From: Candidatus Rokuibacteriota bacterium
GTDB lineage: Bacteria > Methylomirabilota > Methylomirabilia > Rokubacteriales > CSP1-6
DNA: 64,000 nt
Reading direction: 5' to 3'
NCBI GenBank assembly: GCA_003220495.1
Contig: QHSP01000020.1
Coordinates: 1 to 64,000 of the forward strand
Shown: positions 1-64,000 of the stretch, piece by piece
Layout: every line of letters starts with the position of its first letter
Position numbering within the stretch: the stretch's first letter is position 1
Notes under the pieces: generated by a model
What the model was told of the DNA's origin: nothing
The model's input: only the letters and a program-made list of their open reading frames with translations
Databases searched by the model: none
Position numbers and translations under genes: made by a program

Positions 1-793
1 TGATGGCGGCGAAGTCGAGGTAGCCCTGGTGGGGATAGCCGTCCTCATTGGGCAGCCCGGCGTGGACCGGCCACTTCCGCCCGTCCGTGGAGCCGGGGAT
101 CCCGCGCGTGACCTTGAGCAATCGCGCCAGGTCGAGATCGCTGATGCTGAAGTAGACGTAAATCGGGTCGATCTGGTTGATCTGGGCCAGGACCGTGCTG
201 TTGCCTCCCGATCCGACGAGATTGCCGGGGTCCACCAACCGTCGATCCATTCGGCCGTCGAATGGGGCGGTGACCACGGTGTAGTCCAGATTGAGCTTGG
301 CCAGGTCTCGCTGGGCCTCGGCGGCGCGGAGGTTGGCCGCCGCGGTGTCCCGCTGGTAGTGCCAGTTTTCGACGTCGGACCTGGCGGCCGCGTTGCGCTG
401 GATCAGGTTGGAGTAGCGGGTTACCTGGGATTCGGTCCACTGCAGCTGGGCCCGGTACTGCAGGACGGACGCCTCGGCCTGCCGCAAGTTGTCCTCGTAC
501 GTGTTCTGCTGGATGACGAAGAGCGGCTGGCCCTTCTTGACCTGCTGCCCGTCCTGGAAGAGGACCTTCTCGAGATATCCCACCACCCGGGCGACCAGCT
601 GGACGGTGTAGATGGCCTGGGTGTTACCGGTGAGATCCAGACTGTCGGTCACCGCCTGCTGCACGGGCTGGGCAACCGTCACCTTTGGGGGCGGTGGCGG
701 TGGTGGCTTCGCCGGCTCCTTGCAGCCGGCCTGCAGTGCCAGGAGCACCCACAGCACGAGCCAGGTGAGATGGCGTTCCATTCGCACGGTCAT
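1..793 (-). CDS. RND efflux periplasmic adaptor (partial, 3' end beyond window)
   Basis: Membrane-fusion (adaptor) subunit that links an inner-membrane RND pump to an outer-membrane channel. Reading the minus strand, the start gives MTVRMERHLTW, then a hydrophobic segment ending LQAGC, which looks like a lipobox. A proline-rich linker, the biotinyl-lipoyl-like half motif GYLEKVLFQDGQQVKKGQPL, an alpha-hairpin, and TVVTAPFDGRMDRRLVDPG (second lipoyl half) follow, all typical of the HlyD/MdtA family. The start ATG overlaps the stop of the upstream outer-membrane-factor gene by one base (TGATG), implying translational coupling. The pump gene would be expected further along the minus strand, outside the window. 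The C-terminus is cut by the window edge. Substrate unknown. Confidence 0.9.
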   Translation of the reverse strand, partial: MTVRMERHLTWLVLWVLLALQAGCKEPAKPPPPPPPKVTVAQPVQQAVTDSLDLTGNTQAIYTVQLVARVVGYLEKVLFQDGQQVKKGQPLFVIQQNTYEDNLRQAEASVLQYRAQLQWTESQVTRYSNLIQRNAAARSDVENWHYQRDTAAANLRAAEAQRDLAKLNLDYTVVTAPFDGRMDRRLVDPGNLVGSGGNSTVLAQINQIDPIYVYFSISDLDLARLLKVTRGIPGSTDGRKWPVHAGLPNEDGYPHQGYLDFAAI

Positions 794-2415
794 CACCAAT
801 CGGGAAGCCGGGGCCGAGACTGTGGCTCACGGGAGGCCGGCAGGTTGTAGGTTGTGGGGGCCAGCAGGCTCCCCCAGTTCGTGCGCTGTTGCATCTCGGC
901 CTTGATTTCCGGTGGCACGATGTCGTCGCCCTCCCGGATCTCCCAGCCGCCTCCCAGCGCCCGGTACACCCCGACGAGGCTCGTCGAGATGCTGCCGAGG
1001 GTGCTGGCGAGGTTGTCCTGCTGGCTCAAGAGTGTTTGCTGAGTGTTCAGCACGGTGGTGAAGTCGGTCACGCCTTCCCGGTACTGCAAGACGGCCAGGT
1101 CGACCGCCTCCCGGCTGGACGCGACGCTCTTGGCCAGGAAATCTGCCCGGTCCTGCGAGCCGAGGAAGGCGGCGAGGTTGTCCTCCACATCCTGCTGGGC
1201 CGAGAGGACCGATCGCTGATAGGCGAGCAGGAGATGCTGGAGGTGCGCGTCCTGCACGCGGACGTTGTTCGTGATCTGGCCGTAGTTGAGAATGTTCCAC
1301 TGCACCGAGGGGCCGATCTGGACCTGGCGGCTCCCCCAGCGGAACATGTCGCTGAGCCTGAAGGTCCCCAGATCGGTCGAGACGAGGACCAGATTGCCGA
1401 TCAGGGAGAAGGCGGGGAGCAGATCGGATTTGGCCACTCCGATCTGGGCGGACTGGGCGACCGCCTGTAGCTCGGCGCTCCGGATGTCCGGCCGGCGGCG
1501 CAGCAGATCGGCCGGGATGCCCACGATGACCTGGGGCGGCGAGACCGGGATCGTCGACGGACCGGACAGCAGATCGCTCAGATCGTTCGGCGGCATGCCG
1601 AGCAGGACGCTGAGGGCGTCGCGCGCCTGGCGCCGCTGCGTCTCCAGAGTGGGGAGTGTCGCGAGGGTGTTGAACAGCGCCGTCCGCGCCTGCTCGACGT
1701 CCAGCTGCGTCACCGTTCCGTACGTGAACCGGGCCTCGACGATCTTGAGAGTCTGCTCCTGGATGTCCACGTTCTCGCGCGCTATGCGGATGCGCTCCTC
1801 GGCGGTCCGGAGCGCGATGTACGTGTTTGCCACGTCGGCGGTCAGCGTGACGAGCGTGCTGTCATAGTCCGCGAGCGTCGCGAGCAGGCTGGCGTCCGCC
1901 GATTCGATGCCGCGCCGGATCCGTCCCCAGAAGTCGAGCTCCCAGGTGGCCTGGGCCCCGATCTGGGACTGCCAGTACGCGGCGCTGCCCTTGAACGCCG
2001 CGGCGGTGGCGGCTCGATCGCTAGTCCGGTAGTACTCGACGGACCCGATGGCCTGCTGCGTTTGCGGAAAGACCTCGCCGACGGCGATGCCCAGCTGGGC
2101 GCGGGCTTGCAGGACCCGCACGCCGGCCTGCTGGAGGGTGAGGTTGTCCCGGTAGGCTCGCGCGACGAGGCGATCCAGGACCGGATCGTTGAAGGCCCTC
2201 CACCAGTCCCGGTAGGTGGTCGATTCGGTGCTGACACGCTGGTCCCCCGTCTCCCCCCAGTTCGGCGAGACGGAGACCTTGGGCCGCTGGTAGTTCGGCC
2301 CGATCATGCATCCCGCGAAGGCCAGGAGCACGGGCACCAGGAGAATGAGCCGGGATCGGATCGAGCTGCCTATTTCGTGGTCTGTCGAAGGGCAGCCCTC
2401 CTCTGGAATGGCCAT
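793..2415 (-). CDS. Outer-membrane efflux lipoprotein, NodT/OprM family
   Basis: Outer-membrane channel of a tripartite efflux system, about 540 residues. With the ATG at 2415 the N-terminus holds a hydrophobic stretch and the lipobox LLAFAGC (Cys36), followed by IGPNYQRPKV, the classic start of mature NodT-type channels. Two OEP repeats are recognisable, with PDIRSAELQ in the middle and repeated coiled-coil segments (AQQDVEDNLAAF, LAVLQYREGVTDFTTVLNTQ). An earlier in-frame start at 2499 exists but would give an unusually long leader, so the start is not certain. It is the first gene of the operon and overlaps the adaptor start. Placing the channel gene before the adaptor is less common than the adaptor-pump-channel order. 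Confidence 0.9.
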   Translation of the reverse strand: MAIPEEGCPSTDHEIGSSIRSRLILLVPVLLAFAGCMIGPNYQRPKVSVSPNWGETGDQRVSTESTTYRDWWRAFNDPVLDRLVARAYRDNLTLQQAGVRVLQARAQLGIAVGEVFPQTQQAIGSVEYYRTSDRAATAAAFKGSAAYWQSQIGAQATWELDFWGRIRRGIESADASLLATLADYDSTLVTLTADVANTYIALRTAEERIRIARENVDIQEQTLKIVEARFTYGTVTQLDVEQARTALFNTLATLPTLETQRRQARDALSVLLGMPPNDLSDLLSGPSTIPVSPPQVIVGIPADLLRRRPDIRSAELQAVAQSAQIGVAKSDLLPAFSLIGNLVLVSTDLGTFRLSDMFRWGSRQVQIGPSVQWNILNYGQITNNVRVQDAHLQHLLLAYQRSVLSAQQDVEDNLAAFLGSQDRADFLAKSVASSREAVDLAVLQYREGVTDFTTVLNTQQTLLSQQDNLASTLGSISTSLVGVYRALGGGWEIREGDDIVPPEIKAEMQQRTNWGSLLAPTTYNLPASREPQSRPRLPDW

Positions 2416-2560
2416 GTCGTGTCCGTGACAACGGAGCATATGGGATCGATGGGAAGGTCGCAAGGCGACGCCTATGGCTTCGCGCAGATCCACGCGCACC
2501 GCGTGGCGCGCCCGCCGGATCCGTCTCGCACGGGCGCGCCGCCTTCGTGACGGGCGGCGT

Positions 2561-3325
2561 TCACCGCCCGCCCGTCACCGCCAGGGTGTGACCGGTAACG
2601 TAGCTGGCCTCGTCGGAAGCCAGGAAGAGGACGGCGTGAGCGACCTCGAACGGTTGGCCGAGCCGCTTCAGCGGCGTCATGTGGTTGGGGCTGTACTCGA
2701 CCGTCTCGTTCAGCTTCTTGAGCCCGGGGCCGAAGCGCTCGGTGTCGATGGGGCCGGGTGCCACCGCGTTCACGGTGATCTCGTACTCGGCGAGCTCGAG
2801 CGCGACGTCGCGCACGAAGCCGTGCACGCCGGCCTTGGCCGCGGAGTACGCCGAGCCGCCGGCGTAGTATGCGGTCCACGGCGTGCCCTCGCGCGCGCCG
2901 GAGGACATGCAGATGATGCGGCCGCTGCGCCGGCGCATCATGTGCGGCACCGCCGCGCGCGTGCACAGAAACGTCGGGCGGAGATTCAGGCGTAGCACGA
3001 AGTCCCAGTCCTCCACCTTCATCTCCCAGATCCTGGCGTTGCGGCTGCCGCCCACGTCGTTCACGAGGATGTCGATGCGCCCCAAGCGCTCGACGCACGC
3101 GGCGATGAGCCGGTTGGCCGGCGCCTCCTCGGTGAGATCTCCCGCGACGGCGAGGGCGGCGCCGCCGGCCGCGGTGATCGCGGCCGCGGTCTTGTCCAGC
3201 CCCGCGGCGTCGAGGTCGCCCAGCGCGACGCGCGCGCCCTCGCGCGCGAGCAGCAGCGCGATCTCGCGGCCCAGACCGTTGGCGGCTCCGGTGACGACGG
3301 CGACTCGGTCACGTACTCCCGGCAT
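2561..3325 (-). CDS. SDR family NAD(P)-dependent oxidoreductase
   Basis: Classical short-chain dehydrogenase of 254 residues, probably reducing or oxidising a hydroxy/keto group in a catabolic or fatty-acid-like pathway; the substrate cannot be told. Seen in sequence: Rossmann motif VVTGAANGLG (residues 11-19), LVNDVGG in place of the usual NNAG, catalytic Ser141/142, Tyr160 and Lys164 (AYSAAK), and a C-terminal VTGHTLAVTGGR. The start ATG at 3325 is chosen because AGGAGGAAT lies just upstream; longer in-frame extensions lack this. Divergent from the PEP-mutase-family gene across 57 bp, so the two probably share a promoter region. Confidence 0.9.
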   Translation of the reverse strand: MPGVRDRVAVVTGAANGLGREIALLLAREGARVALGDLDAAGLDKTAAAITAAGGAALAVAGDLTEEAPANRLIAACVERLGRIDILVNDVGGSRNARIWEMKVEDWDFVLRLNLRPTFLCTRAAVPHMMRRRSGRIICMSSGAREGTPWTAYYAGGSAYSAAKAGVHGFVRDVALELAEYEITVNAVAPGPIDTERFGPGLKKLNETVEYSPNHMTPLKRLGQPFEVAHAVLFLASDEASYVTGHTLAVTGGR

Positions 3326-3382
3326 CGCGATTCCTCCTGTACACTGCCTGGCGCGAATCATCGCACGGCGAGGAGGCCAGAG

Positions 3383-4207
3383 ATGACGACGAGCCAGAGC
3401 GACAAGGCCGCGCGCTTCCGCGCGCTCCACGAAGGGCCGCGGGCGTTCGTGATCGCCAACCCGTGGGACGCGGGCTCCGCGCGCGTGCTCGCCGCGCTCG
3501 GTTTCCAGGCGCTGGCGACCTCCAGCGGCGCCAAGGCGGGCGTGCTCGGCAAGCGCGACGGCAAGGTGACGCGCGACGAGTCGCTGGCCAACGCGCGCAT
3601 GATCGTCGAGGCCACCGACCTGCCGGTGTCCGCCGACCTCGAGAAGTGCTTCGGCGACACGCCCGCCGTCGTGGCGGAGACGATCCGGCTCGCCGCCGGC
3701 GTGGGACTCGTGGGCGGCTCGGTCGAGGACGCCACCGGCGAGAAGGACCGGCCGCTCTACGACATCGGCCAGGCCACGGAGCGCGTGGCGGCCGCCGCCC
3801 AGGCGGCGCGCGCGCTGCCGTTCCCGTTCATGCTGACCGCCCGCACCGAGAGCTTCCTGCGCGGCAACCCGAACCTCGACGACGTGATCACGCGGCTGCA
3901 GGCGTTCGAGAAGGCGGGCGCCGACGTGCTGATGGCGCCGGGCCTGCCCGACCTCGGCGCCGTGCGCGCCGTGTGCGCGGCCGTCTCGAAGCCCGTCAAT
4001 TTCATGGCGGGCATCAAGGGCAAGTCCTTCACCGTCGCCGAGCTCGAGGCGGCCGGCGTGCGCCGCATCAGCCTGGCCACGTCACTCTACCGCTACGCGA
4101 TGACGAACCTCGTCGAGGCCGCGCGCGAGGTGAAGGACAAGGGGACGTTCGGCTACATCGACCGCTCGATCCCGAGCCCCGACCTCGCCGCGTTCATGCA
4201 GGGCTGA
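3383..4207 (+). CDS. Isocitrate lyase / PEP mutase superfamily protein
   Basis: Member of the ICL/PEPM superfamily of TIM-barrel enzymes that make or break C-C or P-C bonds next to a carboxylate (oxaloacetate decarboxylase- or 2-methylisocitrate lyase-like). It has 274 residues, the usual length. Visible motifs: FVIANPWDAGSARVLAALGF (N-terminal strand), TSSGAKAG, VSADLEKCFG, the metal-binding SVEDATGEKDRPLYD, and TARTESFLRG. The KKCGH motif of true isocitrate lyase is absent, so that activity is unlikely. GAGGAGG precedes the ATG. Divergently paired with the SDR gene; a shared small catabolic pathway is an inference. Confidence 0.88.
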   Translation: MTTSQSDKAARFRALHEGPRAFVIANPWDAGSARVLAALGFQALATSSGAKAGVLGKRDGKVTRDESLANARMIVEATDLPVSADLEKCFGDTPAVVAETIRLAAGVGLVGGSVEDATGEKDRPLYDIGQATERVAAAAQAARALPFPFMLTARTESFLRGNPNLDDVITRLQAFEKAGADVLMAPGLPDLGAVRAVCAAVSKPVNFMAGIKGKSFTVAELEAAGVRRISLATSLYRYAMTNLVEAAREVKDKGTFGYIDRSIPSPDLAAFMQG

Positions 4208-4737
4208 GCGCGAGCGATTCTTCACGGACGGCTGGATGCTATGGACACGGGGACTCCTGCCATCAGGGCTCTCCATCCAGGTCCGTCGGAGGTCGAACGA
4301 GCCTGAGGTTCACCGAGCGAGTCGGACGGCCCTTTGGCGAGGGACACGATGGTAGCTCGCCGATTGCGAGCGGTCCAGGCGGTCATCTTCGACTACGGCG
4401 GCGTGATCCAGCTCATGACGACTCCCTCCGGCGTTTCGACTACCGTCCTTCGCCGCCTTGCCCACCAAACTTGTGCCGTCGTCGCCTGAGTCGGACTGGA
4501 CGGTGAAATGTGCAAGGGTCTTCAGCTTTGCGTTCAGTTCGACACGAGAGGGGATTGCAGGGGAGACCATACGCTTCTACATGACCCCAGCGAGGTTGTG
4601 CCGCGGAGTGGCGTAGTTGGATCTTGGAACGCTCGCTCATTCGCTCGCCTCATCGCCCTGCACGTGCGATCCAGCCCCTCCACGTGGCGAGCGTGGGCGT
4701 GTCGGTTGACCCGGTGGAAGTTCGGACCCTCTTCTGA
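4208..4737. other. 530-bp stretch without an intact gene
   Basis: No intact protein gene seen on either strand. It contains the short HAD-like fragment at 4349-4489. The remainder shows no ribosome-site-preceded frame of convincing composition, no tRNA-like cloverleaf and no clear terminator. It marks the switch from the ordered catabolic genes on the left to the accessory stretch of small and decayed genes on the right. Confidence 0.6.
4349..4489 (+). pseudogene. HAD-superfamily hydrolase fragment (N-terminus only)
   Basis: A 46-codon frame starts MVARRLRAVQAVIFDYGGVI. The segment AVIFDYGGVI is motif I of HAD-superfamily hydrolases (phosphatase/dehalogenase type), where the first Asp is the nucleophile. 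After about 25 residues the similarity stops, and the frame ends at a TGA with none of the cap domain or motifs II-IV. A normal family member has 200-230 residues. The simplest reading is a deletion remnant. The call rests on one motif only. Confidence 0.5.
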
Positions 4738-5226
4738 TCAGCCAGCGCGGCGGCGCGGCGATTGGCGCATGGTCTCCCGGAGCGCGTGGAGCGCAGCTTC
4801 AGCCTCTCGCAGCCGCACGTCGGCAGTATCGCTCAGTTGATGGCTTTGCTTCACCAGGCTTCGCGCCGCCTCGCGCGCCGCTTGCGCCCTGCGCCGTACT
4901 ACCACTGGAAGCATCGCGCAGCCGTAGAGGTGCGCTCGGATGCCGTCGGTCAGGTCTGTGTGGCACAACAGGCACCCGTGTGAACGGATGTCGAATTGAC
5001 CGATAGAGGCAATCTCGCGCAGGTGGAACTTTACAGCGCAACGAACGCACTCAGCGACCGGGTGGTCCCGACAGTAGACGAAGAGGAGTGTGCGTTCCTC
5101 GGCGCTCAGAACACGAGGCCGCCGACAATCGAGATGACCGACAATCCCGAAGCCGAAGATGATGGTGTCCTCCGGCGAGATCGTTCGAGAGCACTCCGGG
5201 CACGTCGCGGTCTGCTGTTCCGTCAT
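4738..5226 (-). CDS. Cysteine-rich zinc-finger family protein, copy A
   Basis: Unnamed family found six times in this window. This 162-residue copy looks complete. An N-terminal finger has CPEC with HLDC about 25 residues later. A second site reads YCRDHPVAECVRC. A third reads CLLCHTDLTDGIRAHLYGC. A basic, probably helical tail follows (RAQAAREAARSLVKQSHQL, then LREAEAALHALRE). The start at 5226 gives MTEQQTATCPEC, matching the starts of copies at 21577 and 25224. No signal peptide or membrane segment, so cytoplasmic. Three predicted zinc sites plus a basic helix suggest nucleic-acid or protein binding, but function is unknown. No obvious operon partner. Confidence 0.82.
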   Translation of the reverse strand: MTEQQTATCPECSRTISPEDTIIFGFGIVGHLDCRRPRVLSAEERTLLFVYCRDHPVAECVRCAVKFHLREIASIGQFDIRSHGCLLCHTDLTDGIRAHLYGCAMLPVVVRRRAQAAREAARSLVKQSHQLSDTADVRLREAEAALHALRETMRQSPRRRAG

Positions 5227-5436
5227 TGAAGCATCCCCAGTGCAAAGGGGGACGGGCTGGACCTGCCGCCAGGGGGCACGACGCCAGTTCGCGTCACCCC
5301 GGATGCTCCAGTGGCCGGCGAGGGGAGGGTAGCACCTGAGTCCAGGGTGCGCTATGAGGTGTTTACCTGGCTGGCTTTCTTCAACGCCTCCCGCGCCGCC
5401 ACTTGGACCGCGTGCCACGGCGTGCGTTCCACCGTT

Positions 5437-5916
5437 TCACCGCGACGTGCTCGCTGACCGAATGCTCCGGATCTGTCCGGCATGTTCGTGCGCGTGGTTG
5501 GCGTTTAGCTCCAACCATTGCTCGATGGTATAGCGTCCCCGTTCGCCGTGGATTCCGGCTCGCTGCCACTCCGCCTCGGCGATCTCCGCCAAGATCTCTA
5601 GAGTTGTGGCCCGTGCGGCCTCGATCACGCGAAGCGCTGCCTCGATCGGGCGACTGTCATACCGCAGCTGTCGTGCATACGCTTCCTGATCAAAGCCTTG
5701 GATCATCGGGGACTCTTCCGCGAGGAGTCGGCGCAGCCGCAGGGCAGCGATCATTTCGCTATCGGCCAAGTGGTGAACGATCTCTCTAATCGTCCATTCG
5801 GCTAGCGCTCGCCGCCAATCCAACTCTTTCGCCGTGACGGACTCCAAGGCCTTCAACAGCTCGGCGTGCCCCCGGCGGTACTGTTCGATCAGAGCCGATC
5901 GCGAGTCGCGCGTCAT
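5437..5916 (-). CDS. DinB family protein
   Basis: Four-helix-bundle protein of the DinB/YfiT-like superfamily, 159 residues, the normal length. The three metal-ligand histidines fit REIVHHLADSE in helix 2 and NANHAHEHAGQIRSI near the C-terminus. Family members are metal-dependent transferases, often using a low-molecular-weight thiol such as bacillithiol or mycothiol; the substrate here cannot be inferred. The ATG at 5916 has only a weak ribosome site. It stands alone on the minus strand between zinc-finger copy A and the small 6035 gene. Confidence 0.85.
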   Translation of the reverse strand: MTRDSRSALIEQYRRGHAELLKALESVTAKELDWRRALAEWTIREIVHHLADSEMIAALRLRRLLAEESPMIQGFDQEAYARQLRYDSRPIEAALRVIEAARATTLEILAEIAEAEWQRAGIHGERGRYTIEQWLELNANHAHEHAGQIRSIRSASTSR

Positions 5917-6034
5917 GTCAACGCCTGAAGCGCCACTCTCGCCGTGCGCGACACCGGAAGAACTTCCGACTCATAGGGTTCCGTGCAGCCACTGCGGGAA
6001 CTAGCCTAGACGCGAGTCCTTCGGCCGAGACGCA

Positions 6035-6325
6035 TCATGGCTTGCCTCCTTCGGTGGCCGCCCGCCCCACGCCGATGCGCTTGGAAGCGTCCCAACTTCG
6101 TATCTCCCAGCTGTCGGGCTCGTTGATTCTCTGGACGCGAGCGTGGACGATCCTTCCGCCCGCCGTGCTGTACGGTGGGGCGATGACTTCCCACTCCACT
6201 GTCTCGTCGGAGAGGCGATCACCGACCCGAAGCTCCATTGGGAGGATCTTGTCGTTGGCCGCTGATTGCGGTTTGCGCTTCTTCGACGAGCGTGGTCTTG
6301 CCGTGCCAGGTGGGATGTCGCGGGT
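6035..6325 (-). CDS. Small conserved protein, paralogue of the 17599 gene
   Basis: Its C-terminal 75 residues closely match the protein at 17599-17856: shared LPMxLxxGDRLxDE, EWxVIxxPYxTAGG, EIRSW and RATTExGK. No known domain recognised; the fold is probably a small beta-barrel judging by alternating strands. No signal peptide. The start is unclear. The paralogue begins ATG-GCC at the place where this copy has ACG-GCA (6304). A strong AGGAGGG plus ATG exists at 6372, but it is in another frame and stops after 15 codons. The start given (TTG at 6325) is a placeholder. The 5' end may therefore be damaged by a substitution or small indel. Confidence 0.6.
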   Translation of the reverse strand, partial: TRDIPPGTARPRSSKKRKPQSAANDKILPMELRVGDRLSDETVEWEVIAPPYSTAGGRIVHARVQRINEPDSWEIRSWDASKRIGVGRAATEGGKP

Positions 6326-6593
6326 CAATTCAGTCGCACAATCGGGACGATCCAAAGTGCCAGATGCTTCATGAGCCCTCCTGCACTTCAATTTTAGCCT
6401 GGGAAGAAGCTTTAACAGTCCGTCTTCCTCAGCGCCTCCGACGCAGCCCCTCTGCACTGCATGCCCACGGCGTGCGCTCCCATGCCGTCCCTATCGAGCC
6501 GGTGGGGCTATGCTCCATTCCACTCTAACAGACCTGAACTAGTGGCGGTGTTGCAGGCCGCAGACTGGCGCGCACCACGTTCACTGGACCTTA

Positions 6594-6968
6594 TCACCGT
6601 CGGCAGTGCGACGGCCGCGCTACCGTCGGCCCTACGCAGGTCGGGTCGCCCGGCCCGCTTGGTCCAGCGCCGCGCTCGCTGAGAGGATGCGGGGGCGAGG
6701 CGAACTCGTCTGTATCCTCCGGACCTCGGAATTGCACGCTGGTCGGGTCGGGGGTTTGGACCCGTCTCCAGCCGTGAGCCTTCATACAAGCCCGGTAGAT
6801 CTCTTCGGCGCCGATCCCATATTTCGCCATTCTGGCTTCCGCGGCGCAGTTGGCGCTATCGTCCATGAAGTCCCCGAGTCCGCGATCCGATCCCCTTGCT
6901 TCCCAGTAGTGTTTGCCGCAGCCGGTCAGAAGAAGGCCGAGCGCCAGAACGAATAGGGCTCGCTTCAT
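6594..6968 (-). CDS. Small lipoprotein, unknown function
   Basis: A 124-residue secreted lipoprotein: MKRALFVLALGLLLTGC is a clear type II signal with lipobox LTGC (Cys17), and the +2 residue Gly does not suggest inner-membrane retention. The mature part has two cysteines (SANCAAEARM and YRACMKAHGWRRV) that could form a disulfide. A low-complexity Pro/Gly tail follows. The pattern of Cys, then ACM..HGW, resembles the small lipoprotein at 14339-14731, which has SCMFRRGYN, so they may be distant relatives. The start at 6968 is the ATG directly before the signal; an earlier in-frame start adds only four residues. Confidence 0.72.
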   Translation of the reverse strand: MKRALFVLALGLLLTGCGKHYWEARGSDRGLGDFMDDSANCAAEARMAKYGIGAEEIYRACMKAHGWRRVQTPDPTSVQFRGPEDTDEFASPPHPLSERGAGPSGPGDPTCVGPTVARPSHCRR

Positions 6969-7235
6969 GGGCCCCCCCATTCTTCGTCAATCACACAGCG
7001 GGCCATAGCAACGCATACGAGTCGCCTCCCGTGTGGGGCAGCAGCGTGGACTCCGTCTAGCAGCCTAGCGTGGTCGGGCCGCTTGCCCCAAGAAACGACG
7101 GTCAGCCACCTCTCAAAGGCGATGCCCCACGAGCAGGTGACGGTAGAGCATTGGCTGGCGGGGGAGACCCGCTACGCGCATAGGTAGTTCACCCAAATCG
7201 ACGGCGAAGCACGCCCGGCGGACACTATTAGCGGC

Positions 7236-7463
7236 ATGGACTCGGCGTGGACGCGGCAGCTCATCCAACTTCGGGTGGCGCGGTCAAAAGCGCTGCTCGC
7301 TGCGGCGCGAGAGATTATCGCGGCGGCCCGCAATCAACGACATACCGCCACCCTGCGGCGAGCACTCGACAAACAGCTCAGGGCCCGGTCTTCGGGAAGC
7401 GGAGACTCGCCGCGGCCTACTTCCTCACCGCCATCTCGACGAGATTCCGGTCCTCGGGCGTAA
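7236..7463 (+). CDS. Small hypothetical protein (uncertain)
   Basis: A 75-codon frame. The first 45 residues (MDSAWTRQLIQLRVARSKAL, then AAAREIIAAARNQR) have the regular Ala/Arg/Leu pattern of an amphipathic helix. The rest is Ser/Pro/Arg-rich and looks non-coding or disordered. No ribosome site is evident before the ATG. No family recognised. It could be a real helical protein, a fragment, or a chance frame. Confidence 0.3.
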   Translation: MDSAWTRQLIQLRVARSKALLAAAREIIAAARNQRHTATLRRALDKQLRARSSGSGDSPRPTSSPPSRRDSGPRA

Positions 7464-7782
7464 CCCACTGTGCAGCATAGTCGGGCCTCGCGCGGCCCGA
7501 CGGTACCGGAGCGCAGAGAGCAGGTCTACGGCTGAGCGTTGACGTATCCGAACGTCCCCATTGACTCGACGACCCGCCCAATTTAGATTCGTGGAGATCT
7601 TCTCGATTCCCAACACCATCCAGCCCGGGACCCTTGTTCTGTCCGGCCGCGAACGGGACGGCCGAGAAAGCGGCATCGGCGCGATGATCATCGCGCTTCA
7701 GGAGTTGACCTCTCACGGCGTATCATCAGCACGCAACAGAGCGGCCCGGCAGTTCAGCTCAGAGGAAAGAGCGCTATCGACA
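7464..7782. other. 319-bp stretch without a clear gene; one strong hairpin
   Basis: No convincing gene. At 7480-7501 there is a perfect 8-bp inverted repeat (GTCGGGCC / GGCCCGAC, 6-nt loop) without a T-tract, so it is a stem-loop but not a standard terminator on either strand. The amidase frame can be extended upstream through part of this stretch, but the ribosome site AGAGGAAAGAG just before 7783 argues that translation starts there. Confidence 0.5.
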
Positions 7783-8313
7783 ATGGCAATGTACGAGATG
7801 GCCGAACCGAAGCTCATCAGCCGTAACTTCAGCAAAACCGGAGTGATCCGACCTCCGAAGGGGCTGGTGGTGCACGTCACGGACGGGGCCCGTACCTTGC
7901 CGGCGCTTTTCAACTTCTTCAGTCTGCGGGAGCAGAAGTTACGCGATGGCAGCTCGACGCGATCGTCGTCGCACTTCGGCATTGGGAAGGAAGGCACCAT
8001 CTGGCAGTTCGTTGACACGGACCACCAGGCATTCGCCCAGGGCCCGGGCGCTCCAGCGTGGATCAGTGTTGAACATTGCGGGGTCATCGGCGAAGCCCTC
8101 ACCGACGAACAGATTGAAAGTGTCGGGAATATTCTGTCGTGGCTTCACGGAATTTACCCAAGCATCCCTCTACGCCTCGCTAAGAACGCCCGCGATATCG
8201 GACTCGCTTACCATTCGATCGACACAAGCTGGAGTAAAAGCGGAAGGTGTCCGGGCAAGCCGGTCATTGCACAACTCCCGCGCATCGTCGAGTTTGCACT
8301 AGCGGGGTACTAA
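7783..8313 (+). CDS. N-acetylmuramoyl-L-alanine amidase, Amidase_2/PGRP-type, no signal peptide
   Basis: Zinc amidase domain that cuts the bond between muramic acid and L-alanine in peptidoglycan. It has 176 residues, essentially the bare catalytic domain. Motifs: GLVVHVTDG (His31), SSHFGIGKEGTIWQFVDT, SVEHCGV, GLAYHSID (His144) and GRCPGKP (Cys156). This is compatible with the His-His-Cys zinc set of T7-lysozyme-like amidases. AGAGGAAAGAG precedes the ATG at 7783. There is no export signal, unlike cell-wall-recycling amidases. Either the enzyme acts in the cytoplasm or it derives from a phage-type endolysin. No phage genes are next to it. Confidence 0.8.
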   Translation: MAMYEMAEPKLISRNFSKTGVIRPPKGLVVHVTDGARTLPALFNFFSLREQKLRDGSSTRSSSHFGIGKEGTIWQFVDTDHQAFAQGPGAPAWISVEHCGVIGEALTDEQIESVGNILSWLHGIYPSIPLRLAKNARDIGLAYHSIDTSWSKSGRCPGKPVIAQLPRIVEFALAGY

Positions 8314-8331
8314 CCAGCGGAGCAGCGCACT

Positions 8332-8559
8332 ATGCAGACCATTCAAAATCAACTCCCGCTCCAAGATCAACTCACTCTCCTGCTCAGGGCGTACCGTACG
8401 GTCCGCTTCTGTGACGCCTGTCTGGCGCTGAAGATGGGGGCCTTTCTCCGAGACGTCCGTGAAGCAGTGCTCTTGATCGGCAACGGCTTTCAAATCTCTT
8501 CTGGAAAGTGTTCCGAATGTCTGCAGGAGAAGACTGTCGTCCGCGCTCTTGCAGCCTGA
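8332..8559 (+). CDS. Small two-CxxC zinc-binding protein
   Basis: A 75-residue protein with CDAC near residue 27 and CSEC near residue 60 separated by a helical segment (FLRDVREAVLLIGNGF). This gives a four-cysteine zinc site around a helix-turn-helix-sized core. Such proteins exist as uncharacterised conserved proteins; I do not know a named family. It starts 19 bases after the amidase stop on the same strand and may be co-transcribed with it. Cytoplasmic. It is distinct in spacing from the larger zinc-finger family in this window. Confidence 0.6.
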   Translation: MQTIQNQLPLQDQLTLLLRAYRTVRFCDACLALKMGAFLRDVREAVLLIGNGFQISSGKCSECLQEKTVVRALAA

Positions 8560-8924
8560 CTTCGCTATCGCCTCTAGTCGCCGCCCTGCCATGGAGGAGG
8601 CCCCGCAACAGGTGTAAAATTCGCCTGGGCTGGACGCCCACGCATCAAGTAGGCCCAGGCCTCTCCTGCCATCAGGGCGATGCCCGCAGGAGCGTGGCCA
8701 CCGTCCAGTCCAGTTCTTGCCTGACTCGCAAGGCGGATGCAGATCTCGCCGCCGGATCCCATCGGTGTATAAGTCCCCGCAAACGGGATAGAGCTATCTA
8801 CCGAAGAAGATGGAGAAGAGTGTGGGGGCGGTCTGAGTTACCCACCAGAATCCACACCTCCCACCGAACTATTTCGCTACCCGACTTGACAGGCTCGTGC
8901 TTCGAGGACGAGGATGCGTGCGTC
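8560..8924. other. 365-bp stretch without a supported gene
   Basis: I see no convincing gene. A 62-codon minus-strand frame (8574-8762) exists but has only a weak ribosome site and no recognisable motif. On the plus strand the frame of the next gene is open but reads as Arg/Ser-rich low-quality sequence until about 8905. Confidence 0.4.
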
Positions 8925-9260
8925 GTGTTGGTGTTCATTCGACTCAGATCGTTGCTCTTCGCCTTGTGTCCGGATCATCCGGTGGCACTGTGCGGGAGGT
9001 GCCAGCGAACTTACACGCCCGAGCAACTCGGTACCAAGATCGGCGACCACTGCTCTCTCTGTCATGACTGCGGATTCGATCTGAGAGAGTCCGTCGTCGC
9101 CCACGCGCGGACGTGCGCAAATCTCACACTGCAAAGGCCACTGGCGCGGATGGCGTCTGAGACCAGGACCAGCTCCGCGAGCCCGCCAGAGGTTTCGGAG
9201 CGCTACGCAGCCCGGCGTAGAGCCCGGCTAGGCTTGGACGTTCACGCGAAGGCCGGGTAA
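8925..9260 (+). CDS. Cysteine-rich zinc-finger family protein, divergent copy B
   Basis: About 111 residues. It matches the core of the family: LLFALCPDHPVALCGRCQRT corresponds to the YCxxHxVAxCxxC site. LCHDCGFDLRESVVAHARTC corresponds to the CPxCRxDLTxxIRxHLYxC site. The N-terminal CPxC/HxDC finger is missing. The tail lacks the LVKxSxQL segment seen in the other copies. The start is a guess: GTG at 8925 with GAGGACGAGG about 10 bases upstream. It may be an active truncated form or a decaying copy. No signal peptide. Confidence 0.55.
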   Translation: MLVFIRLRSLLFALCPDHPVALCGRCQRTYTPEQLGTKIGDHCSLCHDCGFDLRESVVAHARTCANLTLQRPLARMASETRTSSASPPEVSERYAARRRARLGLDVHAKAG

Positions 9261-9271
9261 GCATTCCACTG

Positions 9272-9541
9272 TCATTCGGCGCCCCTAGCGGCGAGGGCCC
9301 AGACTCGCGTGAACGGGCGCCGCGGCCCGACGTAGTACGTCAGCCACTTCTCAAGGTCAACGCGCCCCGCGTCATGCTCCTCATCAGTCTGCGCGTACGG
9401 TTCGCCGCGGCTCCAGTGCACGCGGTACTCGTGGGGGCCGTCGTTCCCTTCGCTCCACGTCACGATGACGCGTGCGCCTTCGGGCAAGGTTCCGATCTCT
9501 CTCGTTGAGAGGGGCGGATAGTTCGGCTCAGGTACCGTCAT
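9272..9541 (-). CDS. Small hypothetical protein
   Basis: An 89-residue soluble protein. Its middle (IGTLPEGARVIVTWSEGNDG, then EYRVHW) has the strand-turn pattern of a small beta-rich domain. No named family recognised and no signal peptide. The ATG at 9541 overlaps by four bases (ATGA) the stop of an upstream frame that ends like an XRE regulator (9538-9675), so it was probably the second gene of a two-gene unit. It lies convergent to zinc-finger copy B, with 11 bases between the stops. Confidence 0.55.
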   Translation of the reverse strand: MTVPEPNYPPLSTREIGTLPEGARVIVTWSEGNDGPHEYRVHWSRGEPYAQTDEEHDAGRVDLEKWLTYYVGPRRPFTRVWALAARGAE

Positions 9542-9675
9542 TCCAGCAGCTCCGTCACTGGCACGCCGAGGGCGCGGGCCAGGCGCTTGAGGATAATCGC
9601 CCCGTTGAGCCCAGCCAGCCGGGGGCCTGCCCAAATGAGGCCAGCCAGTCCCGTCGGTGAGTCTACCTGACGCCA
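9538..9675 (-). pseudogene. Remnant of an XRE-type helix-turn-helix gene
   Basis: The last 16 residues, LKRLARALGVPVTELL plus a final Glu, are a typical end of a Cro/C1-type HTH domain. Upstream, the expected helix 2-3 sequence is not readable in this frame (SPTGLAGLIWAGPRLAG), and neither of the other frames restores it. The stop overlaps the ATG of the 9272-9541 gene (ATGA). I read it as a decayed short DNA-binding protein; one domain end is thin evidence. Confidence 0.4.
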
Positions 9676-9858
9676 GCTCGCCTGGCTGTCGTACCTCGTA
9701 CCGTGACCCTTCTGGAGGACTCTCGGATCCTGCTCGCCTGCCGAGGGGAAAGCCCCACTCAGCATTGGAGGAATGCCCCCCTGGATTCATACCCTGGCCG
9801 CGGCATTGTTAGCTCATCAACTTATCGCCGCAGCGATCCTGCGGTGCAGGGGGATTCA

Positions 9859-10179
9859 TTGAAGAAACTGATTCTCTTAGGCCTGGTCGTAACGCTTGGC
9901 GTCGCCCCGGCGTTCGCGCTGGCTCAGGCGCAAACGGAAGAGAAGATGCTCGTCGGTCAGGTGCAGAGCGTTGACGAAACTGGAACCCAGCTTACCCTCA
10001 TGGACGGCACCAAGCTACTGACACCGCCAGGAGCGGTGCTCCGGCCCGGAGCGCTCGAAGAGGGCATGATCGTGGTCGCGATGTACCGTGAGGAAAACGG
10101 CGACAAGATCTTGACCAAACTTTCCCTGGGGCAGAGCGAGCGAGCCCCTTCAACACCCGGCGTATCGCCCAAGCGGTGA
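9859..10179 (+). CDS. Secreted small beta-rich protein, DUF1344-like
   Basis: A 106-residue exported protein. A signal peptide (LKKLILLGLVVTLGVAPAFA, then LAQA) is followed by EEKMLVGQVQSVDETGTQLT, a DGTKL turn and LEEGMIVVAMYREENGDK. That arrangement resembles DUF1344-type periplasmic proteins, which are small OB-like domains of unknown role. The start is TTG at 9859, in frame and preceded by AGGGGGA; no ATG is available near the signal. The tail is short and disordered. Probably a single-gene unit; a stem-loop follows at 10211-10244. Confidence 0.65.
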   Translation: MKKLILLGLVVTLGVAPAFALAQAQTEEKMLVGQVQSVDETGTQLTLMDGTKLLTPPGAVLRPGALEEGMIVVAMYREENGDKILTKLSLGQSERAPSTPGVSPKR

Positions 10180-10210
10180 CGGCCAGCACGACCGAAGAGT
10201 GAAGGCATGC

Positions 10211-10244
10211 GAGAACGCATCGTCGGTACGGACGGTGCGTTCTC
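10211..10244. other. Stem-loop between two genes
   Basis: Inverted repeat GAGAACGCA / TGCGTTCTC (9 bp, perfect) enclosing a second 4-bp stem CGTC/GACG with a short loop. No T-tract follows on either strand. It lies 31 bases after the stop of the DUF1344-like gene and could act as a 3' stabilising hairpin, a rho-type attenuation structure or a protein-binding site. Confidence 0.45.
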
Positions 10245-10385
10245 CGCCTCGATCGAGAGTTGCGGACGACGAGTCAGCCCCCGCCTCGCGCGGGGCGGCT
10301 ATTGCGCTGAGGCGCCTACGCGGTATCATTTCGCTCGTTAGAACTGGTCGGCGGATCGATCCCAAATCACGAGGGAGGGTCGGCC

Positions 10386-10550
10386 ATGCCCGTCTACGAG
10401 TACCGCTGCGACAAATGCGACCGCGACGTGACGCTCACCTTGTCCATCCGCGAGCATGAAAAGGGAGAGATCAAGTGTCCGAAGTGCGGCGGCGAATCCC
10501 TTCGGCCACTTCTCAGCGCCTTCATGTCTCAGACATCGAAGAAATCCTGA
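10386..10550 (+). CDS. FmdB-type zinc ribbon protein
   Basis: A 54-residue protein beginning MPVYEYRCDKC and containing CPKCGGESLRPLLSAF: the standard CxxC...CxxC zinc ribbon of the FmdB family (putative regulatory proteins), usual length 55-110 residues. GAGGGAGGG just upstream of the ATG is a strong ribosome site. The role of the family is not established, though it was first linked to formamidase regulation. Stand-alone on the plus strand. Confidence 0.85.
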   Translation: MPVYEYRCDKCDRDVTLTLSIREHEKGEIKCPKCGGESLRPLLSAFMSQTSKKS

Positions 10551-10804
10551 TTCCGAACCTGGGAGACGCGAAGCCCACGGGCGTCGAGGTATCCTCGGCG
10601 TCCTCGAACGTCCGTAAAAGCCAAGCCCTGCCACGTACATCTCGACTATCGCGGCAGGTTGTCCGTCGGTCTCACGACACGCAGGATGTGGCTACGCTTC
10701 ATGGGGCGGCGCTTCTATGGGCTAGCCGGGAGGCCTCGCGGCGCTCTTACGAGCCGCGATGACGAGCCCGATCCGCCGCACGGGCATCTCGGTGGAGATG
10801 ATGG

Positions 10805-11116
10805 CTATCGCGAGCGATTCAGGAGCCAGTCGATAACGGCCCGTGGATCCTCCGCGTTGTTCGACGCCCGCCCCGCCCCAGTCGACTCGGACGCAGCGGG
10901 CTTGGCCGTCGTGGCAGGCGTTGCCGGTGGGACCGCGAACTCAGCGTTCGCCGGTGCGGGCGCACTCACTGGCACCGTCACCTGTCCCTCTGCCGGAGCT
11001 GACTCGACCGCGGGCGCGCCGCGGATCTTGGCCACCAGAGTGCACGCCGCCGTCGCGGCCAGCACCCCGGCGAGAAGAACACCCAACACGATTCGCTTCG
11101 TTCTTACGGAGATCAT
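10805..11116 (-). CDS. Small putative lipoprotein, Ala/Pro-rich
   Basis: A 103-residue protein. Its N-terminus is IVLGVLLAGVLAATAACTLV, with a plausible lipobox (TAAC). After that comes a low-complexity Ala/Pro/Glu region with no recognisable fold, then a short C-terminal helix (DPRAVIDWLLNRSR). GGAGG precedes the ATG at 11116. Probably a periplasmic or outer-membrane tethered linker protein; no function assigned. Base use fits the neighbours. Confidence 0.6.
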   Translation of the reverse strand: MISVRTKRIVLGVLLAGVLAATAACTLVAKIRGAPAVESAPAEGQVTVPVSAPAPANAEFAVPPATPATTAKPAASESTGAGRASNNAEDPRAVIDWLLNRSR

Positions 11117-11218
11117 GGTTGGAACCTCCGTCCGCTCTTCGCTCCTTCGAGATCCACCACGAGTCCACCGCCTGAGGCGACAGGTTGCTCGCCGTATACA
11201 GGAACTCCCCCGGCGCTG

Positions 11219-11591
11219 TCAAACACCATCCTCAGCGGCAGGAACGCGCGCCTGAATCCCCTCGATCGTCTTCAAGTGATCTTCGACCGTGGGTAGCGTC
11301 TTGCCCACCCAGGCCTTCAGATTCGGATCGACGGCGCCGGAATGCATCTTGCGGAACTCCGCGACATCCTGCTTGTGGTTTTTGACCATCGCCTTCACAT
11401 ATTCGCGATCGAACTCCTGGCCGTGCAATTTCGCTAGTCTGTCTCGCAGCTGGGCGTGCTTGCCGGGCTTGCTGTCGAGCTGAACGCCCTTGTTCTGGGC
11501 GAGGTTCATCAGCTCCGGTTCGCTGCACCTTCGTCTCCTTCGGCGCGCTCTGCTGAGCGGCGAGGGGCGAGGTGAGGGCGAGCAACCCCAA
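11219..11591 (-). pseudogene. DUF4142 family gene with internal deletion and frameshift
   Basis: Two frames together resemble a DUF4142 periplasmic protein. The first frame (TTG at 11591, GAGAGG upstream) gives a signal peptide GLLALTSPLAAQQSAPKETK. The next frame gives the C-terminal two thirds: ELMNLAQNKGVQLDSK, FDREYVKAMVKNHKQDVAEF and TLPTVEDHLKTIEGIQARV. The first helix of the domain, which should lie between them (about 35-40 residues), is absent. A deletion that also shifted the frame therefore joined the signal region to the middle of the domain. The C-terminal frame runs unbroken to 11719 on its 5' side, but that extension reads as Arg-rich noise. Confidence 0.6.
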
Positions 11592-11634
11592 AAAGCACCT
11601 CTCAGGGTGAAGCCACCGGCGTCGCGTCCGGGGA

Positions 11635-11928
11635 TCAAGAGCGTCGCGACGATCCGGACGAGCGAATTTTCAGGTGAGGCGAAGCAACAACCGGCGAACG
11701 AGCTCCGTCGTGACGCCATAGCGTCTGGTCTTCACTGAGGTCGTAGCCCGCGCTGCGCGTGATCGCGGAGGCGACCTTGACAGTCGGATCCGTCTCTGCG
11801 GTCGGAGTCTCGGCCTTCGGCGCGATGTCGTTCGCCATTCGATGAGCGATACTCATCGCGCCGGCGGCCACCAAGCCCCCGAACAGGCCGAGAAGAGCGC
11901 CGCGTGTCACGCAAGCGGCGGACGTCAT
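11635..11928 (-). pseudogene. DUF1440/YagU-like membrane protein fragment
   Basis: A 97-codon frame starts MTSAACVTRGALLGLFGGLV with one hydrophobic helix, followed by DPTVKVASAITRSAGYDLSE. This resembles the 'TVKAAEAI..LT.EEK' region of DUF1440 (YagU-like) inner-membrane proteins. In that family two further membrane helices follow (VHYAFG...). Here the sequence breaks into TLWRHDGARS and a Ser/Arg-rich tail, so the C-terminal half is missing. It begins 11 bases after the phosphodiesterase stop (11940) on the same strand. It could still be a single-helix protein. Confidence 0.45.
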
Positions 11929-11939
11929 CCTCGAGCGAT

Positions 11940-13304
11940 CTATTCGAGGATCTCGCCGAGCACGCGTCCTTCCACGTCCGGCGTCGCGAGGCCCAGAAGC
12001 CGGGCGGCTGTCGGTGCGATGTCCACGAGTCGGACGCGCTCGAGCCCGACGCCGGCCCTTACGCCGGCGCCGGCGGCGATGAAGCCCGTCGGCATGCGCG
12101 GATGCGACGGCAGATAGCCGTGCTGCCCGCCCGAGCCCGTCACGAGTAGCGAGCCCCGACAGCCGAAGCCCATCGCGAACCCCGGCGCTGCCGCGATCGC
12201 AAAGGCGGCGTTTGGCAGCGCGCCGAGCGTGTCGAGCTCCGCGCGCGACACGATCGTGTAGGCGTCGCCCGCGTCTGCGCGGAGCGCCTTTTCGGCCGCA
12301 GCGGCCGTCGCGGCGTCGCCGGGCGGATTGACGAGAATCGCCGCCGAGCCGCCCGCGATGTACGCGATCGCCTTCCAGCCGTCGCCCGGCTCGGGGCAGC
12401 CGCGCAGCCCGGCCCGAGCGAGGAGCACGTTCGGATGCACGCCCCGGCGTACGTCCTCGAAACCGTGATCGCCGGTGACGATGATCACCGAGCGATCGGC
12501 GAGCCCGACCTCGGCCAGCGTGCGCCGCATCGTGCCCACGTGGGCGTCCACGCGAGCCACGGCCGCCTTCGTCTCGGGGCCGTCCCGCCCGACGCGGTGC
12601 TGGAAGTAATCGGCCTGCACCAGATGCACGAGTAGCAGATTCGGGCGCGCCTGCCGGATCATCGCCGTGACCATCTCGGTCAGGAACGCGTCCCACAGCA
12701 CGACATCCTTGAACATCTCGGCCTTCGGCGTCACGCCCAGGCGCTCGAAGATCCCGGGCGTGCTGTCGGCGCGCAGTCGCTCGAGGGCCTCCTTCTGGGC
12801 GTAATAGTCTCGCTCGGGCACGAGCAGGTCAACGCGCGCACCGGCGGTGACGGGCCAGGAGACTGCCGCCGTCGTCAGCCCCGCGGCGCGCGCCCACTCC
12901 CAGATCGGCGAGGCTCGGAGGTCGGTCACTTCCTCGTGCCAGCGCCCGCGGGTGCCCGCGGGCGTTGGGATCGTGTTCGAGAGGACGCCGTGGCGCGCCG
13001 GCCTCACGCCCGTGACGATCGTCGCGTGATTGGGATAGGTGACCGTAGGAAAGACTCCCTCCGCCGCCCGCGCGTGGCTGCCCGCCTTGAGCAGTGCGCG
13101 AAGCTCCGGCGCCGCCCAGGAATCGTCGAGATAGAACTCTGGACGCAGGCCGTCGATCGAGATGATGACGACGTGGTGCGCGCGTCCGGGCGCCTGGGTG
13201 TGGATCGCGCAGCCGACCAGCGCGCCCAGCAGGGCTACGGCGGCGAGCAGGCGCCGGCGCGTCACGCGACCACCCGGACCGAGCTGGCCGACGAGCTGCC
13301 TCAT
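11940..13304 (-). CDS. Type I phosphodiesterase / nucleotide pyrophosphatase family lipoprotein
   Basis: Alkaline-phosphatase-superfamily enzyme of 454 residues that hydrolyses phosphodiester or pyrophosphate bonds using two zinc ions. Seen: lipobox LVGC in the signal region; metal-ligand Asp in VVIISIDGLRPEFY; nucleophile Thr in GVFPTVTYPNHATIVTG; LVHLVQADYFQHRVG; VTGDHGFEDV; and SGGQHGYLPSHPRMP (last ligand His). Strong ribosome site GAGGAGG before the ATG at 13304. It is exported and lipid-anchored, probably acting in the periplasm or at the surface. It is followed on the same strand by the DUF1440-like fragment. Confidence 0.88.
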   Translation of the reverse strand: MRQLVGQLGPGGRVTRRRLLAAVALLGALVGCAIHTQAPGRAHHVVIISIDGLRPEFYLDDSWAAPELRALLKAGSHARAAEGVFPTVTYPNHATIVTGVRPARHGVLSNTIPTPAGTRGRWHEEVTDLRASPIWEWARAAGLTTAAVSWPVTAGARVDLLVPERDYYAQKEALERLRADSTPGIFERLGVTPKAEMFKDVVLWDAFLTEMVTAMIRQARPNLLLVHLVQADYFQHRVGRDGPETKAAVARVDAHVGTMRRTLAEVGLADRSVIIVTGDHGFEDVRRGVHPNVLLARAGLRGCPEPGDGWKAIAYIAGGSAAILVNPPGDAATAAAAEKALRADAGDAYTIVSRAELDTLGALPNAAFAIAAAPGFAMGFGCRGSLLVTGSGGQHGYLPSHPRMPTGFIAAGAGVRAGVGLERVRLVDIAPTAARLLGLATPDVEGRVLGEILE

Positions 13305-13334
13305 GGCTGCCTCCTCACGGAGCGCGCTGGTCTC

Positions 13335-13943
13335 TCAGGTTGCGCGGCAGGCGATCACTTCACGCTCGGTTAGCACGAGATCGAGGCGGACGTCGCTGGG
13401 AGTCGTAGGCACCGCCGCGATTTCCTGGGCCGCCAGGGCGATGCCGGCCGCGACCACCGGCTTCTTCGCGCGCAGCTTCGCGATCGTCAAGTCGTAGTAG
13501 CCGGCGCCATAGCCGATACGGTGACCGTGGCGATCGAACGCGAGCAGCGGCACGATCAGGATGTCGGGCTCTACTTCCGGTGCCTCGGGGCCGGGCTCAC
13601 GGATGCCCCACACGCCGGCGACCAGCGGCTCGCCCAGGCCCCAGGCCCGCATGATCAGCGGCTTGCCCTTTCCGGCGACCACCGGCAGCGCGAGCTGGGC
13701 TCCCCTGGCTGCAAGCTTGTGTAGCAGGGGAATCGGACTGATCTCGCTCTTCATCGGGAAATAGCCGGACACGATCGTGCCAGACGCGACCGCGACCGGG
13801 AGCTCGCGGGCCGCGATGGTCTCTGCCGCAAGCTGACGCTCAGCCGGCGGGAACGCGTCACGGTGTGCAATCGCCTCGCGCCGGAGCTCGGCCTTCGCTA
13901 CGGCAATCGGATCGTACGACTCTCGATTGGACTGCTTCGTCAA
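13335..13943 (-). CDS. 5-formyltetrahydrofolate cyclo-ligase
   Basis: Converts 5-formyl-THF to 5,10-methenyl-THF using ATP in one-carbon metabolism, in the cytoplasm. It has 202 residues, the normal length. Visible: KAELRREAIAHRDAF at the N-terminus, VSGYFPMKSEISPIPLL, ILIVPLLAFDRHGHRIGYGA with GYYD (family signature), and VLTEREVIACR at the end. The start is TTG at 13943, since no ATG is in frame nearby. It ends 30 bases upstream of the phosphodiesterase start on the same strand and may be co-transcribed with it, although the functions are unrelated. Confidence 0.9.
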   Translation of the reverse strand: MTKQSNRESYDPIAVAKAELRREAIAHRDAFPPAERQLAAETIAARELPVAVASGTIVSGYFPMKSEISPIPLLHKLAARGAQLALPVVAGKGKPLIMRAWGLGEPLVAGVWGIREPGPEAPEVEPDILIVPLLAFDRHGHRIGYGAGYYDLTIAKLRAKKPVVAAGIALAAQEIAAVPTTPSDVRLDLVLTEREVIACRAT

Positions 13944-14015
13944 AGATGCACCGTCGCCGCTGCCGGCGAGTCTAGCAGGCGAGTGCTGCGCGGAGGAGCT
14001 GGCCGCGTTGGTCGA

Positions 14016-14342
14016 TTACGGGCCTCCCGCCGGGAGGACGCCCACGGGCTGGGGAAGTGGCGGGCCCATGCGGCCGGCTTCGGCAAGGCATTGCAGGATC
14101 TCTTGCCGGTCCCCGGCGGTGGTGTACCTGAACGTGATCCGGCCGTCGAGATCGATCCGTTCGAGCGTCGCGGACGTCGAATTGCACGTTGCCCACCGCG
14201 CATAGGCCAGGTCTTGCTGAGGTGTGTTCGCGATGGCGCACGCCCCCAGGAAGAGGGCGAACCCGTATGACCGCTTGAACCAAAGCCTATGGATCGTCCA
14301 AGGAGCGAATACCATAACTATCGAGCCTCCGGCGGGGCTCAT
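14016..14342 (-). CDS. Small putative lipoprotein, second gene of a coupled pair
   Basis: A 108-codon frame whose start ATG overlaps the stop of the 14339-14731 gene (ATGA), so translation is probably coupled. An internal in-frame ATG ten codons downstream would give a more normal signal. The hydrophobic segment GFALFLGACAI has a lipobox (LGAC). The mature domain is short: YARWATCNSTSATLERIDLD, ITFRYTTAGDRQEILQCLAE. It has two cysteines that could pair, in a small alpha/beta arrangement. No named family known to me. Likely periplasmic. Confidence 0.6.
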   Translation of the reverse strand: MSPAGGSIVMVFAPWTIHRLWFKRSYGFALFLGACAIANTPQQDLAYARWATCNSTSATLERIDLDGRITFRYTTAGDRQEILQCLAEAGRMGPPLPQPVGVLPAGGP

Positions 14343-14731
14343 GGCTCACATACCGCGTCGTAGTAGTGCCGATCCCCGGTTCCTGCCGTCCTCACCCAGG
14401 TCCACGCGCTCTTGGGCGGGTCATCGGGCCACGGCCATCCCGTTGCACCGTTGAATCGCTCCTTCGGATGCCACGTCGTTGGGCCGTCGATCTGGTTGTA
14501 GCCGCGGCGAAACATGCAGCTCTCGTATCGGCTCTTCCAATGCTTCTCAATGATCCCCGCATCCGCATAGAAGTCATACGCGACAACAGGCCCGCCCATG
14601 CCTGCCTCATAGAAGCAGGCAATGACGGCGGCCTGGAAACCCGGGTTGCACGGCGTGAATGTGTATCGCACGCCGGCGGCATGGGCACATCCAGCCAGCA
14701 CGAGTGCGAGCGTGACGGCGCCGGCGTTCAT
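14339..14731 (-). CDS. Small putative lipoprotein, first gene of a coupled pair
   Basis: A 130-residue protein with signal MNAGAVTLALVLAGCAHAAG (lipobox LAGC). The mature part is aromatic- and cysteine-rich: FTPCNPGFQAAVIACFYEAG, KHWKSRYESCMFRRGYNQID, GWPWPDDPPKSAWTWVR. Conserved-looking Cys/Trp positions suggest a disulfide-stabilised fold. Function unknown. The start at 14731 lies at the edge of an 11-bp inverted repeat shared with the divergent 14796 gene, so the two genes may be controlled together. Confidence 0.65.
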   Translation of the reverse strand: MNAGAVTLALVLAGCAHAAGVRYTFTPCNPGFQAAVIACFYEAGMGGPVVAYDFYADAGIIEKHWKSRYESCMFRRGYNQIDGPTTWHPKERFNGATGWPWPDDPPKSAWTWVRTAGTGDRHYYDAVCEP

Positions 14732-14778
14732 ATAGGAGAACCCTCTGACAAAGACGGGATTGACAAAGGTTCTCCTAT
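14732..14778. promoter_or_regulatory. Inverted repeat in divergent promoter region
   Basis: ATAGGAGAACC (14732-14742) and GGTTCTCCTAT (14768-14778) are perfect 11-bp inverted copies 25 bases apart. They lie between the lipoprotein gene on the minus strand and the zinc-module gene on the plus strand. One arm touches the minus-strand start codon. The spacing and symmetry suit a dimeric regulator binding both arms, or a transcript hairpin. The left arm's minus-strand copy places TTCTCCT before ATG, which is not a ribosome site. Regulator unknown. Confidence 0.5.
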
Positions 14779-14787
14779 GGAGAAAAT
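14760..14787 (+). promoter_or_regulatory. Candidate sigma-70-type promoter, possibly leaderless transcript
   Basis: TTGACA at 14760-14765 matches the -35 consensus perfectly. GAAAAT at 14782-14787 matches the -10 in four of six positions with a 16-base spacer. Transcription would begin around 14794-14796, right at the GTG that starts the zinc-module gene, which would make the mRNA nearly leaderless. The right arm of the 14732-14778 inverted repeat covers the spacer, as expected for an operator. Confidence 0.4.
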
Positions 14788-14795
14788 GCAGGGGA

Positions 14796-15068
14796 GTGGA
14801 TGACGACATTCGGCAGCTCATCCGTCGACGGCTGCTGGAGGGGCGTCTGCCTCGAGGCCGCGCCCTGGACATCTGGGCGGCTCCCGGCGAAGGGCAATCG
14901 TGCGATGGTTGCGGGGAGCCCATCGCAAAGAATCAGCAGATCGTCTGGGGAATCGCGGCGAAGGACTGGATGTCGGTCCAGTTCCACGCTCACTGCTACG
15001 AACTCTGGGAGGCCGAACGGCTCGCGCTTTCTCGTAAGGACGGCACAGGCTATGGCGGTCAGTCATGA
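14796..15068 (+). CDS. Stand-alone zinc module, homologous to C-terminus of zinc-finger copy F
   Basis: A 90-residue protein. IRQLIRRRLLEGRLPRGRAL, GEGQSCDGCGEPI, and FHAHCYELWEAERLAL line up with the last 90 residues of the protein at 25224-25988 (LVRLKLADGRLPHEGIP, DESTCGACDQIV, LHADCFQLWNEER). The zinc site is CxxC...HxxC. The start is uncertain: GTG at 14796 fits the candidate promoter, while TTG at 14760 would add 12 residues that include the -35 box. Cytoplasmic. Function unknown, but the fusion in copy F links it to the zinc-finger family. Confidence 0.65.
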   Translation: MDDDIRQLIRRRLLEGRLPRGRALDIWAAPGEGQSCDGCGEPIAKNQQIVWGIAAKDWMSVQFHAHCYELWEAERLALSRKDGTGYGGQS

Positions 15069-15124
15069 CACCGCCGACCACCTTCTTCCGCACTCCGGAC
15101 GCCTCACTAACGCCGGATGTCTCG

Positions 15125-15496
15125 CTATTTGACGCGCTCGTATTCCCCGGTGCCGGTCTGGTAGTTGGGGTCCTCAGGCTTCACGGTGAGCACCGTCTTG
15201 CCGTTGTCCTCGGAAAGACTCGCCGTGCCCGTCGTTCGCGACGATCGATAGCGCAGCTTGCCGTCTTGAAGATAGAACTTACCCACGGATGTCGAGCCGC
15301 GGGTGGTCGAAGCTTTGTAGCTTCCGTCCGCCGAGACAATCATCGTGGCGCGTTCCTGTCCCTGCTCTCCCGTGACCCAGCCCCGCCAACTCCCTGCGAG
15401 TTCCTTGACGTCGGCGATCTGCTTCTCTCCGGCGACTCCATCAAACGGGGACAGTGCGAACACGGCAGCAAGAAGTAGACCGAGATGCTTCCTCAT
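15125..15496 (-). CDS. Small secreted protein, unknown function
   Basis: A 123-residue protein with a type I signal (MRKHLGLLLAAVFALSPFDG, then VAG). The mature domain is a run of short beta-strands: ELAGSWRGWVTG, ERATMIVSADGSYKAS, TSVGKFYLQDGKLRYRSSRT, NGKTVLTV. This is a lipocalin/META-like antiparallel pattern. No family assigned. AAGGAGA lies eight bases before the ATG at 15496, which decides that start over one two codons earlier. Likely periplasmic. The next gene on the same strand is the cupin (15533-15961), located upstream by 36 bases, so they may form one unit. Confidence 0.65.
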   Translation of the reverse strand: MRKHLGLLLAAVFALSPFDGVAGEKQIADVKELAGSWRGWVTGEQGQERATMIVSADGSYKASTTRGSTSVGKFYLQDGKLRYRSSRTTGTASLSEDNGKTVLTVKPEDPNYQTGTGEYERVK

Positions 15497-15532
15497 CGCC
15501 AATCTCCTTCTCTCGTACGGTGAATGTCGTCA

Positions 15533-15961
15533 CTAGGCTGGAGATGCCAGGGGCTTTCCCTTCTCCACAACATAGGTGATGAGAACTCTGGTCTTGGCGG
15601 TGCCCGGCTTACCACCCGCGTGTGCCGTCTCGGGGGGGATTTGGAAGCCATCGCCTGCTTTGAGCGTACGGGTCGGTTGACCTTCGATGGGAAGCTCGAA
15701 GCCGCCTTCCAGGACATAGGCGGATTCGATTCCGGGATGTTTATGTCGCCCGACCGTCATTCCCGATTCTATTGTCGCTTCCACGAGTAGCGTCACATAG
15801 CCCGGCGTCGGACCATCTGTCTGCGACAAAATCTTGCGCGTGACGCCGGCTGTCGCGGCGGGCGGCGTGGCTTGGGCCGCCGCTTCGGTGGCAAGGAACT
15901 CCGATGCCATTGCGCAGATCGCGCATGACACAGCACCCGTGAATGCTCGTCGTGTCAGCAT
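15533..15961 (-). CDS. Exported cupin-domain protein
   Basis: A single-domain cupin of 142 residues with an N-terminal export signal that contains an MLTRRAFTGAV twin-arginine-like start. Cupin motif 1 is recognisable as GRHKHPGIESAYVLEG (two His and a Glu as metal ligands). Motif 2 appears as GFQIPPETAHAGGKPGTAK. Such small exported cupins bind a metal and are often annotated only as 'cupin domain-containing'; the substrate is unknown. GGGAGGG precedes the ATG. Probably folded before Tat export and active in the periplasm. Confidence 0.85.
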   Translation of the reverse strand: MLTRRAFTGAVSCAICAMASEFLATEAAAQATPPAATAGVTRKILSQTDGPTPGYVTLLVEATIESGMTVGRHKHPGIESAYVLEGGFELPIEGQPTRTLKAGDGFQIPPETAHAGGKPGTAKTRVLITYVVEKGKPLASPA

Positions 15962-16028
15962 GACGCCCTCCCCGGTTTCCTGGTTTCGTTAAGCCCGCTC
16001 GACCTGACGTGCGCCGTGGCGCCGGCTG

Positions 16029-16244
16029 TCATCCGCGCCTTTCATACCTTGATTGGATCGCCGTCTTGAGCCGATCGAGATTTGCGTCCTTGAGGTCCGC
16101 TGTGCCAAGTTTTTCGTGATCAGCTTCATAGAACCTGTAGAGCCCCATCGCATCGAGGATCTTCCCGAATGGGCGTCCGTCGCGAAGGACCCGGATGAAG
16201 GTTCCTTCGGCGGTCGTGCTGTCCAGCTGGAACGTAATGGCCAT
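16029..16244 (-). CDS. Small hypothetical cytoplasmic protein
   Basis: A 71-residue protein: MAITFQLDSTTAEGTFIRVL, RDGRPFGKILDAMGLYRFYE, then a helical end (DANLDRLKTAIQSRYERRG). AAGGAGAGG before the ATG is a strong ribosome site, which supports a real gene. No cysteines, signal or membrane segment. No family recognised. It lies 67 bases upstream of the cupin gene on the same strand and could be the first gene of a cupin/secreted-protein unit. Confidence 0.6.
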   Translation of the reverse strand: MAITFQLDSTTAEGTFIRVLRDGRPFGKILDAMGLYRFYEADHEKLGTADLKDANLDRLKTAIQSRYERRG

Positions 16245-16365
16245 GAGACCTCTCCTTCATACCCCACCATAGCTCACCGCCAGATGCATTCGCCGATCTC
16301 CTCGTGTTTCCATCCGGTCCCCGTATTTTGAGAAGCGCCTCAATTCAGGCCAAGATGAAGCCGTG

Positions 16366-17124
16366 ATGCGCCGCGTCGCGGTCGTCCTCTACCTGTTGCC
16401 GGTACTCCTGACCGGAGGCGCTGCCGCGAGAGGGGTGGCGGCGGAATCGCCGAGGTTTCTGGCGCCGGGCATCGAACACCTACCCTTCCAGGTGCAGCCA
16501 GGGGACGGTGAGCCTTTCTCCGGCCACGCCTTCAAGATCAATCTCGACGTGGCAGAAATCCGCCTCGTTCCCGCCGGCGGCCCCTCGTCACGGCGCACCG
16601 TTGAGGAGATCGTGAGCTCCTACGCGGCGGTAGTCGCCATCAATGCAAGCTTCTTCGACAAAGAGGGCCGCGCGATGGGCCTTGCCGTCGACGAGGGGCG
16701 ACTCCTGGTCAGTAGTAAGCGCCAGAGCTGGGGCGCTCTCGTGGTTGACGACAGGAAGGCGCGGATCGTGCTCGGCGCCGAAGTCAACGACCCTCTCACC
16801 CATCGCCTCGTTGTCCAGGGCATCCCACGTCTCGTTGTCGGGGGAAAGGTCCAGCAGCTCAAGCCGCAGCTCGCGGAGCGAACCGCGGTGTGTGCCGAAG
16901 GTAGCATTGTCGTGCTCGTTGTCTCGACGAAGGCCGAAACCACGGCCTTCGCTCGCTTCTTGGCCGACGCGCCCGATAAGGGAGGACTCGGGTGCTGGGA
17001 CGCCCTCAACCTTGACGGGGGGCCGTCGACACAGCTCGTGGTGAAGCTCCCCACAATGGCGCTGTCGCAGCCCCGCGGCTGGGGTGTACCGAACGCGCTG
17101 GTCGTTGCGCCCGGCAAGAGGTAG
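16366..17124 (+). CDS. Phosphodiester glycosidase family protein (NAGPA domain), exported
   Basis: A 252-residue exported protein of the NAGPA/phosphodiester glycosidase family, which cleaves N-acetylglucosamine-1-phosphodiester or related sugar phosphodiester bonds. A signal peptide (VVLYLLPVLLTGGAAARG) is followed by motifs typical of the family: VVAINASFFDKEGRAMGLAV, an internal TAVCAEGSIVVLVV, and CWDALNLDGGPSTQL near the C-terminus. Divergent from the small 16244 gene. GTG one codon earlier is also possible. Target could be a cell-wall or exopolysaccharide polymer; this is inference. Confidence 0.85.
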   Translation: MRRVAVVLYLLPVLLTGGAAARGVAAESPRFLAPGIEHLPFQVQPGDGEPFSGHAFKINLDVAEIRLVPAGGPSSRRTVEEIVSSYAAVVAINASFFDKEGRAMGLAVDEGRLLVSSKRQSWGALVVDDRKARIVLGAEVNDPLTHRLVVQGIPRLVVGGKVQQLKPQLAERTAVCAEGSIVVLVVSTKAETTAFARFLADAPDKGGLGCWDALNLDGGPSTQLVVKLPTMALSQPRGWGVPNALVVAPGKR

Positions 17125-17160
17125 CCGCGACGCAAGAGTGGAGCGACTCGCCGCCTCCGG

Positions 17161-17583
17161 CTAGCGCATCGGCTCGAACTCGTAGTTGCCGCCATCGGCC
17201 ATCAGCGAGAGGAATAGATGCCCGCTCCTCACGGTGTATGACCGAACGAAGGACCATTGCCTGGCGAGATGGTCGTGCATCGATCCGGGCGGGCACACCA
17301 CGCGGGTAAGAGCGAGCGGGCCGAACCGGAGCTCGTTCGGTCCGTTCAAGATCCACGAACCGCGACCGCGGTTACAGTCGAACCGCACGCTCAGGTTGCC
17401 GTCGTTTGCGAAGGCGACGGTGTACTTAGCCTTGTCGTCGGGCGTCAGGACCGTGCCGTCGCCGCCCTGGAACTTCACGAGCTGCCACGATGTGTTACCG
17501 ATGCCACCGAGGTGGACCGGCGGCGTTGAAGAACAGCCCATTACGATGCCGAGCGTCACCAGCAACAGTAGAGAACGCTTCAT
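17161..17583 (-). CDS. META-domain lipoprotein (HslJ-like)
   Basis: A 140-residue lipoprotein with lipobox IVMGC in the signal. The mature part matches META domains: NTSWQLVKFQGGDG, YTVAFANDGNLSVRFDCNRG, GPLALTRVVCPPGS, SYTVRSGHLFLSL. Two conserved cysteines (DCNRG and VCPPGS) are as in the family. META proteins such as HslJ are associated with stress or antibiotic tolerance and sit in the cell envelope; the mechanism is unclear. CAGGAGG precedes the ATG. It starts 15 bases after the small 17599 gene, so the two are probably one transcript. Confidence 0.88.
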   Translation of the reverse strand: MKRSLLLLVTLGIVMGCSSTPPVHLGGIGNTSWQLVKFQGGDGTVLTPDDKAKYTVAFANDGNLSVRFDCNRGRGSWILNGPNELRFGPLALTRVVCPPGSMHDHLARQWSFVRSYTVRSGHLFLSLMADGGNYEFEPMR

Positions 17584-17598
17584 GGGAGGCCTCCTGAA

Positions 17599-17856
17599 CT
17601 ATCGCTTGCCCGCCTCTGTGGTCGCGCGATGCACGCTGACACGCTCATGAGCGCCCCAGCTGCGGATCTCGGTCACGCCCGGCTGGCTCACCGATTCGAC
17701 GCGTACGTGGGCCGTTTTGCCGCCTGCCGTCGCGTACGGACGTCCGATCACCTGCCATTCACTGCGCTCATCGGCGAGCCGGTCACCGAGCTTCAGATCC
17801 ATCGGCAGGACGCGAACCTCGGGGGGCGCCTTTTTCTCGGGAGGTGATTTGGCCAT
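17599..17856 (-). CDS. Small conserved protein, paralogue of the 6035 gene
   Basis: An 85-residue soluble protein with a charged N-terminus (MAKSPPEKKAPPEVR) and the shared block LPMDLKLGDRLADE, EWQVIGRPYATAGGKTAHVR, EIRSWGAHERVSVHRATTEA. The same block occurs in the 6035 gene. The start at 17856 is the only ATG close to the conserved region; a 23-residue 5' extension is possible but reads poorly. No known domain. Lies directly upstream of the META lipoprotein gene. It could be a nucleic-acid or sugar-binding small barrel, but this is not supported beyond strand pattern. Confidence 0.65.
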   Translation of the reverse strand: MAKSPPEKKAPPEVRVLPMDLKLGDRLADERSEWQVIGRPYATAGGKTAHVRVESVSQPGVTEIRSWGAHERVSVHRATTEAGKR

Positions 17857-18080
17857 AAAGCTAGTTTCGCGCTGAGGGGCCAGTTCCGAGTGATTCTTTG
17901 GCGAGGGATTGCCCCAGGCAGCCACCAGCGGGCTGGCCTCGCCTGGAGCTGGGGAATCGGGCGTGCATCGGGCGCTCTGAATGCTGCATAGTAAATCGGC
18001 ACCCCGAACACTCCGATCAATAGGATGCTCGATACATTAGGTCGCGGGAGATTTCAGTCAATCCAGGAAGCGCTGTCGCG

Positions 18081-19241
18081 ATGGCGCTGAGCGCCCGCAA
18101 ATCCGTGGCATCCTCCGGCCTTGCAGCCTCTCTCGCCCGTCGCGACGTGCTGCGGAGCATGGCGGGGCTCGGGGTGCTCGCGCTGGCCGGCGGGGCCGGG
18201 ACGCTGCTCAGCGCCTGCACCACGACGCAGTCCGGCGGGGAAGTGCTGGCGGCCGATCCGGAGCTCGCGTCGCTGGTGGGCAGCATCATCGGTATCGACA
18301 TGCATTCGCACGCGGCGGGCGCCAGCGGGCGGCTCAAGCCCACCTACGACTTGGCGGAGCGCATTCGCGCGGGACGCATGACGGCGGTGTGCCTGTCCCA
18401 TCCGGGCGACGCTCCCGTGATCCGGCGGGAGCCGGACAATCGCATCCGCACCGTTCGACAGCCGGAGCCCGGCGAACTCTGGCGCTTCACTCAGCGCCGG
18501 CTCGCGTGGTTCGACGACCTGGTATCAGGCCAAGGGTTCCGGCGAGCGCTGCGGCGGGGAGACCTCGACACGGCGCACCGGGACAAGGCGCCAACCATCG
18601 TGCAGGCTATCGAGGGCTGTCAGTTCCTGGAGGGCAAGCTCGAGCGCATCGACGAGGTGTACCGGCGAGGCGTGCGGCACCTGCAGATGGTGCACTTCTT
18701 GCGAAGCGACATGGGGGACAACCAGACCGAACCCGCGGATCAGGGCGGCCTGACGCCCTTCGGCCGCGACGCCATCGCCGAGTGCAACCGAGTGGGCATG
18801 GTGATCGACGTGGCTCATGCCACGATGAAACTGGTCGAGGCCGCGGCCAAGGCCAGCAAGACGCCGGTGATCCTGTCCCATACCGCCGTCGCTCAGGGAC
18901 GGCCCGCCGAATTTTCCCGGCGCATCTCGCCGGGGCACGCCAAGCTGGTGGCGAGCACGGGCGGCGTGGTCGGTGTGTGGGGCAACCCCTCCACGATGAA
19001 ATCCGCGAGCGACTACGTGGACGCCATCGCCCGCGCCGTGGACGCGGCCGGAGCCGAGCATGTGGGCTTGGGCACCGATAATTCCGGCTTCGGCCCCACG
19101 CCGGCCGTGTGGGATGACTACAGGGACTTTCCGCTGATCGTGCGCCTGATGCGTAAGCGCGGTCTATCGCCCGACGAGATCCGCAATATCGCCGGCGGTA
19201 ACTATCTGCGCGTGTTCAAGCTCTCGGTGAAAGGACCCTAG
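18081..19241 (+). CDS. Membrane dipeptidase family protein (peptidase M19)
   Basis: Renal-dipeptidase-like zinc metallohydrolase of 386 residues. It has a twin-arginine-containing leader (LARRDVLRSMAGLG) and a lipobox LLSAC (Cys46). Metal-site motifs: IIGIDMHSH (His75, His77), QAIEGCQFL (bridging Glu), VIDVAHAT, VILSHTAV, and HVGLGTDNSGFG. The usual M19 first motif is HxD; here it reads HSH, a variation worth noting but common to some exported bacterial members. C-terminal GLSPDEIRNIAGGNYLRVF is the standard M19 ending. Likely a periplasmic lipoprotein hydrolysing dipeptides or related amides. Confidence 0.88.
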   Translation: MALSARKSVASSGLAASLARRDVLRSMAGLGVLALAGGAGTLLSACTTTQSGGEVLAADPELASLVGSIIGIDMHSHAAGASGRLKPTYDLAERIRAGRMTAVCLSHPGDAPVIRREPDNRIRTVRQPEPGELWRFTQRRLAWFDDLVSGQGFRRALRRGDLDTAHRDKAPTIVQAIEGCQFLEGKLERIDEVYRRGVRHLQMVHFLRSDMGDNQTEPADQGGLTPFGRDAIAECNRVGMVIDVAHATMKLVEAAAKASKTPVILSHTAVAQGRPAEFSRRISPGHAKLVASTGGVVGVWGNPSTMKSASDYVDAIARAVDAAGAEHVGLGTDNSGFGPTPAVWDDYRDFPLIVRLMRKRGLSPDEIRNIAGGNYLRVFKLSVKGP

Positions 19242-19271
19242 CGGGAATATCGCGCGGCGCTCCCGGAGACA

Positions 19272-19682
19272 TCACCGCGGATCTCTGGGGGCCTGGAACC
19301 AGGTGTAGTCCCATACGCTGACCCGGTAGTTGTCCGCCACCGGCAAGTTGGGGACTACGAAGTACGCGCGCCCGAATCCGCCGACGCCGCCGGGCACGTA
19401 GCCGATGCGCTGGCCGACCACGGCGCCCGTCGAGTCGAACGCCTGCGCGAGCACACGAAGGTGCGTGGCAAACTCCCCGTTCTGGTTGTAGACGTAGCCG
19501 CTCACCGTTCGTGCGCCCGGGCTCTGGTCGGCGGCCGTCCAGTCGATCCGGAAGTGGTGCTCCCAGCCAGCCATCAAGGTCGTATACGTCGTGCCGGGCG
19601 AAGGCGCCGCGCCGGTGCTGGCGCACGCGACTGACATCGTGAGGATCAGGCCAATCAGGAGCCCGGCCCGGATCGCTTTCAT
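19272..19682 (-). CDS. Putative lipoprotein with FxLYD-like beta-sandwich
   Basis: A 136-residue protein with signal and lipobox MSVACAS. The mature part is beta-rich: ARTVSGYVYNQNGEFATHLR, VLAQAFDSTGAVVGQRIGYV, NYRVSVWDYTWF. The segment 'VSGYVYNQNG...LRVLAQAFDSTGAVVG' is typical of FxLYD-like domains, which pack as small immunoglobulin-like sandwiches. Function unknown. Convergent with the dipeptidase gene (30 bases between stops). GAGG precedes the ATG. Confidence 0.7.
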   Translation of the reverse strand: MKAIRAGLLIGLILTMSVACASTGAAPSPGTTYTTLMAGWEHHFRIDWTAADQSPGARTVSGYVYNQNGEFATHLRVLAQAFDSTGAVVGQRIGYVPGGVGGFGRAYFVVPNLPVADNYRVSVWDYTWFQAPRDPR

Positions 19683-19771
19683 GGCCTCTTACCTCTCCAC
19701 GAAGCGTATCACCCGGGGGAATGCCTCGTGCGCTCGGGTATTCGCCCCATCACGTGTGAGGGTTTCACCTG

Positions 19772-21196
19772 ATGGCGCAATCGAGCGAGCGTCTTAGAGT
19801 TGGCGTCAAGCATGACGACATCAGAGGCAGGAATTTCGAGACGACGCAGGTGATCCGCGCGTTCGTGATCCTTGGTCTCATCCTGTGCGTGATGGCGCCA
19901 CACGCGTGGGCTCAGCAGCCCCCCCCGAGCGGCCTCAGGCAGCAAGCCCCCGAGCCTGAGGAGGAAGAGACCGAGCGGCGAGGATCACCTCTGCTGCGGA
20001 TTCCGATCCTGGGGCCCACGCTGGCTCCAACCTTTCCCGCCCTGTCCGGCTATCCGCTCGAGCTGCTCGGGCTCCTGATGTCGCCTCTGGAGCGCCGCGA
20101 GGTCAACCTGCTGCCCGCGATCGCCATCTCCGAGGAATTCACCGACAACATCTTCCTGAACAACGACAACAAACGCTACGAATTCATCACAGGCTTCACC
20201 CCCTCCATCACGCTGCTGGCCAATCGCCCTCGCTTCCAGCTGGCCGCCGGCTTTTCGAACACGTCCGAGATCTTCGCACGGGGGAGCAGCCCCAACGACG
20301 CCTTCGCCCGCCAGAATCTCGTCGTTGGCACGTTCTGGCAGCCGACGCCCCAGCTGACCCTCACCCTCGCCGATACATTCCTGCGAGATGAGAGCCCAGA
20401 CGCGACGGCAGGAGGCTTTGCCCTCGGAGGACAGGGCGCGGTGAGCAATACCTTGACTCCAGCAGTGGGATTGCGGCTGGCGCCCCAGACACGACTCGAC
20501 CTCGGGGCGGTTTACAGCCTGCTGCGCTTCGAGGGGCAAGGCGCGGGGATCGAGTCGGATACCTATGGATTCATGAGCAACCTCAACCATGGGTTCACCC
20601 CCCTCTTCACGGGCATGATCGGATACAACTTTACCTACATCGACTTGCGTTCAGGTCATGGCGACAACGCGACGTCCCACAATCCAACGCTTGGTTTCAC
20701 CTTTCGCATCACGCCGACTCTTACCTTCAGCATCGACGGTGGGCCGGCGTTCACCCAGCTCGGTCGCGAGGATTTCGTTACCCCAGCCGGCAGCGCCGGC
20801 GTCGTGCAGCGGCTGCCATTCGGCAGCGCGAGCCTCTTCTACTCTCGGAACGTAGGGGTCGCGGGCGGGTTCGGAGGCCCGACCGACAACCAGATAGTGT
20901 CCGGGACGTTGCTGGTGTCGACCGTGCGGGATCTGATCGTCGTCTTCAATCCGAGCTGGACCAACGCGGAGTCTCTGAGCAACCGGCAGATCCAGCGCAT
21001 TGATGTCAGCGTGCTCACGCTGGGGCTCGGAGCGGCCTATCGGCTCAGCCCCTACGTCACGATCTTTGGCGGATACTCATTCCTGCTGCAGCGGGTTGGA
21101 CGTTTCTCCACGACGCAGGACTTCGACGCCGATCAGAACCGGGTCAAGGTCGGTGTCCAGTTCGGCTACCCGTTCGCGTTCGACATGGGCAAGTAG
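19772..21196 (+). CDS. Outer-membrane beta-barrel protein
   Basis: A 474-residue protein. A hydrophobic leader (VIRAFVILGLILCVMAPHAW) ends in AQQPP, followed by a Pro/Glu linker. About 16 amphipathic strands follow, for example LLPAIAISEEFTDNIFLN, PRFQLAAGFSNTSEIFARG, LTLTLADTFLRDESPDATAG, VSVLTLGLGAAYRLSPYVTI. The EEFTDNIFL turn resembles barrels of exopolysaccharide/PEP-CTERM-associated outer-membrane proteins. The first 30 residues before the leader are unusually long; GTG at 19850 may be the true start. Role as porin or secretion channel unknown. Its 3' 120 bp are overlapped on the opposite strand by the frameshifted end of zinc-finger copy C. Confidence 0.75.
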   Translation: MAQSSERLRVGVKHDDIRGRNFETTQVIRAFVILGLILCVMAPHAWAQQPPPSGLRQQAPEPEEEETERRGSPLLRIPILGPTLAPTFPALSGYPLELLGLLMSPLERREVNLLPAIAISEEFTDNIFLNNDNKRYEFITGFTPSITLLANRPRFQLAAGFSNTSEIFARGSSPNDAFARQNLVVGTFWQPTPQLTLTLADTFLRDESPDATAGGFALGGQGAVSNTLTPAVGLRLAPQTRLDLGAVYSLLRFEGQGAGIESDTYGFMSNLNHGFTPLFTGMIGYNFTYIDLRSGHGDNATSHNPTLGFTFRITPTLTFSIDGGPAFTQLGREDFVTPAGSAGVVQRLPFGSASLFYSRNVGVAGGFGGPTDNQIVSGTLLVSTVRDLIVVFNPSWTNAESLSNRQIQRIDVSVLTLGLGAAYRLSPYVTIFGGYSFLLQRVGRFSTTQDFDADQNRVKVGVQFGYPFAFDMGK

Positions 21197-21577
21197 GCGG
21201 CGGCTTCCTAGGCCGTCCGCATCGTCTCGCGCAGCGCGGCGATGGCCGCTTCGGCCTCGGACCGCCGCTGGAAGCATCGCGCAGGCGTACAGGTGCTCTC
21301 GCATGTTCTCCGTCAGATCCGCCCGACAGCGCGGGCAGAGGTGCGCACGATTCCCGAGAAGGTCCGAGCCAAGCTGCTGCTGCCGGAAGGTCTGCGTGCA
21401 GGGCGGGCACTCGGCAACCGCGTGACCAAAGCAGTACTTGAAGAGGATCGCGCGCTCTTCATGACTCAGGTCTCGTGGTCTTCGGCAGTCGACGTGGAAT
21501 ATCTGGTTGCCGTCGAACGCGATCGTGTCATCGACTGAAATGGACTGCCGGCAGCGTGGACAGGTGGGCCGAGTCAT
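21077..21577 (-). CDS. Cysteine-rich zinc-finger family protein, copy C, with frameshifted C-terminus
   Basis: The first 110 residues carry all three family zinc sites: CPRC with HVDC; YCFGHAVAECPPC; and LCPRCRADLTENMREHLYAC followed by AMLPAAVRGR. After that the sequence leaves the family. In the next frame, SEAEAAIAALRETMRTA ends at a TAG at 21208-21210 and matches the tail of copy A (REAEAALHALRETMRQ). About 26-30 codons (the LVKxSxQL helix) were therefore lost with a shift of frame, and the present frame runs on into the 3' end of the barrel gene on the opposite strand. The ATG at 21577 with GGTGGA upstream is chosen. It may still make a product lacking the basic helix. Confidence 0.7.
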   Translation of the reverse strand: MTRPTCPRCRQSISVDDTIAFDGNQIFHVDCRRPRDLSHEERAILFKYCFGHAVAECPPCTQTFRQQQLGSDLLGNRAHLCPRCRADLTENMREHLYACAMLPAAVRGRSGHRRAARDDADGLGSRRLLAHVERERVAELDTDLDPVLIGVEVLRRGETSNPLQQE

Positions 21578-21642
21578 CTGTTCCACCAGGCGGACCGGAC
21601 GATAGCACAGACCGGACGGTCGTCAAACTGCCGGCGGGCCGA

Positions 21643-22362
21643 TCAGGGGTTCCGGTGGTCGATTCGCTCCGGCCAGAAGATTTCGACGTCGACGCCCGGT
21701 GAGTAGTGGCACAACGGTGGATCCGTCGGCGTGGGTAGTCCCGCCGCGCTCAGCACCGTCTGACGCAGACGCTTGGCCGCGGCGCGACGGAGCGGATAGG
21801 GCGGGTGACGCACCCGCCCGCGGTAGAGTCCTCCACGGCGAGCCACATAGAGGTTGTACCGCTCGATCAGGAAGTGGTCCCGCGTGCCGGCGACTGCCGC
21901 ATCCATCGCATCACCGATGGACCACGTGACCTCGACCAGCGCGTCGCGCGCTCCGCGTCGGTGGGAGACGTATTCGACGTCCGCGCCGTCGCGTCGCATC
22001 GACATCGCGGCCGGGAAATACGGCAGGCCGTAGAGCAGTCTCGCCGCAGCCACGGCGAGCAGCGACGACGCCTCGAGCGAGAAGAAATAGATTCCGGGTT
22101 CCCCGTCCGGAGCCCGGACGTACGTGCGCAGGTTCGTCTCGAGGAAGCGGGCGGCCAGCGCCCGGGGAACTCTCGCCGGGCGCGACTCGGCGATCACGAA
22201 CGGAATCAACGAGACGTACGCCTGCCCGGCGAGCGAATCGATCTCGAGCCCGTTCGGCAGGAGTGGGCGGATCACGTCGCGCGGCACCGGCCAGTGCAAG
22301 AATAGTAGATCGCGCCAGCGCTGGTAGCCGGCCGGCCGCCGGTCGTCTGGTGCGACGTCCAT
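21643..22362 (-). CDS. DUF2071 family protein (YqjF-like)
   Basis: A 239-residue cytoplasmic protein matching DUF2071 (acetoacetate-decarboxylase-like fold). Motifs: RWRDLLFLHWPVPRDVIRPL at the N-terminus, LPNGLEIDSLAGQAYVSLIP, FLETNLRTYVR, GIYFFSLEASSLLAVAAARL, LPYFPAAMSM, and C-terminal LCHYSPGVDVEIFWPER. Function of the family unknown. GGGAGGAAAATC before the ATG is a very strong ribosome site. Stand-alone, divergent from the GlsB-type gene. Confidence 0.88.
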   Translation of the reverse strand: MDVAPDDRRPAGYQRWRDLLFLHWPVPRDVIRPLLPNGLEIDSLAGQAYVSLIPFVIAESRPARVPRALAARFLETNLRTYVRAPDGEPGIYFFSLEASSLLAVAAARLLYGLPYFPAAMSMRRDGADVEYVSHRRGARDALVEVTWSIGDAMDAAVAGTRDHFLIERYNLYVARRGGLYRGRVRHPPYPLRRAAAKRLRQTVLSAAGLPTPTDPPLCHYSPGVDVEIFWPERIDHRNP

Positions 22363-22466
22363 GATTTTCCTCCCCCCGATCCGGCAAGCGCGGGCCGCGG
22401 CCGGAACGTTTCTTGCTCCTCTCTCGAGCCTACAGGTCGCGGAGACTCAGGTCGCCGGAGGGAAGC

Positions 22467-22724
22467 ATGACCGTCCTGGGATGGATCGTCTTCGGTCTGG
22501 TCGTCGGAATCGTGGCAAAGCTCCTCACTCCCGGGCGCGACCCCGGCGGCTTCATCGTCACCGTTCTACTGGGCATCGCCGGCGCTTTGCTCGGCGGGTT
22601 TCTCGGTCGCGCAGTCGGCTGGTATCGCGAAGGCGATTCGGTGAGCTTCGCGATGGCCGTCGTGGGATCGATCCTGCTGCTCGTTCTCTTTCGGCTCGTC
22701 GGGCGGGGGCCGCGCGGCGTCTGA
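22467..22724 (+). CDS. GlsB/YeaQ/YmgE family stress-response membrane protein
   Basis: An 85-residue inner-membrane protein with three predicted helices: WIVFGLVVGIVAKLL, FIVTVLLGIAGALLGGFLGR, and FAMAVVGSILLLVLFRLV. The glycine-rich middle helix and PGRDPGGF between helices 1 and 2 are the family signature. Members are small envelope proteins often induced by stress; mechanism unknown. GGAGGGAAGC precedes the ATG at 22467. Confidence 0.9.
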   Translation: MTVLGWIVFGLVVGIVAKLLTPGRDPGGFIVTVLLGIAGALLGGFLGRAVGWYREGDSVSFAMAVVGSILLLVLFRLVGRGPRGV

Positions 22725-22848
22725 TCGCACGACGAGAAGCCCTTACACGGTAAGTCCTACCGATCGAGGCCCACAGGGACCGGCGCATGGGCGCCGGCTT
22801 GCCCGCCCGGGCACGTTCGCCTAGTCTCTCTCGTGCGAGGGGAAATGG

Positions 22849-23139
22849 ATGGAGTGTTTCATCTTCGCACGATTTCACGCGCGCCGCGGGAACGAGAGCG
22901 CCGTCGCTCGAGCATTGCTCGAGGTCGTCGCGCCGTCGCGCGAGGAACCGGGCTGCTTGAGCATTCACGCGTTTCGGTCCACCCGTGACCCGCAGCTCTT
23001 CTACATTCACTCGCGCTGGAAGGACGAAGCAGCGTTCGAGAATCACGCCGGTCTGCCGCACACGGTCCGTTTCGTGGGACGCGTGGAGACGCTGATCGAC
23101 CACCCCCTCGAGGTCACCCGCGCGGAGCGAATCGGCTAG
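22849..23139 (+). CDS. Putative quinol monooxygenase (ABM domain)
   Basis: A 96-residue single-domain antibiotic-biosynthesis monooxygenase-fold protein, YgiN-like. Motifs: MECFIFARFHARRGNESAVA, a central SREEPGCLSIHAFRSTRDP, and FYIHSRWKDEAAFENHAGLP. Members act as dimers on quinols or other aromatics without cofactors; the substrate here is unknown. AGGGGA lies before the ATG. Its stop shares the bases CTAG with the stop of the convergent Ku-like gene. Confidence 0.88.
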   Translation: MECFIFARFHARRGNESAVARALLEVVAPSREEPGCLSIHAFRSTRDPQLFYIHSRWKDEAAFENHAGLPHTVRFVGRVETLIDHPLEVTRAERIG

Positions 23140-23522
23140 GCGGCGGCGTTCTTGCGGCCGCCCCGGCGGGACGCCCTCGGGCGCCGTCCAGCCGCCCTGG
23201 AAAGCTCCTGCGGCCGCTCCTTGAGGCTCCGCTTGAGAGCTTCCATGAGATCGGTGACGCGGGACGGCGCCGGCTGCTCGGACGCCGCCGACTGCTTGCC
23301 CTCGAGCTTGGCCTCGATCACCTGGCGAAGGGCCTCGGAGTACGTGTCGCGATCGACGTCTTCTTTCATGCAGAACCGCTTCTCGACGATCCGGCTCCCG
23401 TCCTTCCGGTGGAGCAGGTTGAAGGTGAGCGTTTCCCGCGGCTCGGCGGCGGAAACGAGACTGATCGGTACCGTCAAGAGCCCAAAGCTGATCGAACCCT
23501 TCCAGAGAGCACGGGGCGGCAT
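23136..23522 (-). CDS. Internally deleted Ku protein
   Basis: Bacterial Ku forms a homodimeric ring on DNA ends in non-homologous end joining with LigD. Here only the two ends of the protein remain in one 128-residue frame. The N-terminus (ALWKGSISFGLLTVPISLVS, FNLLHRKDGSRIVEKRFC) is joined directly to the Ku C-terminal tail (YSEALRQVIEAKLEGKQ, RVTDLMEALKRSLKE and a Lys/Arg-rich end). About 150-170 residues, the beta-barrel and bridge that encircle DNA, are missing, yet the frame is kept. Normal length is 260-300. No ligD gene in this window. It is either a pseudogene that happens to stay in frame or a tail-only variant. It converges with the monooxygenase gene, sharing CTAG. Confidence 0.8.
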   Translation of the reverse strand: MPPRALWKGSISFGLLTVPISLVSAAEPRETLTFNLLHRKDGSRIVEKRFCMKEDVDRDTYSEALRQVIEAKLEGKQSAASEQPAPSRVTDLMEALKRSLKERPQELSRAAGRRPRASRRGGRKNAAA

Positions 23523-23596
23523 GCCTCTCGATGGTACAGCAACGGATATGCCAGAGCTCCCGGCCGTGTCGATGCGTCAAATCTTCACGTCCTCGC

Positions 23597-24196
23597 TCAA
23601 CGCGCGATCGGGAACAGCCGCGCCAGCACGAGGTGCGTCGGCAAGTACACGAGCACCGGGAAGCTGACGATGACCATCGTCACGTAGACGAGCGGTCGAA
23701 GTCGGCGCTGGGGCTTGGAGCCGGGCCCGAAGACCCAGTTGATGTTCTCCGAGGGACTCGTCAGCGTGTAGGAGAGGATCATCAGGAGCGTTCCCGCGAT
23801 GATCTGCGCGAGCAACGCGTGCGGGTCGTAACCCAACCGCGCGACCGACCACACGAGCAGGACAGGCAACGCGACGTGGAACAGCGACAATCCTCGCAGA
23901 TAGCGCGGAAGGCGCTGATCGAACATGTACGCGGCCAGTCCCAGCGGCGCGCGCCCGGTGAGCAGGCGCGCGAAGAAATCGACGTTCCAGAGGATCTCCG
24001 GCAACCCGACCGCGACGGTCATGGCGCTGAGGATGAGCGAGCTCTCCGCCCACAGCCCCGGCACGGTCGCCAGCAGCGCCACATCGGAGAACCAGAGAAA
24101 GTTCGCGGGGCCGTAGTGCCTGAGATAGATGGGCACGAGCACGGCGACGAACAGCGTGTAGCCGAGCTTGACCCATAGGGGAATTTGGGGCTCCAC
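23597..24196 (-). CDS. Multi-helix membrane protein, unknown function
   Basis: A 199-residue integral membrane protein with about six hydrophobic helices, for example LGYTLFVAVLVPIYLRHYGP, LSLFHVALPVLLVWSVARLG, IIAGTLLMILSYTLTSP and YVTMVIVSFPVLVYLP. Recurrent features are HYGPANFLWFSDVALL and SENINWVFGPG, which look like conserved loops. No family name known to me. The start is GTG at 24196, chosen because upstream in-frame sequence has no coding character. Divergent from zinc-finger copy D across 79 bases. Confidence 0.7.
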   Translation of the reverse strand: MEPQIPLWVKLGYTLFVAVLVPIYLRHYGPANFLWFSDVALLATVPGLWAESSLILSAMTVAVGLPEILWNVDFFARLLTGRAPLGLAAYMFDQRLPRYLRGLSLFHVALPVLLVWSVARLGYDPHALLAQIIAGTLLMILSYTLTSPSENINWVFGPGSKPQRRLRPLVYVTMVIVSFPVLVYLPTHLVLARLFPIAR

Positions 24197-24275
24197 AGAA
24201 TCGCTCTCTCGGCTACTATGATCGCCCACGACGGCTGAGTGGCGAAACGGCCGAGAGTGCGGCGGAGGAAGCTCT

Positions 24276-24689
24276 ATGGTGCAGCGCGGGTCGAAATGCC
24301 CCCCGTCCGGGCCCCTCACCGCTGACGAGCGCGCCCTCCTCTTCTATTACTGCTTGAATCACACCGTCGCTCGCTGCATCGGCTGCTCGCGCAGCTACTA
24401 CCTGAGCGAGCTCGTCGCCGATCTGCTCAGTGGCCGCACGCACCTGTGCCCCCAGTGCCAGCGAGATCTGACGGACAACGTCCGCTCGCACGTCTACGGT
24501 TGTGGAATCTTGCCGGCCGAGGTGCGGCAGAGGGCGCAGACGTTACGTGACGTGGCGCAGCGGCTGGTGAAGGAGAGCCGGCAATTGCGCGACGAGGCGG
24601 ATGTGCTGATCCGTGAAACCGAAGCCGCGTTCGAGGCGAACCGGCGCGCCCTCTGGCAGGCCTTGAAGGCGACCACGCCCAGTACCTAG
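24276..24689 (+). CDS. Cysteine-rich zinc-finger family protein, copy D
   Basis: A 137-residue copy that lacks the N-terminal CPxC/HxDC finger and starts with LTADERALLFYYCLNHTVAR. Then come CIGC, LCPQCQRDLTDNVRSHVYGC, and the helical tail with RLVKESRQLRDEADVLIRET and EANRRALWQALKA. GGAGGAAGC before the ATG at 24276 is a strong ribosome site. It is the first of three tandem copies on the plus strand. It is most similar to copy E, sharing LVADLLSG/LTADLLSG RTHLCPQC and the ANRRALWQALKA end, so D and E are a recent duplication. Confidence 0.82.
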   Translation: MVQRGSKCPPSGPLTADERALLFYYCLNHTVARCIGCSRSYYLSELVADLLSGRTHLCPQCQRDLTDNVRSHVYGCGILPAEVRQRAQTLRDVAQRLVKESRQLRDEADVLIRETEAAFEANRRALWQALKATTPST

Positions 24690-24758
24690 GGCGTCGATCT
24701 TTCAGCTACCATAGAGGCCCAACCCCCTTCGGGGTGTGGCGGAAGGAGACCAGCGCGT

Positions 24759-25157
24759 TTGGAGCCCCAGATGTTGACCGTTGACGAGCGCGCCGTTCTT
24801 TTCTACTTCTGTCTGAACCATGCGGTCGCGAGGTGCCTGGCTTGCGCTCGGAGCTTTCAATTGAGCGAGCTGACCGCTGACTTGCTCAGCGGCCGGACAC
24901 ACCTGTGTCCGCAGTGTCGGCGAGACCTGACCGACAACGTGCGGTCTCACCTCTACGGTTGCGCGGTCTTGCCGGCCGAGGTGCGACAGAAGGCGCAGAC
25001 CCTGCGTGAAGCAGCGCGCCACCTCGTCAAGGAGAGCCGACAGCTGCGCGGCAGAGCCGACGTGCTGGCCCGGGAAGCGGAGGCGGCCGTCGAGGCGAAC
25101 CGGCGAGCCCTCTGGCAGGCGCTCAAGGCGGCCGGGCCGCGCGAACCGGGAGGGTAA
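24759..25157 (+). CDS. Cysteine-rich zinc-finger family protein, copy E
   Basis: A 132-residue copy, sister of copy D: LTVDERAVLFYFCLNHAVAR, CLAC, LCPQCRRDLTDNVRSHLYGC, then HLVKESRQLRGRADVLAREA and ANRRALWQALKA. The N-terminal finger is absent. TTG at 24759 is preferred as start because AAGGAG lies ten bases upstream; the ATG four codons later has no ribosome site at proper distance. It is 69 bases after copy D and 66 bases before copy F on the same strand. Confidence 0.8.
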   Translation: MEPQMLTVDERAVLFYFCLNHAVARCLACARSFQLSELTADLLSGRTHLCPQCRRDLTDNVRSHLYGCAVLPAEVRQKAQTLREAARHLVKESRQLRGRADVLAREAEAAVEANRRALWQALKAAGPREPGG

Positions 25158-25223
25158 GGCCGTCGCATGGTGCTCTGTGGTAGGCTCTAGCCACCGTCCT
25201 TGCGGGTCACCCGAGAGCCGTCG

Positions 25224-25988
25224 ATGGAAGACGAGATGACGTGCCCCCAGTGCTCGCAGTCCCTCTTTCCAGAGGATAGCGTCGTCGTCGCTTCCGACGG
25301 TCGACTGTCCCATCTAGACTGCCGAGCTCCCCGCGCGCTGACCGGCGACGAGCGCTTCGCGCTCATCTGCTACTGCTTCGATCACGCGGTGGCCGACTGC
25401 GCTCGGTGCGGGCAGACCTATCGCGAGATCGATCTCGTCACAGACTACCTGCAGGGCCGGACGCACCTCTGTCCGGGCTGCCGCGCGGACCTGACCGAGA
25501 GCATCCGCGCTCATCTCTACTCCTGCGCCATGCTGCCCGAGGAGGTACGACGGCGTGCGCGGGAGGCCCGCGAGGCCGCACGAAGGCTCGTCAAGCAGAG
25601 CCATCAGCTCGCGGATCGCTCGGACGTCCTGATGCGCGAGGCCGAAGTCACGATGGCCACGTCTCGCAAAAAATGGCGGCAGTCAGCGACCAAGGATCCG
25701 GATGCGCTGCGGCTTCTCGTCAGGCTGAAGCTCGCAGACGGAAGATTGCCCCATGAGGGCATTCCGCCGACTATTCCGGGAGGGCCGGGCGATGAGTCGA
25801 CCTGCGGGGCCTGCGATCAGATCGTCACCGAGGGCGATCTGATGCTGAAGGTCACGACGACCGCATCAGCCCGGCACAATGCACCGATGGTCCTCCACGC
25901 CGACTGCTTTCAGCTCTGGAATGAGGAACGTCGTCTGTTCAAGTCCAGCCCTGACCCCGGCCCGCGACATCACCGAACCCAGCCATAG
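25224..25988 (+). CDS. Cysteine-rich zinc-finger family protein, copy F, with extra C-terminal zinc module
   Basis: The longest family member (254 residues) and a fusion. Residues 1-150 are the full family: CPQC/HLDC finger; YCFDHAVADCARC; LCPGCRADLTESIRAHLYSC; and RRLVKQSHQLADRSDVLMRE. Residues 165-245 are a second module: LVRLKLADGRLPHEGIP, DESTCGACDQIVTEGDLM, and APMVLHADCFQLWNEER. That module also exists as a separate gene at 14796-15068. Predicted zinc sites number four. ATG at 25224 gives MEDEMTCPQC, parallel to copies A and C; ATG at 25236 is an alternative. The 3' end overlaps the convergent small lipoprotein gene by 19 bases. Confidence 0.8.
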   Translation: MEDEMTCPQCSQSLFPEDSVVVASDGRLSHLDCRAPRALTGDERFALICYCFDHAVADCARCGQTYREIDLVTDYLQGRTHLCPGCRADLTESIRAHLYSCAMLPEEVRRRAREAREAARRLVKQSHQLADRSDVLMREAEVTMATSRKKWRQSATKDPDALRLLVRLKLADGRLPHEGIPPTIPGGPGDESTCGACDQIVTEGDLMLKVTTTASARHNAPMVLHADCFQLWNEERRLFKSSPDPGPRHHRTQP

Positions 25989-26182
25989 CCTCGCCCGTAG
26001 TACGGGCGATAGTAGCCATACACCGGCCTCGGCACGAAGACCGGTCGAGGCGCTACGATCACGCGTGGAGCAGCAACCACCGGCGCGGGGACCGGCACGA
26101 GCACGCAGCCCGAGAAGCTCACGGCGACGGCTCCCGCCAGAAACAGCGAAGCGGCCAGACGGCCGAATCTGATGCGAGCCAT
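25970..26182 (-). CDS. Small Pro/Arg/Tyr-rich lipoprotein
   Basis: A 70-residue protein: signal with lipobox SFSGC, then VLVPVPAPVVAAPRVIVAPR, two copies of a VFVPRPV/APRPV-like motif, and a Tyr/Gly/Arg-rich end (YGYYRPYYGRGYGWVR). Such tiny proline-rich lipoproteins occur widely and probably sit on the outer membrane; function unknown. GGGAGGA precedes the ATG. Converges with copy F of the zinc-finger family. Confidence 0.7.
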   Translation of the reverse strand: MARIRFGRLAASLFLAGAVAVSFSGCVLVPVPAPVVAAPRVIVAPRPVFVPRPVYGYYRPYYGRGYGWVR

Positions 26183-26317
26183 GTCGAATCCTCCCGCCCC
26201 ATTGGACGAGGCCGGCCGTAGAGATGTTTCATATGCGGCGGCTGGATGACTTACTGCAGGAAGCGGAAAGCGTCCGTGCGGCGGTCGCGCCGGAAGCGAT
26301 GACGAGCCGCCACGAGA

Positions 26318-26830
26318 TCAGAGCAGATCGCGGACCATCCGGATCGATGCGACTGCGGGGGAGTGATCGAGAGGCCTGCGTTCGCCGGTCGGCCTGAAAC
26401 CACATCTGGAGTAAAGGGCGAGTGCCGCGGTGTTCGTGGCCGTGACCCAGAGGGTGAGACCACCAGCGCTCCGTTCCCGCGCCCAGCCGACGACGGCGTC
26501 CACGAGGGCGCCCCCGAGACCACAGCCGCGCGCCTCGGGGCGCACGAACATTCCGACCAGCTCCGGTCGGGGATCGTCGGGCACGTCGGGGTCCTGTGTC
26601 AGACCGGTCGTGATGCCAAGCCAATGGGCGTCGCGCTCGGCGACGAACGTGACGCCGTCGACACCGGAGGCGCCGCGCTCCGCGCGTTCACGCCATACGT
26701 CCTCGGTGAACGCTTCCTCCCGCGCCAAGGTCGACCCGAACGCCATCGGTGCATCGGCCAGGGCGCGCAGGCGGAGGGCTCGCAGGCTCGGTCCTTCCTC
26801 CGCACGGATTCGCCGAATCGCCGGCGTCAC
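26318..26830 (-). CDS. GNAT family N-acetyltransferase
   Basis: Acetyl-CoA-dependent N-acetyltransferase of 170 residues. Motifs: RRIRAEEGPSLRALRLRALA (strand 1/helix 1), PMAFGSTLAREEAF, VGMFVRPEARGCGLGGALVD (acetyl-CoA pyrophosphate loop RGCGLG), and LWVTATNTAALALYSRCGFR (C-terminal signature). The start GTG overlaps the SDR stop (GTGA), so it is translationally coupled to the SDR gene. The acceptor is unknown. Confidence 0.9.
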   Translation of the reverse strand: MTPAIRRIRAEEGPSLRALRLRALADAPMAFGSTLAREEAFTEDVWRERAERGASGVDGVTFVAERDAHWLGITTGLTQDPDVPDDPRPELVGMFVRPEARGCGLGGALVDAVVGWARERSAGGLTLWVTATNTAALALYSRCGFRPTGERRPLDHSPAVASIRMVRDLL

Positions 26831-27576
26831 GGCATGAACGAGCCGCCGTTCACGTGCACCGTCTGGCCGGTGACGTGCCCGGCCTCGTCGCTCGCGAGGA
26901 ACACGGCGATCCCGGCGATGTCGTCGGGCTGCGCCATGCGCCCGAGCGGCACCGCGCTGGCCATCACACCGAGTTCCTCCTCGGTGTTGCCGTAGCGCGG
27001 CTGCGCGGTGTCCGTGAGCCCGGGCGCGATCGCGTTCACGCGAATCCCGTGGGGCGCGAGCTCGAGCGCCATCGCGCGGGTCATCGCGACGACGCCGCCC
27101 TTGCTGGCCGAGTAGTGCACGCCTCGCACGGCGCCGCGGATCGCCTGCGACGCCATGTTGATGACGCAACCCCGTCGCCGACCGGCGATCATGGCGCGCG
27201 CCGCCGCCTGCGCACAGAAGAACCCGCCCTTCAGATTCACGTCGAGCACCAGGTCCCAGTCGCTCTCGCGCATCTCGAGAAGCGGCACGCGCGGATAGAC
27301 GCCGGCGTTGTTGACGAGCACGTCGACACCACCGAGCTCGCCCACGACCTGCGCGACCATCGCCTGAACACTCGCGGGCTGTGCGACGTCGGCCTGGACG
27401 AGCACGGCGCGCCGGCCGGCGCCGCGGACCTCCTGGACGACCTTGTCGGCCGCGCCGCGATCGTCGAGATAGTTCACGCCGACGTCGGCGCCTTCACGCG
27501 CGAACGCGAGCGCGATCGCACGTCCGATACCCTGCTGGGCGCCGGTCACCAGCGCCACTTTTCCGGTGAGCCGCAT
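26827..27576 (-). CDS. SDR family oxidoreductase (FabG-like)
   Basis: A 249-residue classical short-chain dehydrogenase: VALVTGAQQGIGRAIALAFA (cofactor loop), VDVLVNNAGVYPRV, INMASQAIRGAVRGVHYSAS plus KGG (Ser-Tyr-Lys catalytic set), and HVTGQTVHVNGGSF at the end. AAGGAGGAGACG right before the ATG at 27576 decides that start over one seven codons upstream. First gene of a two-gene unit with the GNAT gene. Substrate unknown. Confidence 0.92.
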   Translation of the reverse strand: MRLTGKVALVTGAQQGIGRAIALAFAREGADVGVNYLDDRGAADKVVQEVRGAGRRAVLVQADVAQPASVQAMVAQVVGELGGVDVLVNNAGVYPRVPLLEMRESDWDLVLDVNLKGGFFCAQAAARAMIAGRRRGCVINMASQAIRGAVRGVHYSASKGGVVAMTRAMALELAPHGIRVNAIAPGLTDTAQPRYGNTEEELGVMASAVPLGRMAQPDDIAGIAVFLASDEAGHVTGQTVHVNGGSFMP

Positions 27577-27660
27577 CGTCTCCTCCTTACTCCCCACGAA
27601 CTTTGTCGACCCTCGACGAATGTGCTAGGGTCGCGCCGAGAACTCATCCGGGAGGAGCCA

Positions 27661-27768
27661 ATGGACAAAGGCATCGGGCTCTGGCTGAACATCGGGTCGC
27701 TGATTCTCGTCGCGGCGCTCGTCATCGATTTCGTGTGGGTCATCAAGACCGCCCTCAACGCCCACTGA
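27661..27768 (+). CDS. Tiny single-helix membrane protein
   Basis: A 35-residue protein: MDKGIGLWLNIGSLILVAAL, then VIDFVWVIKTALNAH. One hydrophobic helix spans residues 9-29, and a basic residue follows. GGGAGGA four bases before the ATG is a very strong ribosome site, which makes a real gene likely despite the size. It is 37 bases upstream of the amidohydrolase gene and may be co-transcribed. No family known to me. Confidence 0.6.
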   Translation: MDKGIGLWLNIGSLILVAALVIDFVWVIKTALNAH

Positions 27769-27805
27769 CGGGACCGCTCCGCCCGCCTGTCCTCACTCCC
27801 TCGCT

Positions 27806-29260
27806 ATGCCCCGCTACGATACCGCCGTTCTCAATGGCACGGTGGTTGTTCCCTACGTGGGCGCCCTCCGTTGCGACGTCGGCATCCGCGCCGGGCGGAT
27901 CGCCGCGCTCGTGGACTCGATCGCGCCGGCCGACGCCGACGTGGTCGTGGATGCTCGCGGCAGGCTGGTGCTCCCGGGCGGAGTAGACTCGCACTTCCAC
28001 ATCGGCATCTACCGCGATCTCGCCATCGACGCGCGGAGCGAGACGGCCTCGGCGCTCGCCGGCGGGGTGACCACCGTGATCAGCTACTTCCGTACCGGAC
28101 TGAACTACCTCAACAAGAGCGGACCCTACCGAACGATCTTCCCCGAGGTGGTGGCGGCCACCGTCGGCCATGCCCACACCGATTTCGGATACCACATCGG
28201 CGTGATGACGACCGAGCAGCTCCACGAGGTGGACTGGCTCGTCGGTGAGCAGGGAGTCGGCTCGTTCAAGTACTACATGTTCTACAAGGGCCTGAACCTC
28301 ACGTCGGACTCGACGCGCGGCAGCGCCTACACGATGGCCGACACGTACGACCTCGGCCATCTCTATCTCCTCATGCAACAGGTCGCGGCGGCGTCGCTCA
28401 AGTACGGCGCCCACGGGCGGATTTCCCTGAGCCTCCACTGCGAGCAGGCCGAGCTCATCCGTGTGTTCATCGAGGCGGTGAGGCGCTCGGGTCCCGGCGG
28501 TCTCGAAGGCTACCATCGCTCGCGGCCGCCGCTGACCGAGCAGCTGTCGATCGCCGAAGCCCTCGTGCTCACGGAGGCGACCCGCTGCCCGGTGAATCTG
28601 CTCCATCTCTCGAGCGCCGAGGCCGTCGCGAGCGGCGCCGAGGGCCGACATCGGCATCCGCACCTCGATATTCGGCTCGAGACGACCTTGCATCACCTGG
28701 CGCTCACGCATGCCACGGCCGGTGGACTCATCGGCAAGGTCAACCCGCCGATCAGGACCGAGGCCGATCGCGCGGCGCTCTGGCAGGCCGTGGAGGACGG
28801 CCGTATCGACACGGTCGTCAGCGATCACGCGTGCTGCGCCGAGGCGGACAAAGGCGAGGATCTCTGGAAGGCGCTCCCGGGGTTCGGCGGGACGGCGCTG
28901 CTCTATCCGTATCTCATTTCGGAGGGACATCTCCGGCGCGGCCTGCCGCTGACACGGATCGTGGAGCTGGCCAGCGCCAATCCGGCCCGCGCCTTCGGCC
29001 TCTATCCGCGCAAGGGCACGATCGCCGTCGGCGGCGACGCGGATCTCGTCGTGCTCGATCCCGCTCGCGAGCGCGTCGTCTCGCCCGAGGTGCTTCACTC
29101 GGCGCAGGACTTCACGCCGTTCGAGGGCATGCGGGTCCGCGGCTGGCCGACGCACACGCTCCTGCGGGGACGCACGGTGTTCCAGGACGGGGCGGTCGTC
29201 GGCGAGCCGCAGGGGCGATACGTCAAGCGTCCGATCGGGCTCTACGGGACTGCGAGTTGA
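27806..29260 (+). CDS. Dihydropyrimidinase/allantoinase-like amidohydrolase
   Basis: Cyclic-amidohydrolase family enzyme of 484 residues with a dinuclear metal site. Motifs: VLPGGVDSHFHIG (His63, His65), candidate carboxylated Lys155 in GSFKYYMFYKG, LSLHCEQAELI, CPVNLLHLSSAEA, DTVVSDHACC (catalytic Asp), and ASANPARAFGLYPRKGTIAV with GGDADLVVLDP (C-terminal small domain). It probably opens a hydantoin, dihydropyrimidine or similar ring; the exact substrate cannot be read from the sequence. Cytoplasmic. Preceded by the 35-residue membrane protein gene. Confidence 0.88.
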   Translation: MPRYDTAVLNGTVVVPYVGALRCDVGIRAGRIAALVDSIAPADADVVVDARGRLVLPGGVDSHFHIGIYRDLAIDARSETASALAGGVTTVISYFRTGLNYLNKSGPYRTIFPEVVAATVGHAHTDFGYHIGVMTTEQLHEVDWLVGEQGVGSFKYYMFYKGLNLTSDSTRGSAYTMADTYDLGHLYLLMQQVAAASLKYGAHGRISLSLHCEQAELIRVFIEAVRRSGPGGLEGYHRSRPPLTEQLSIAEALVLTEATRCPVNLLHLSSAEAVASGAEGRHRHPHLDIRLETTLHHLALTHATAGGLIGKVNPPIRTEADRAALWQAVEDGRIDTVVSDHACCAEADKGEDLWKALPGFGGTALLYPYLISEGHLRRGLPLTRIVELASANPARAFGLYPRKGTIAVGGDADLVVLDPARERVVSPEVLHSAQDFTPFEGMRVRGWPTHTLLRGRTVFQDGAVVGEPQGRYVKRPIGLYGTAS

Positions 29261-29302
29261 GCGGTGCGAGGCGTCCGCGAGGACGCGGAGTGTGTCGGCG
29301 CG

Positions 29303-29422
29303 CTACGCCTTGGCCTGGGCGGCTTGGCGCCGCGGGCACGCCTTGTGATACCAGGTCGAGCCGAGCTTGACGTGATTGCCGTTCTTCCGGATCTTCCGCT
29401 TGCACTTGGGACAGGTTCCCAT
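29303..29422 (-). CDS. Tiny zinc-binding protein
   Basis: A 39-residue basic protein MGTCPKCKRKIRKNGNHVKL followed by GSTWYHKACPRRQAAQAKA. CPKC and WYHKAC form one treble-clef-like zinc site (Cys-Cys-His-Cys). AAGGAGCGCAG before the ATG is a strong ribosome site. Lies on the minus strand between the amidohydrolase and HIT genes. High Lys/Arg content suggests nucleic-acid contact. No family known to me. Confidence 0.6.
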   Translation of the reverse strand: MGTCPKCKRKIRKNGNHVKLGSTWYHKACPRRQAAQAKA

Positions 29423-29487
29423 CTGCGCTCCTTTTCGAGTGCTGATCGAGGCCGCGTCATTATAGCAGGCGCGCCGGGGCGGGCCTC

Positions 29488-29826
29488 GTGACGGACTGCG
29501 TGTTCTGCCGCATCGTCGCGCGCACGAGCCACGCCGACGTCGAGTACGAGGACGACGCGGTCCTCGCGTTCAAGGACATCTATCCGAAGGCGCCGATTCA
29601 TCTGCTCATCGTCCCCAAGCGCCACATCAGCTCGATCATGGCGATGGAGCCTGCGGACGCCGAGGTGCTCGGCCGCTGTCTTCTGGCGGCTCGCAAGATC
29701 GGGGAGGCGAGGGGATTGGCCGAGCGCGGATATCGGCTGCGCGTGAATTGCGGCCCGGAGGGTGGCCAGGTCGTCTACCACGTGCACGTCCACTTCCTGG
29801 CCGGCGGGCGGGGGAGCGGCGGCTAG
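29488..29826 (+). CDS. HIT family protein (HINT-like)
   Basis: Histidine-triad nucleotide hydrolase of 112 residues, the normal size for HINT proteins that cleave AMP-lysine/phosphoramidate bonds. CVFC near the N-terminus plus His residues give the structural zinc site. APIHLLIVPKRHISSI and the triad VYHVHVHFLAGG (His98, His100, His102) are clear. Starts at GTG 29488. Ends 12 bases from the stop of the convergent protease-rhodanese gene. Confidence 0.93.
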   Translation: MTDCVFCRIVARTSHADVEYEDDAVLAFKDIYPKAPIHLLIVPKRHISSIMAMEPADAEVLGRCLLAARKIGEARGLAERGYRLRVNCGPEGGQVVYHVHVHFLAGGRGSGG

Positions 29827-29838
29827 ACGCGGTGCTCA

Positions 29839-31332
29839 TCAGCTAGAAGTGGCCGCGGTCTTCGCGTCGAGCGGCAAACCGGCGTCCGCCCAGCTGCTGA
29901 GCCCGCCCTTCAAGATCCTGACGTCTCGAAAGCCCGCCTCGCGAAGCTGAAGCGCCACCCGGGCGCTCGTTGCTTCGTCGGGTCAGGAGCAATAGGCGAC
30001 GACCGTGCGATTCGCGTCGACGTCGAGGGCTCGGATGCCCGTCCCGAGCTCGTCGGGCGAGAGGTGGCGCGCGTCCTGGATCTTGACCGGACTCTGGGCG
30101 TACGTCGCCCCGTCGCGAACGTCCAGGATGATCGGCGGCGCGTCCGAGGAGGCCTCGATGAGCCGCATCACCTCTGACGGCCGGATGCGATAGCGGTTGC
30201 GGCGCGAGCGCATCACCAGGACAACCCCGGCGACCGCGACGACCACCAGGGTCACGACGGCCGCGATCGGCATCCACGGGAAGGGGCGAGGCGGCGGGTT
30301 TTTCGCCTCGGCCATCATGCGGCGCACGTCGGTGAGATCGGGGAGGAGTCGGTTCGCCTCCGCGAAGTGCGTCTCGGCACGGCCATAGTAGCCCCGGAAA
30401 AAGTCTTCGAGCCCCGCGTGCCACGCGGTGTTGAACCGGCTGACCTCGTCGAGCCGGACGTCGGTGCCGTTCAGGAACTCGCGGACCGCGGCCGACGGGA
30501 TCACGAAGTTGAACCCCTGGACGACGGTTTCCTGATTGCCCGCCTCGAGGCTGACGAACGTCAGAACGCCGAGGACTTCTCCGCCGGATCCGACGGCGGG
30601 CCCGCCGCTGTTGCCCCACGCCGCCGGTGCATCCACCTGGAGCACCGGCCGATTGTTGGTGTCTTGCTTGAAGCCGGAGATCGCGCCATTCGTGACCGAC
30701 GCTTCGACCTTTGCCGACGCATTCAAGAGCTCGTGGGTCAGCACGACCTCGGGGAAGCCCAAAATGTGGATCTTGTCGCCGATCCTCGTGTTCGAAGAGT
30801 CGCCCAGAGTCAGCGCCGGCATGTCGGCAGCCTCGAGCTTGAGAAGCGCGAGGTCGCGACCCGACATGCCCTTGCCGGCAACCGGCGGGCTATACTTCGC
30901 CACGGTTGCGGACAGCCGCATGCCATTCGAGAGAATCACGGAGATCGACGGGTCGAGCTTGATCTTCGCGCGCGCAACCGCGGCGGCCAGCGCCTCGTCG
31001 TTCACGTCCCCGCAGGCCTGACGGACGCCGCGCTCCAGCAGCTCCTGCGTGATCGTCTGCTTCGGCCGATGCGCCGACGAGACGACATGGCCGTTCGTGA
31101 TCACCCAGCCGCTTGGATTGATGAACCAGCCGGTCCCGTTCTCGCGGAAGGGTGGGGGCGTGACCTGCTTCTTGTCGCCGGTCGGGCACGTCACGGTGAC
31201 CTCGGCCGTGACCTCGGAGACGACGAGCGCAACGGCCGGCTTCGCTCGAAGCAAGACCTCCTGAACCGTGGGGGCCGCTTGGGCGAGACAGGGAACCGCG
31301 AGGAGCATCACGCTCGCGAACCATCGACGCAT
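29839..31332 (-). CDS. Membrane-anchored trypsin-like protease-rhodanese fusion with in-frame UGA (candidate selenoprotein)
   Basis: Domains: signal peptide 1-19; trypsin-like (S1C) protease about 24-285 with His82 (VITNGHVV), Asp160 (SGRDLALLKLE) and Ser242 (WGNSGGP); a helical stretch 295-345; one membrane helix 353-374; rhodanese domain 381-495 (PIILDVRDGATYAQSP). At codon 450, inside the rhodanese active-site loop, there is TGA: the loop reads VVAYCS-UGA-PDEATSARVA. Translation beyond it continues as clear rhodanese (LREAGFRDVRILKGGLSSW) to the TGA at 29839. Read as Sec, the motif is Cys448-Ser-Sec450; related loops usually carry Cys there. A SECIS-like hairpin follows. If UGA is a true stop, the product ends at 29983 and lacks the rhodanese C-terminal half. 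Which end the cell uses cannot be decided here. Confidence 0.8.
29942..29977 (-). promoter_or_regulatory. SECIS-like hairpin after the UGA
   Basis: Reading the minus strand, an outer stem CGAAGC/GCTTCG (29977-29972 with 29947-29942) and an inner stem AGCGCC/GGCGCT (29967-29962 with 29956-29951), both 6 bp and perfect, are separated by a 4x3 internal loop. The apical loop is CGGGT. The apical loop begins 21 nt after the UGA, and G is the second loop base. Both fit the published rules for bacterial SECIS elements as I remember them (16-37 nt distance, G in the first two loop bases). High GC alone can give such hairpins, so this is support, not proof. Confidence 0.6.
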
Positions 31333-31357
31333 CCTCAAAATTCTATACCGCGCCAAA

Positions 31358-31398
31358 TGCAAATAAGAAGGCTCCAGGGGCCGGCCCCTGGAGCCTGG
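31358..31398 (-). terminator. Intrinsic terminator of the repeat-protein gene
   Basis: A perfect 26-bp palindrome (13-bp arms, 31370-31395) begins GGCTCCAGGGG on either strand. It lies 28 bases after the stop of the repeat-protein gene. On the minus strand it is followed by TTCTTATTT, a modest T-rich tract, so it should end minus-strand transcripts. It is 38 bases before the protease start, so leaky readthrough could still reach that gene. Confidence 0.65.
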
Positions 31399-31423
31399 GT
31401 ACTGCGACTGCAAAAATACCGTC

Positions 31424-32257
31424 TTACTTCATCAGGCCCATCGCCTCGACGGCCTTCGCCTTGGCGGCGTCCATGTTTCCGGCCTTGCACGCAGCCTCGG
31501 CCTCCCGAACCAGCTTCACCGCATCGCTACCCGACGAAGACTTGGCACCGGCCAGCGAGCGCGGGGCCTGGATGTCCTGACCCGCCCGCGGAGCCTGGAT
31601 GTCTTGGCCAGCGCGCGGAGCCTGAATGTCTTGGCCAGCGCGCGGAGCCTGAATGTCTTGACCCGCCCGCGGAGCCTGGATGTCCTGACCAGCGCGCGGA
31701 GCCTGAATGTCTTGACCCGCCCGCGGGGCCTGGATGTCCTGGCCGGCGCGCGGCGCCTGAATGTCCTGACGCGAGCCGGCTAGCGATCGGGGCGCCTGGA
31801 TGTCCTGACCGCGCGGGGCCTGGATGTCCTGACCGGTACGCGGCGCCTGAATGTCCTGGCCAGCGCGCGGAGCCTGGATGTCTTGACCCGCCCGCGGCGC
31901 CTGGATGTCCTGGCCGGCGCGCGGCGCCTGGATGTCTTGACCCGCCCGCGGGGCCTGGATGTCCTGGCCGGCGCGCGGCGCCTGAATGTCCTGACGCGAG
32001 CCGGCGAGCGACCGGGGCGCCTGGATGTCTTGACCGCTACGCGGGGCCTGGATGTCCTGGCCAGCGCGCGGCGCCTGAATGTCCTGACGCGAGCCGGCGA
32101 GCGAGCGCGGCGCCTGGACATCCTGGGCCTTCGAAACCTTCTTCAGCATCGCCTGAGCCTGGCTGACTTCGGCCGGGCACTGAGTCTGCGCGTCGACGAC
32201 AGGCGCCACGGTCGCGACGACTGCCACGCTCATGATTGCCGCCAAAAATCTCTTCAT
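31424..32257 (-). CDS. Secreted tandem-repeat protein (QDIQAPR repeats)
   Basis: A 277-residue exported protein. Signal peptide MKRFLAAIMSVAVVATVAPV ends near VDA; a short helix with a Cys (CPAEVSQAQAMLKKVSKAQ) follows. Residues 45-233 are about 21 copies of a 7-residue core QDIQAPR with a 2-residue AG linker; in four places the linker is the longer SLAGSR/SLAGAK. The C-terminal helix has another Cys (AVKLVREAEAACKAGNMDAA). The two helical ends could pair through a disulfide, with the repeats as an extended loop. Start ATG 32257 is preferred; ATG four codons earlier is possible. Function unknown; the repeats show no metal or sugar motif. Confidence 0.75.
   Translation of the reverse strand: MKRFLAAIMSVAVVATVAPVVDAQTQCPAEVSQAQAMLKKVSKAQDVQAPRSLAGSRQDIQAPRAGQDIQAPRSGQDIQAPRSLAGSRQDIQAPRAGQDIQAPRAGQDIQAPRAGQDIQAPRAGQDIQAPRAGQDIQAPRTGQDIQAPRGQDIQAPRSLAGSRQDIQAPRAGQDIQAPRAGQDIQAPRAGQDIQAPRAGQDIQAPRAGQDIQAPRAGQDIQAPRAGQDIQAPRSLAGAKSSSGSDAVKLVREAEAACKAGNMDAAKAKAVEAMGLMK
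31559..32125 (-). repeat. Coding minisatellite, 27-bp unit
   Basis: About 20 tandem units encoding QDIQAPRAG; single changes give SG or TG linkers and one unit has only G. Longer 39-bp units ending SLAGSR recur at intervals, giving a higher-order pattern. Units differ mostly at silent positions, so the array is not very recent, but the protein motif is held almost constant. It is inside the repeat-protein gene and stays in frame because units are multiples of three. Confidence 0.9.
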
Positions 32258-32545
32258 CAGTCTTTCCATTTCCCCTGGTTTGGTTGGATCGGTTCGATCA
32301 GTTCACCGCGGCCAGCGTGCTCCGTTGTCCCCCTCTCGGCGTTGACGTCCACTCGGTGGCTACGACTCTCGGCCTGAGATTAGGAGCAACCGGAATGCCA
32401 GCCGCGCACTGTCGTGAAGGACGAATGAAACAAGCTACTTATTCAGAATTCTCAGCTGCGCTAGCTGGCGTTGTGTCCTGTCCCGCCCCAACAGGGGGTC
32501 CGGCATTCTGCCCGTCGCTCCCCTTGTGGTAGCCTGACACCCAAC

Positions 32546-33880
32546 ATGCATCGGATATCGCGTATTTTGCTGCTTTTGGGGCTCAGCGCGCTGATCCTGG
32601 CCGCTGCCTGTTCGAGCGCGGGCAAGGTCAAATCTGAGGTCACGGTCGAGGCGCCCACCCGCCACGTGCTGCACAACGGGGTCCGCATCCTCCTTCAAGA
32701 GTACCCCTTCGGTGAAGTCGTCGCTGTCCAGCTCTGGGTGCGTGCAGGGGGAAGGGACGAGGCCGCGGCTGAGCTCGGGCTGGCGCACTATCTCGAGCAC
32801 ATGCTCTTCAAGGGAACGACGACGCGCTCGAAGGGCTTCGTCGACCGAGACGTCGAAGCGCTCGGCGGATACGTGAACGCTGGGACCTCGCTCGATTTCA
32901 CGTACTACTACGTGGTCCTCCCCGCGACGCGCGCGGTTGCGGCCATCGAGATGCTCGCCGACATCAGCGTCAACTCGAGTCTCGACGAGACCGAGCTGGA
33001 GCTCGAGAAGAAAGTCGTCATCGAGGAGATGCGGCTGGGCGAGGACACTCCACAGCGACACCTGACCCGCCAGCTCTACGGGATGGTGTTCGACGGCCAT
33101 CCCTACGGCCGCTCACTGCTCGGCACGCCTGAGATCATCCAGAAGCTCACGCGGAACACGCTGCTCGCCTTCTATCGGCGCCACTACGTCCCGGAGTCGT
33201 TCACCCTGGTCGTCGTCGGGCCGATCGACAAGGCGGCGATACTCCAGGCGGCCGAGCGCACGCTCGGTCGCCTGCCGAGGAGCGGCTTCGAGCGGTTGCC
33301 GCAATCGATGCCCGCCACTCTCACGCCGAAGAAAAACGAGGTTCAGCGGCCTGGAGCGCTGGCCTACCTCGGGATGGCATGGCTCGGCCCGAAGCTCGAT
33401 CACGCCGACACCCCCGCCGTGGAGCTTCTCGCCTCGATCCTCGGTCAATCACGCTCGTCGCGTCTGCCCCAGTCGCTCCGGGAACGGCAAGGGCTCGTCA
33501 ATTCCGTACGCTCCGACTACGTGGAGTACGAGGCCGGCGGCGTGATCATGGTGACGGCGCAGCTCGAATCCGTGAATCTCGCCCGCGCTGAGACCGAGAC
33601 CCTGAACGAGATCCGACGCATTCGCGACCAGGGCGTCAGCGACGAGGAGCTTCGCCGTGCGATCACGCGCGCGGAAGCCGAGCGCGCCTTTCGGAGCGAG
33701 ACCGCCGAGGGACGCGCCCGGCTGTTCGGCCACGCCGAGACGGTGTGGCGCCTCTCCGGGGAGCTCGCGTACCTCGATCGGCTGCGATCCGTCACGGCCG
33801 ATCAGGTTCGACTGGCGGCTCGGCGCTACCTGGATCTCGAGCGCTACGGACGGCTTGCGTTCGTGCCTCCGGCTCGATGA
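32546..33880 (+). CDS. M16 family zinc peptidase lipoprotein, catalytic member of a pair
   Basis: A 444-residue exported peptidase with lipobox LAAAC (Cys22). HYLEHMLF (residues 81-88) is the inverted zinc motif HxxEH (His81, Glu84, His85), and EKKVVIEEMR supplies the distal Glu. RQLYGMVFDGHPYGRSLLGT and HYVPESFTLVVVGPID are usual M16 features. Typical of PqqL/YmxG-like exported M16 proteins that degrade small peptides in the periplasm. The stop overlaps the start of the second M16 gene (ATGA). First gene of the dense plus-strand block. Confidence 0.93.
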   Translation: MHRISRILLLLGLSALILAAACSSAGKVKSEVTVEAPTRHVLHNGVRILLQEYPFGEVVAVQLWVRAGGRDEAAAELGLAHYLEHMLFKGTTTRSKGFVDRDVEALGGYVNAGTSLDFTYYYVVLPATRAVAAIEMLADISVNSSLDETELELEKKVVIEEMRLGEDTPQRHLTRQLYGMVFDGHPYGRSLLGTPEIIQKLTRNTLLAFYRRHYVPESFTLVVVGPIDKAAILQAAERTLGRLPRSGFERLPQSMPATLTPKKNEVQRPGALAYLGMAWLGPKLDHADTPAVELLASILGQSRSSRLPQSLRERQGLVNSVRSDYVEYEAGGVIMVTAQLESVNLARAETETLNEIRRIRDQGVSDEELRRAITRAEAERAFRSETAEGRARLFGHAETVWRLSGELAYLDRLRSVTADQVRLAARRYLDLERYGRLAFVPPAR

Positions 33881-35181
33881 TCCGCCTCGGATTGCCGCTC
33901 GCGACGGCATGGCTGGCCCTCGTGCTCACGGCCCCCAGCGCCCATGCGCAGGAGCCGCCGGTCGCGCGCCGCGTCCTTCCCAATGGATTGACGGTGCTGG
34001 TGCGCGAGAACGACGCGGCCGGCGTCGTCGCCGTGTCGCTGCAGGTTCGCGCCGGCTCGCGCTTCGAAACCGAATCGACCGCCGGCATCACCAACTTCCT
34101 GCACCGCGCGATGCTCCGCGGCACCGCCCGGCGGACGGCGGTGCAGCTGGCCGAGAGCTCCGAAGACATCGGCGGCAGCCTCGACGCGAACGGCGAAGTC
34201 GAGGCCGCCGAAGTGCGAGGACAGGCGCTCGCGGTCCACTGGGAGACCTTGCTGGCGCTCGTCGCGGAGGTCGCCCTGCAACCGGCGCTGCCGCCGGACG
34301 AAGTCGAGAAGGAGCGTCGCCTGCTTCTCGGTCAGATCAAGTCGCGCGCCGACGCGCCGTTCTCTTTCAGCTTCGATGCCATGCTTCGGGAGCTCTACGG
34401 GACCAATCCCTACGGGCGAAATCACCTCGGCTCCAAGGAGAGCATCGAGCGGCTGACGCGCGACGATCTGCTCGCGCACTATCGCGCGATCTATCAGCCG
34501 GACCGCATGGTGCTCGCCGTCAGCGGCCAGGTGGAGCGCAAACGCGTCATGAAGGCGACCGAGCGCCTCTTCGGCCGCATGGTGCGCTCCGGGCCGGACA
34601 CGCGGCCCGCGCTCGCCGTTCCCGAGCCGTCAGGGGAGCGTCGTGTCATCCCACGCTCGGCCAAGCAGGCGCAGGTTCTGGTCGGCTACCTCGGCCCAGA
34701 TCCCTCGGATCCTCTGTACCCGGCCGTTCGGGTGCTCGCGGCCGCGCTCGGGGGCGGCATGGCGGGGAGATTGTTCGTCGAGCTCAGGGATCAACGCGGG
34801 CTGGCCTACTCGACGGGAGTCATTGCGCAGTTTCGCACCGGCCCCATCATCTTCGTCGCGTATGCCGGAACCGCGCCGGCCAGCGCCACGGCGGCCGAGG
34901 CGGGCATCTTGCGGGAGCTCGAGCGCATACGCGAGGCGCCGGTGAGCGGCGACGAGCTGGCGCGCGCGAAGGCATACGTCCGCGGTCACCTGGTGATGGA
35001 TCGCCGCACCAACGCGCGCCTGGCGTGGTACATGGCCTTCTTCGAGACCGTCGGAGCCGGTTGGGACTATCCGGACCGCTACGCCCGGGCGCTGGACGCG
35101 GTGACGGCCGAAGACGTCGCGCGGGCCGCGGAGCGGTACTTGACGCGGCCGAGCATCGTCGTCCTTGAGCCGACGCGCTGA
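33877..35181 (+). CDS. M16 family peptidase, inactive partner
   Basis: A 434-residue exported M16 protein with signal LPLATAWLALVLTAPSAHAQ. Where the catalytic motif should be it reads NFLHRAMLRGT, so the HxxEH zinc site is lost (no Glu-His pair). The rest of the fold is kept: ELYGTNPYGRNHLGS, DLLAHYRAIYQPDRMVLAVS, LRDQRGLAYSTG. In M16 heterodimers one subunit is catalytic and the other supplies the C-terminal half and the Arg/Tyr pair (here RGLAYS); this gene fits the second role. ATGA overlap with the catalytic gene, TGATG overlap with the rhomboid gene. Confidence 0.92.
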   Translation: MIRLGLPLATAWLALVLTAPSAHAQEPPVARRVLPNGLTVLVRENDAAGVVAVSLQVRAGSRFETESTAGITNFLHRAMLRGTARRTAVQLAESSEDIGGSLDANGEVEAAEVRGQALAVHWETLLALVAEVALQPALPPDEVEKERRLLLGQIKSRADAPFSFSFDAMLRELYGTNPYGRNHLGSKESIERLTRDDLLAHYRAIYQPDRMVLAVSGQVERKRVMKATERLFGRMVRSGPDTRPALAVPEPSGERRVIPRSAKQAQVLVGYLGPDPSDPLYPAVRVLAAALGGGMAGRLFVELRDQRGLAYSTGVIAQFRTGPIIFVAYAGTAPASATAAEAGILRELERIREAPVSGDELARAKAYVRGHLVMDRRTNARLAWYMAFFETVGAGWDYPDRYARALDAVTAEDVARAAERYLTRPSIVVLEPTR

Positions 35182-35888
35182 TGATCCCGCTCAAGGACGA
35201 CATTCCGAGCGAGAGCTTTCCGTTCGTCACGATCGGCTTGATCGGACTGAACGTGCTCGTCTTCCTCTACCAGGCCTCGATCGGGATGGGCGGCGATCCG
35301 CGGGCCGCGGAAGCGGTCGTGTTCGAGTTCGGCGCGACACCGTGCCGACTCACCGGCGCATGCTCGGTTCCCGGGGAGTTCCCGAGCCCCGTCACGACGA
35401 TCTTCACCTCGATGTTCCTGCACGGCGGGCTGCTGCACGTCGCCGGCAACATGCTCTATCTGTGGATCTTCGGCGACAACGTCGAGGACACGCTCGGACA
35501 CGGGCGCTATCTCGCGCTCTATCTGCTGGCCGGCGTGGCGGCGGCGGTGACGCAGGTGGCCGTGAACCCTCGATCGTCCATTCCGATGATCGGCGCGAGC
35601 GGCGCCGTCTCCGGCGTGCTCGGGGCGTACATCCTGCTCTTCCCGTTCGCCGGGGTTCATATGCTGCTGGTGTTCGGATTCTTCGTCCGAGTCGTCCGCT
35701 GGCCAGCCCTCGTCGTGCTCGGGTTCTGGATCGTCATCCAGGCGCTCAGCGGGATTCTCACGTTCAGCGCGGCGGCCTGGGGCGGCGGCGAAGCCGGCGG
35801 CACGGCATGGTTCGCTCACATCGGGGGATTTCTGGCCGGCATGGGCCTGCTGTTTCTGATGCGGACTCAGCGAGTCGGTCGCCTATAA
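35181..35888 (+). CDS. Rhomboid family intramembrane serine protease
   Basis: A 235-residue six- or seven-helix membrane protease cutting transmembrane segments. Catalytic Ser140 lies in GASGAVSGVLGAY and catalytic His213 in WFAHIGGFLAG. The first helix (FVTIGLIGLNVLVFLYQAS) and the FLHGGLLHVAGNMLYLWIFG motif are typical. A CRLTGAC segment in loop 1 could form a disulfide. Coupled to the M16 gene by TGATG. The stop TAA is part of a TATAAT hexamer (35884-35889) before tlyA. Confidence 0.93.
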   Translation: MIPLKDDIPSESFPFVTIGLIGLNVLVFLYQASIGMGGDPRAAEAVVFEFGATPCRLTGACSVPGEFPSPVTTIFTSMFLHGGLLHVAGNMLYLWIFGDNVEDTLGHGRYLALYLLAGVAAAVTQVAVNPRSSIPMIGASGAVSGVLGAYILLFPFAGVHMLLVFGFFVRVVRWPALVVLGFWIVIQALSGILTFSAAAWGGGEAGGTAWFAHIGGFLAGMGLLFLMRTQRVGRL

Positions 35889-35898
35889 TGAGCGCGTC

Positions 35899-36696
35899 AT
35901 GAAACGTCCAGCGCGCGTTCGGATCGATAAATTATTGGTCGACAAAGGGCTGATCGAGAGCCGGGAAAAGGCGGCGCGGCAGATCCTCGCCGGCGAGGTC
36001 TTCGTCGACGGGCAACTAGTGGATAAAGCAAGCGTCCTGGTCGTTCCGGGGGCCGCGGTCGAGGTCCGGGCGCGGAGCCCCTTCGTGAGCCGCGGCGGGG
36101 AGAAGCTCGTCCACGCGCTGGACCATTTCCAGATCAAGGTTGCCGGGCGGGTATGCATGGACGTCGGCGCCTCCACGGGCGGATTCACCGACTGCCTGCT
36201 CCAGAAGGGCGCCGCGCGAGTGTACGCGGTCGACGTCGGCACCGGCCAGCTCGACCCGCGCTTGCGGAAGGACCAGCGGGTCGTCGTCATGGAGCACACG
36301 AACGCTCGCGCGCTCGACCCGCGCGTCTTCGGCGACCAGCCGACGCTGGCGGTCATCGACGTGTCGTTCATCTCGCTCGAGAAGATCCTGCCCGCGACGT
36401 TCGGCGTGCTCGCCTCCCGCGGTGAAGTGATCTCGCTCGTGAAGCCGCAGTTCGAGGTCGGACGCGAGCACGTCGGGAAGGGCGGCGTCGTCCGCGAGCC
36501 GGCTCAGCACCGGGCGGCGGTCCAACGGCTGGCGCGCTATGCTGTGCTTCGAGGCTGGCATGTCCTTGGAGTCACCGCGTCTCCGCTGCGAGGCCCGAAG
36601 GGCAATCACGAGTTCTTCCTGCACTTCTCGACGCACGGCCGTACGGCCAGCGATCTGGAGTCGATGATCAGCCGGAGCGTCGAGGCACTTGCGTGA
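35899..36696 (+). CDS. tlyA: TlyA family rRNA methyltransferase / S4-domain protein
   Basis: A 265-residue protein: N-terminal S4 RNA-binding domain (RIDKLLVDKGLIESREKAAR) and a Rossmann methyltransferase domain (DVGASTGGFTDCLLQKGA, VYAVDVGTGQLDPRLR, DVSFISLEKILP, LVKPQFEVGR, GNHEFFLHF). TlyA-type enzymes make 2'-O-methylcytidines in rRNA; older annotation calls them hemolysins. Ten bases after the rhomboid stop and overlapping nadK by four (GTGA), a linkage common in bacteria (tlyA-nadK-recN). Confidence 0.93.
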   Translation: MKRPARVRIDKLLVDKGLIESREKAARQILAGEVFVDGQLVDKASVLVVPGAAVEVRARSPFVSRGGEKLVHALDHFQIKVAGRVCMDVGASTGGFTDCLLQKGAARVYAVDVGTGQLDPRLRKDQRVVVMEHTNARALDPRVFGDQPTLAVIDVSFISLEKILPATFGVLASRGEVISLVKPQFEVGREHVGKGGVVREPAQHRAAVQRLARYAVLRGWHVLGVTASPLRGPKGNHEFFLHFSTHGRTASDLESMISRSVEALA

Positions 36697-37550
36697 CCCG
36701 GGTCGGGATCGTCGCCAAGCCGGACGCGCCCCGCGCCAAGGGCGTCATCGCTCAGCTCCTGTCCTGGCTCTCTGCCCAGGGGCTCGGGGCGGTGCTCGAG
36801 AAGGAGACGGCCGACCTCGCGTCGGCTGACGTCCCCGCCGCGGCCGACAAGGCCGAGCTGCCGTCGCAGGTCGACCTGCTGATCGTCCTCGGTGGGGACG
36901 GAACTCTCCTCTCGATGGCCAGAGCGGTCGGCGACCTGGGCGTGCCCCTCCTCGGGGTGAACCTCGGAGGCCTCGGTTTCCTCACCGCGACGACGCTCGA
37001 CGAGATGCTCCCGGCGCTCGAAGCGTACCTGGCCGGCCGGATGACCATCGAGGAGCGGATGCTGCTGGCGGCGAAAGTGATTCGCAACGGCCAGCCGCTC
37101 TGCGAGTACGCGGCCCTCAACGACGTCGTCATCACGAAGTCGGCGATGAGCCGTATCATCAACCTCTCGGTGTCGGTCGACGGGCGCTACGCGACGGCGT
37201 ACCGCGCAGACGGCCTGATCATCTCGACGCCGACTGGATCGACGGCGTACTCGCTCTCCGCCGATGGCCCGATCCTTTTCCCGACGATGGATGCGGTCGT
37301 CCTGACCCCGATCTGCTCCCACACCCTGACCGATCGCCCGATCGTGCTGCCCGGCGGGGCCCGGATCGAGGTCACCTTGCTGGCCGATCAGGAGGTCATG
37401 GCAACGGTCGACGGGCAGGTGGGCGTCGGGCTCAGGGAGCGAGACACGGTCGAGGTACGGAAGGCGGCCTCGCGCATTCGGCTCGTCAGGTTTCCGCAGA
37501 AGGACTTCTTCTCCGTTCTCCGCACGAAACTCAAGTGGGGTGAGCGTTAA
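36693..37550 (+). CDS. nadK: NAD+ kinase
   Basis: A 285-residue cytoplasmic kinase making NADP+ from NAD+ and ATP or polyphosphate. GGDGT is present (LIVLGGDGTLLSMARAV), as are GVNLGGLGFLT, the NDVVI segment, DGLIISTPTGSTAYSLSADG and VLTPICSHTLTDRPIVLP. Starts at GTG overlapping the tlyA stop. Confidence 0.95.
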   Translation: MTRVGIVAKPDAPRAKGVIAQLLSWLSAQGLGAVLEKETADLASADVPAAADKAELPSQVDLLIVLGGDGTLLSMARAVGDLGVPLLGVNLGGLGFLTATTLDEMLPALEAYLAGRMTIEERMLLAAKVIRNGQPLCEYAALNDVVITKSAMSRIINLSVSVDGRYATAYRADGLIISTPTGSTAYSLSADGPILFPTMDAVVLTPICSHTLTDRPIVLPGGARIEVTLLADQEVMATVDGQVGVGLRERDTVEVRKAASRIRLVRFPQKDFFSVLRTKLKWGER

Positions 37551-37610
37551 CGCTGTATTCGCTCGGATACCGCTTGAGGTGGCCGCCTCGCTGACCTAGC
37601 ATCGGCCCAG

Positions 37611-39299
37611 ATGCTCCTCGAGATTCGAGTTCGCAACTTTGCCGTGATCGACGCCGTCACCGTATCTCTCCAACCCGGCCTCAACGTGCTCACCGGAGAG
37701 ACCGGCGCCGGAAAGTCGATGCTTCTCGACGCGATCCTCCTCATCCGCGGCGCCCGCGCCCAGACCGACGTCATCCGCACCGACACCGAGACGGCGACCG
37801 TGGAAGCGGTGTTCGAGGTAGCGCCGCGGGGTCCGGTCGCGGCCGCGCTCGACGAGGCCGGGCTCAGTCTCGACCAGGGACAGCTGGTGATTCGCCGAGA
37901 GCTCGCTCGTTCCGGTCGCCACCGCGCCTTCGTGAACGATTCGCCGGTCACGGTCGGCATGCTCGAACGCCTCGGCGACCACCTGGTCGAGATCCACGGC
38001 CAGCACGAGCACCAGCGCCTGCTCGAGCCGGCGCGGCAGCTCGACCTCCTGGACCGATTCGCGGATACCGAAGAGCTCCGCGACCGCGTGGGCGACCTGT
38101 TCGCGAAGCACCGCACCGCGGCGGCCGAGCTCGAGCGGGCGCGGGCGGCCGACCGCGATCGGGCCCGGCGCGAGGATCTGCTGCGGCTGCAGGTGTCGGA
38201 GCTCGACGCCGCGCGGCTGCGGGCGGGGGAGGAGGACGAGCTCCGGGTCGATCGCCGGAGGCTCCAGCACGCCGAACGGTTGTCGGCCGGCCTCGCCGAG
38301 GCCGCCGGGCTCCTCAACGACGACGACAGCTCGGCGATGAGTCGGCTCCACCGCACCGCCCGCCTGCTGCGAGATCTCGCGCGGCTCGATCCGGCGTTCG
38401 CCGCCCCGGCCGATTCGGTCGAAGGCGCCGGAGCGCTGATCGAGGACGCGCTCGCCGCGGTCCGCTCGCTGCGGAACAGCATCGCGATGGCGCCCGGGCG
38501 GCTCGAGGCGATCGATGAGCGTCTCGACGCGCTCACACGGCTCAAGCGGAAGTACGGCGACACGGAAGCGGCGATGCTCGTGTTCCGCGACGAGGCGGCG
38601 AGCGAGCTCGAGCGTCTGGGCCGACACGAGGAAATCCTGGCCGAGCAGGAGCGCATGCTCGGCGAGCTCGACGCCGAGCTTTCGGGCGGCGCGCACGAGC
38701 TCGCGAAGCGCCGGCACGACGCCGCCGAGCGGTTCGCCGGCGAAGCGGCGCGCGAGCTGCGCCAGCTCGGGATGGAGCGCGCTCGCTTCGAGATCGCCGT
38801 GGCGCGGGCGCCCTTCGCCGAGATCGGGCCCCGCGGGCTCGATCGAGTCGAGTTCCGCCTGTCGACGAACCCCGGCGAGGACCTGCGCCCGCTCGCGCGG
38901 ATCGCGTCGGGCGGCGAGCTCTCGCGCACGATGCTCGCGCTGAAGGCCATTCTCGCCCGCGCCGAGCGCGTGCCGACCATGATCTTCGACGAGGTCGACT
39001 CGGGCATCGGCGGCCGCGTGGCGGCGGTGGTGGCGCAGAAGCTCGCCGCAGCCGCGGAGGGCCGCCAGGTCCTCTGCGTCACCCACCTGGCGCCGATCGC
39101 CGCCCGCGCCGCCCACCACGTGCGGGTCTCGAAGACCGTGCGCGGCGGTCGGACGCGTGTCAGCGCCGAGCTCGTGACCGGTGAGGCGCGTGTGGAGGAG
39201 ATCGCCCGGATGGTGGCGGGCGACCGGGTCACCGAGACGGCTCGGGGCCACGCCCGCGAGCTTCTGGGGCGGCCGGGCTCGCGAACGCGCCCTGTATAA
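37611..39299 (+). CDS. recN: DNA repair protein RecN
   Basis: SMC-like ATPase of 562 residues for recombinational repair. Walker [15 protein letters not shown]-loop region with [11 protein letters not shown], a coiled-coil interior (residues about 150-370), ABC signature [14 protein letters not shown], Walker [14 protein letters not shown], and [14 protein letters not shown] at 37611. After 60 bases from nadK. Its stop lies in the hexamer TATAAT (39295-39300), ten bases before secA. Confidence 0.95.
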
Positions 39300-39309
39300 T
39301 GAGGCCGAC

Positions 39310-42096
<2,787 letters not shown>

Positions 42097-42121
42097 AGGG
42101 CGATATCTAGGGTTTCGCGGC

Positions 42122-42152
42122 CCCAGCACCCCCAACGGCTGGTATTTTTTTC
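42122..42152 (+). terminator. Intrinsic terminator after secA
   Basis: CCAGC (42123-42127) pairs with GCTGG (42138-42142), and the stem is followed by TATTTTTTT. The stem is short (5 bp), but the uninterrupted T-run is good. It separates the tlyA-nadK-recN-secA group from the smc group. Confidence 0.6.
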
Positions 42153-42188
42153 TTTGGTCGTATCGGGTCCGCCGTGCTAGAAAACCCC

Positions 42189-45100
42189 ATGCGCCTCGAA
42201 TCCGTCTCGCTGCACGGCTTCAAGTCCTTCGCGGAGAAGTCCGTCCTCAAGGTCACGCCGGGCATCACGGCGATCGTCGGACCGAACGGCTGCGGCAAGA
42301 GCAACATCTCGGAATCGGTCCGCTGGGCGCTCGGTGAGCAGAGCGCGAAGTCGCTGCGCGGCCAGCGCATGGAAGACCTGATCTTCCACGGCTCGGCGTC
42401 GCGCAAGCCGATCGGCTTCGCGGAGGTCGAGCTGACCTTCAGCAACGATGGCGTGCTCTCGGTGCCGTGGACCGAGGTGGCGGTCAGCCGTCGCCTCTAC
42501 CGCACGGGCGAGAGCGAATACCTTTTGAACAAGAATCCGTCGCGCCTGCGCGACATTCTCGATCTCTTCGCCGGGACGGGCGCCAACCCGCGCGCCTATT
42601 CGGTGATGGACCAGGACAAGCTCAACCACGTCCTGACCGCGAAGCCCCACGAGCGGCGCGTCTTCATCGAGGAAGCCGCCGGGATCGCGCGCTACAAGCA
42701 GCAGCGCAACGAGACGGAGGGCAAGCTCGACGCCGCCCGCCAGAACCTCGTACGCGTGCGCGACGTCATGGACGAGGTACGCCGACAGCTGAACTCGCTC
42801 GAGCGCCAGGCGAAGAAGGCGCAGCAGTACAAAGCCTTGCAAACCGAGAAGCGCGATCTGGCGCTGGCGCTCGTCGCGGCGGACTTCGCCGGACTCACCG
42901 GCGAGGGCGAGCGCCTGACGAGCGAGCTCGTGCGGCTGCGCGACGGCGAGGAGGGCCTGCGCACGCGCCTGACGGCGCTGGCGGCGCGCGAGGCCCAGGC
43001 GCGGGAATCGCTCCAGGCGAGCGAGCATCGCCTGTCGGATCTCCGCCAGGCCGTGTCGAAGGTGCAGGGCGAGCTCGAACGGCTCCTGGAGCGCCGCGAG
43101 CAGATGGGCGTGCAGATCCGCGAGCTCGGCGAGGAAAGCCTGCGACTCGACGAGGAGGTCCGAACCACCACCGAGCGCCAGGCCTCCATCGTCGTGGAGC
43201 GCGAGAACGTCCGGCTCGCGCTCCGTGACGCCGAGCAGGTGGCCGCCGAGCGCTCGCGCGCGGCGACGGAGTTCGAGGCAGCGCTCGAGCGCCATCGCGC
43301 CGCCCTCGCCCTCGAGCGCGATCACGCCGAGGCGCTCCGCCTGGAGCAGGCGCGACTGGCCGCGGAGCGCGTCGACCTGATGCGGAGCGCGGGCGAGCTG
43401 CGCGAGCGCGAGATCCAGTTGGGCCGCCGCGCCGACCGGCTCGCGGCCGAGCTCACCCAGGCGCAATCGGAGGCCGAGCGCCTCGCGGGAGAACGGGGCA
43501 CCTTGGCGGCCGCGCGCGATCGGGCGGCGGCCGATCTCGTGACCCTGGAGGAACGGCGCCAGCGGCTCGAAGCAGAAGAAGCCGCCGCCCAGCGCCACCT
43601 GACCGAAGCCGAGGCGCACCTCGCCGACGCGCGTGTCGAGCTGGCGGCGCGCCGCTCGAGCTTCGAGGCGCTGTCCGAGCTCGAGCGCGCGCGTGAGGGC
43701 TACGGCGCCGGCGTGCGCGCGGTCTTCGCCGACGGCCGCCGTGACGAGCTACACGGCATCGTGGGGACCGTCGCCGATCTTCTCGAGGTTCCGTCCGGGC
43801 TGGAGCGCGCGATCGAGGCGGTGCTGGGCGAGCGGCTCCAGTGGGTGGTGGTCGAGCGCTTCGAGCACGCGCGCGCGGCCGTGACCTATCTGCGCGATCA
43901 CGCGCTTGGCGCGGCGACGTTCCTTCCGCTCGAGCATCTGCCGACGCCGCCCGATCCGGGCCCGGCCGACAACGGCGCCCGCTGGGTCTCCCGCCATGTC
44001 AGCGCGGCGGCTCCGAACCTCATTCATCATCTTCTCGGCCAGGTCGCCGTCGTCGAGCATCTGGACGAAGCCGAGCAGCTCTGGCGCCGTAACGGCGTGA
44101 TCGCGACGTACGTCACGCCGGGTGGCGAGGTCCTCGGCCCGACCGGCCGCCTCCACGGCGGCGGTGCGCGGGCCGCGAGCGAGACGGAGCATTCCCTCCT
44201 GGCGCGCAAGCGGCAGCTGCGCGAGCTGGAGGCGGAGGTCGAGCGGCTCGCGGCGGTCGTCGAGACAGGCCAGACCGAGATCACGACGCTCGGCGCCGAG
44301 TTCGCGATCTTGCGCGAGCAGATCGGCGAGCTCGCGCGTGCGGTGCAGGCGCGCCTGGCCGAGCGCCTCGCCGGCGACAAGGACGTCGAAAGGGCGGGGC
44401 AGGAGCTCGCCCGGGTGCAGCGCCACGTCGAGACGGTCGAGGCAGAGTCGCGCCAGGTCGCGCGCGAGGCCGACGAGACGAGCACGACCCTGGCGCAGCT
44501 CAGCCAGCGCATCGCGGTCGCGCGGGACGCCGAGAGCGCGCTCGAAGCCGCGGTCGCCCGCGTGCGGGACGCGATCGAAAACGCTCAGTTGGACGAGACG
44601 GCGCTCGGCGCGGAGCTGACGGCGTGTCGGGTCGATCTCGCCTCGGTGAGCGAGCGGGTCGAAGCGCTTGGCCGCGAGCTGTCACGCGTCGACGAGATCG
44701 AGCGCGATCTGACCGCGCGCCGCGCCCAGGCGGAGCAGCGCCAGACGCAGCTCGTCGAGCGCCGAGCGTGGCTCGCCGAGGAGCGCGAGCGGACAGACGT
44801 CGCGGCTCGCGAGGTCGCCGTCGAGCGCGATCGCACCGACGCCGAGGCGCGGCGCGCGGCGGAGCACCACGAGGGGCTCGCCTCAGAGCTCCGCGCGGTC
44901 GAGCACGAGTCGCACGGCGCCGAGAACGAGCTCGGGCGGCTGGTGGCGTCCGCGCACGAGATCGACATCCGCGCGACCGAGTGCCGCGTGCGGCGCGAGG
45001 AGCTCGGGCAGGAGGCGTGGCGCGTCTACGGAGTGGACGCCCAGACGCTGCTCACCCACCACGATCCCGAGCGCGAGCTGGCGACGGTTCGCGAGCGAGT

Positions 45101-45737
45101 GGCCGAGCTCGAGGAGCGGCTCGTCGCGATCGGGCCGGTGAACCTCGTCGCCGACGACGAATACCGCGAGCTCGACGAGCGGCTGACCTTCCTCCGGACC
45201 CAGCACGACGATCTCACCGCTTCGATCAAGGATCTCGAGAAGGCGCTTCGGGGCATGACGCGTACGGCGCAGGAACGATTCGTCCAGGCGTTCGAGGAGA
45301 TCAACGGCCACTTCAGCCGGCTCTTCGAGCGACTCTTCGAGGGAGGCCGCGCCGAGCTGCGGTTGGTCGAAGCCGAGGAGGGCGGCGATCCGCTCGACAC
45401 GGGTGTCGACCTCATGGCTCAGCCCCGCGGCAAGCGACTCCAGTCCGTCACCCTGCTGTCCGGCGGCGAGCGGGCGCTCACCGGGCTGGCCCTCCTGTTC
45501 GCTATCTTCTATTTCCGGCCGAGCCCCTTCTGCGTCCTCGACGAGGTCGACGCCCCGCTCGACGACGCGAACATTCATCGTTTTCTCCGTGTTCTCAGGG
45601 AATTGACCGGCCAGACCCAATTCCTGGTCATCACTCACAACCGCAAGACCATGGAGGCGGCGGACGTCCTCTACGGCGTCACCATGGAGGAGCCCGGTCT
45701 CTCGACCCTGGTCTCGGTCAATCTGAACGCTCAGTAA
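42189..45737 (+). CDS. smc: Chromosome segregation protein SMC
   Basis: Condensin ATPase of 1182 residues, full length. MRLESVSLHGFKSFAEKSVL, Walker A IVGPNGCGKSNI, two coiled-coil arms (Arg/Glu/Ala-rich, about 170-490 and 660-1010), hinge around 500-650 (GIVGTVADLLEVPSGLERAI, GGEVLGPTGRLHGGG), signature TLLSGGERALTGLALLFAIF, and Walker B CVLDEVDAPLDDANI. ATG at 42189 is preferred over GTG five codons earlier. The scpA/scpB partner genes are not in this window. Confidence 0.95.
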   Translation: MRLESVSLHGFKSFAEKSVLKVTPGITAIVGPNGCGKSNISESVRWALGEQSAKSLRGQRMEDLIFHGSASRKPIGFAEVELTFSNDGVLSVPWTEVAVSRRLYRTGESEYLLNKNPSRLRDILDLFAGTGANPRAYSVMDQDKLNHVLTAKPHERRVFIEEAAGIARYKQQRNETEGKLDAARQNLVRVRDVMDEVRRQLNSLERQAKKAQQYKALQTEKRDLALALVAADFAGLTGEGERLTSELVRLRDGEEGLRTRLTALAAREAQARESLQASEHRLSDLRQAVSKVQGELERLLERREQMGVQIRELGEESLRLDEEVRTTTERQASIVVERENVRLALRDAEQVAAERSRAATEFEAALERHRAALALERDHAEALRLEQARLAAERVDLMRSAGELREREIQLGRRADRLAAELTQAQSEAERLAGERGTLAAARDRAAADLVTLEERRQRLEAEEAAAQRHLTEAEAHLADARVELAARRSSFEALSELERAREGYGAGVRAVFADGRRDELHGIVGTVADLLEVPSGLERAIEAVLGERLQWVVVERFEHARAAVTYLRDHALGAATFLPLEHLPTPPDPGPADNGARWVSRHVSAAAPNLIHHLLGQVAVVEHLDEAEQLWRRNGVIATYVTPGGEVLGPTGRLHGGGARAASETEHSLLARKRQLRELEAEVERLAAVVETGQTEITTLGAEFAILREQIGELARAVQARLAERLAGDKDVERAGQELARVQRHVETVEAESRQVAREADETSTTLAQLSQRIAVARDAESALEAAVARVRDAIENAQLDETALGAELTACRVDLASVSERVEALGRELSRVDEIERDLTARRAQAEQRQTQLVERRAWLAEERERTDVAAREVAVERDRTDAEARRAAEHHEGLASELRAVEHESHGAENELGRLVASAHEIDIRATECRVRREELGQEAWRVYGVDAQTLLTHHDPERELATVRERVAELEERLVAIGPVNLVADDEYRELDERLTFLRTQHDDLTASIKDLEKALRGMTRTAQERFVQAFEEINGHFSRLFERLFEGGRAELRLVEAEEGGDPLDTGVDLMAQPRGKRLQSVTLLSGGERALTGLALLFAIFYFRPSPFCVLDEVDAPLDDANIHRFLRVLRELTGQTQFLVITHNRKTMEAADVLYGVTMEEPGLSTLVSVNLNAQ

Positions 45738-45786
45738 CAATCAGGAACAAGATGAAGAAGCCGGCCGGATACGCTACGCTCGAAGT

Positions 45787-46890
45787 ATGTCGAGCGTCGG
45801 CGCGTACTTGCGCGGGCTGCGCGAGAAACAGGGGATGTCGCTCGATGAGCTCTCCCGGGCGACCCGTGTACTCCATCACTACCTGGAGGCGCTCGAAGCC
45901 GACAACGTGGGCTCGCTTCCGGCGCCCGTCTTCACGAAGGGGTTCATCCGGGCGTACTGCCAGGCGCTCGGCGTCCCCCCCGAGGAGGGGCTGAGGCTCT
46001 ACGATCGAATCGGCGTACCCGCCCCAGACGTGGCAAAAGTTCCAGTCGGCGCGGCTCGCATCGCCTCCGTCCCCGAGATTCCGCGTCGTCAGATCATTCA
46101 AGAGCCCGACTACCTGCCCCTGACTCCCCCAGGCCCCCTGCCGCAGGGGGAGCCGCGAGAGAGACGCGCGCGGGGGACCCTTTTGATCAGCTTCATCCTT
46201 CTCGTGGTCCTCGGCGTGGCTCTCTTTGCCGTCACCCTGGCGCTCCAATCGGGCCGGCAAGGGGATGGCGAGCCGACCGCTCGGGTCGATTCCCCTCAAT
46301 TCCCGGCAGCGCCCGAAGCCCCGGCCGCGTCGACTGCGCCGGCTGTGGCGCCTGTCGAGAACCCGGCGCTGCAACCGCCCGGGGTGAGTCAGCCTGCGAA
46401 GCCGTCGCCGAGTGCGCCGGCGACGCCCGGGACGCCGGCGCCAAGCGCCTCACCCATGCCCGGCGCCCACGTCGTGGCGAGCGCACCTGCGGCGTCCAGC
46501 CCTCCTGCGGCACCGAGCGCACCGGCAGCGCCGAAGACCCCGGCCGTGCCGAGCACCGCCACGGCGCCGCCGGCCGCGACGCCGATTCCAGCTGTGCCGT
46601 CCGCGCCCACCGCGGCCGCGACGACGGTTCGTGGTGTCGCCTCGCCGTATCGGCTCATCGCGAGAACGACCGAGACGACCTGGATGCGCGTCCGCACCGA
46701 GGACGGGCGAACCAGCGAGGAAACGATTCCCGCCAACGAGATCCGCGAGTGGATCTCGAACGGCCCGTTCGTCATCACGATCGGCAACGCGGGCGGAGTG
46801 AGCCTCGAGCTCAACGGCCGATCGATCCCTCGGCTCGGCGCCAGCGGCGCGGTCATCACGCGATTGGTCCTGCCCTCGGACAACCAGTGA
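45787..46890 (+). CDS. rodZ: RodZ-like helix-turn-helix membrane protein
   Basis: A 367-residue bitopic protein. It has an HTH_25 domain at 1-70 (VGAYLRGLREKQGMSLDELS, then FTKGFIRAYCQALG) and one membrane helix at 131-153 (LLISFILLVVLGVALFAV). A 150-residue Ala/Pro-rich linker lies on the far side. A C-terminal DUF4115 domain follows (YRLIARTTETTWMRVRTEDG, NAGGVSLELNGRSIP). RodZ links MreB to the elongation machinery in rods; here mreB is not nearby. The start of ftsY overlaps its stop (GTGA). Confidence 0.88.
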   Translation: MSSVGAYLRGLREKQGMSLDELSRATRVLHHYLEALEADNVGSLPAPVFTKGFIRAYCQALGVPPEEGLRLYDRIGVPAPDVAKVPVGAARIASVPEIPRRQIIQEPDYLPLTPPGPLPQGEPRERRARGTLLISFILLVVLGVALFAVTLALQSGRQGDGEPTARVDSPQFPAAPEAPAASTAPAVAPVENPALQPPGVSQPAKPSPSAPATPGTPAPSASPMPGAHVVASAPAASSPPAAPSAPAAPKTPAVPSTATAPPAATPIPAVPSAPTAAATTVRGVASPYRLIARTTETTWMRVRTEDGRTSEETIPANEIREWISNGPFVITIGNAGGVSLELNGRSIPRLGASGAVITRLVLPSDNQ

Positions 46891-47813
46891 AGTTTCTCTC
46901 CGCCCTGGGTGAGCGTCTCCGCGACGGGTTGCGCCGATCGCAGGAGTACCTCGCCGGTAGTCTCGGCACCGTCCTGGACACCGACCGGCCCGTCGACGAC
47001 GCGCTGCTCGAGGAGGTGGAGGAGTTGTTGATCGCGGCGGATCTCGGAGCCGCGCTCGCCGCCGATTTCGCCAACCGTGCGCGTGAAGAAGTCATGTTCG
47101 GGACGGTGACCCGCGCGAGCCAGCTGCGGCCCCTGTTTCGTCGGTTCCTCCTCGATACGCTGGCGCCGGCGACTCAGCCGCTGAACATCGAGCACCATCC
47201 GGCTGTCGTCCTGCTCCTCGGGGTCAACGGCTCGGGCAAGACGACGACGGCGGCCAAGCTCGCGGCTTCGCTCAAGGCCTCCGGCAAGCGCGTGATCCTC
47301 GCGGCGGCCGATACGTTTCGTGCGGCGGCGATCGAGCAGCTCGAGCGCTGGGGCGAGCGCATCGAGGTCGAAGTGATCCGTCAAGCGGCGGGCTCCGACC
47401 CCGGCGCCGTCGTCTTCGACGCGGTCAAGGCCGCCACGGCCCGTGACGTCGACGTGCTGATCGTCGATACCGCGGGGCGGCTGCACACCAAGACGAACCT
47501 CATGGACGAGCTGGCGAAGCTCCGTCGCGTGATCGAGCGGCAGCTTCCCGGTGCTCCGCACGAGACGCTCATGGTGCTCGAGGCGCCGACCGGTCAGAAC
47601 GGATTCGCGCAGGCCCGAATGTTTCACGAGGCGATCGGCCTCACCGGCGTCTGCCTCACCAAGCTCGACGGCACGGCCAAGGGCGGGATCGTCGTTCGCA
47701 TCGTTCGCGAGCTCAAGGTGCCCGTCAAGCTGATCGGCTTGGGCGAGCGCCTCGAAGACCTCCAGGCGTTCGATCCACAAGCATTCGTGGACGCGCTGGT
47801 GGCCGAAGCGTGA
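46887..47813 (+). CDS. ftsY: Signal recognition particle receptor FtsY
   Basis: SRP receptor GTPase of 308 residues (N and G domains only; the acidic A domain is minimal). G1 [36 protein letters not shown]3 [20 protein letters not shown]4 [11 protein letters not shown], and [20 protein letters not shown]. The usual DATTGQ segment reads EAPTGQNG, a mild deviation. Starts at GTG overlapping rodZ; ribD overlaps its stop (GTGA). Confidence 0.94.
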
Positions 47814-48934
47814 CCGAAGGGGACACAGCCGAGCGCTTCATGCGGCGGGCGTTCGAGCTGGCCGAGCGTGGCCGTGGGCTCACCTCGCCCAACCCGATGG
47901 TCGGGGCCGTCGTCGTGACACGAGGCGGCGAGATCGCTGGCGAAGGGTTCCACGCCCGAGCCGGCGGGCCCCACGCCGAAGTCGAAGCCTTGCGGGCGGC
48001 CGGCGCGCGCGCGCGGGGCGCAACCCTCTATGTGACGCTCGAGCCGTGCTCGCATCACGGACGGACTCCCCCCTGTGCGCCCGCGGTGATCGAAGCCGGC
48101 GTGGCGCGCGTCGTCGCGGCGGTCGCCGATCCCAATCCGCTCGTCTCGGGCCGTGGCTTCGCCGCGCTTCGCGCCGCCGGCATCGAGGTCGTCACCGGGG
48201 CCGGAGCCGCAGAGGCCGAGCGCCAGAACCGGGTGTTCCTCACCGCGATGCGCGAGCGGCGACCGCACGTCACCCTGAAGGCCGGGATGACCCTCGACGG
48301 CAAGATGGCCGACCTGCACGGCGCCTCGCGATGGATCACCGGCGAGGCTGCCCGCGAGCGTGCCCACCACCTTCGTAGCGAATCGGACGCGATCGTCGTG
48401 GGTATCGGAACGGTGCTGCGCGACGATCCCGAGCTCACCGTGCGCCTGGGGCGGCCCTGGCCGCGGGAGCCTCTTCGGGTCGTGCTCGACACCGGCGCCC
48501 GTACTCCCGTCGGGGCTCGTCTGATCCGCGCTGGCCGGCCGAGCTGCGCCGTGATCGCCGTCGGCGCCGAGGCTCCGGAGACGCGCCTCAAGGAGCTCGC
48601 CGAGACCGGTGCCACGATCGTGGCCTGCCGGATGCGGGATGGCCGCGTGGATCTGGGCGCGCTCCTGACCGAGCTCTTCGCTCGGGAGGTGCGAGCGGTG
48701 CTCGTCGAGGGCGGCGGCGAGGTCCACGGGGCTTTTCTCGACGCCGGCCTGGTCGACCGCGTGGCCATGTTTGCGGCGCCGCTGCTGATCGGTGGACGGG
48801 GCGCGACCCCGGTGGTCGGCGGCGCTGGACGCGAGCTCAAGAGCGCAATCCGGCTCGGCGGGTTTACGGTCACGCCCCTGGGCGACGATCTCCTCATCGA
48901 AGCCGACGTGGTCCGCGAGCCGCGGGGCGCCTGA
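47810..48934 (+). CDS. ribD: Bifunctional riboflavin deaminase/reductase RibD
   Basis: Second and third steps of riboflavin synthesis, 374 residues. Deaminase domain: NPMVGAVVV, GGPHAEVEALRAAG (zinc His and catalytic Glu), LEPCSHHGRTPPC (zinc Cys pair). Reductase domain: VTLKAGMTLDGKMA, WITGEAARERAHHLRSESDA, VRAVLVEGGGEVHGAFLDAG. Starts at GTG in ftsY's stop; TGATG overlap with ribE. No FMN riboswitch sequence precedes it, because it is inside a gene chain. Confidence 0.95.
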   Translation: MTEGDTAERFMRRAFELAERGRGLTSPNPMVGAVVVTRGGEIAGEGFHARAGGPHAEVEALRAAGARARGATLYVTLEPCSHHGRTPPCAPAVIEAGVARVVAAVADPNPLVSGRGFAALRAAGIEVVTGAGAAEAERQNRVFLTAMRERRPHVTLKAGMTLDGKMADLHGASRWITGEAARERAHHLRSESDAIVVGIGTVLRDDPELTVRLGRPWPREPLRVVLDTGARTPVGARLIRAGRPSCAVIAVGAEAPETRLKELAETGATIVACRMRDGRVDLGALLTELFAREVRAVLVEGGGEVHGAFLDAGLVDRVAMFAAPLLIGGRGATPVVGGAGRELKSAIRLGGFTVTPLGDDLLIEADVVREPRGA

Positions 48935-49536
48935 TGTTCACGGGGATCGTGGAGGAAATCGGCTCGATCCGCGCGATCGAGCAGAGCCCCAAGGTCGCGC
49001 GGCTCGAGATCGAGGCCCGGGTGACTCTCGAAGGGGTGGACATCGGCGGAAGCGTCGCGGTGAACGGCGTGTGCCTGACGGTGATCGAGCGCCGGCCCAC
49101 CGGCTTCGTCTTCGAGATCGGGCCGGAAACTCTCTCACGCACCGCGCTCCGGCACCTGGCCCCCGGTGATGCCGTCAACCTCGAACGCCCCCTTCGTTTC
49201 GGCGGGGCCATGGGCGGCCACCTGGTCCTGGGGCACGTCGACGGTGTGGGAACCGTGGACGCCGTAACGCGTGTAGAATCGACGGCACGGGTGCGGGTCA
49301 CGCTGCCGAGCCGCGACCTCGAGCCACTCCTGATACCCCAGGGGTCGGTCGCCGTGGAGGGCGTCAGTCTCACGGTGGCTGCGCTGGGCGATCGGAGCTT
49401 CGAGGTCATGTTGATCCCGCACACGCTGGCGGTGACGACGCTTGGACGGCTCAAGCCGGGACAGGCGACGAACATCGAAGCGGATGTGATCGGTAAGTAT
49501 CTGATGCGCTCGCTCGCACTGAGGGGGACGACATGA
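48934..49536 (+). CDS. ribE: Riboflavin synthase alpha chain
   Basis: Trimeric enzyme turning two lumazines into riboflavin and the pyrimidinedione, 200 residues. [12 protein letters not shown] is the family start. Two lumazine-binding repeats each have a [13 protein letters not shown] / [15 protein letters not shown] element; [20 protein letters not shown] lies between. Coupled both sides (TGATG, ATGA). Confidence 0.95.
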
Positions 49537-50744
49537 CCGGCTTTTCGACCATCGAGGAGGGCATTGAGGAGATCCGTCAGGGGCGCATCCTCCTCGTCGT
49601 GGACGACGAGGACCGCGAGAACGAAGGCGACCTCGTGATGGCGGCGGACCGCGTGACGCCGGAGGCCGTGAACTTCATGGCCAAGCACGGTCGCGGTCTG
49701 ATCTGCGTTCCGCTGCTCGGCGGGCGCCTCGACGACCTGAAGATCTCGATGATGGTCTCCGACAACACGGCCCCCATGGGGACCGCGTTCACGGTCACCG
49801 TGGACGCGCGCCGCGGCGTCACCACCGGCACCTCGGCCTACGACCGCGCCGTCACGATTCGCACGCTCGTCGACCCCCTCATGCGCGCCGACGACCTGAC
49901 GCGCCCGGGTCACATCCTGCCCCTGCGGGCCATGGGCGGTGGCGTCCTGCGACGCGCCGGCCACACGGAGGCCGCGATCGATCTCGCCCGCCTGGCCGGC
50001 TGCTATCCCGCGGGGGTCATCTGCGAGGTCCTGGACGAGGACGGCGGCATGGCGCGCGTACCGCAGCTGACCGCGCTCGCGACCACGCACGGCCTCAAGA
50101 TGATCACGATCCGTGACCTCATCGAGTACCGGATTCACAAGGAAAAGCTGGTCCGGCGGATCGCGACGACCAAGCTTCCGACCGACTTCGGCGAGTTCAC
50201 CGCGATCGCGTACGACACCACGGTCGACAGCCGCGTCCCGCTCGCATTGGTGATGGGCTCGGTGTCCGGTGACTCGCCCGTACTCGTCCGCGTGCACTCC
50301 GAGTGCCTGACGGGCGACGTCTTCCACTCGCGTCGATGTGACTGCGGGCTCCAGCTCGACAAGGCCCTGCAGCGGATCCAGGCGGAGGGCCGTGGGGTCT
50401 TCGTCTACATGCGCCAGGAGGGGCGTGGGATCGGGCTCCTCAACAAGATGCGCGCGTACGAGCTCCAGGATCAGGGGAAGGACACGGTCGAGGCCAATGT
50501 CGCCCTCGGATTCCACGCCGACCTCCGCGACTACGGCATCGGCGCTCAGATCCTGGTCGACCTCGGCGTCAAGAACTTGAAGCTCCTCACCAACAACCCG
50601 AAGAAGATCGTCGGCCTCGAGGGGTACGGGCTGCACATCTCCGAGCGCGTCCCGATCGAGATTCCGGCGACCGAGACGAACCGGAAGTACCTCAGTACGA
50701 AGCGCGACAAGCTCGGGCACCTTCTCTCGTCGCTGCCGGACTGA
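49533..50744 (+). CDS. ribBA: DHBP synthase / GTP cyclohydrolase II RibBA
   Basis: Bifunctional first-step enzyme of 403 residues. RibB part 1-200: [65 protein letters not shown]. RibA part 205-403: [20 protein letters not shown] (zinc Cys set), [44 protein letters not shown] overlap with ribE. Confidence 0.95.
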
Positions 50745-50745
50745 G

Positions 50746-51276
50746 ATGGCCGGTCGCGCCCCGAAGTATCGCCGGTCGGCCGGGAGTTCCGGCGCGTTCA
50801 GGTTCGCGATCGTCGCGGCCCGCTTCAACGAGCGCATCACCCAGCGGCTCGTCGCCGGCGCACTGCAAGCCCTGCGGGCCGCGCGGCTCGGCCCCGACGC
50901 GATCGAGGTCCACTGGGTTCCCGGCTCCTTCGAGCTCCCTCAAGCCGCGAACCACCTCGCGATGACCGGGCGCTACTCGGCGATCGTGTGCGTCGGCGTC
51001 GTGATCCGGGGGCAAACCCCGCACTTCGAGCACGTCGCGCGTGAGGCCGCGGCGGGAATCCGCCACGTCGCGCTGACGACGGGTGTGCCCACCACGTTCG
51101 GCGTCATCACGGCGCTGACGGAAGAGCAGGCGTGGGCGCGCGCGGGTGGGGACGTGGGCAACCGAGGCGAAGAGGCGGCCGAGGCGGCACTGCAGATGGC
51201 CGAGTGGATTCGTCAGCTGGGTGACCATCGGGCGGGGCGGAGCCCCGCGCGTTCGGGACATGTCCGACGCCGATAG
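50746..51276 (+). CDS. ribH: 6,7-dimethyl-8-ribityllumazine synthase RibH
   Basis: Penultimate riboflavin enzyme, 176 residues. IVAARFNERITQRLVAGALQ, HWVPGSFELPQAANHLAM, IVCVGVVIRGQTPHFEHVAR, TTGVPTTFGVITALTEEQAW, GGDVGNRGEEAAEAALQM. A basic C-terminal extension (HRAGRSPARSGHVRRR) goes beyond the normal end and overlaps the nusB start by 17 bases, so it may be a readthrough of spacing rather than functional. Confidence 0.95.
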   Translation: MAGRAPKYRRSAGSSGAFRFAIVAARFNERITQRLVAGALQALRAARLGPDAIEVHWVPGSFELPQAANHLAMTGRYSAIVCVGVVIRGQTPHFEHVAREAAAGIRHVALTTGVPTTFGVITALTEEQAWARAGGDVGNRGEEAAEAALQMAEWIRQLGDHRAGRSPARSGHVRRR

Positions 51277-51712
51277 GCCGGCAGGCCGTCGATCCGTGGG
51301 CAAGCGCAGGAAAGCCCGCGAAGTCGCGCTCCAGTTCCTGTACCAGCTCGACCTCAACGGCGACGACGATCCGAGCCCGCACGACGAGGAGTTCTGGGCG
51401 CGCCACCCCGTCGACGACGATACGCGCGCGTTCGCCGACGCGCTCGTCCGCGGCGCCAAGACGAACCAGGCGAAGATCGATCACGCGATCTCGCAGTTCG
51501 CGGAGCACTGGGATCTCGAGCGGATGGCTGTCGTCGACCGCAACATCCTCCGGCTCGCAGTCTACGAGCTCTTGTACACGGCGGACGTGCCTCCGAAGGT
51601 CGCGATCAACGAGGCGATCGAGATCGCCAAGAAGTTCGGCACCAAGGAGTCGAGCCGGTTTATCAACGGCTTGCTCGATCGCATCCACAAAGAACTTCGC
51701 CCGACGTTCTGA
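51260..51712 (+). CDS. nusB: Transcription antitermination factor NusB
   Basis: RNA-binding helical protein of rRNA antitermination complexes, 150 residues. RRKAREVALQFLYQLDLNGD, HWDLERMAVVDRNILRLAVY, VPPKVAINEAIEIAKKFGTK, SSRFINGLLDRIHKEL. The ribH-nusB neighbourhood is widespread. Start ATG 51260 lies within the ribH 3' end. Confidence 0.94.
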   Translation: MSDADRPAGRRSVGKRRKAREVALQFLYQLDLNGDDDPSPHDEEFWARHPVDDDTRAFADALVRGAKTNQAKIDHAISQFAEHWDLERMAVVDRNILRLAVYELLYTADVPPKVAINEAIEIAKKFGTKESSRFINGLLDRIHKELRPTF

Positions 51713-51721
51713 ATCTGCCCC

Positions 51722-52447
51722 GTGCGGTACGCGGTGCTTTCGGACATCCACGCCAATCTCGAAGCGCTCGAGGCCGTCCTGGCCGACGCGGCGACGCGGA
51801 CGGACGCCCTCCTGTGTCTCGGCGACCTGGTCGGCTACGGCGCCGATCCCGTCGCCTGCATCGAGACCGTGGCCGCGCGGGCGCAGACGCTCGTCGGCGG
51901 CAATCACGAGCAGGCGGTCGCCGGGCTCATCGACCTCGAGTGGTTCAACGTCCACGCCCGCGCCGCCGCGGAGTGGACGCGGGAGCGGCTCGACGACGAC
52001 CACCGGGCGTATTTGGCCTCGTTGCCCCTGGTCGCGCAGGTGGGTGACGCGACGCTCGTGCACGCCTCGCCGGACCGGCCTGACGAGTGGGAGTACCTGC
52101 TCACCGCGCAGGACGGCTTCGACGCGTTCTCCGCCTTCACCACGCGACTCTGCTTCGTCGGCCACTCGCACCTGGCCGGCACGTGGTCGCTCGGCTCCTC
52201 GGGCCCGGAGCACCGGGCGGGCGCTGTCGACCTCGAGCTCGAGCGCGGTCGGCGGTATCTCGTGAACGTCGGCAGCGTCGGTCAGCCGCGCGATCGAGAT
52301 CCGCGCGCGTCGTATGCGATCTGGGACGTCGAGCGCGGAACGATCTCGACCCGCCGCGTCGTTTACGACGTCGCGGGGGCGCGGGAGAAGATCCTCCGCG
52401 GCGGATTGCCGCGGTTCCTGGCCGACCGGCTCGCGTGGGGTGCCTGA
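51722..52447 (+). CDS. Metallophosphoesterase family protein (YfcE/MJ0936-like)
   Basis: A 241-residue calcineurin-like phosphoesterase. Motifs: AVLSDIHANLEALEAVLADA, CLGDLVGYGADP, VGGNHEQAVAG, LVHASPDRPDEWEYL, CFVGHSHLAGTW, VNVGSVGQPRDRDPRASY. Probably a phosphodiesterase or phosphatase with two metal ions; substrate unknown. GTG start at 51722, ten bases after nusB. Confidence 0.92.
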   Translation: MRYAVLSDIHANLEALEAVLADAATRTDALLCLGDLVGYGADPVACIETVAARAQTLVGGNHEQAVAGLIDLEWFNVHARAAAEWTRERLDDDHRAYLASLPLVAQVGDATLVHASPDRPDEWEYLLTAQDGFDAFSAFTTRLCFVGHSHLAGTWSLGSSGPEHRAGAVDLELERGRRYLVNVGSVGQPRDRDPRASYAIWDVERGTISTRRVVYDVAGAREKILRGGLPRFLADRLAWGA

Positions 52448-53952
52448 GCCTGCGTCCGTCGCTGCGACGCGCCCTCGTCCTCATGGCGACCGCTTTCGCC
52501 ATGGGTCTGGCGTTTCCTCGAACGGACTGGGAGGGGATCGTCTGGGTCGCCCTCACGCCGCTGATCGTCGATTCGCTGCGCCAGCCCATACGCCAGGCCT
52601 TCGGCTGGGGCTGGGTCTTCGGCACCGTGTTCTACCTGGTCCTCCTCCGGTGGCTCGATTTCACCTTCAGGACCTACAGCACGATTCCCTGGCCGCTCAC
52701 CTGGGCGGTGACGCTCGCGCTCGCGGGATATTGCGCTCTCTATGTCGGCGCCTTCGCCGCCGCGGTCTCCTGGCTCGCGCGCCGCTCGATCGTCGGGGCC
52801 CTCTGCGCATCTCCGTTCCTCTGGGTTGCCGGGGAGTGGCTTCGCGGCCATCTCTTCGGCGGCTTCCCCTGGGGGCTGCTCGGGTACTCGCAGTACCTGC
52901 GTCTGCCCGTCATCCAGATCGCCGAGCTCACGGGCGTCTACGGCGTCTCGCTGGTGATCGTGGCCGTCAACGCGGGGATCGCCGGCTGCTTCGTGCTCCC
53001 GTGGCGCCCGGCCCTCGGCGGAGTCGGCCTGGTGGGGGTGGTGCTCGGAGGCACGCTCGCCTTCGGATGGTGGCGCCTGACGGCTCCGGCTCCCCCGGGC
53101 GAGGTGAACGTGGCGGTCATGCAGCCGTCCATCGAGCAGCCACTGAAGTTCGACCCCGCGTTCGCGACGACCACCGTGGCGATCTATCTCACGCTGACGT
53201 CGCGCGCCGGCGCGGACCGCCCCGACCTGATCGTATGGCCCGAGACTGCCGCCCCCACTCCGCTCCGCCGCGATCCCGAGCTCTTGAGGACGCTGGGTGC
53301 GCTCTCAGGATCTCTGCGCGTGCCGCTCCTGGTGGGCTCGATCGACGTTGATGGATCGACTCCGCCGAAGATACGTAACGCCGCGTTTCTCCTCACCGAA
53401 CGAGGCATCGTCGGGAGGTATGATAAGATTCAGCTCGTCCCCTTCGGTGAATATGTGCCGCTAGCGGGACTGATCGGATTCGTTCGGGGCTGGGCCGAGT
53501 TCATCGCCGAGCTCGAGCCGGGCTCCAGCGCGAGCGTCTTCTCGGGCCCGCCAGCCCCGTTCGGAGTCGTAATCTGTTACGAGGGAATCTTCCCCGAGCT
53601 CGTCCGCGAATTTGTGAAAGGCGGCGCGCGCCTGATCGTGAACATGACGAACGACGCATGGTTTGGTCGTACGAGCGGCCCATGGCAACATCTCGCCATG
53701 TATCCGTTCCGGGCCGTCGAGCACCGCATCGCGGTGGTTCGCGCGGCGAACACCGGGGTCTCGGCGTTCATCGCGCCCACCGGCAAGATCGTTCGCCGCG
53801 TCCCGCTGTACGAGCGGACCACGGTGGCCGAGCGGGTACCCCTCCGGACTCGGGTGACCCTGTACTCGCGCCTCGGCGACTGGCTCGCGTACCTGGCGCT
53901 CGCCGTCTCGGGCGCCTCGCTCGCGTATCGCGCGTGGAAGCGAGCCGGCTAA
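52435..53952 (+). CDS. lnt: Apolipoprotein N-acyltransferase Lnt
   Basis: Adds the third acyl chain to lipoproteins, the last step before Lol sorting. 505 residues from GTG 52435 (overlapping the phosphoesterase by 13 bases); ATG 52483 is an alternative. About six N-terminal membrane helices (for example LTWAVTLALAGYCALYVGAF), then the nitrilase-like domain with catalytic Glu (IVWPETAAPTPL), Lys (YDKIQLVPFGEYVPL) and Cys (VICYEGIFPELVREF), and a last helix. Its presence fits the many lipoprotein genes in this window and the Lol genes 3 kb on. Confidence 0.94.
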   Translation: MGCLSLRPSLRRALVLMATAFAMGLAFPRTDWEGIVWVALTPLIVDSLRQPIRQAFGWGWVFGTVFYLVLLRWLDFTFRTYSTIPWPLTWAVTLALAGYCALYVGAFAAAVSWLARRSIVGALCASPFLWVAGEWLRGHLFGGFPWGLLGYSQYLRLPVIQIAELTGVYGVSLVIVAVNAGIAGCFVLPWRPALGGVGLVGVVLGGTLAFGWWRLTAPAPPGEVNVAVMQPSIEQPLKFDPAFATTTVAIYLTLTSRAGADRPDLIVWPETAAPTPLRRDPELLRTLGALSGSLRVPLLVGSIDVDGSTPPKIRNAAFLLTERGIVGRYDKIQLVPFGEYVPLAGLIGFVRGWAEFIAELEPGSSASVFSGPPAPFGVVICYEGIFPELVREFVKGGARLIVNMTNDAWFGRTSGPWQHLAMYPFRAVEHRIAVVRAANTGVSAFIAPTGKIVRRVPLYERTTVAERVPLRTRVTLYSRLGDWLAYLALAVSGASLAYRAWKRAG

Positions 53953-55057
53953 ATGCTCGGCGATTTCAAGCGCGACATCACGCTCTTGGCGAGCCGGCTG
54001 ACCGAGCTCCGAGGTCATCTTTGACGTCCCTGCCAAGGAACAGCGCCTCGCCGCCCTCGACGCCGAGATGGCCAAGCCGTCCTTCTGGGAGGACAACCGG
54101 CGGGCTCAGGAGGTCATCCGCGAGCGGACCGAGCTCTCGCGCCCCGTCGCGCGCCTCAAAGAACTGACCTCGAATGCCGACGACCTCACGGTGCTCCTCG
54201 AGCTCGCCGAGGAGGCCAACGACGGAAGCGTCGACGCCGAGATCGCCGACAGCATCGCCAGCCTGACGAAGGACCTCGACGAGTTCGAGCTGAAGATCAT
54301 GCTGTCGGGGCCGCACGACACGAAGGCCGCGATCGTGTCGATCCATCCCGGCGCGGGCGGGACCGAGTCGCAGGACTGGGCGCAGATGCTCCTGCGCATG
54401 TACCTGCGCTGGTGCGAGCGCGCGGGCCTCAAGGCGGAGGTCGTCGATCTGCTGCCGGGCGACGAGGCGGGGATCAAGTCGGCCACGGTCGAGGTGTCGG
54501 GCGAGTACGCCTTCGGGTACCTGCGCGGTGAAACTGGCGTGCATCGCCTCGTGCGTATCTCGCCCTTCGATGCCTCGAGCCGGCGCCAGACGAGCTTCGC
54601 CTCCGTCGCGGTCGTGCCCGAGGTGGACGACGTCGAGGTCAACGTGCGCGAGGACGAGCTCCGCGTCGACGTCTTTCGCGCGTCGGGACCGGGCGGGCAG
54701 GGCGTCAACACCGCCGACTCGGCCGTGCGCATCACGCACCTGCCGACGGGCATCGTCGTCTCGTGCCAGAACGAGCGCTCGCAGCTCCGCAACCGCGACA
54801 CCGCGATGCGAATTCTGAAGGCGAGGCTCTACGAGATCGCCGAGAAGAAGCAGCGTGAGGAGCTGGCGGAGCTGACCGGACAGAAGAAGGAGATCGCCTT
54901 CGGCAGCCAGATCCGGTCCTATACGTTTCATCCCTACCAGCTGATCAAGGATCATCGGACCGGGCTCGAGGTCGGCAACGTGGACGGCGTCATGGACGGC
55001 GACCTCGACGCCTTCATCAAGGCGTACCTGCTCTGGGCGCGAGGCCGTGAAACATGA
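53953..55057 (+). CDS. prfB: Peptide chain release factor 2, with programmed +1 frameshift
   Basis: RF2 of 367 residues, terminating at UGA and UAA. It begins right after the lnt stop. The first 23 codons ([20 protein letters not shown], then GHL) are followed by TGA at 54022-54024; a +1 shift continues as [22 protein letters not shown]2 marks: [18 protein letters not shown] (SPF anticodon-like motif) and [20 protein letters not shown] (GGQ). The lysS start overlaps the stop (ATGA). Confidence 0.95.
54011..54024 (+). promoter_or_regulatory. prfB programmed frameshift site
   Basis: GAGGT, three bases, then CTT-TGA-C: a Shine-Dalgarno-like element just upstream of the slippery CUU and the in-frame UGA, as in most bacterial prfB genes. 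RF2 shortage delays stop recognition, and ribosomes slip +1 to make full-length RF2. The element reads CGAGGT instead of the common AGGGGGT. Confidence 0.9.
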
Positions 55058-56577
55058 GTGACGACCGAGCGGGCCGCGGCCGAGGCGAATCCGTGACGAA
55101 TCCAGACGACAACGAGCTGATCCGGCTGCGTCGCGAGAAGCTCGACGCACTGCGCGGCCGCGGGACCGATCCGTTCGGCGGGCGGTATCCCGTGACGCAG
55201 TGGGCCCGCGACCTCGCCGAGCGGCTCGGCAACGCGAACGACGAAGAGCTGAAGGGTTTCGGGCCGGTGAGCCTTGCCGGCCGCGTCGTGGCGATTCGCC
55301 ATCACGGCAAGACCTGCTTCGCGCATCTCATGGACCAGACCGGACGGATCCAGCTCTACGCGCGCGCCGACGGCCTCGGCGACGAGTACGCACGGTTCGT
55401 CGAGCTGGACACCGGCGACTTCGTCGGCGTGACGGGCGAGATGTTCCGCACGCGGACGGGCGAGCTGACGGTCGCCGTGAAGACCTTCGCGTTCCTCGCC
55501 AAATCGCTTCGGCCTCTTCCCGAGAAATGGCACGGCCTGAAGGACGTGGAGACGCGCTATCGGCAGCGCTACGTGGATCTGATCGTCAACGCGGAGGCGC
55601 GCGAGATCTTCTCGATGCGCGCGCGCCTCGTTCACGGGATTCGCGCGTTCCTCGACGCCCGAGGCTTCCTCGAGGTCGAGACCCCGATGATGCAGCCGAT
55701 CCCCGGCGGCGCGATCGCGCGGCCGTTCAAGACGCATCACAACGCCCTCGACCTCGACCTCTATCTGCGCATCGCGCCCGAGCTCTACCTCAAGCGCCTG
55801 CTCGTGGGCGGCTTCGAGCGGGTCTACGAGATCAATCGGAACTTCCGGAACGAGGGGATCTCGACCCTGCACAACCCCGAGTTCACGACGCTCGAGTTCT
55901 ACCAGGCCTACGCCGACTACTCGGACCTGATGGAGCTGACCGAGTCGCTCTTCGTCGAGCTCGCCCATGCGCTGCGCGGCTCGCTGTCCTTGACCTGGGG
56001 CGAGCATTCGCTCGACCTCAAGCCGCCCTGGCGACGGCTGGCGTTCTTCGACGGGATCTCGCAGGCCCTCGGGCTCGGCGTGACGCCCGCGACGGATGTC
56101 GCCACCATCGCGCGGGCGGCGGCGCCGCGCGGGATCGCCCACGACGGGGGCCCGGCGTGGAAGCTGTGGAAAGACGTGTTCGAGACCTTGGTCGAGCCGA
56201 CGCTCGTTCAACCGACGTTCGTCATCGACTTTCCGACCGAGCTCTCCCCGCTCGCCAAGCGCAAGCGCGACAACCCGCAGCTCGTCGATCGGTTCGAGCT
56301 GTTCGTCGCGCGGCACGAGATGGCCAACGCCTACAGCGAGCTGAACGACCCGATCGACCAGCTGGCGCGTTTCCGCGAGCAGGCGGCCCTGCAGGCGCGC
56401 GGTGACGACGAGGCCCACTGGCTCGACGAGGACTACGTCCGCGCGCTGGAGTACGGCATGCCGCCGGCGGCGGGTGAGGGGATCGGCATCGACCGGCTGC
56501 TCATGATGTTCGCGAATCAGCCGTCGATCCGCGAGACGATCCTGTTCCCGCTGCTGCGGCCCGAGGGCGGCCGATGA
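55054..56577 (+). CDS. lysS: Lysyl-tRNA synthetase, class II
   Basis: A 507-residue class II LysRS. OB-fold anticodon domain ([31 protein letters not shown]). Motif 1 around [20 protein letters not shown], motif 2 [20 protein letters not shown], motif 3 [14 protein letters not shown] 15-residue N-terminal extension is Arg/Gly-rich. Coupled to prfB (ATGA), as in many bacteria, and to the next gene (ATGA). Confidence 0.96.
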
Positions 56578-57806
56578 AGGGCGGGCTGCCCTTCGAGCTC
56601 CTCCTCGGCTTCCGCTATCTGCGGTCGCGCGGGCAGCGCACGAACCTCTCGCTCTTCGTCTGGATCGGCCTGGGCGGCGTCTTCCTCGGCGTCGCCGCGC
56701 TCATCGTCGTGCTCGCGGTGATGACCGGCTTCCAGGACGGGATCCGGGATCGGATCATCGCCGGGAGCCCGCACCTGCTGATCTTCCAGGCCGGCGCGCA
56801 AGGGCTCGACGACGCCGACAAGGTGGCCGCGCGCGTGAAGGCCATCCGCGGCGTCCACTCGGCCACGCCCTTCGTCCATCAGCAGGCGCTCTTCACGACC
56901 TCGAACGGTGGCGCGCGCGGCGGCTTGATCCGCGGGGTCGATCTGGCGGCGCCGGCGGTGCGCGAGGACGTCCGCTCGCAGCTCCGGCAGGGCTCGATCG
57001 ATCCGCTCGCCGACGGCGCGCCCGCGATCTTGCTCGGTCGCGAGCTGGCGCGAAGCCTCGGCGTGTTCCCCGGCGACTCGGTCACGGTGATCTCACCCGA
57101 GGGGGCCATGACCGCCGTGGGCATGGTCCCCAAGATGCGGCGCTACCCCGTGGCCGGCACGATCGAGATCGGCATGCACGAGTACGATTCCTCCATCGCG
57201 TACCTGAGCCTGCCCCAGGCGAAGGAGTTCGCCGGGCTCATCGGCGTCACCGGCATCGAGGTCAAGCTGAACGACCCGTTCGACGCCAAGAACGTCAGCC
57301 GGCTCGTCGCCGCCCAGCTCGGCTTCCGGTTCTGGGTGCGCGACTGGATGGAGATGAACCGAAGCCTCTTCGCGGCGCTCCAGCTCGAGAAACTGGCTCT
57401 CTTCGTCGTCGTGACGATCATCGTGCTGGTCGCGGCGTTCGCGATCATCGGTCATCTCGTGCTCCTCGTCGCCGAGAAGCGCAAGGAGATCGGGATCCTC
57501 AAGGCGGTCGGCGCCTCGTCGCGGTCGATCACCCTGGTGTTCTTCGCCGTCGGCATGACGATCGGCGTCGCCGGCACGGCGGCCGGCGCGGCCGCGGGCC
57601 TCAGCTTGATCTGGGCCCAGAACACCTACAAGGTGATTCGGCTGGCCGGCGACGTGTATCAGATCGACCACCTGCCGATGAAGCTGACGATGAGCGACGG
57701 GCTCATGATCATCGGCGCCACGCTCCTCCTGTCCTTCCTGGCCACGATCATCCCGGCCAAGCGAGCGGGCTCGCTGGCGCCGGTCGACGTGCTCCGATAT
57801 GAGTGA
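56574..57806 (+). CDS. Lipoprotein-releasing ABC transporter permease, LolC/LolE family
   Basis: A 410-residue permease. First helix [20 protein letters not shown] with following [14 protein letters not shown]; a large periplasmic domain (about 50-270); three C-terminal helices ([20 protein letters not shown], and two more) with [19 protein letters not shown] as the coupling motif. Only one permease gene is present beside one lolD, so the transporter may be a homodimeric LolF-like type. It moves lipoproteins out of the inner membrane for outer-membrane sorting. Confidence 0.92.
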
Positions 57807-58515
57807 CGACGCGCGTCCCGCCCTGCTCGTCGGCGAGGAGTTGGAGAAAGAGTACCGGTCCGGCCCGGAAGTCGTCCGCGTTCTTCGCGGCGCGAGCGTG
57901 AGAATCGCGCCCGGGGAATTCGTGGCCCTTCTGGGAGCCTCCGGCGTCGGCAAGTCGACTTTGCTGCACCTGCTCGGCGGGCTCGACCGGCCGACGGCCG
58001 GGCGCGTCCTATTCCAGGGAGAAGATCTCGCGGTGTGGGCGGAGGCCGGGCTCGCGCGTTACCGGCGTCGCGACGTCGGCTTCGTCTTTCAGTTCTACAA
58101 TCTTCTCGGCGACATGAGCGCGCTCGAGAACGCGATGATCCCCGCGCTGATCGAGCGCAAGCCCACGCGCCAGGTCAGAGAGCTCGCCGCGGCCGCACTC
58201 GCCGAAGTCGGCCTCGCCGATCGGTTGAATCACCTCCCCGGAGAGCTCTCGGGCGGTGAGCAGCAGCGGGTCGCAATCGCTCGGGCCCTCATCAACAACC
58301 CCAAGGTGATCCTCGCCGACGAGCCGACGGGCAATCTGGACCCCAAGACGAGCGAGGTCATCTACGATCTCTTCCTCCGGCTTCAGGCCGAGCGCGGGCT
58401 TGCTTTTCTCGTGGCCACCCACAACCCCGACCTGGCCCAGAAAGCGGAACGGGGCTATCGCCTGGTGGAGGGCCGCGCGCGCGAGATCCACGGCGAGCCG
58501 ACGTCGATCGGATAA
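57799..58515 (+). CDS. lolD: Lipoprotein-releasing ABC transporter ATPase LolD
   Basis: A 238-residue ABC ATPase overlapping the permease gene by eight bases. Walker [22 protein letters not shown]-loop [20 protein letters not shown], signature [16 protein letters not shown], Walker [19 protein letters not shown]-loop [10 protein letters not shown]. Supplies energy to the preceding permease. Confidence 0.94.
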
Positions 58516-58649
58516 GGGTTTCGCGCAGTTAGTGCGCCGAGGGGAAAAAAGGCTAGCGGGCTTGGAGGCGGTGGGCTATACTGAAGTCGCAGTCTGGTAA
58601 CTAGCCGTCAGCGCAAGTAAATTCGCACGCGAAGGGGTGGGGCACACCA

Positions 58650-61097
<2,448 letters not shown>

Positions 61098-61123
61098 CGC
61101 ACCGCCTCCGCACGCCTGAGCGC

Positions 61124-63388
61124 TTGGTGTCGACAGCAGGCCGGGTGTGTCTCGCGGTCGTCATCGTTCTCACGGCGGGCCTCTTCATCGCTTCGACGGC
61201 GCGGGCGCAGCAGTCCCAACCGGCGCCCATCATCATCCGGGACATCCACGTCGAGGGCAATCGGCGTGTCCAGGACGCCGTGATCCTCGGCCGCGTCAAG
61301 AGCACCGTCGGCTCGACCTTCAACCCCTCGCTTCTCTCCGAGGACATCCGCTCCATCTTCGGCCTCGGCTTCTTCGATGACGTCCAGCTGCGGGTCGAGG
61401 ACTTCGAGGGCGGCGTGCGGATCGTCTTCACCGTTTCGGAACGGCCCTTCGTGCGCGACGTCGACTTCGTCGGGAACAAGAAGGAAGACCGGGACACGCT
61501 GCAGGACAAGATCGACATCAAGCTCGGGAGCGTCTACAACCCGGTCGACGTGCAGCGCGCGGTCGAGAAGCTGCGAGACTTCTACGAGGACGAGGGCTAC
61601 TTCGAGGTCCAGATCACCCCCACCGTCGAGAAGTTCGCCGACTCGGACGTGAAGCTGATCTTCAACATCGTCGAGGGGCGCCAGATCACGATCGAGTCGA
61701 TCGTGTTCAAGGGCAACAAGGGGCTGCGGGACGACCAGCTCAAGGACGCGATGGAGACGAAGGAGCGCCAGTACTTCATCCTGCGCGGCAAGGTGCAGCG
61801 CCAGCGCCTCGAGCAGGACATCGACCGCATCATCGCCACCTACAACGACAACGGCTATATCCAGGCGCGCGTGGAATCGTACGACGTCGCCGTCGACCGC
61901 GAGAAGGCGCGGGTGACCATCACGATCGTGGTCGTCGAGGGGCCGCAGTTCCGGGTCGGCGACGTCAAGATCACCGGCGTCACCCTGCTGCCGGAGGCCG
62001 AGGTCGAGCGGCAGATCCGGCTGAAGACCGGCGACGTGTTCTCGGTGACCCGGATCCGCGACAGCGTGACCGGGGTTCTGAACCTCTACAGCGCGATCGG
62101 CCGCGCCTCGGCCGACGTGAACCCCAAGCGCGATCAGCTGCCGGCGATCAACCAGATCAACCTGACGTTCGAGATCACCGAGGGACCCGAGGTCTACGTC
62201 GAGCGCATCAACATCAGCGGCAACGTCCGGAGCGAGGACAAGATCCTTCGGCGGGAGCTGCCGCTGCACGAGGGCGATCTCTACACGCTGCAGAACAAGG
62301 AAAAGGCCCGGCAGCGGCTCGTCAACCTGGGCTACTTCGAGACCGTCAACGTCGACACGCAGCCCGGTTCCGACAAGACCCGGATCATCGTGAACATCGT
62401 GGTGGTCGAGCGGGCCACCGGTATCTTCAGCATCGGCGGCGGCTACTCCTCGGTGGATTCTCTGGTCGGCACGATCGACCTCGCCCAGCGCAACTTCCTG
62501 GGCCGCGGCTGGGAGGTCGCGATCCGGATCCGGGCCGGCGCGACGACGCAGCAGGGCACGATCAGCTTCACCGATCCCTGGCTGTTCGATCGGCCGCTCT
62601 CGGGCGGCTTCGACATCTACAAGAGCATCCGCAACTACCAGGACTACACCTACGACACCACCGGCTTGAATCTCCGACTGAGTCACCCGTTCGCCGAATA
62701 CTGGCGCTGGCACACGGGCTATCGCATCTCGCAGGACATCGTCAACAACCTCAGCGACACCGCGCCCCCGGATCTGGTGGAGCAGAAGGGCACGACGATC
62801 ACCTCCGCGATCGGTGCCTCGCTCACCCGCGACAGTCGCGACCTGATCGCAGCGCCGTCCAAGGGCGGGCAGACCACGATCAGCCTTGACTTCGCCGGGC
62901 TCGGGGGCGACTCGCAGTTCTACAAGGCAACCTTCCTCCAGACGTATTTCAAGCCGATCTGGTTCGGCCACGTCCTGGGGACTCGGTTCGAGGCCGGATA
63001 CGGCGAGGGGTGGGGGGGGAAGGATCTGCCGATCTGGGAGCGCTTCTACCTGGGGGGTCCTAACACGATCCGCGCCTTCAAGTTCCGGAGTGTCTCGCCG
63101 GTCGACGACGCCGGGTTCAAGACGGGTGGCACCAGCGAGATCATCGCCAATGTCGAGTACGTCATCCCCCTGCCATTCGGCTTGCGGGTCGCGATGTTCT
63201 TCGACGTCGGGAACGTCTATGGGTTCGGTACCCCATTCGATCCAACGGATCTGCGGTATGGACCGGGTGCGGGTATACGATGGCAGTCGCCGTTCGGGCC
63301 TATCCGGATGGACTATGGTCTGAACATCGACCGGCGGGCGGGCGAGGGGCCCGGGGCGTTTCACTTCTCTGTAGGCTCGCCGTTTTAG
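61124..63388 (+). CDS. bamA: Outer-membrane protein assembly factor BamA
   Basis: Omp85 insertase of 754 residues. Signal (CLAVVIVLTAGLFIASTARA), five POTRA domains (first IIIRDIHVEGNRRVQDAVIL, later ISGNVRSEDKILRRELPLHE), then a 16-strand barrel beginning near IFSIGGGYSSVDSLVGTIDL and ending HFSVGSPF with the terminal Phe. The L6 motif normally VRGF/Y reads NTIRAFKFRS. Start TTG 61124 or GTG 61127; no ATG is near. 26 bases after clpC. Followed by skp, the usual order. Confidence 0.94.
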   Translation: MVSTAGRVCLAVVIVLTAGLFIASTARAQQSQPAPIIIRDIHVEGNRRVQDAVILGRVKSTVGSTFNPSLLSEDIRSIFGLGFFDDVQLRVEDFEGGVRIVFTVSERPFVRDVDFVGNKKEDRDTLQDKIDIKLGSVYNPVDVQRAVEKLRDFYEDEGYFEVQITPTVEKFADSDVKLIFNIVEGRQITIESIVFKGNKGLRDDQLKDAMETKERQYFILRGKVQRQRLEQDIDRIIATYNDNGYIQARVESYDVAVDREKARVTITIVVVEGPQFRVGDVKITGVTLLPEAEVERQIRLKTGDVFSVTRIRDSVTGVLNLYSAIGRASADVNPKRDQLPAINQINLTFEITEGPEVYVERINISGNVRSEDKILRRELPLHEGDLYTLQNKEKARQRLVNLGYFETVNVDTQPGSDKTRIIVNIVVVERATGIFSIGGGYSSVDSLVGTIDLAQRNFLGRGWEVAIRIRAGATTQQGTISFTDPWLFDRPLSGGFDIYKSIRNYQDYTYDTTGLNLRLSHPFAEYWRWHTGYRISQDIVNNLSDTAPPDLVEQKGTTITSAIGASLTRDSRDLIAAPSKGGQTTISLDFAGLGGDSQFYKATFLQTYFKPIWFGHVLGTRFEAGYGEGWGGKDLPIWERFYLGGPNTIRAFKFRSVSPVDDAGFKTGGTSEIIANVEYVIPLPFGLRVAMFFDVGNVYGFGTPFDPTDLRYGPGAGIRWQSPFGPIRMDYGLNIDRRAGEGPGAFHFSVGSPF

Positions 63389-63414
63389 GAGGCTCGCCTT
63401 TTTAGGAGGGTCGG

Positions 63415-63987
63415 ATGAGGTATTGGAGTGGTGTACTCACACTGGTGGGTGGGCTCCTGGTTGCCGGACCGAGCCCCGTCGCGGCCCAACAACCCGCGCC
63501 GGCAGCCGCGGTCCCGGCGTCGTCGATCCGGATCGCGTATATCGACGTGCAGCGCGTGCTGGCGCGCTCGTCGGCCGGTGTGGCGGCGCGCGAGCAGCTC
63601 GAGCGGGAGAAGTCGGTGATGCAGAAGGAGATGGACGGCAAGCGTCAGGAGCTCGAGAAGCTGCGCGATGAGCTCGAGAAGAAGGGCCCCCTGATGACGG
63701 CCGACGCTCGGCGTGAGAAGCAAGAGGTGTTTGAGCGAAAGCGGCGCGACGCCGCGCGGATGATGGACGACTTCCAGAAGGAGCTCGAGAAGAAGGAGCA
63801 GTCGCTGCTGCAACGCGTGCTCCAGGATCTGTCGGGCGTCATCGAAAAGGTCGGCAAGGACCGGGGCTACTACATGATCGTGGAAAAGCGTGGCGCCTCG
63901 GTCCTGTACGCCTCGCCCGACGCGGATCTGACCGACGAGGTCATCAGCGCGTACAACCAGGCGGCTCCGCCGAAGAAGACGCCCTGA
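63415..63987 (+). CDS. skp: OmpH/Skp family periplasmic chaperone
   Basis: A 190-residue exported coiled-coil chaperone that keeps unfolded outer-membrane proteins soluble on their way to BamA. Signal VLTLVGGLLVAGPSPVAAQQ, then SIRIAYIDVQRVLARSSAGV (family start), long basic/acidic helices (EKSVMQKEMDGKRQELEKLR, DFQKELEKKEQSLLQRVLQD), and the returning strand GYYMIVEKRGASVLYASPDA with DLTDEVI. 26 bases after bamA. The next gene starts in its stop. Confidence 0.94.
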   Translation: MRYWSGVLTLVGGLLVAGPSPVAAQQPAPAAAVPASSIRIAYIDVQRVLARSSAGVAAREQLEREKSVMQKEMDGKRQELEKLRDELEKKGPLMTADARREKQEVFERKRRDAARMMDDFQKELEKKEQSLLQRVLQDLSGVIEKVGKDRGYYMIVEKRGASVLYASPDADLTDEVISAYNQAAPPKKTP

Positions 63988-64000
63988 TGAGCACGCCCGC
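63987..64000 (+). CDS. Start of next gene (cut by window edge)
   Basis: ATGAGCACGCCC begins inside the skp stop (TGATG), so a coupled gene follows. By known gene order lpxD or fabZ would be expected, but only four codons are visible, so no product can be named. Confidence 0.4.

Follow-up and report, generated by a model that had tools for sequence, protein, structure and literature searches.

The window analysed here, a stretch of 64,000 nucleotides from a Candidatus Rokuibacteriota bacterium, includes a reverse-strand gene that is interrupted by an in-frame UGA in the active-site loop of a rhodanese domain. The original prediction had read this codon as selenocysteine (Sec) in a protein combining a trypsin-like protease with a rhodanese. 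The question is therefore whether the UGA ends the protein or encodes Sec and, if Sec is incorporated, what a Sec-rhodanese attached to a protease may do.

Organisation of the protease-rhodanese gene

The features of the locus are listed in Table 1. The predicted product begins with a signal peptide, and homologues of the protease-rhodanese protein align with it over the full length in about 60 genomes. The Trypsin_2 match (residues 66-256), together with the His-Asp-Ser triad, places the N-terminal part among the trypsin-like (chymotrypsin-fold) serine proteases, and no homologue with sequence covering those sites has lost the triad. The nearest solved structures to this domain are HTRA1, DegS and DegQ. 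No PDZ domain was found in the protein by Pfam search, and the cut-offs of the HtrA/Do models (TIGR02037, DegS, DegP) were all missed (68.5 bits versus 416).

Table 1. Features of the protease-rhodanese locus and the region upstream of it, with coordinates in the window.
Feature	Coordinates	Strand	Basis
Predicted selenoprotein gene, read from 31332 to 29839 (498-codon ORF, terminal stop counted), for a signal peptide, HtrA/trypsin-like protease, TM helix and Sec-rhodanese	29839..31332	-	ORF, Pfam, full-length homologues
Signal peptide MRRWFASVMLLAVPCLAQAAP	31270..31332	-	by eye
Trypsin_2/HtrA-like protease domain; triad His82, Asp160, Ser242	30565..31137	-	Pfam PF13365, E 2e-23
Single membrane helix at about residues 354-376, flanked by MRSRRNRYR on the C-terminal side	30205..30273	-	hydropathy
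Rhodanese domain (residues 393-483), loop YC448-S-U450-PDEATSARVA	29884..30156	-	Pfam PF00581, E 2.5e-11
In-frame UGA, codon 450, predicted to be read as Sec	29983..29985	-	TGA column shared by homologues
bSECIS hairpin	29942..29977	-	folding, codon constraint, pair counts
Upper stem, 5' strand (GCGCC)	29966-29962	-	part of bSECIS hairpin
Loop (CGGGU)	29961-29957	-	part of bSECIS hairpin
Upper stem, 3' strand (GGCGC)	29956-29952	-	part of bSECIS hairpin
True stop codon TGA, codon 498	29839..29841	-	ORF reading
-10-like element TATAGAAT, directly before the ATG, recurrent in relatives	31340..31347	-	by eye
12-bp GC-rich terminator-like hairpin between the repeat and protease genes	31369..31396	-	sequence
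Secreted repeat protein (QDIQAPR)n	31424..32269	-	conserved neighbour directly upstream of protease gene

The protease is followed by a single hydrophobic helix, with the hydropathy maximum of 3.05 at residue 356, and then by the rhodanese domain, which scored 44.4 bits against a cut-off of 22.2 for PF00581. The match runs across the TGA, in agreement with the earlier placement of this codon in the active loop. The profile match and the catalytic Cys in the loop identify the domain as a rhodanese, and this residue (Cys448), two positions before the TGA, is present in 51/51 TGA genes. Given the signal peptide, the single helix and the positively charged MRSRRNRYR flank, which by the positive-inside rule should face the cytoplasm, the protease is predicted to lie in the periplasm, and the rhodanese with its Cys-x-Sec site in the cytoplasm. 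The same topology had been proposed originally. An AlphaFold model built from a three-sequence alignment had a pLDDT of 44 and was unusable.

Conservation of the in-frame UGA

The homologue search covered 148 genomes, 61 of which contained relatives. The codon at the column aligned with codon 450 is TGA in 51 distinct genes from 46 genomes and Cys (TGC or TGT) in two homologues; the in-frame UGA is thus aligned with Cys or Sec, as in bacterial selenoproteins. The remaining homologues, many of which form one paralogous group, have mostly Ser and otherwise Thr or Glu. These data agree with the expectation that the column would hold Cys or UGA in homologues, TGA or Cys being found in most of them and Ser in most others. 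Since Glu (GAA) occupies the column in one homologue and Ser in many paralogues, the fold can do without Sec.

The TGA genes were found in Rokubacteria-type genomes and in a second family of the class, and their sequence identity ranges from 84% down to 33–36%, the latter in the other family. In the tree, the codon states cluster, with 9 state changes as compared with about 18 when the labels were shuffled. A scan of genome contigs revealed only two close loci, the sequences of which match two genomes already in the comparison. Because the TGA recurs in 46 genomes, an assembly error or a pseudogene was ruled out.

Selenocysteine machinery

The earlier reading depends on a Sec system in the same genome, and selA, selB, selD and a tRNA-Sec gene were all found in the host genome (5.98 Mb, 98% complete). 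The tRNA-Sec gene scored 69.8 bits, was called tRNA-SeC with anticodon TCA (UCA) by ARAGORN, and is clustered with selB (356 bits) and selA (591 bits) on contig C152. The selD gene lies on contig C1 and has an in-frame TGA of its own in an N-terminal CAGU site.

Among the 46 genomes with the TGA form, selA, selB and tRNA-Sec were not detected in six (G029, G038, G039, G051, G055 and G091), one of which is rated 100% complete. In the host genome, a stretch of no more than 5 kb holds all three genes, and therefore a single missing contig would remove them together; such a gap is probably the cause of their absence in the six genomes. As selA is carried by almost every reasonably complete genome of the class, a correlation between the TGA form and the presence of selA is uninformative.

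The bSECIS hairpin

The hairpin begins after a 5-nt spacer, and its loop CGGGU occupies positions +22 to +26 (21 nt after the UGA) with G at loop position 2. Published bSECIS criteria are a stem of 4-16 bp, a loop of 3-9 nt with G in the first two positions and lying 16-37 nt from the UGA, and an MFE of <= -7.5 (PMC13188914). The stem of 5-7 bp, the distance of 21 nt and the energy of -11.3 kcal/mol for 40 nt fall within these limits. The two-tier hairpin described previously stood in its spacer, loop placement and G at position 2, but only the upper tier is conserved; the lower tier (CGAAGC/GCUUCG) varies among relatives. The folding energy (z = -2.6 for 55 nt and +0.2 for 40 nt) was set aside as weak proof of a SECIS element, and synonymous constraint and pair counts were used instead.

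The four stem codons (AGC GCC .. GTG GCG) show zero synonymous variation in the TGA genes, being Ser AGC in 51/51, Ala GCC in 51/51, Val GTG in 45/45 and Ala GCG in 51/51. By comparison, codon entropy is never below 0.47 bit at the gene's 108 other conserved columns with 4- or 6-fold degeneracy, and the stem codons vary in the 19 non-TGA homologues. The upper stem forms all five of its pairs in 49/49 distinct protease sequences with TGA versus 3/24 sequences without it, and loop position 2 is G in 67/67 TGA sequences. Since the upper-stem pairs never vary within the protease family, the RNA evidence there is synonymous constraint and not covariation. Three Sec-rhodaneses that differ in architecture from the protease fusion show a compensatory change from GCGCC/GGCGC to GUGCC/GGCAC; the compensated second pair, U-A for C-G, results from two synonymous changes (AGC to AGT and GCG to GCA).

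Selenocysteine or stop

If UGA 450 were a real stop, translation would yield a truncated protease-TM protein whose rhodanese is incomplete, and the frame beyond the UGA would be a relic. UGA is the usual stop of the neighbouring genes and the six genomes lacking detectable Sec machinery would fit such a reading, but the frame 3' of the UGA is open for at least 42 and up to 64 codons and conserved as protein in 50/51 TGA genes (the exception, L068, runs to the contig end). Its codons vary mostly at the third position, as in coding sequence. Rhodanese motifs continue past the UGA, with a C-terminal stretch that includes ILKGGLSSWADAGLPLDAK, and the SECIS codons are frozen in the TGA genes only, which makes termination at codon 450 highly improbable. 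In the gene studied, the frame does continue to a second TGA as first described, with 47 sense codons in place of the 45 then counted.

The UGA might instead be read through as a different residue such as Trp or Cys, owing to suppression or a local code change. This would suit a clearly translated frame and the Cys of two homologues, but is most improbable: neighbouring genes end in UGA, which also rules out code reassignment; the genome has a complete Sec system; the bSECIS hairpin goes with TGA and has been lost from most forms without TGA; and Trp was found at this column in none of the homologues.

UGA-Sec recoding is thus very well supported by the comparative sequence data. With high confidence, the gene is predicted to be a genuine selenoprotein gene encoding a single-pass inner-membrane HtrA-like protease with a cytoplasmic Sec-rhodanese. 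Standard annotation would end such genes at the UGA and halve the rhodanese.

Related Sec-rhodaneses and paralogues

A search with the NF041203 model revealed four rhodaneses with an in-frame TGA in the host genome, namely the protease fusion, L114, L117 and L119. L114 (1477-2442, reverse strand, contig C71) and L117 (874-1875, forward strand, contig C153) consist of a DedA/VTT part and a C-terminal Sec-rhodanese; no publication that brings together DedA, rhodanese and selenocysteine was found in a literature search. In L119 (around 1501-1818, contig C49), the UGA replaces the catalytic Cys itself (VFY-U-TCPH). Relatives have further DedA fusions as well as true stand-alone NF041203 members. 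In a genome of the same order (G058), a Sec-rhodanese with the stem GUGCC/GGCAC is joined to an adenylate/guanylate cyclase catalytic domain (L148).

The host genome also carries a protease-TM-rhodanese paralogue (L109; 6338-8140, reverse strand, contig C62) that has Cys-Thr-Ser in the loop, followed by a cNMP-binding domain. Ser-form paralogues from the second family (L129-L131) end in a PilZ domain, recognised by Pfam in L131 and by similarity in L129 and L130. The tree of the rhodanese domain, with 102 columns, is too short to tell one from two origins of the protease fusion.

The upstream repeat gene

The protein encoded upstream of the protease gene has a signal peptide, a variable copy number of repeats ending in Pro-Arg, and conserved Cys-containing ends. 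Its match to an NB-glycoprotein Pfam model was taken as a composition artefact. The repeat gene is located upstream on the same strand, about 90-190 nt off, in 12/12 main-clade loci examined; it was found neither beside the Ser/cNMP paralogue nor in one divergent TGA clade. At one locus in the second family (L107), the gene upstream of the protease encodes another type of repeat protein, (APKGTEGPDVRK)n.

A strong GC-rich hairpin occurs at the equivalent place in 11/11 related intergenic regions compared, and this conserved terminator-like hairpin between the genes makes a repeat-protease operon doubtful. A scan of the intergenic region with the sigma-70 consensus found no promoter. The TATAGAAT element is a possible promoter of the protease gene itself, which would give a near-leaderless mRNA. 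The terminator-like hairpin and the TATAGAAT-like element suggest that the repeat and protease genes are two transcription units.

Possible role of the Sec-rhodanese

According to the mechanism proposed here, UGA 450 would be decoded by SelB and tRNA-Sec via the hairpin just downstream, which would give an active loop Cys-Ser/Thr-Sec-Pro in which Cys448 may take up sulfane sulfur or oxidation. The adjacent selenol (CxU, capable of forming a selenenyl-sulfide) could make the site fast and reversible, and the state of this cytoplasmic site might be relayed through the membrane helix and a helical linker and so set how active the periplasmic protease is or how it assembles. Such a sensor-to-protease signalling step, suggested by domain order only, is put forward tentatively and at somewhat less than even likelihood. 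Consistent with it, the cytoplasmic part of protease paralogues includes a cNMP-binding or PilZ domain, and one relative has a Sec-rhodanese of the same type joined to a nucleotide cyclase. With regulatory domains in the cytoplasm, protease control from inside the cell would therefore be the most economical reading.

The product could also be a selenoprotein in which the rhodanese acts as a local enzyme of sulfur or peroxide chemistry at the inner membrane face, the protease being an anchor or unrelated and no signal crossing the membrane. The same Sec-rhodanese type does occur alone and on differing membrane partners (DedA/VTT), as expected of a local enzyme, and this possibility comes close to an even chance; against it are the second-messenger-binding domains of the protease paralogues and the cyclase fusion in a relative, which are typical of regulation, and the fully conserved protease triad.

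The repeat protein is a possible partner or substrate of the protease, and processing of the QDIQAPR repeats gated by the Sec-rhodanese may be considered. Such processing would accord with the signal peptide and the Pro-Arg ends of the repeats, and with the position of the repeat gene, which closely precedes the protease gene in the same orientation at all 12 main-clade loci examined. It is nevertheless unlikely, given a separate transcription unit behind the conserved terminator-like hairpin and the absence of the repeat gene beside the Ser/cNMP paralogue and in the divergent TGA clade. Further, the HtrA-like protease has Pro236, Ala or Ser and no Asp at the S1 position, and hence Arg specificity is not predicted.

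Returning to signalling, the YC-x-Sec rhodanese, which carries its SECIS within it, could serve Methylomirabilota/Rokubacteria as a portable input module on the cytoplasmic side that is placed on several outputs (protease, DedA, cyclase) and provides selenium-based redox/persulfide control. This wider proposal is a speculative one, and we hold it with some doubt. If true, it would define a class of selenoproteins for signal transduction, not catalysis, and inside-out control of a periplasmic protease. Together with the DedA and cyclase fusions and the Ser paralogues that bear cNMP/PilZ domains, the protease fusion makes testable a possible role of selenocysteine as a sensor residue governing a protein across the membrane.

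Comparison with known systems

Sec-rhodaneses are known from surveys, as the original prediction had stated; five rhodanese selenoprotein forms are catalogued in a 2026 review, form 3 being CxU, i.e. NF041203 (PMC13188914). Members of NF041203 (rhodanese_LYCAU, 'rhodanese-related (seleno)protein') are likewise membrane-near and have Cys-x-Sec at the same loop position, and two true members found in relatives have the same SECIS type. However, they are about 130 aa in length and lack a protease. The protease fusion scored 79.6 bits against the NF041203 cut-off of 115 and is therefore a relative and not a member.

TsoB (NF045694), a rhodanese/DsbD fusion-like selenoprotein, also includes a rhodanese within a larger Sec fusion, but has two Sec residues (UxxxxU) and a DsbD-like part, and the protein studied here scored 17.7 bits against its cut-off of 805. 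The DedA/VTT-Sec-rhodaneses L114 and L117 share the Cys-x-Sec-P-N/D-E-A-S/T-SARVA loop and the SECIS stem, and have a DedA membrane part in place of the protease. With the HtrA/DegS proteases, which are membrane anchored or periplasmic, the protein has in common the protease domain with the His-Asp-Ser triad; unlike them, it has no PDZ domain, and its anchor lies C-terminal to the protease and connects it to a cytoplasmic rhodanese. Sec was likewise predicted together with a trypsin-like domain in selenoproteins of the GOS survey (trypsin-like and MucD; PMC2398784). The protease domain itself contains the Sec in the GOS trypsin-like family, and the motif of MucD is CxxU (PMC2398784), whereas Sec lies in the rhodanese here.

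The words protease, trypsin and peptidase occur neither in the 2026 review (PMC13188914) nor in deep-Sep. The review cites a Methylomirabilota MAG with 63 predicted selenoproteins, which may include the protease-rhodanese family. As far as could be checked in non-exhaustive searches of open-access literature, Sec-rhodaneses with CxU are already known and the fusion to a protease is absent from the searchable surveys, in line with the earlier impression that the combination of protease, helix and Sec-rhodanese was undescribed. The family thus adds to the known selenoproteins the predicted architecture protease - membrane helix - Sec-rhodanese, which is family-wide in uncultured soil bacteria and extends to a second family.
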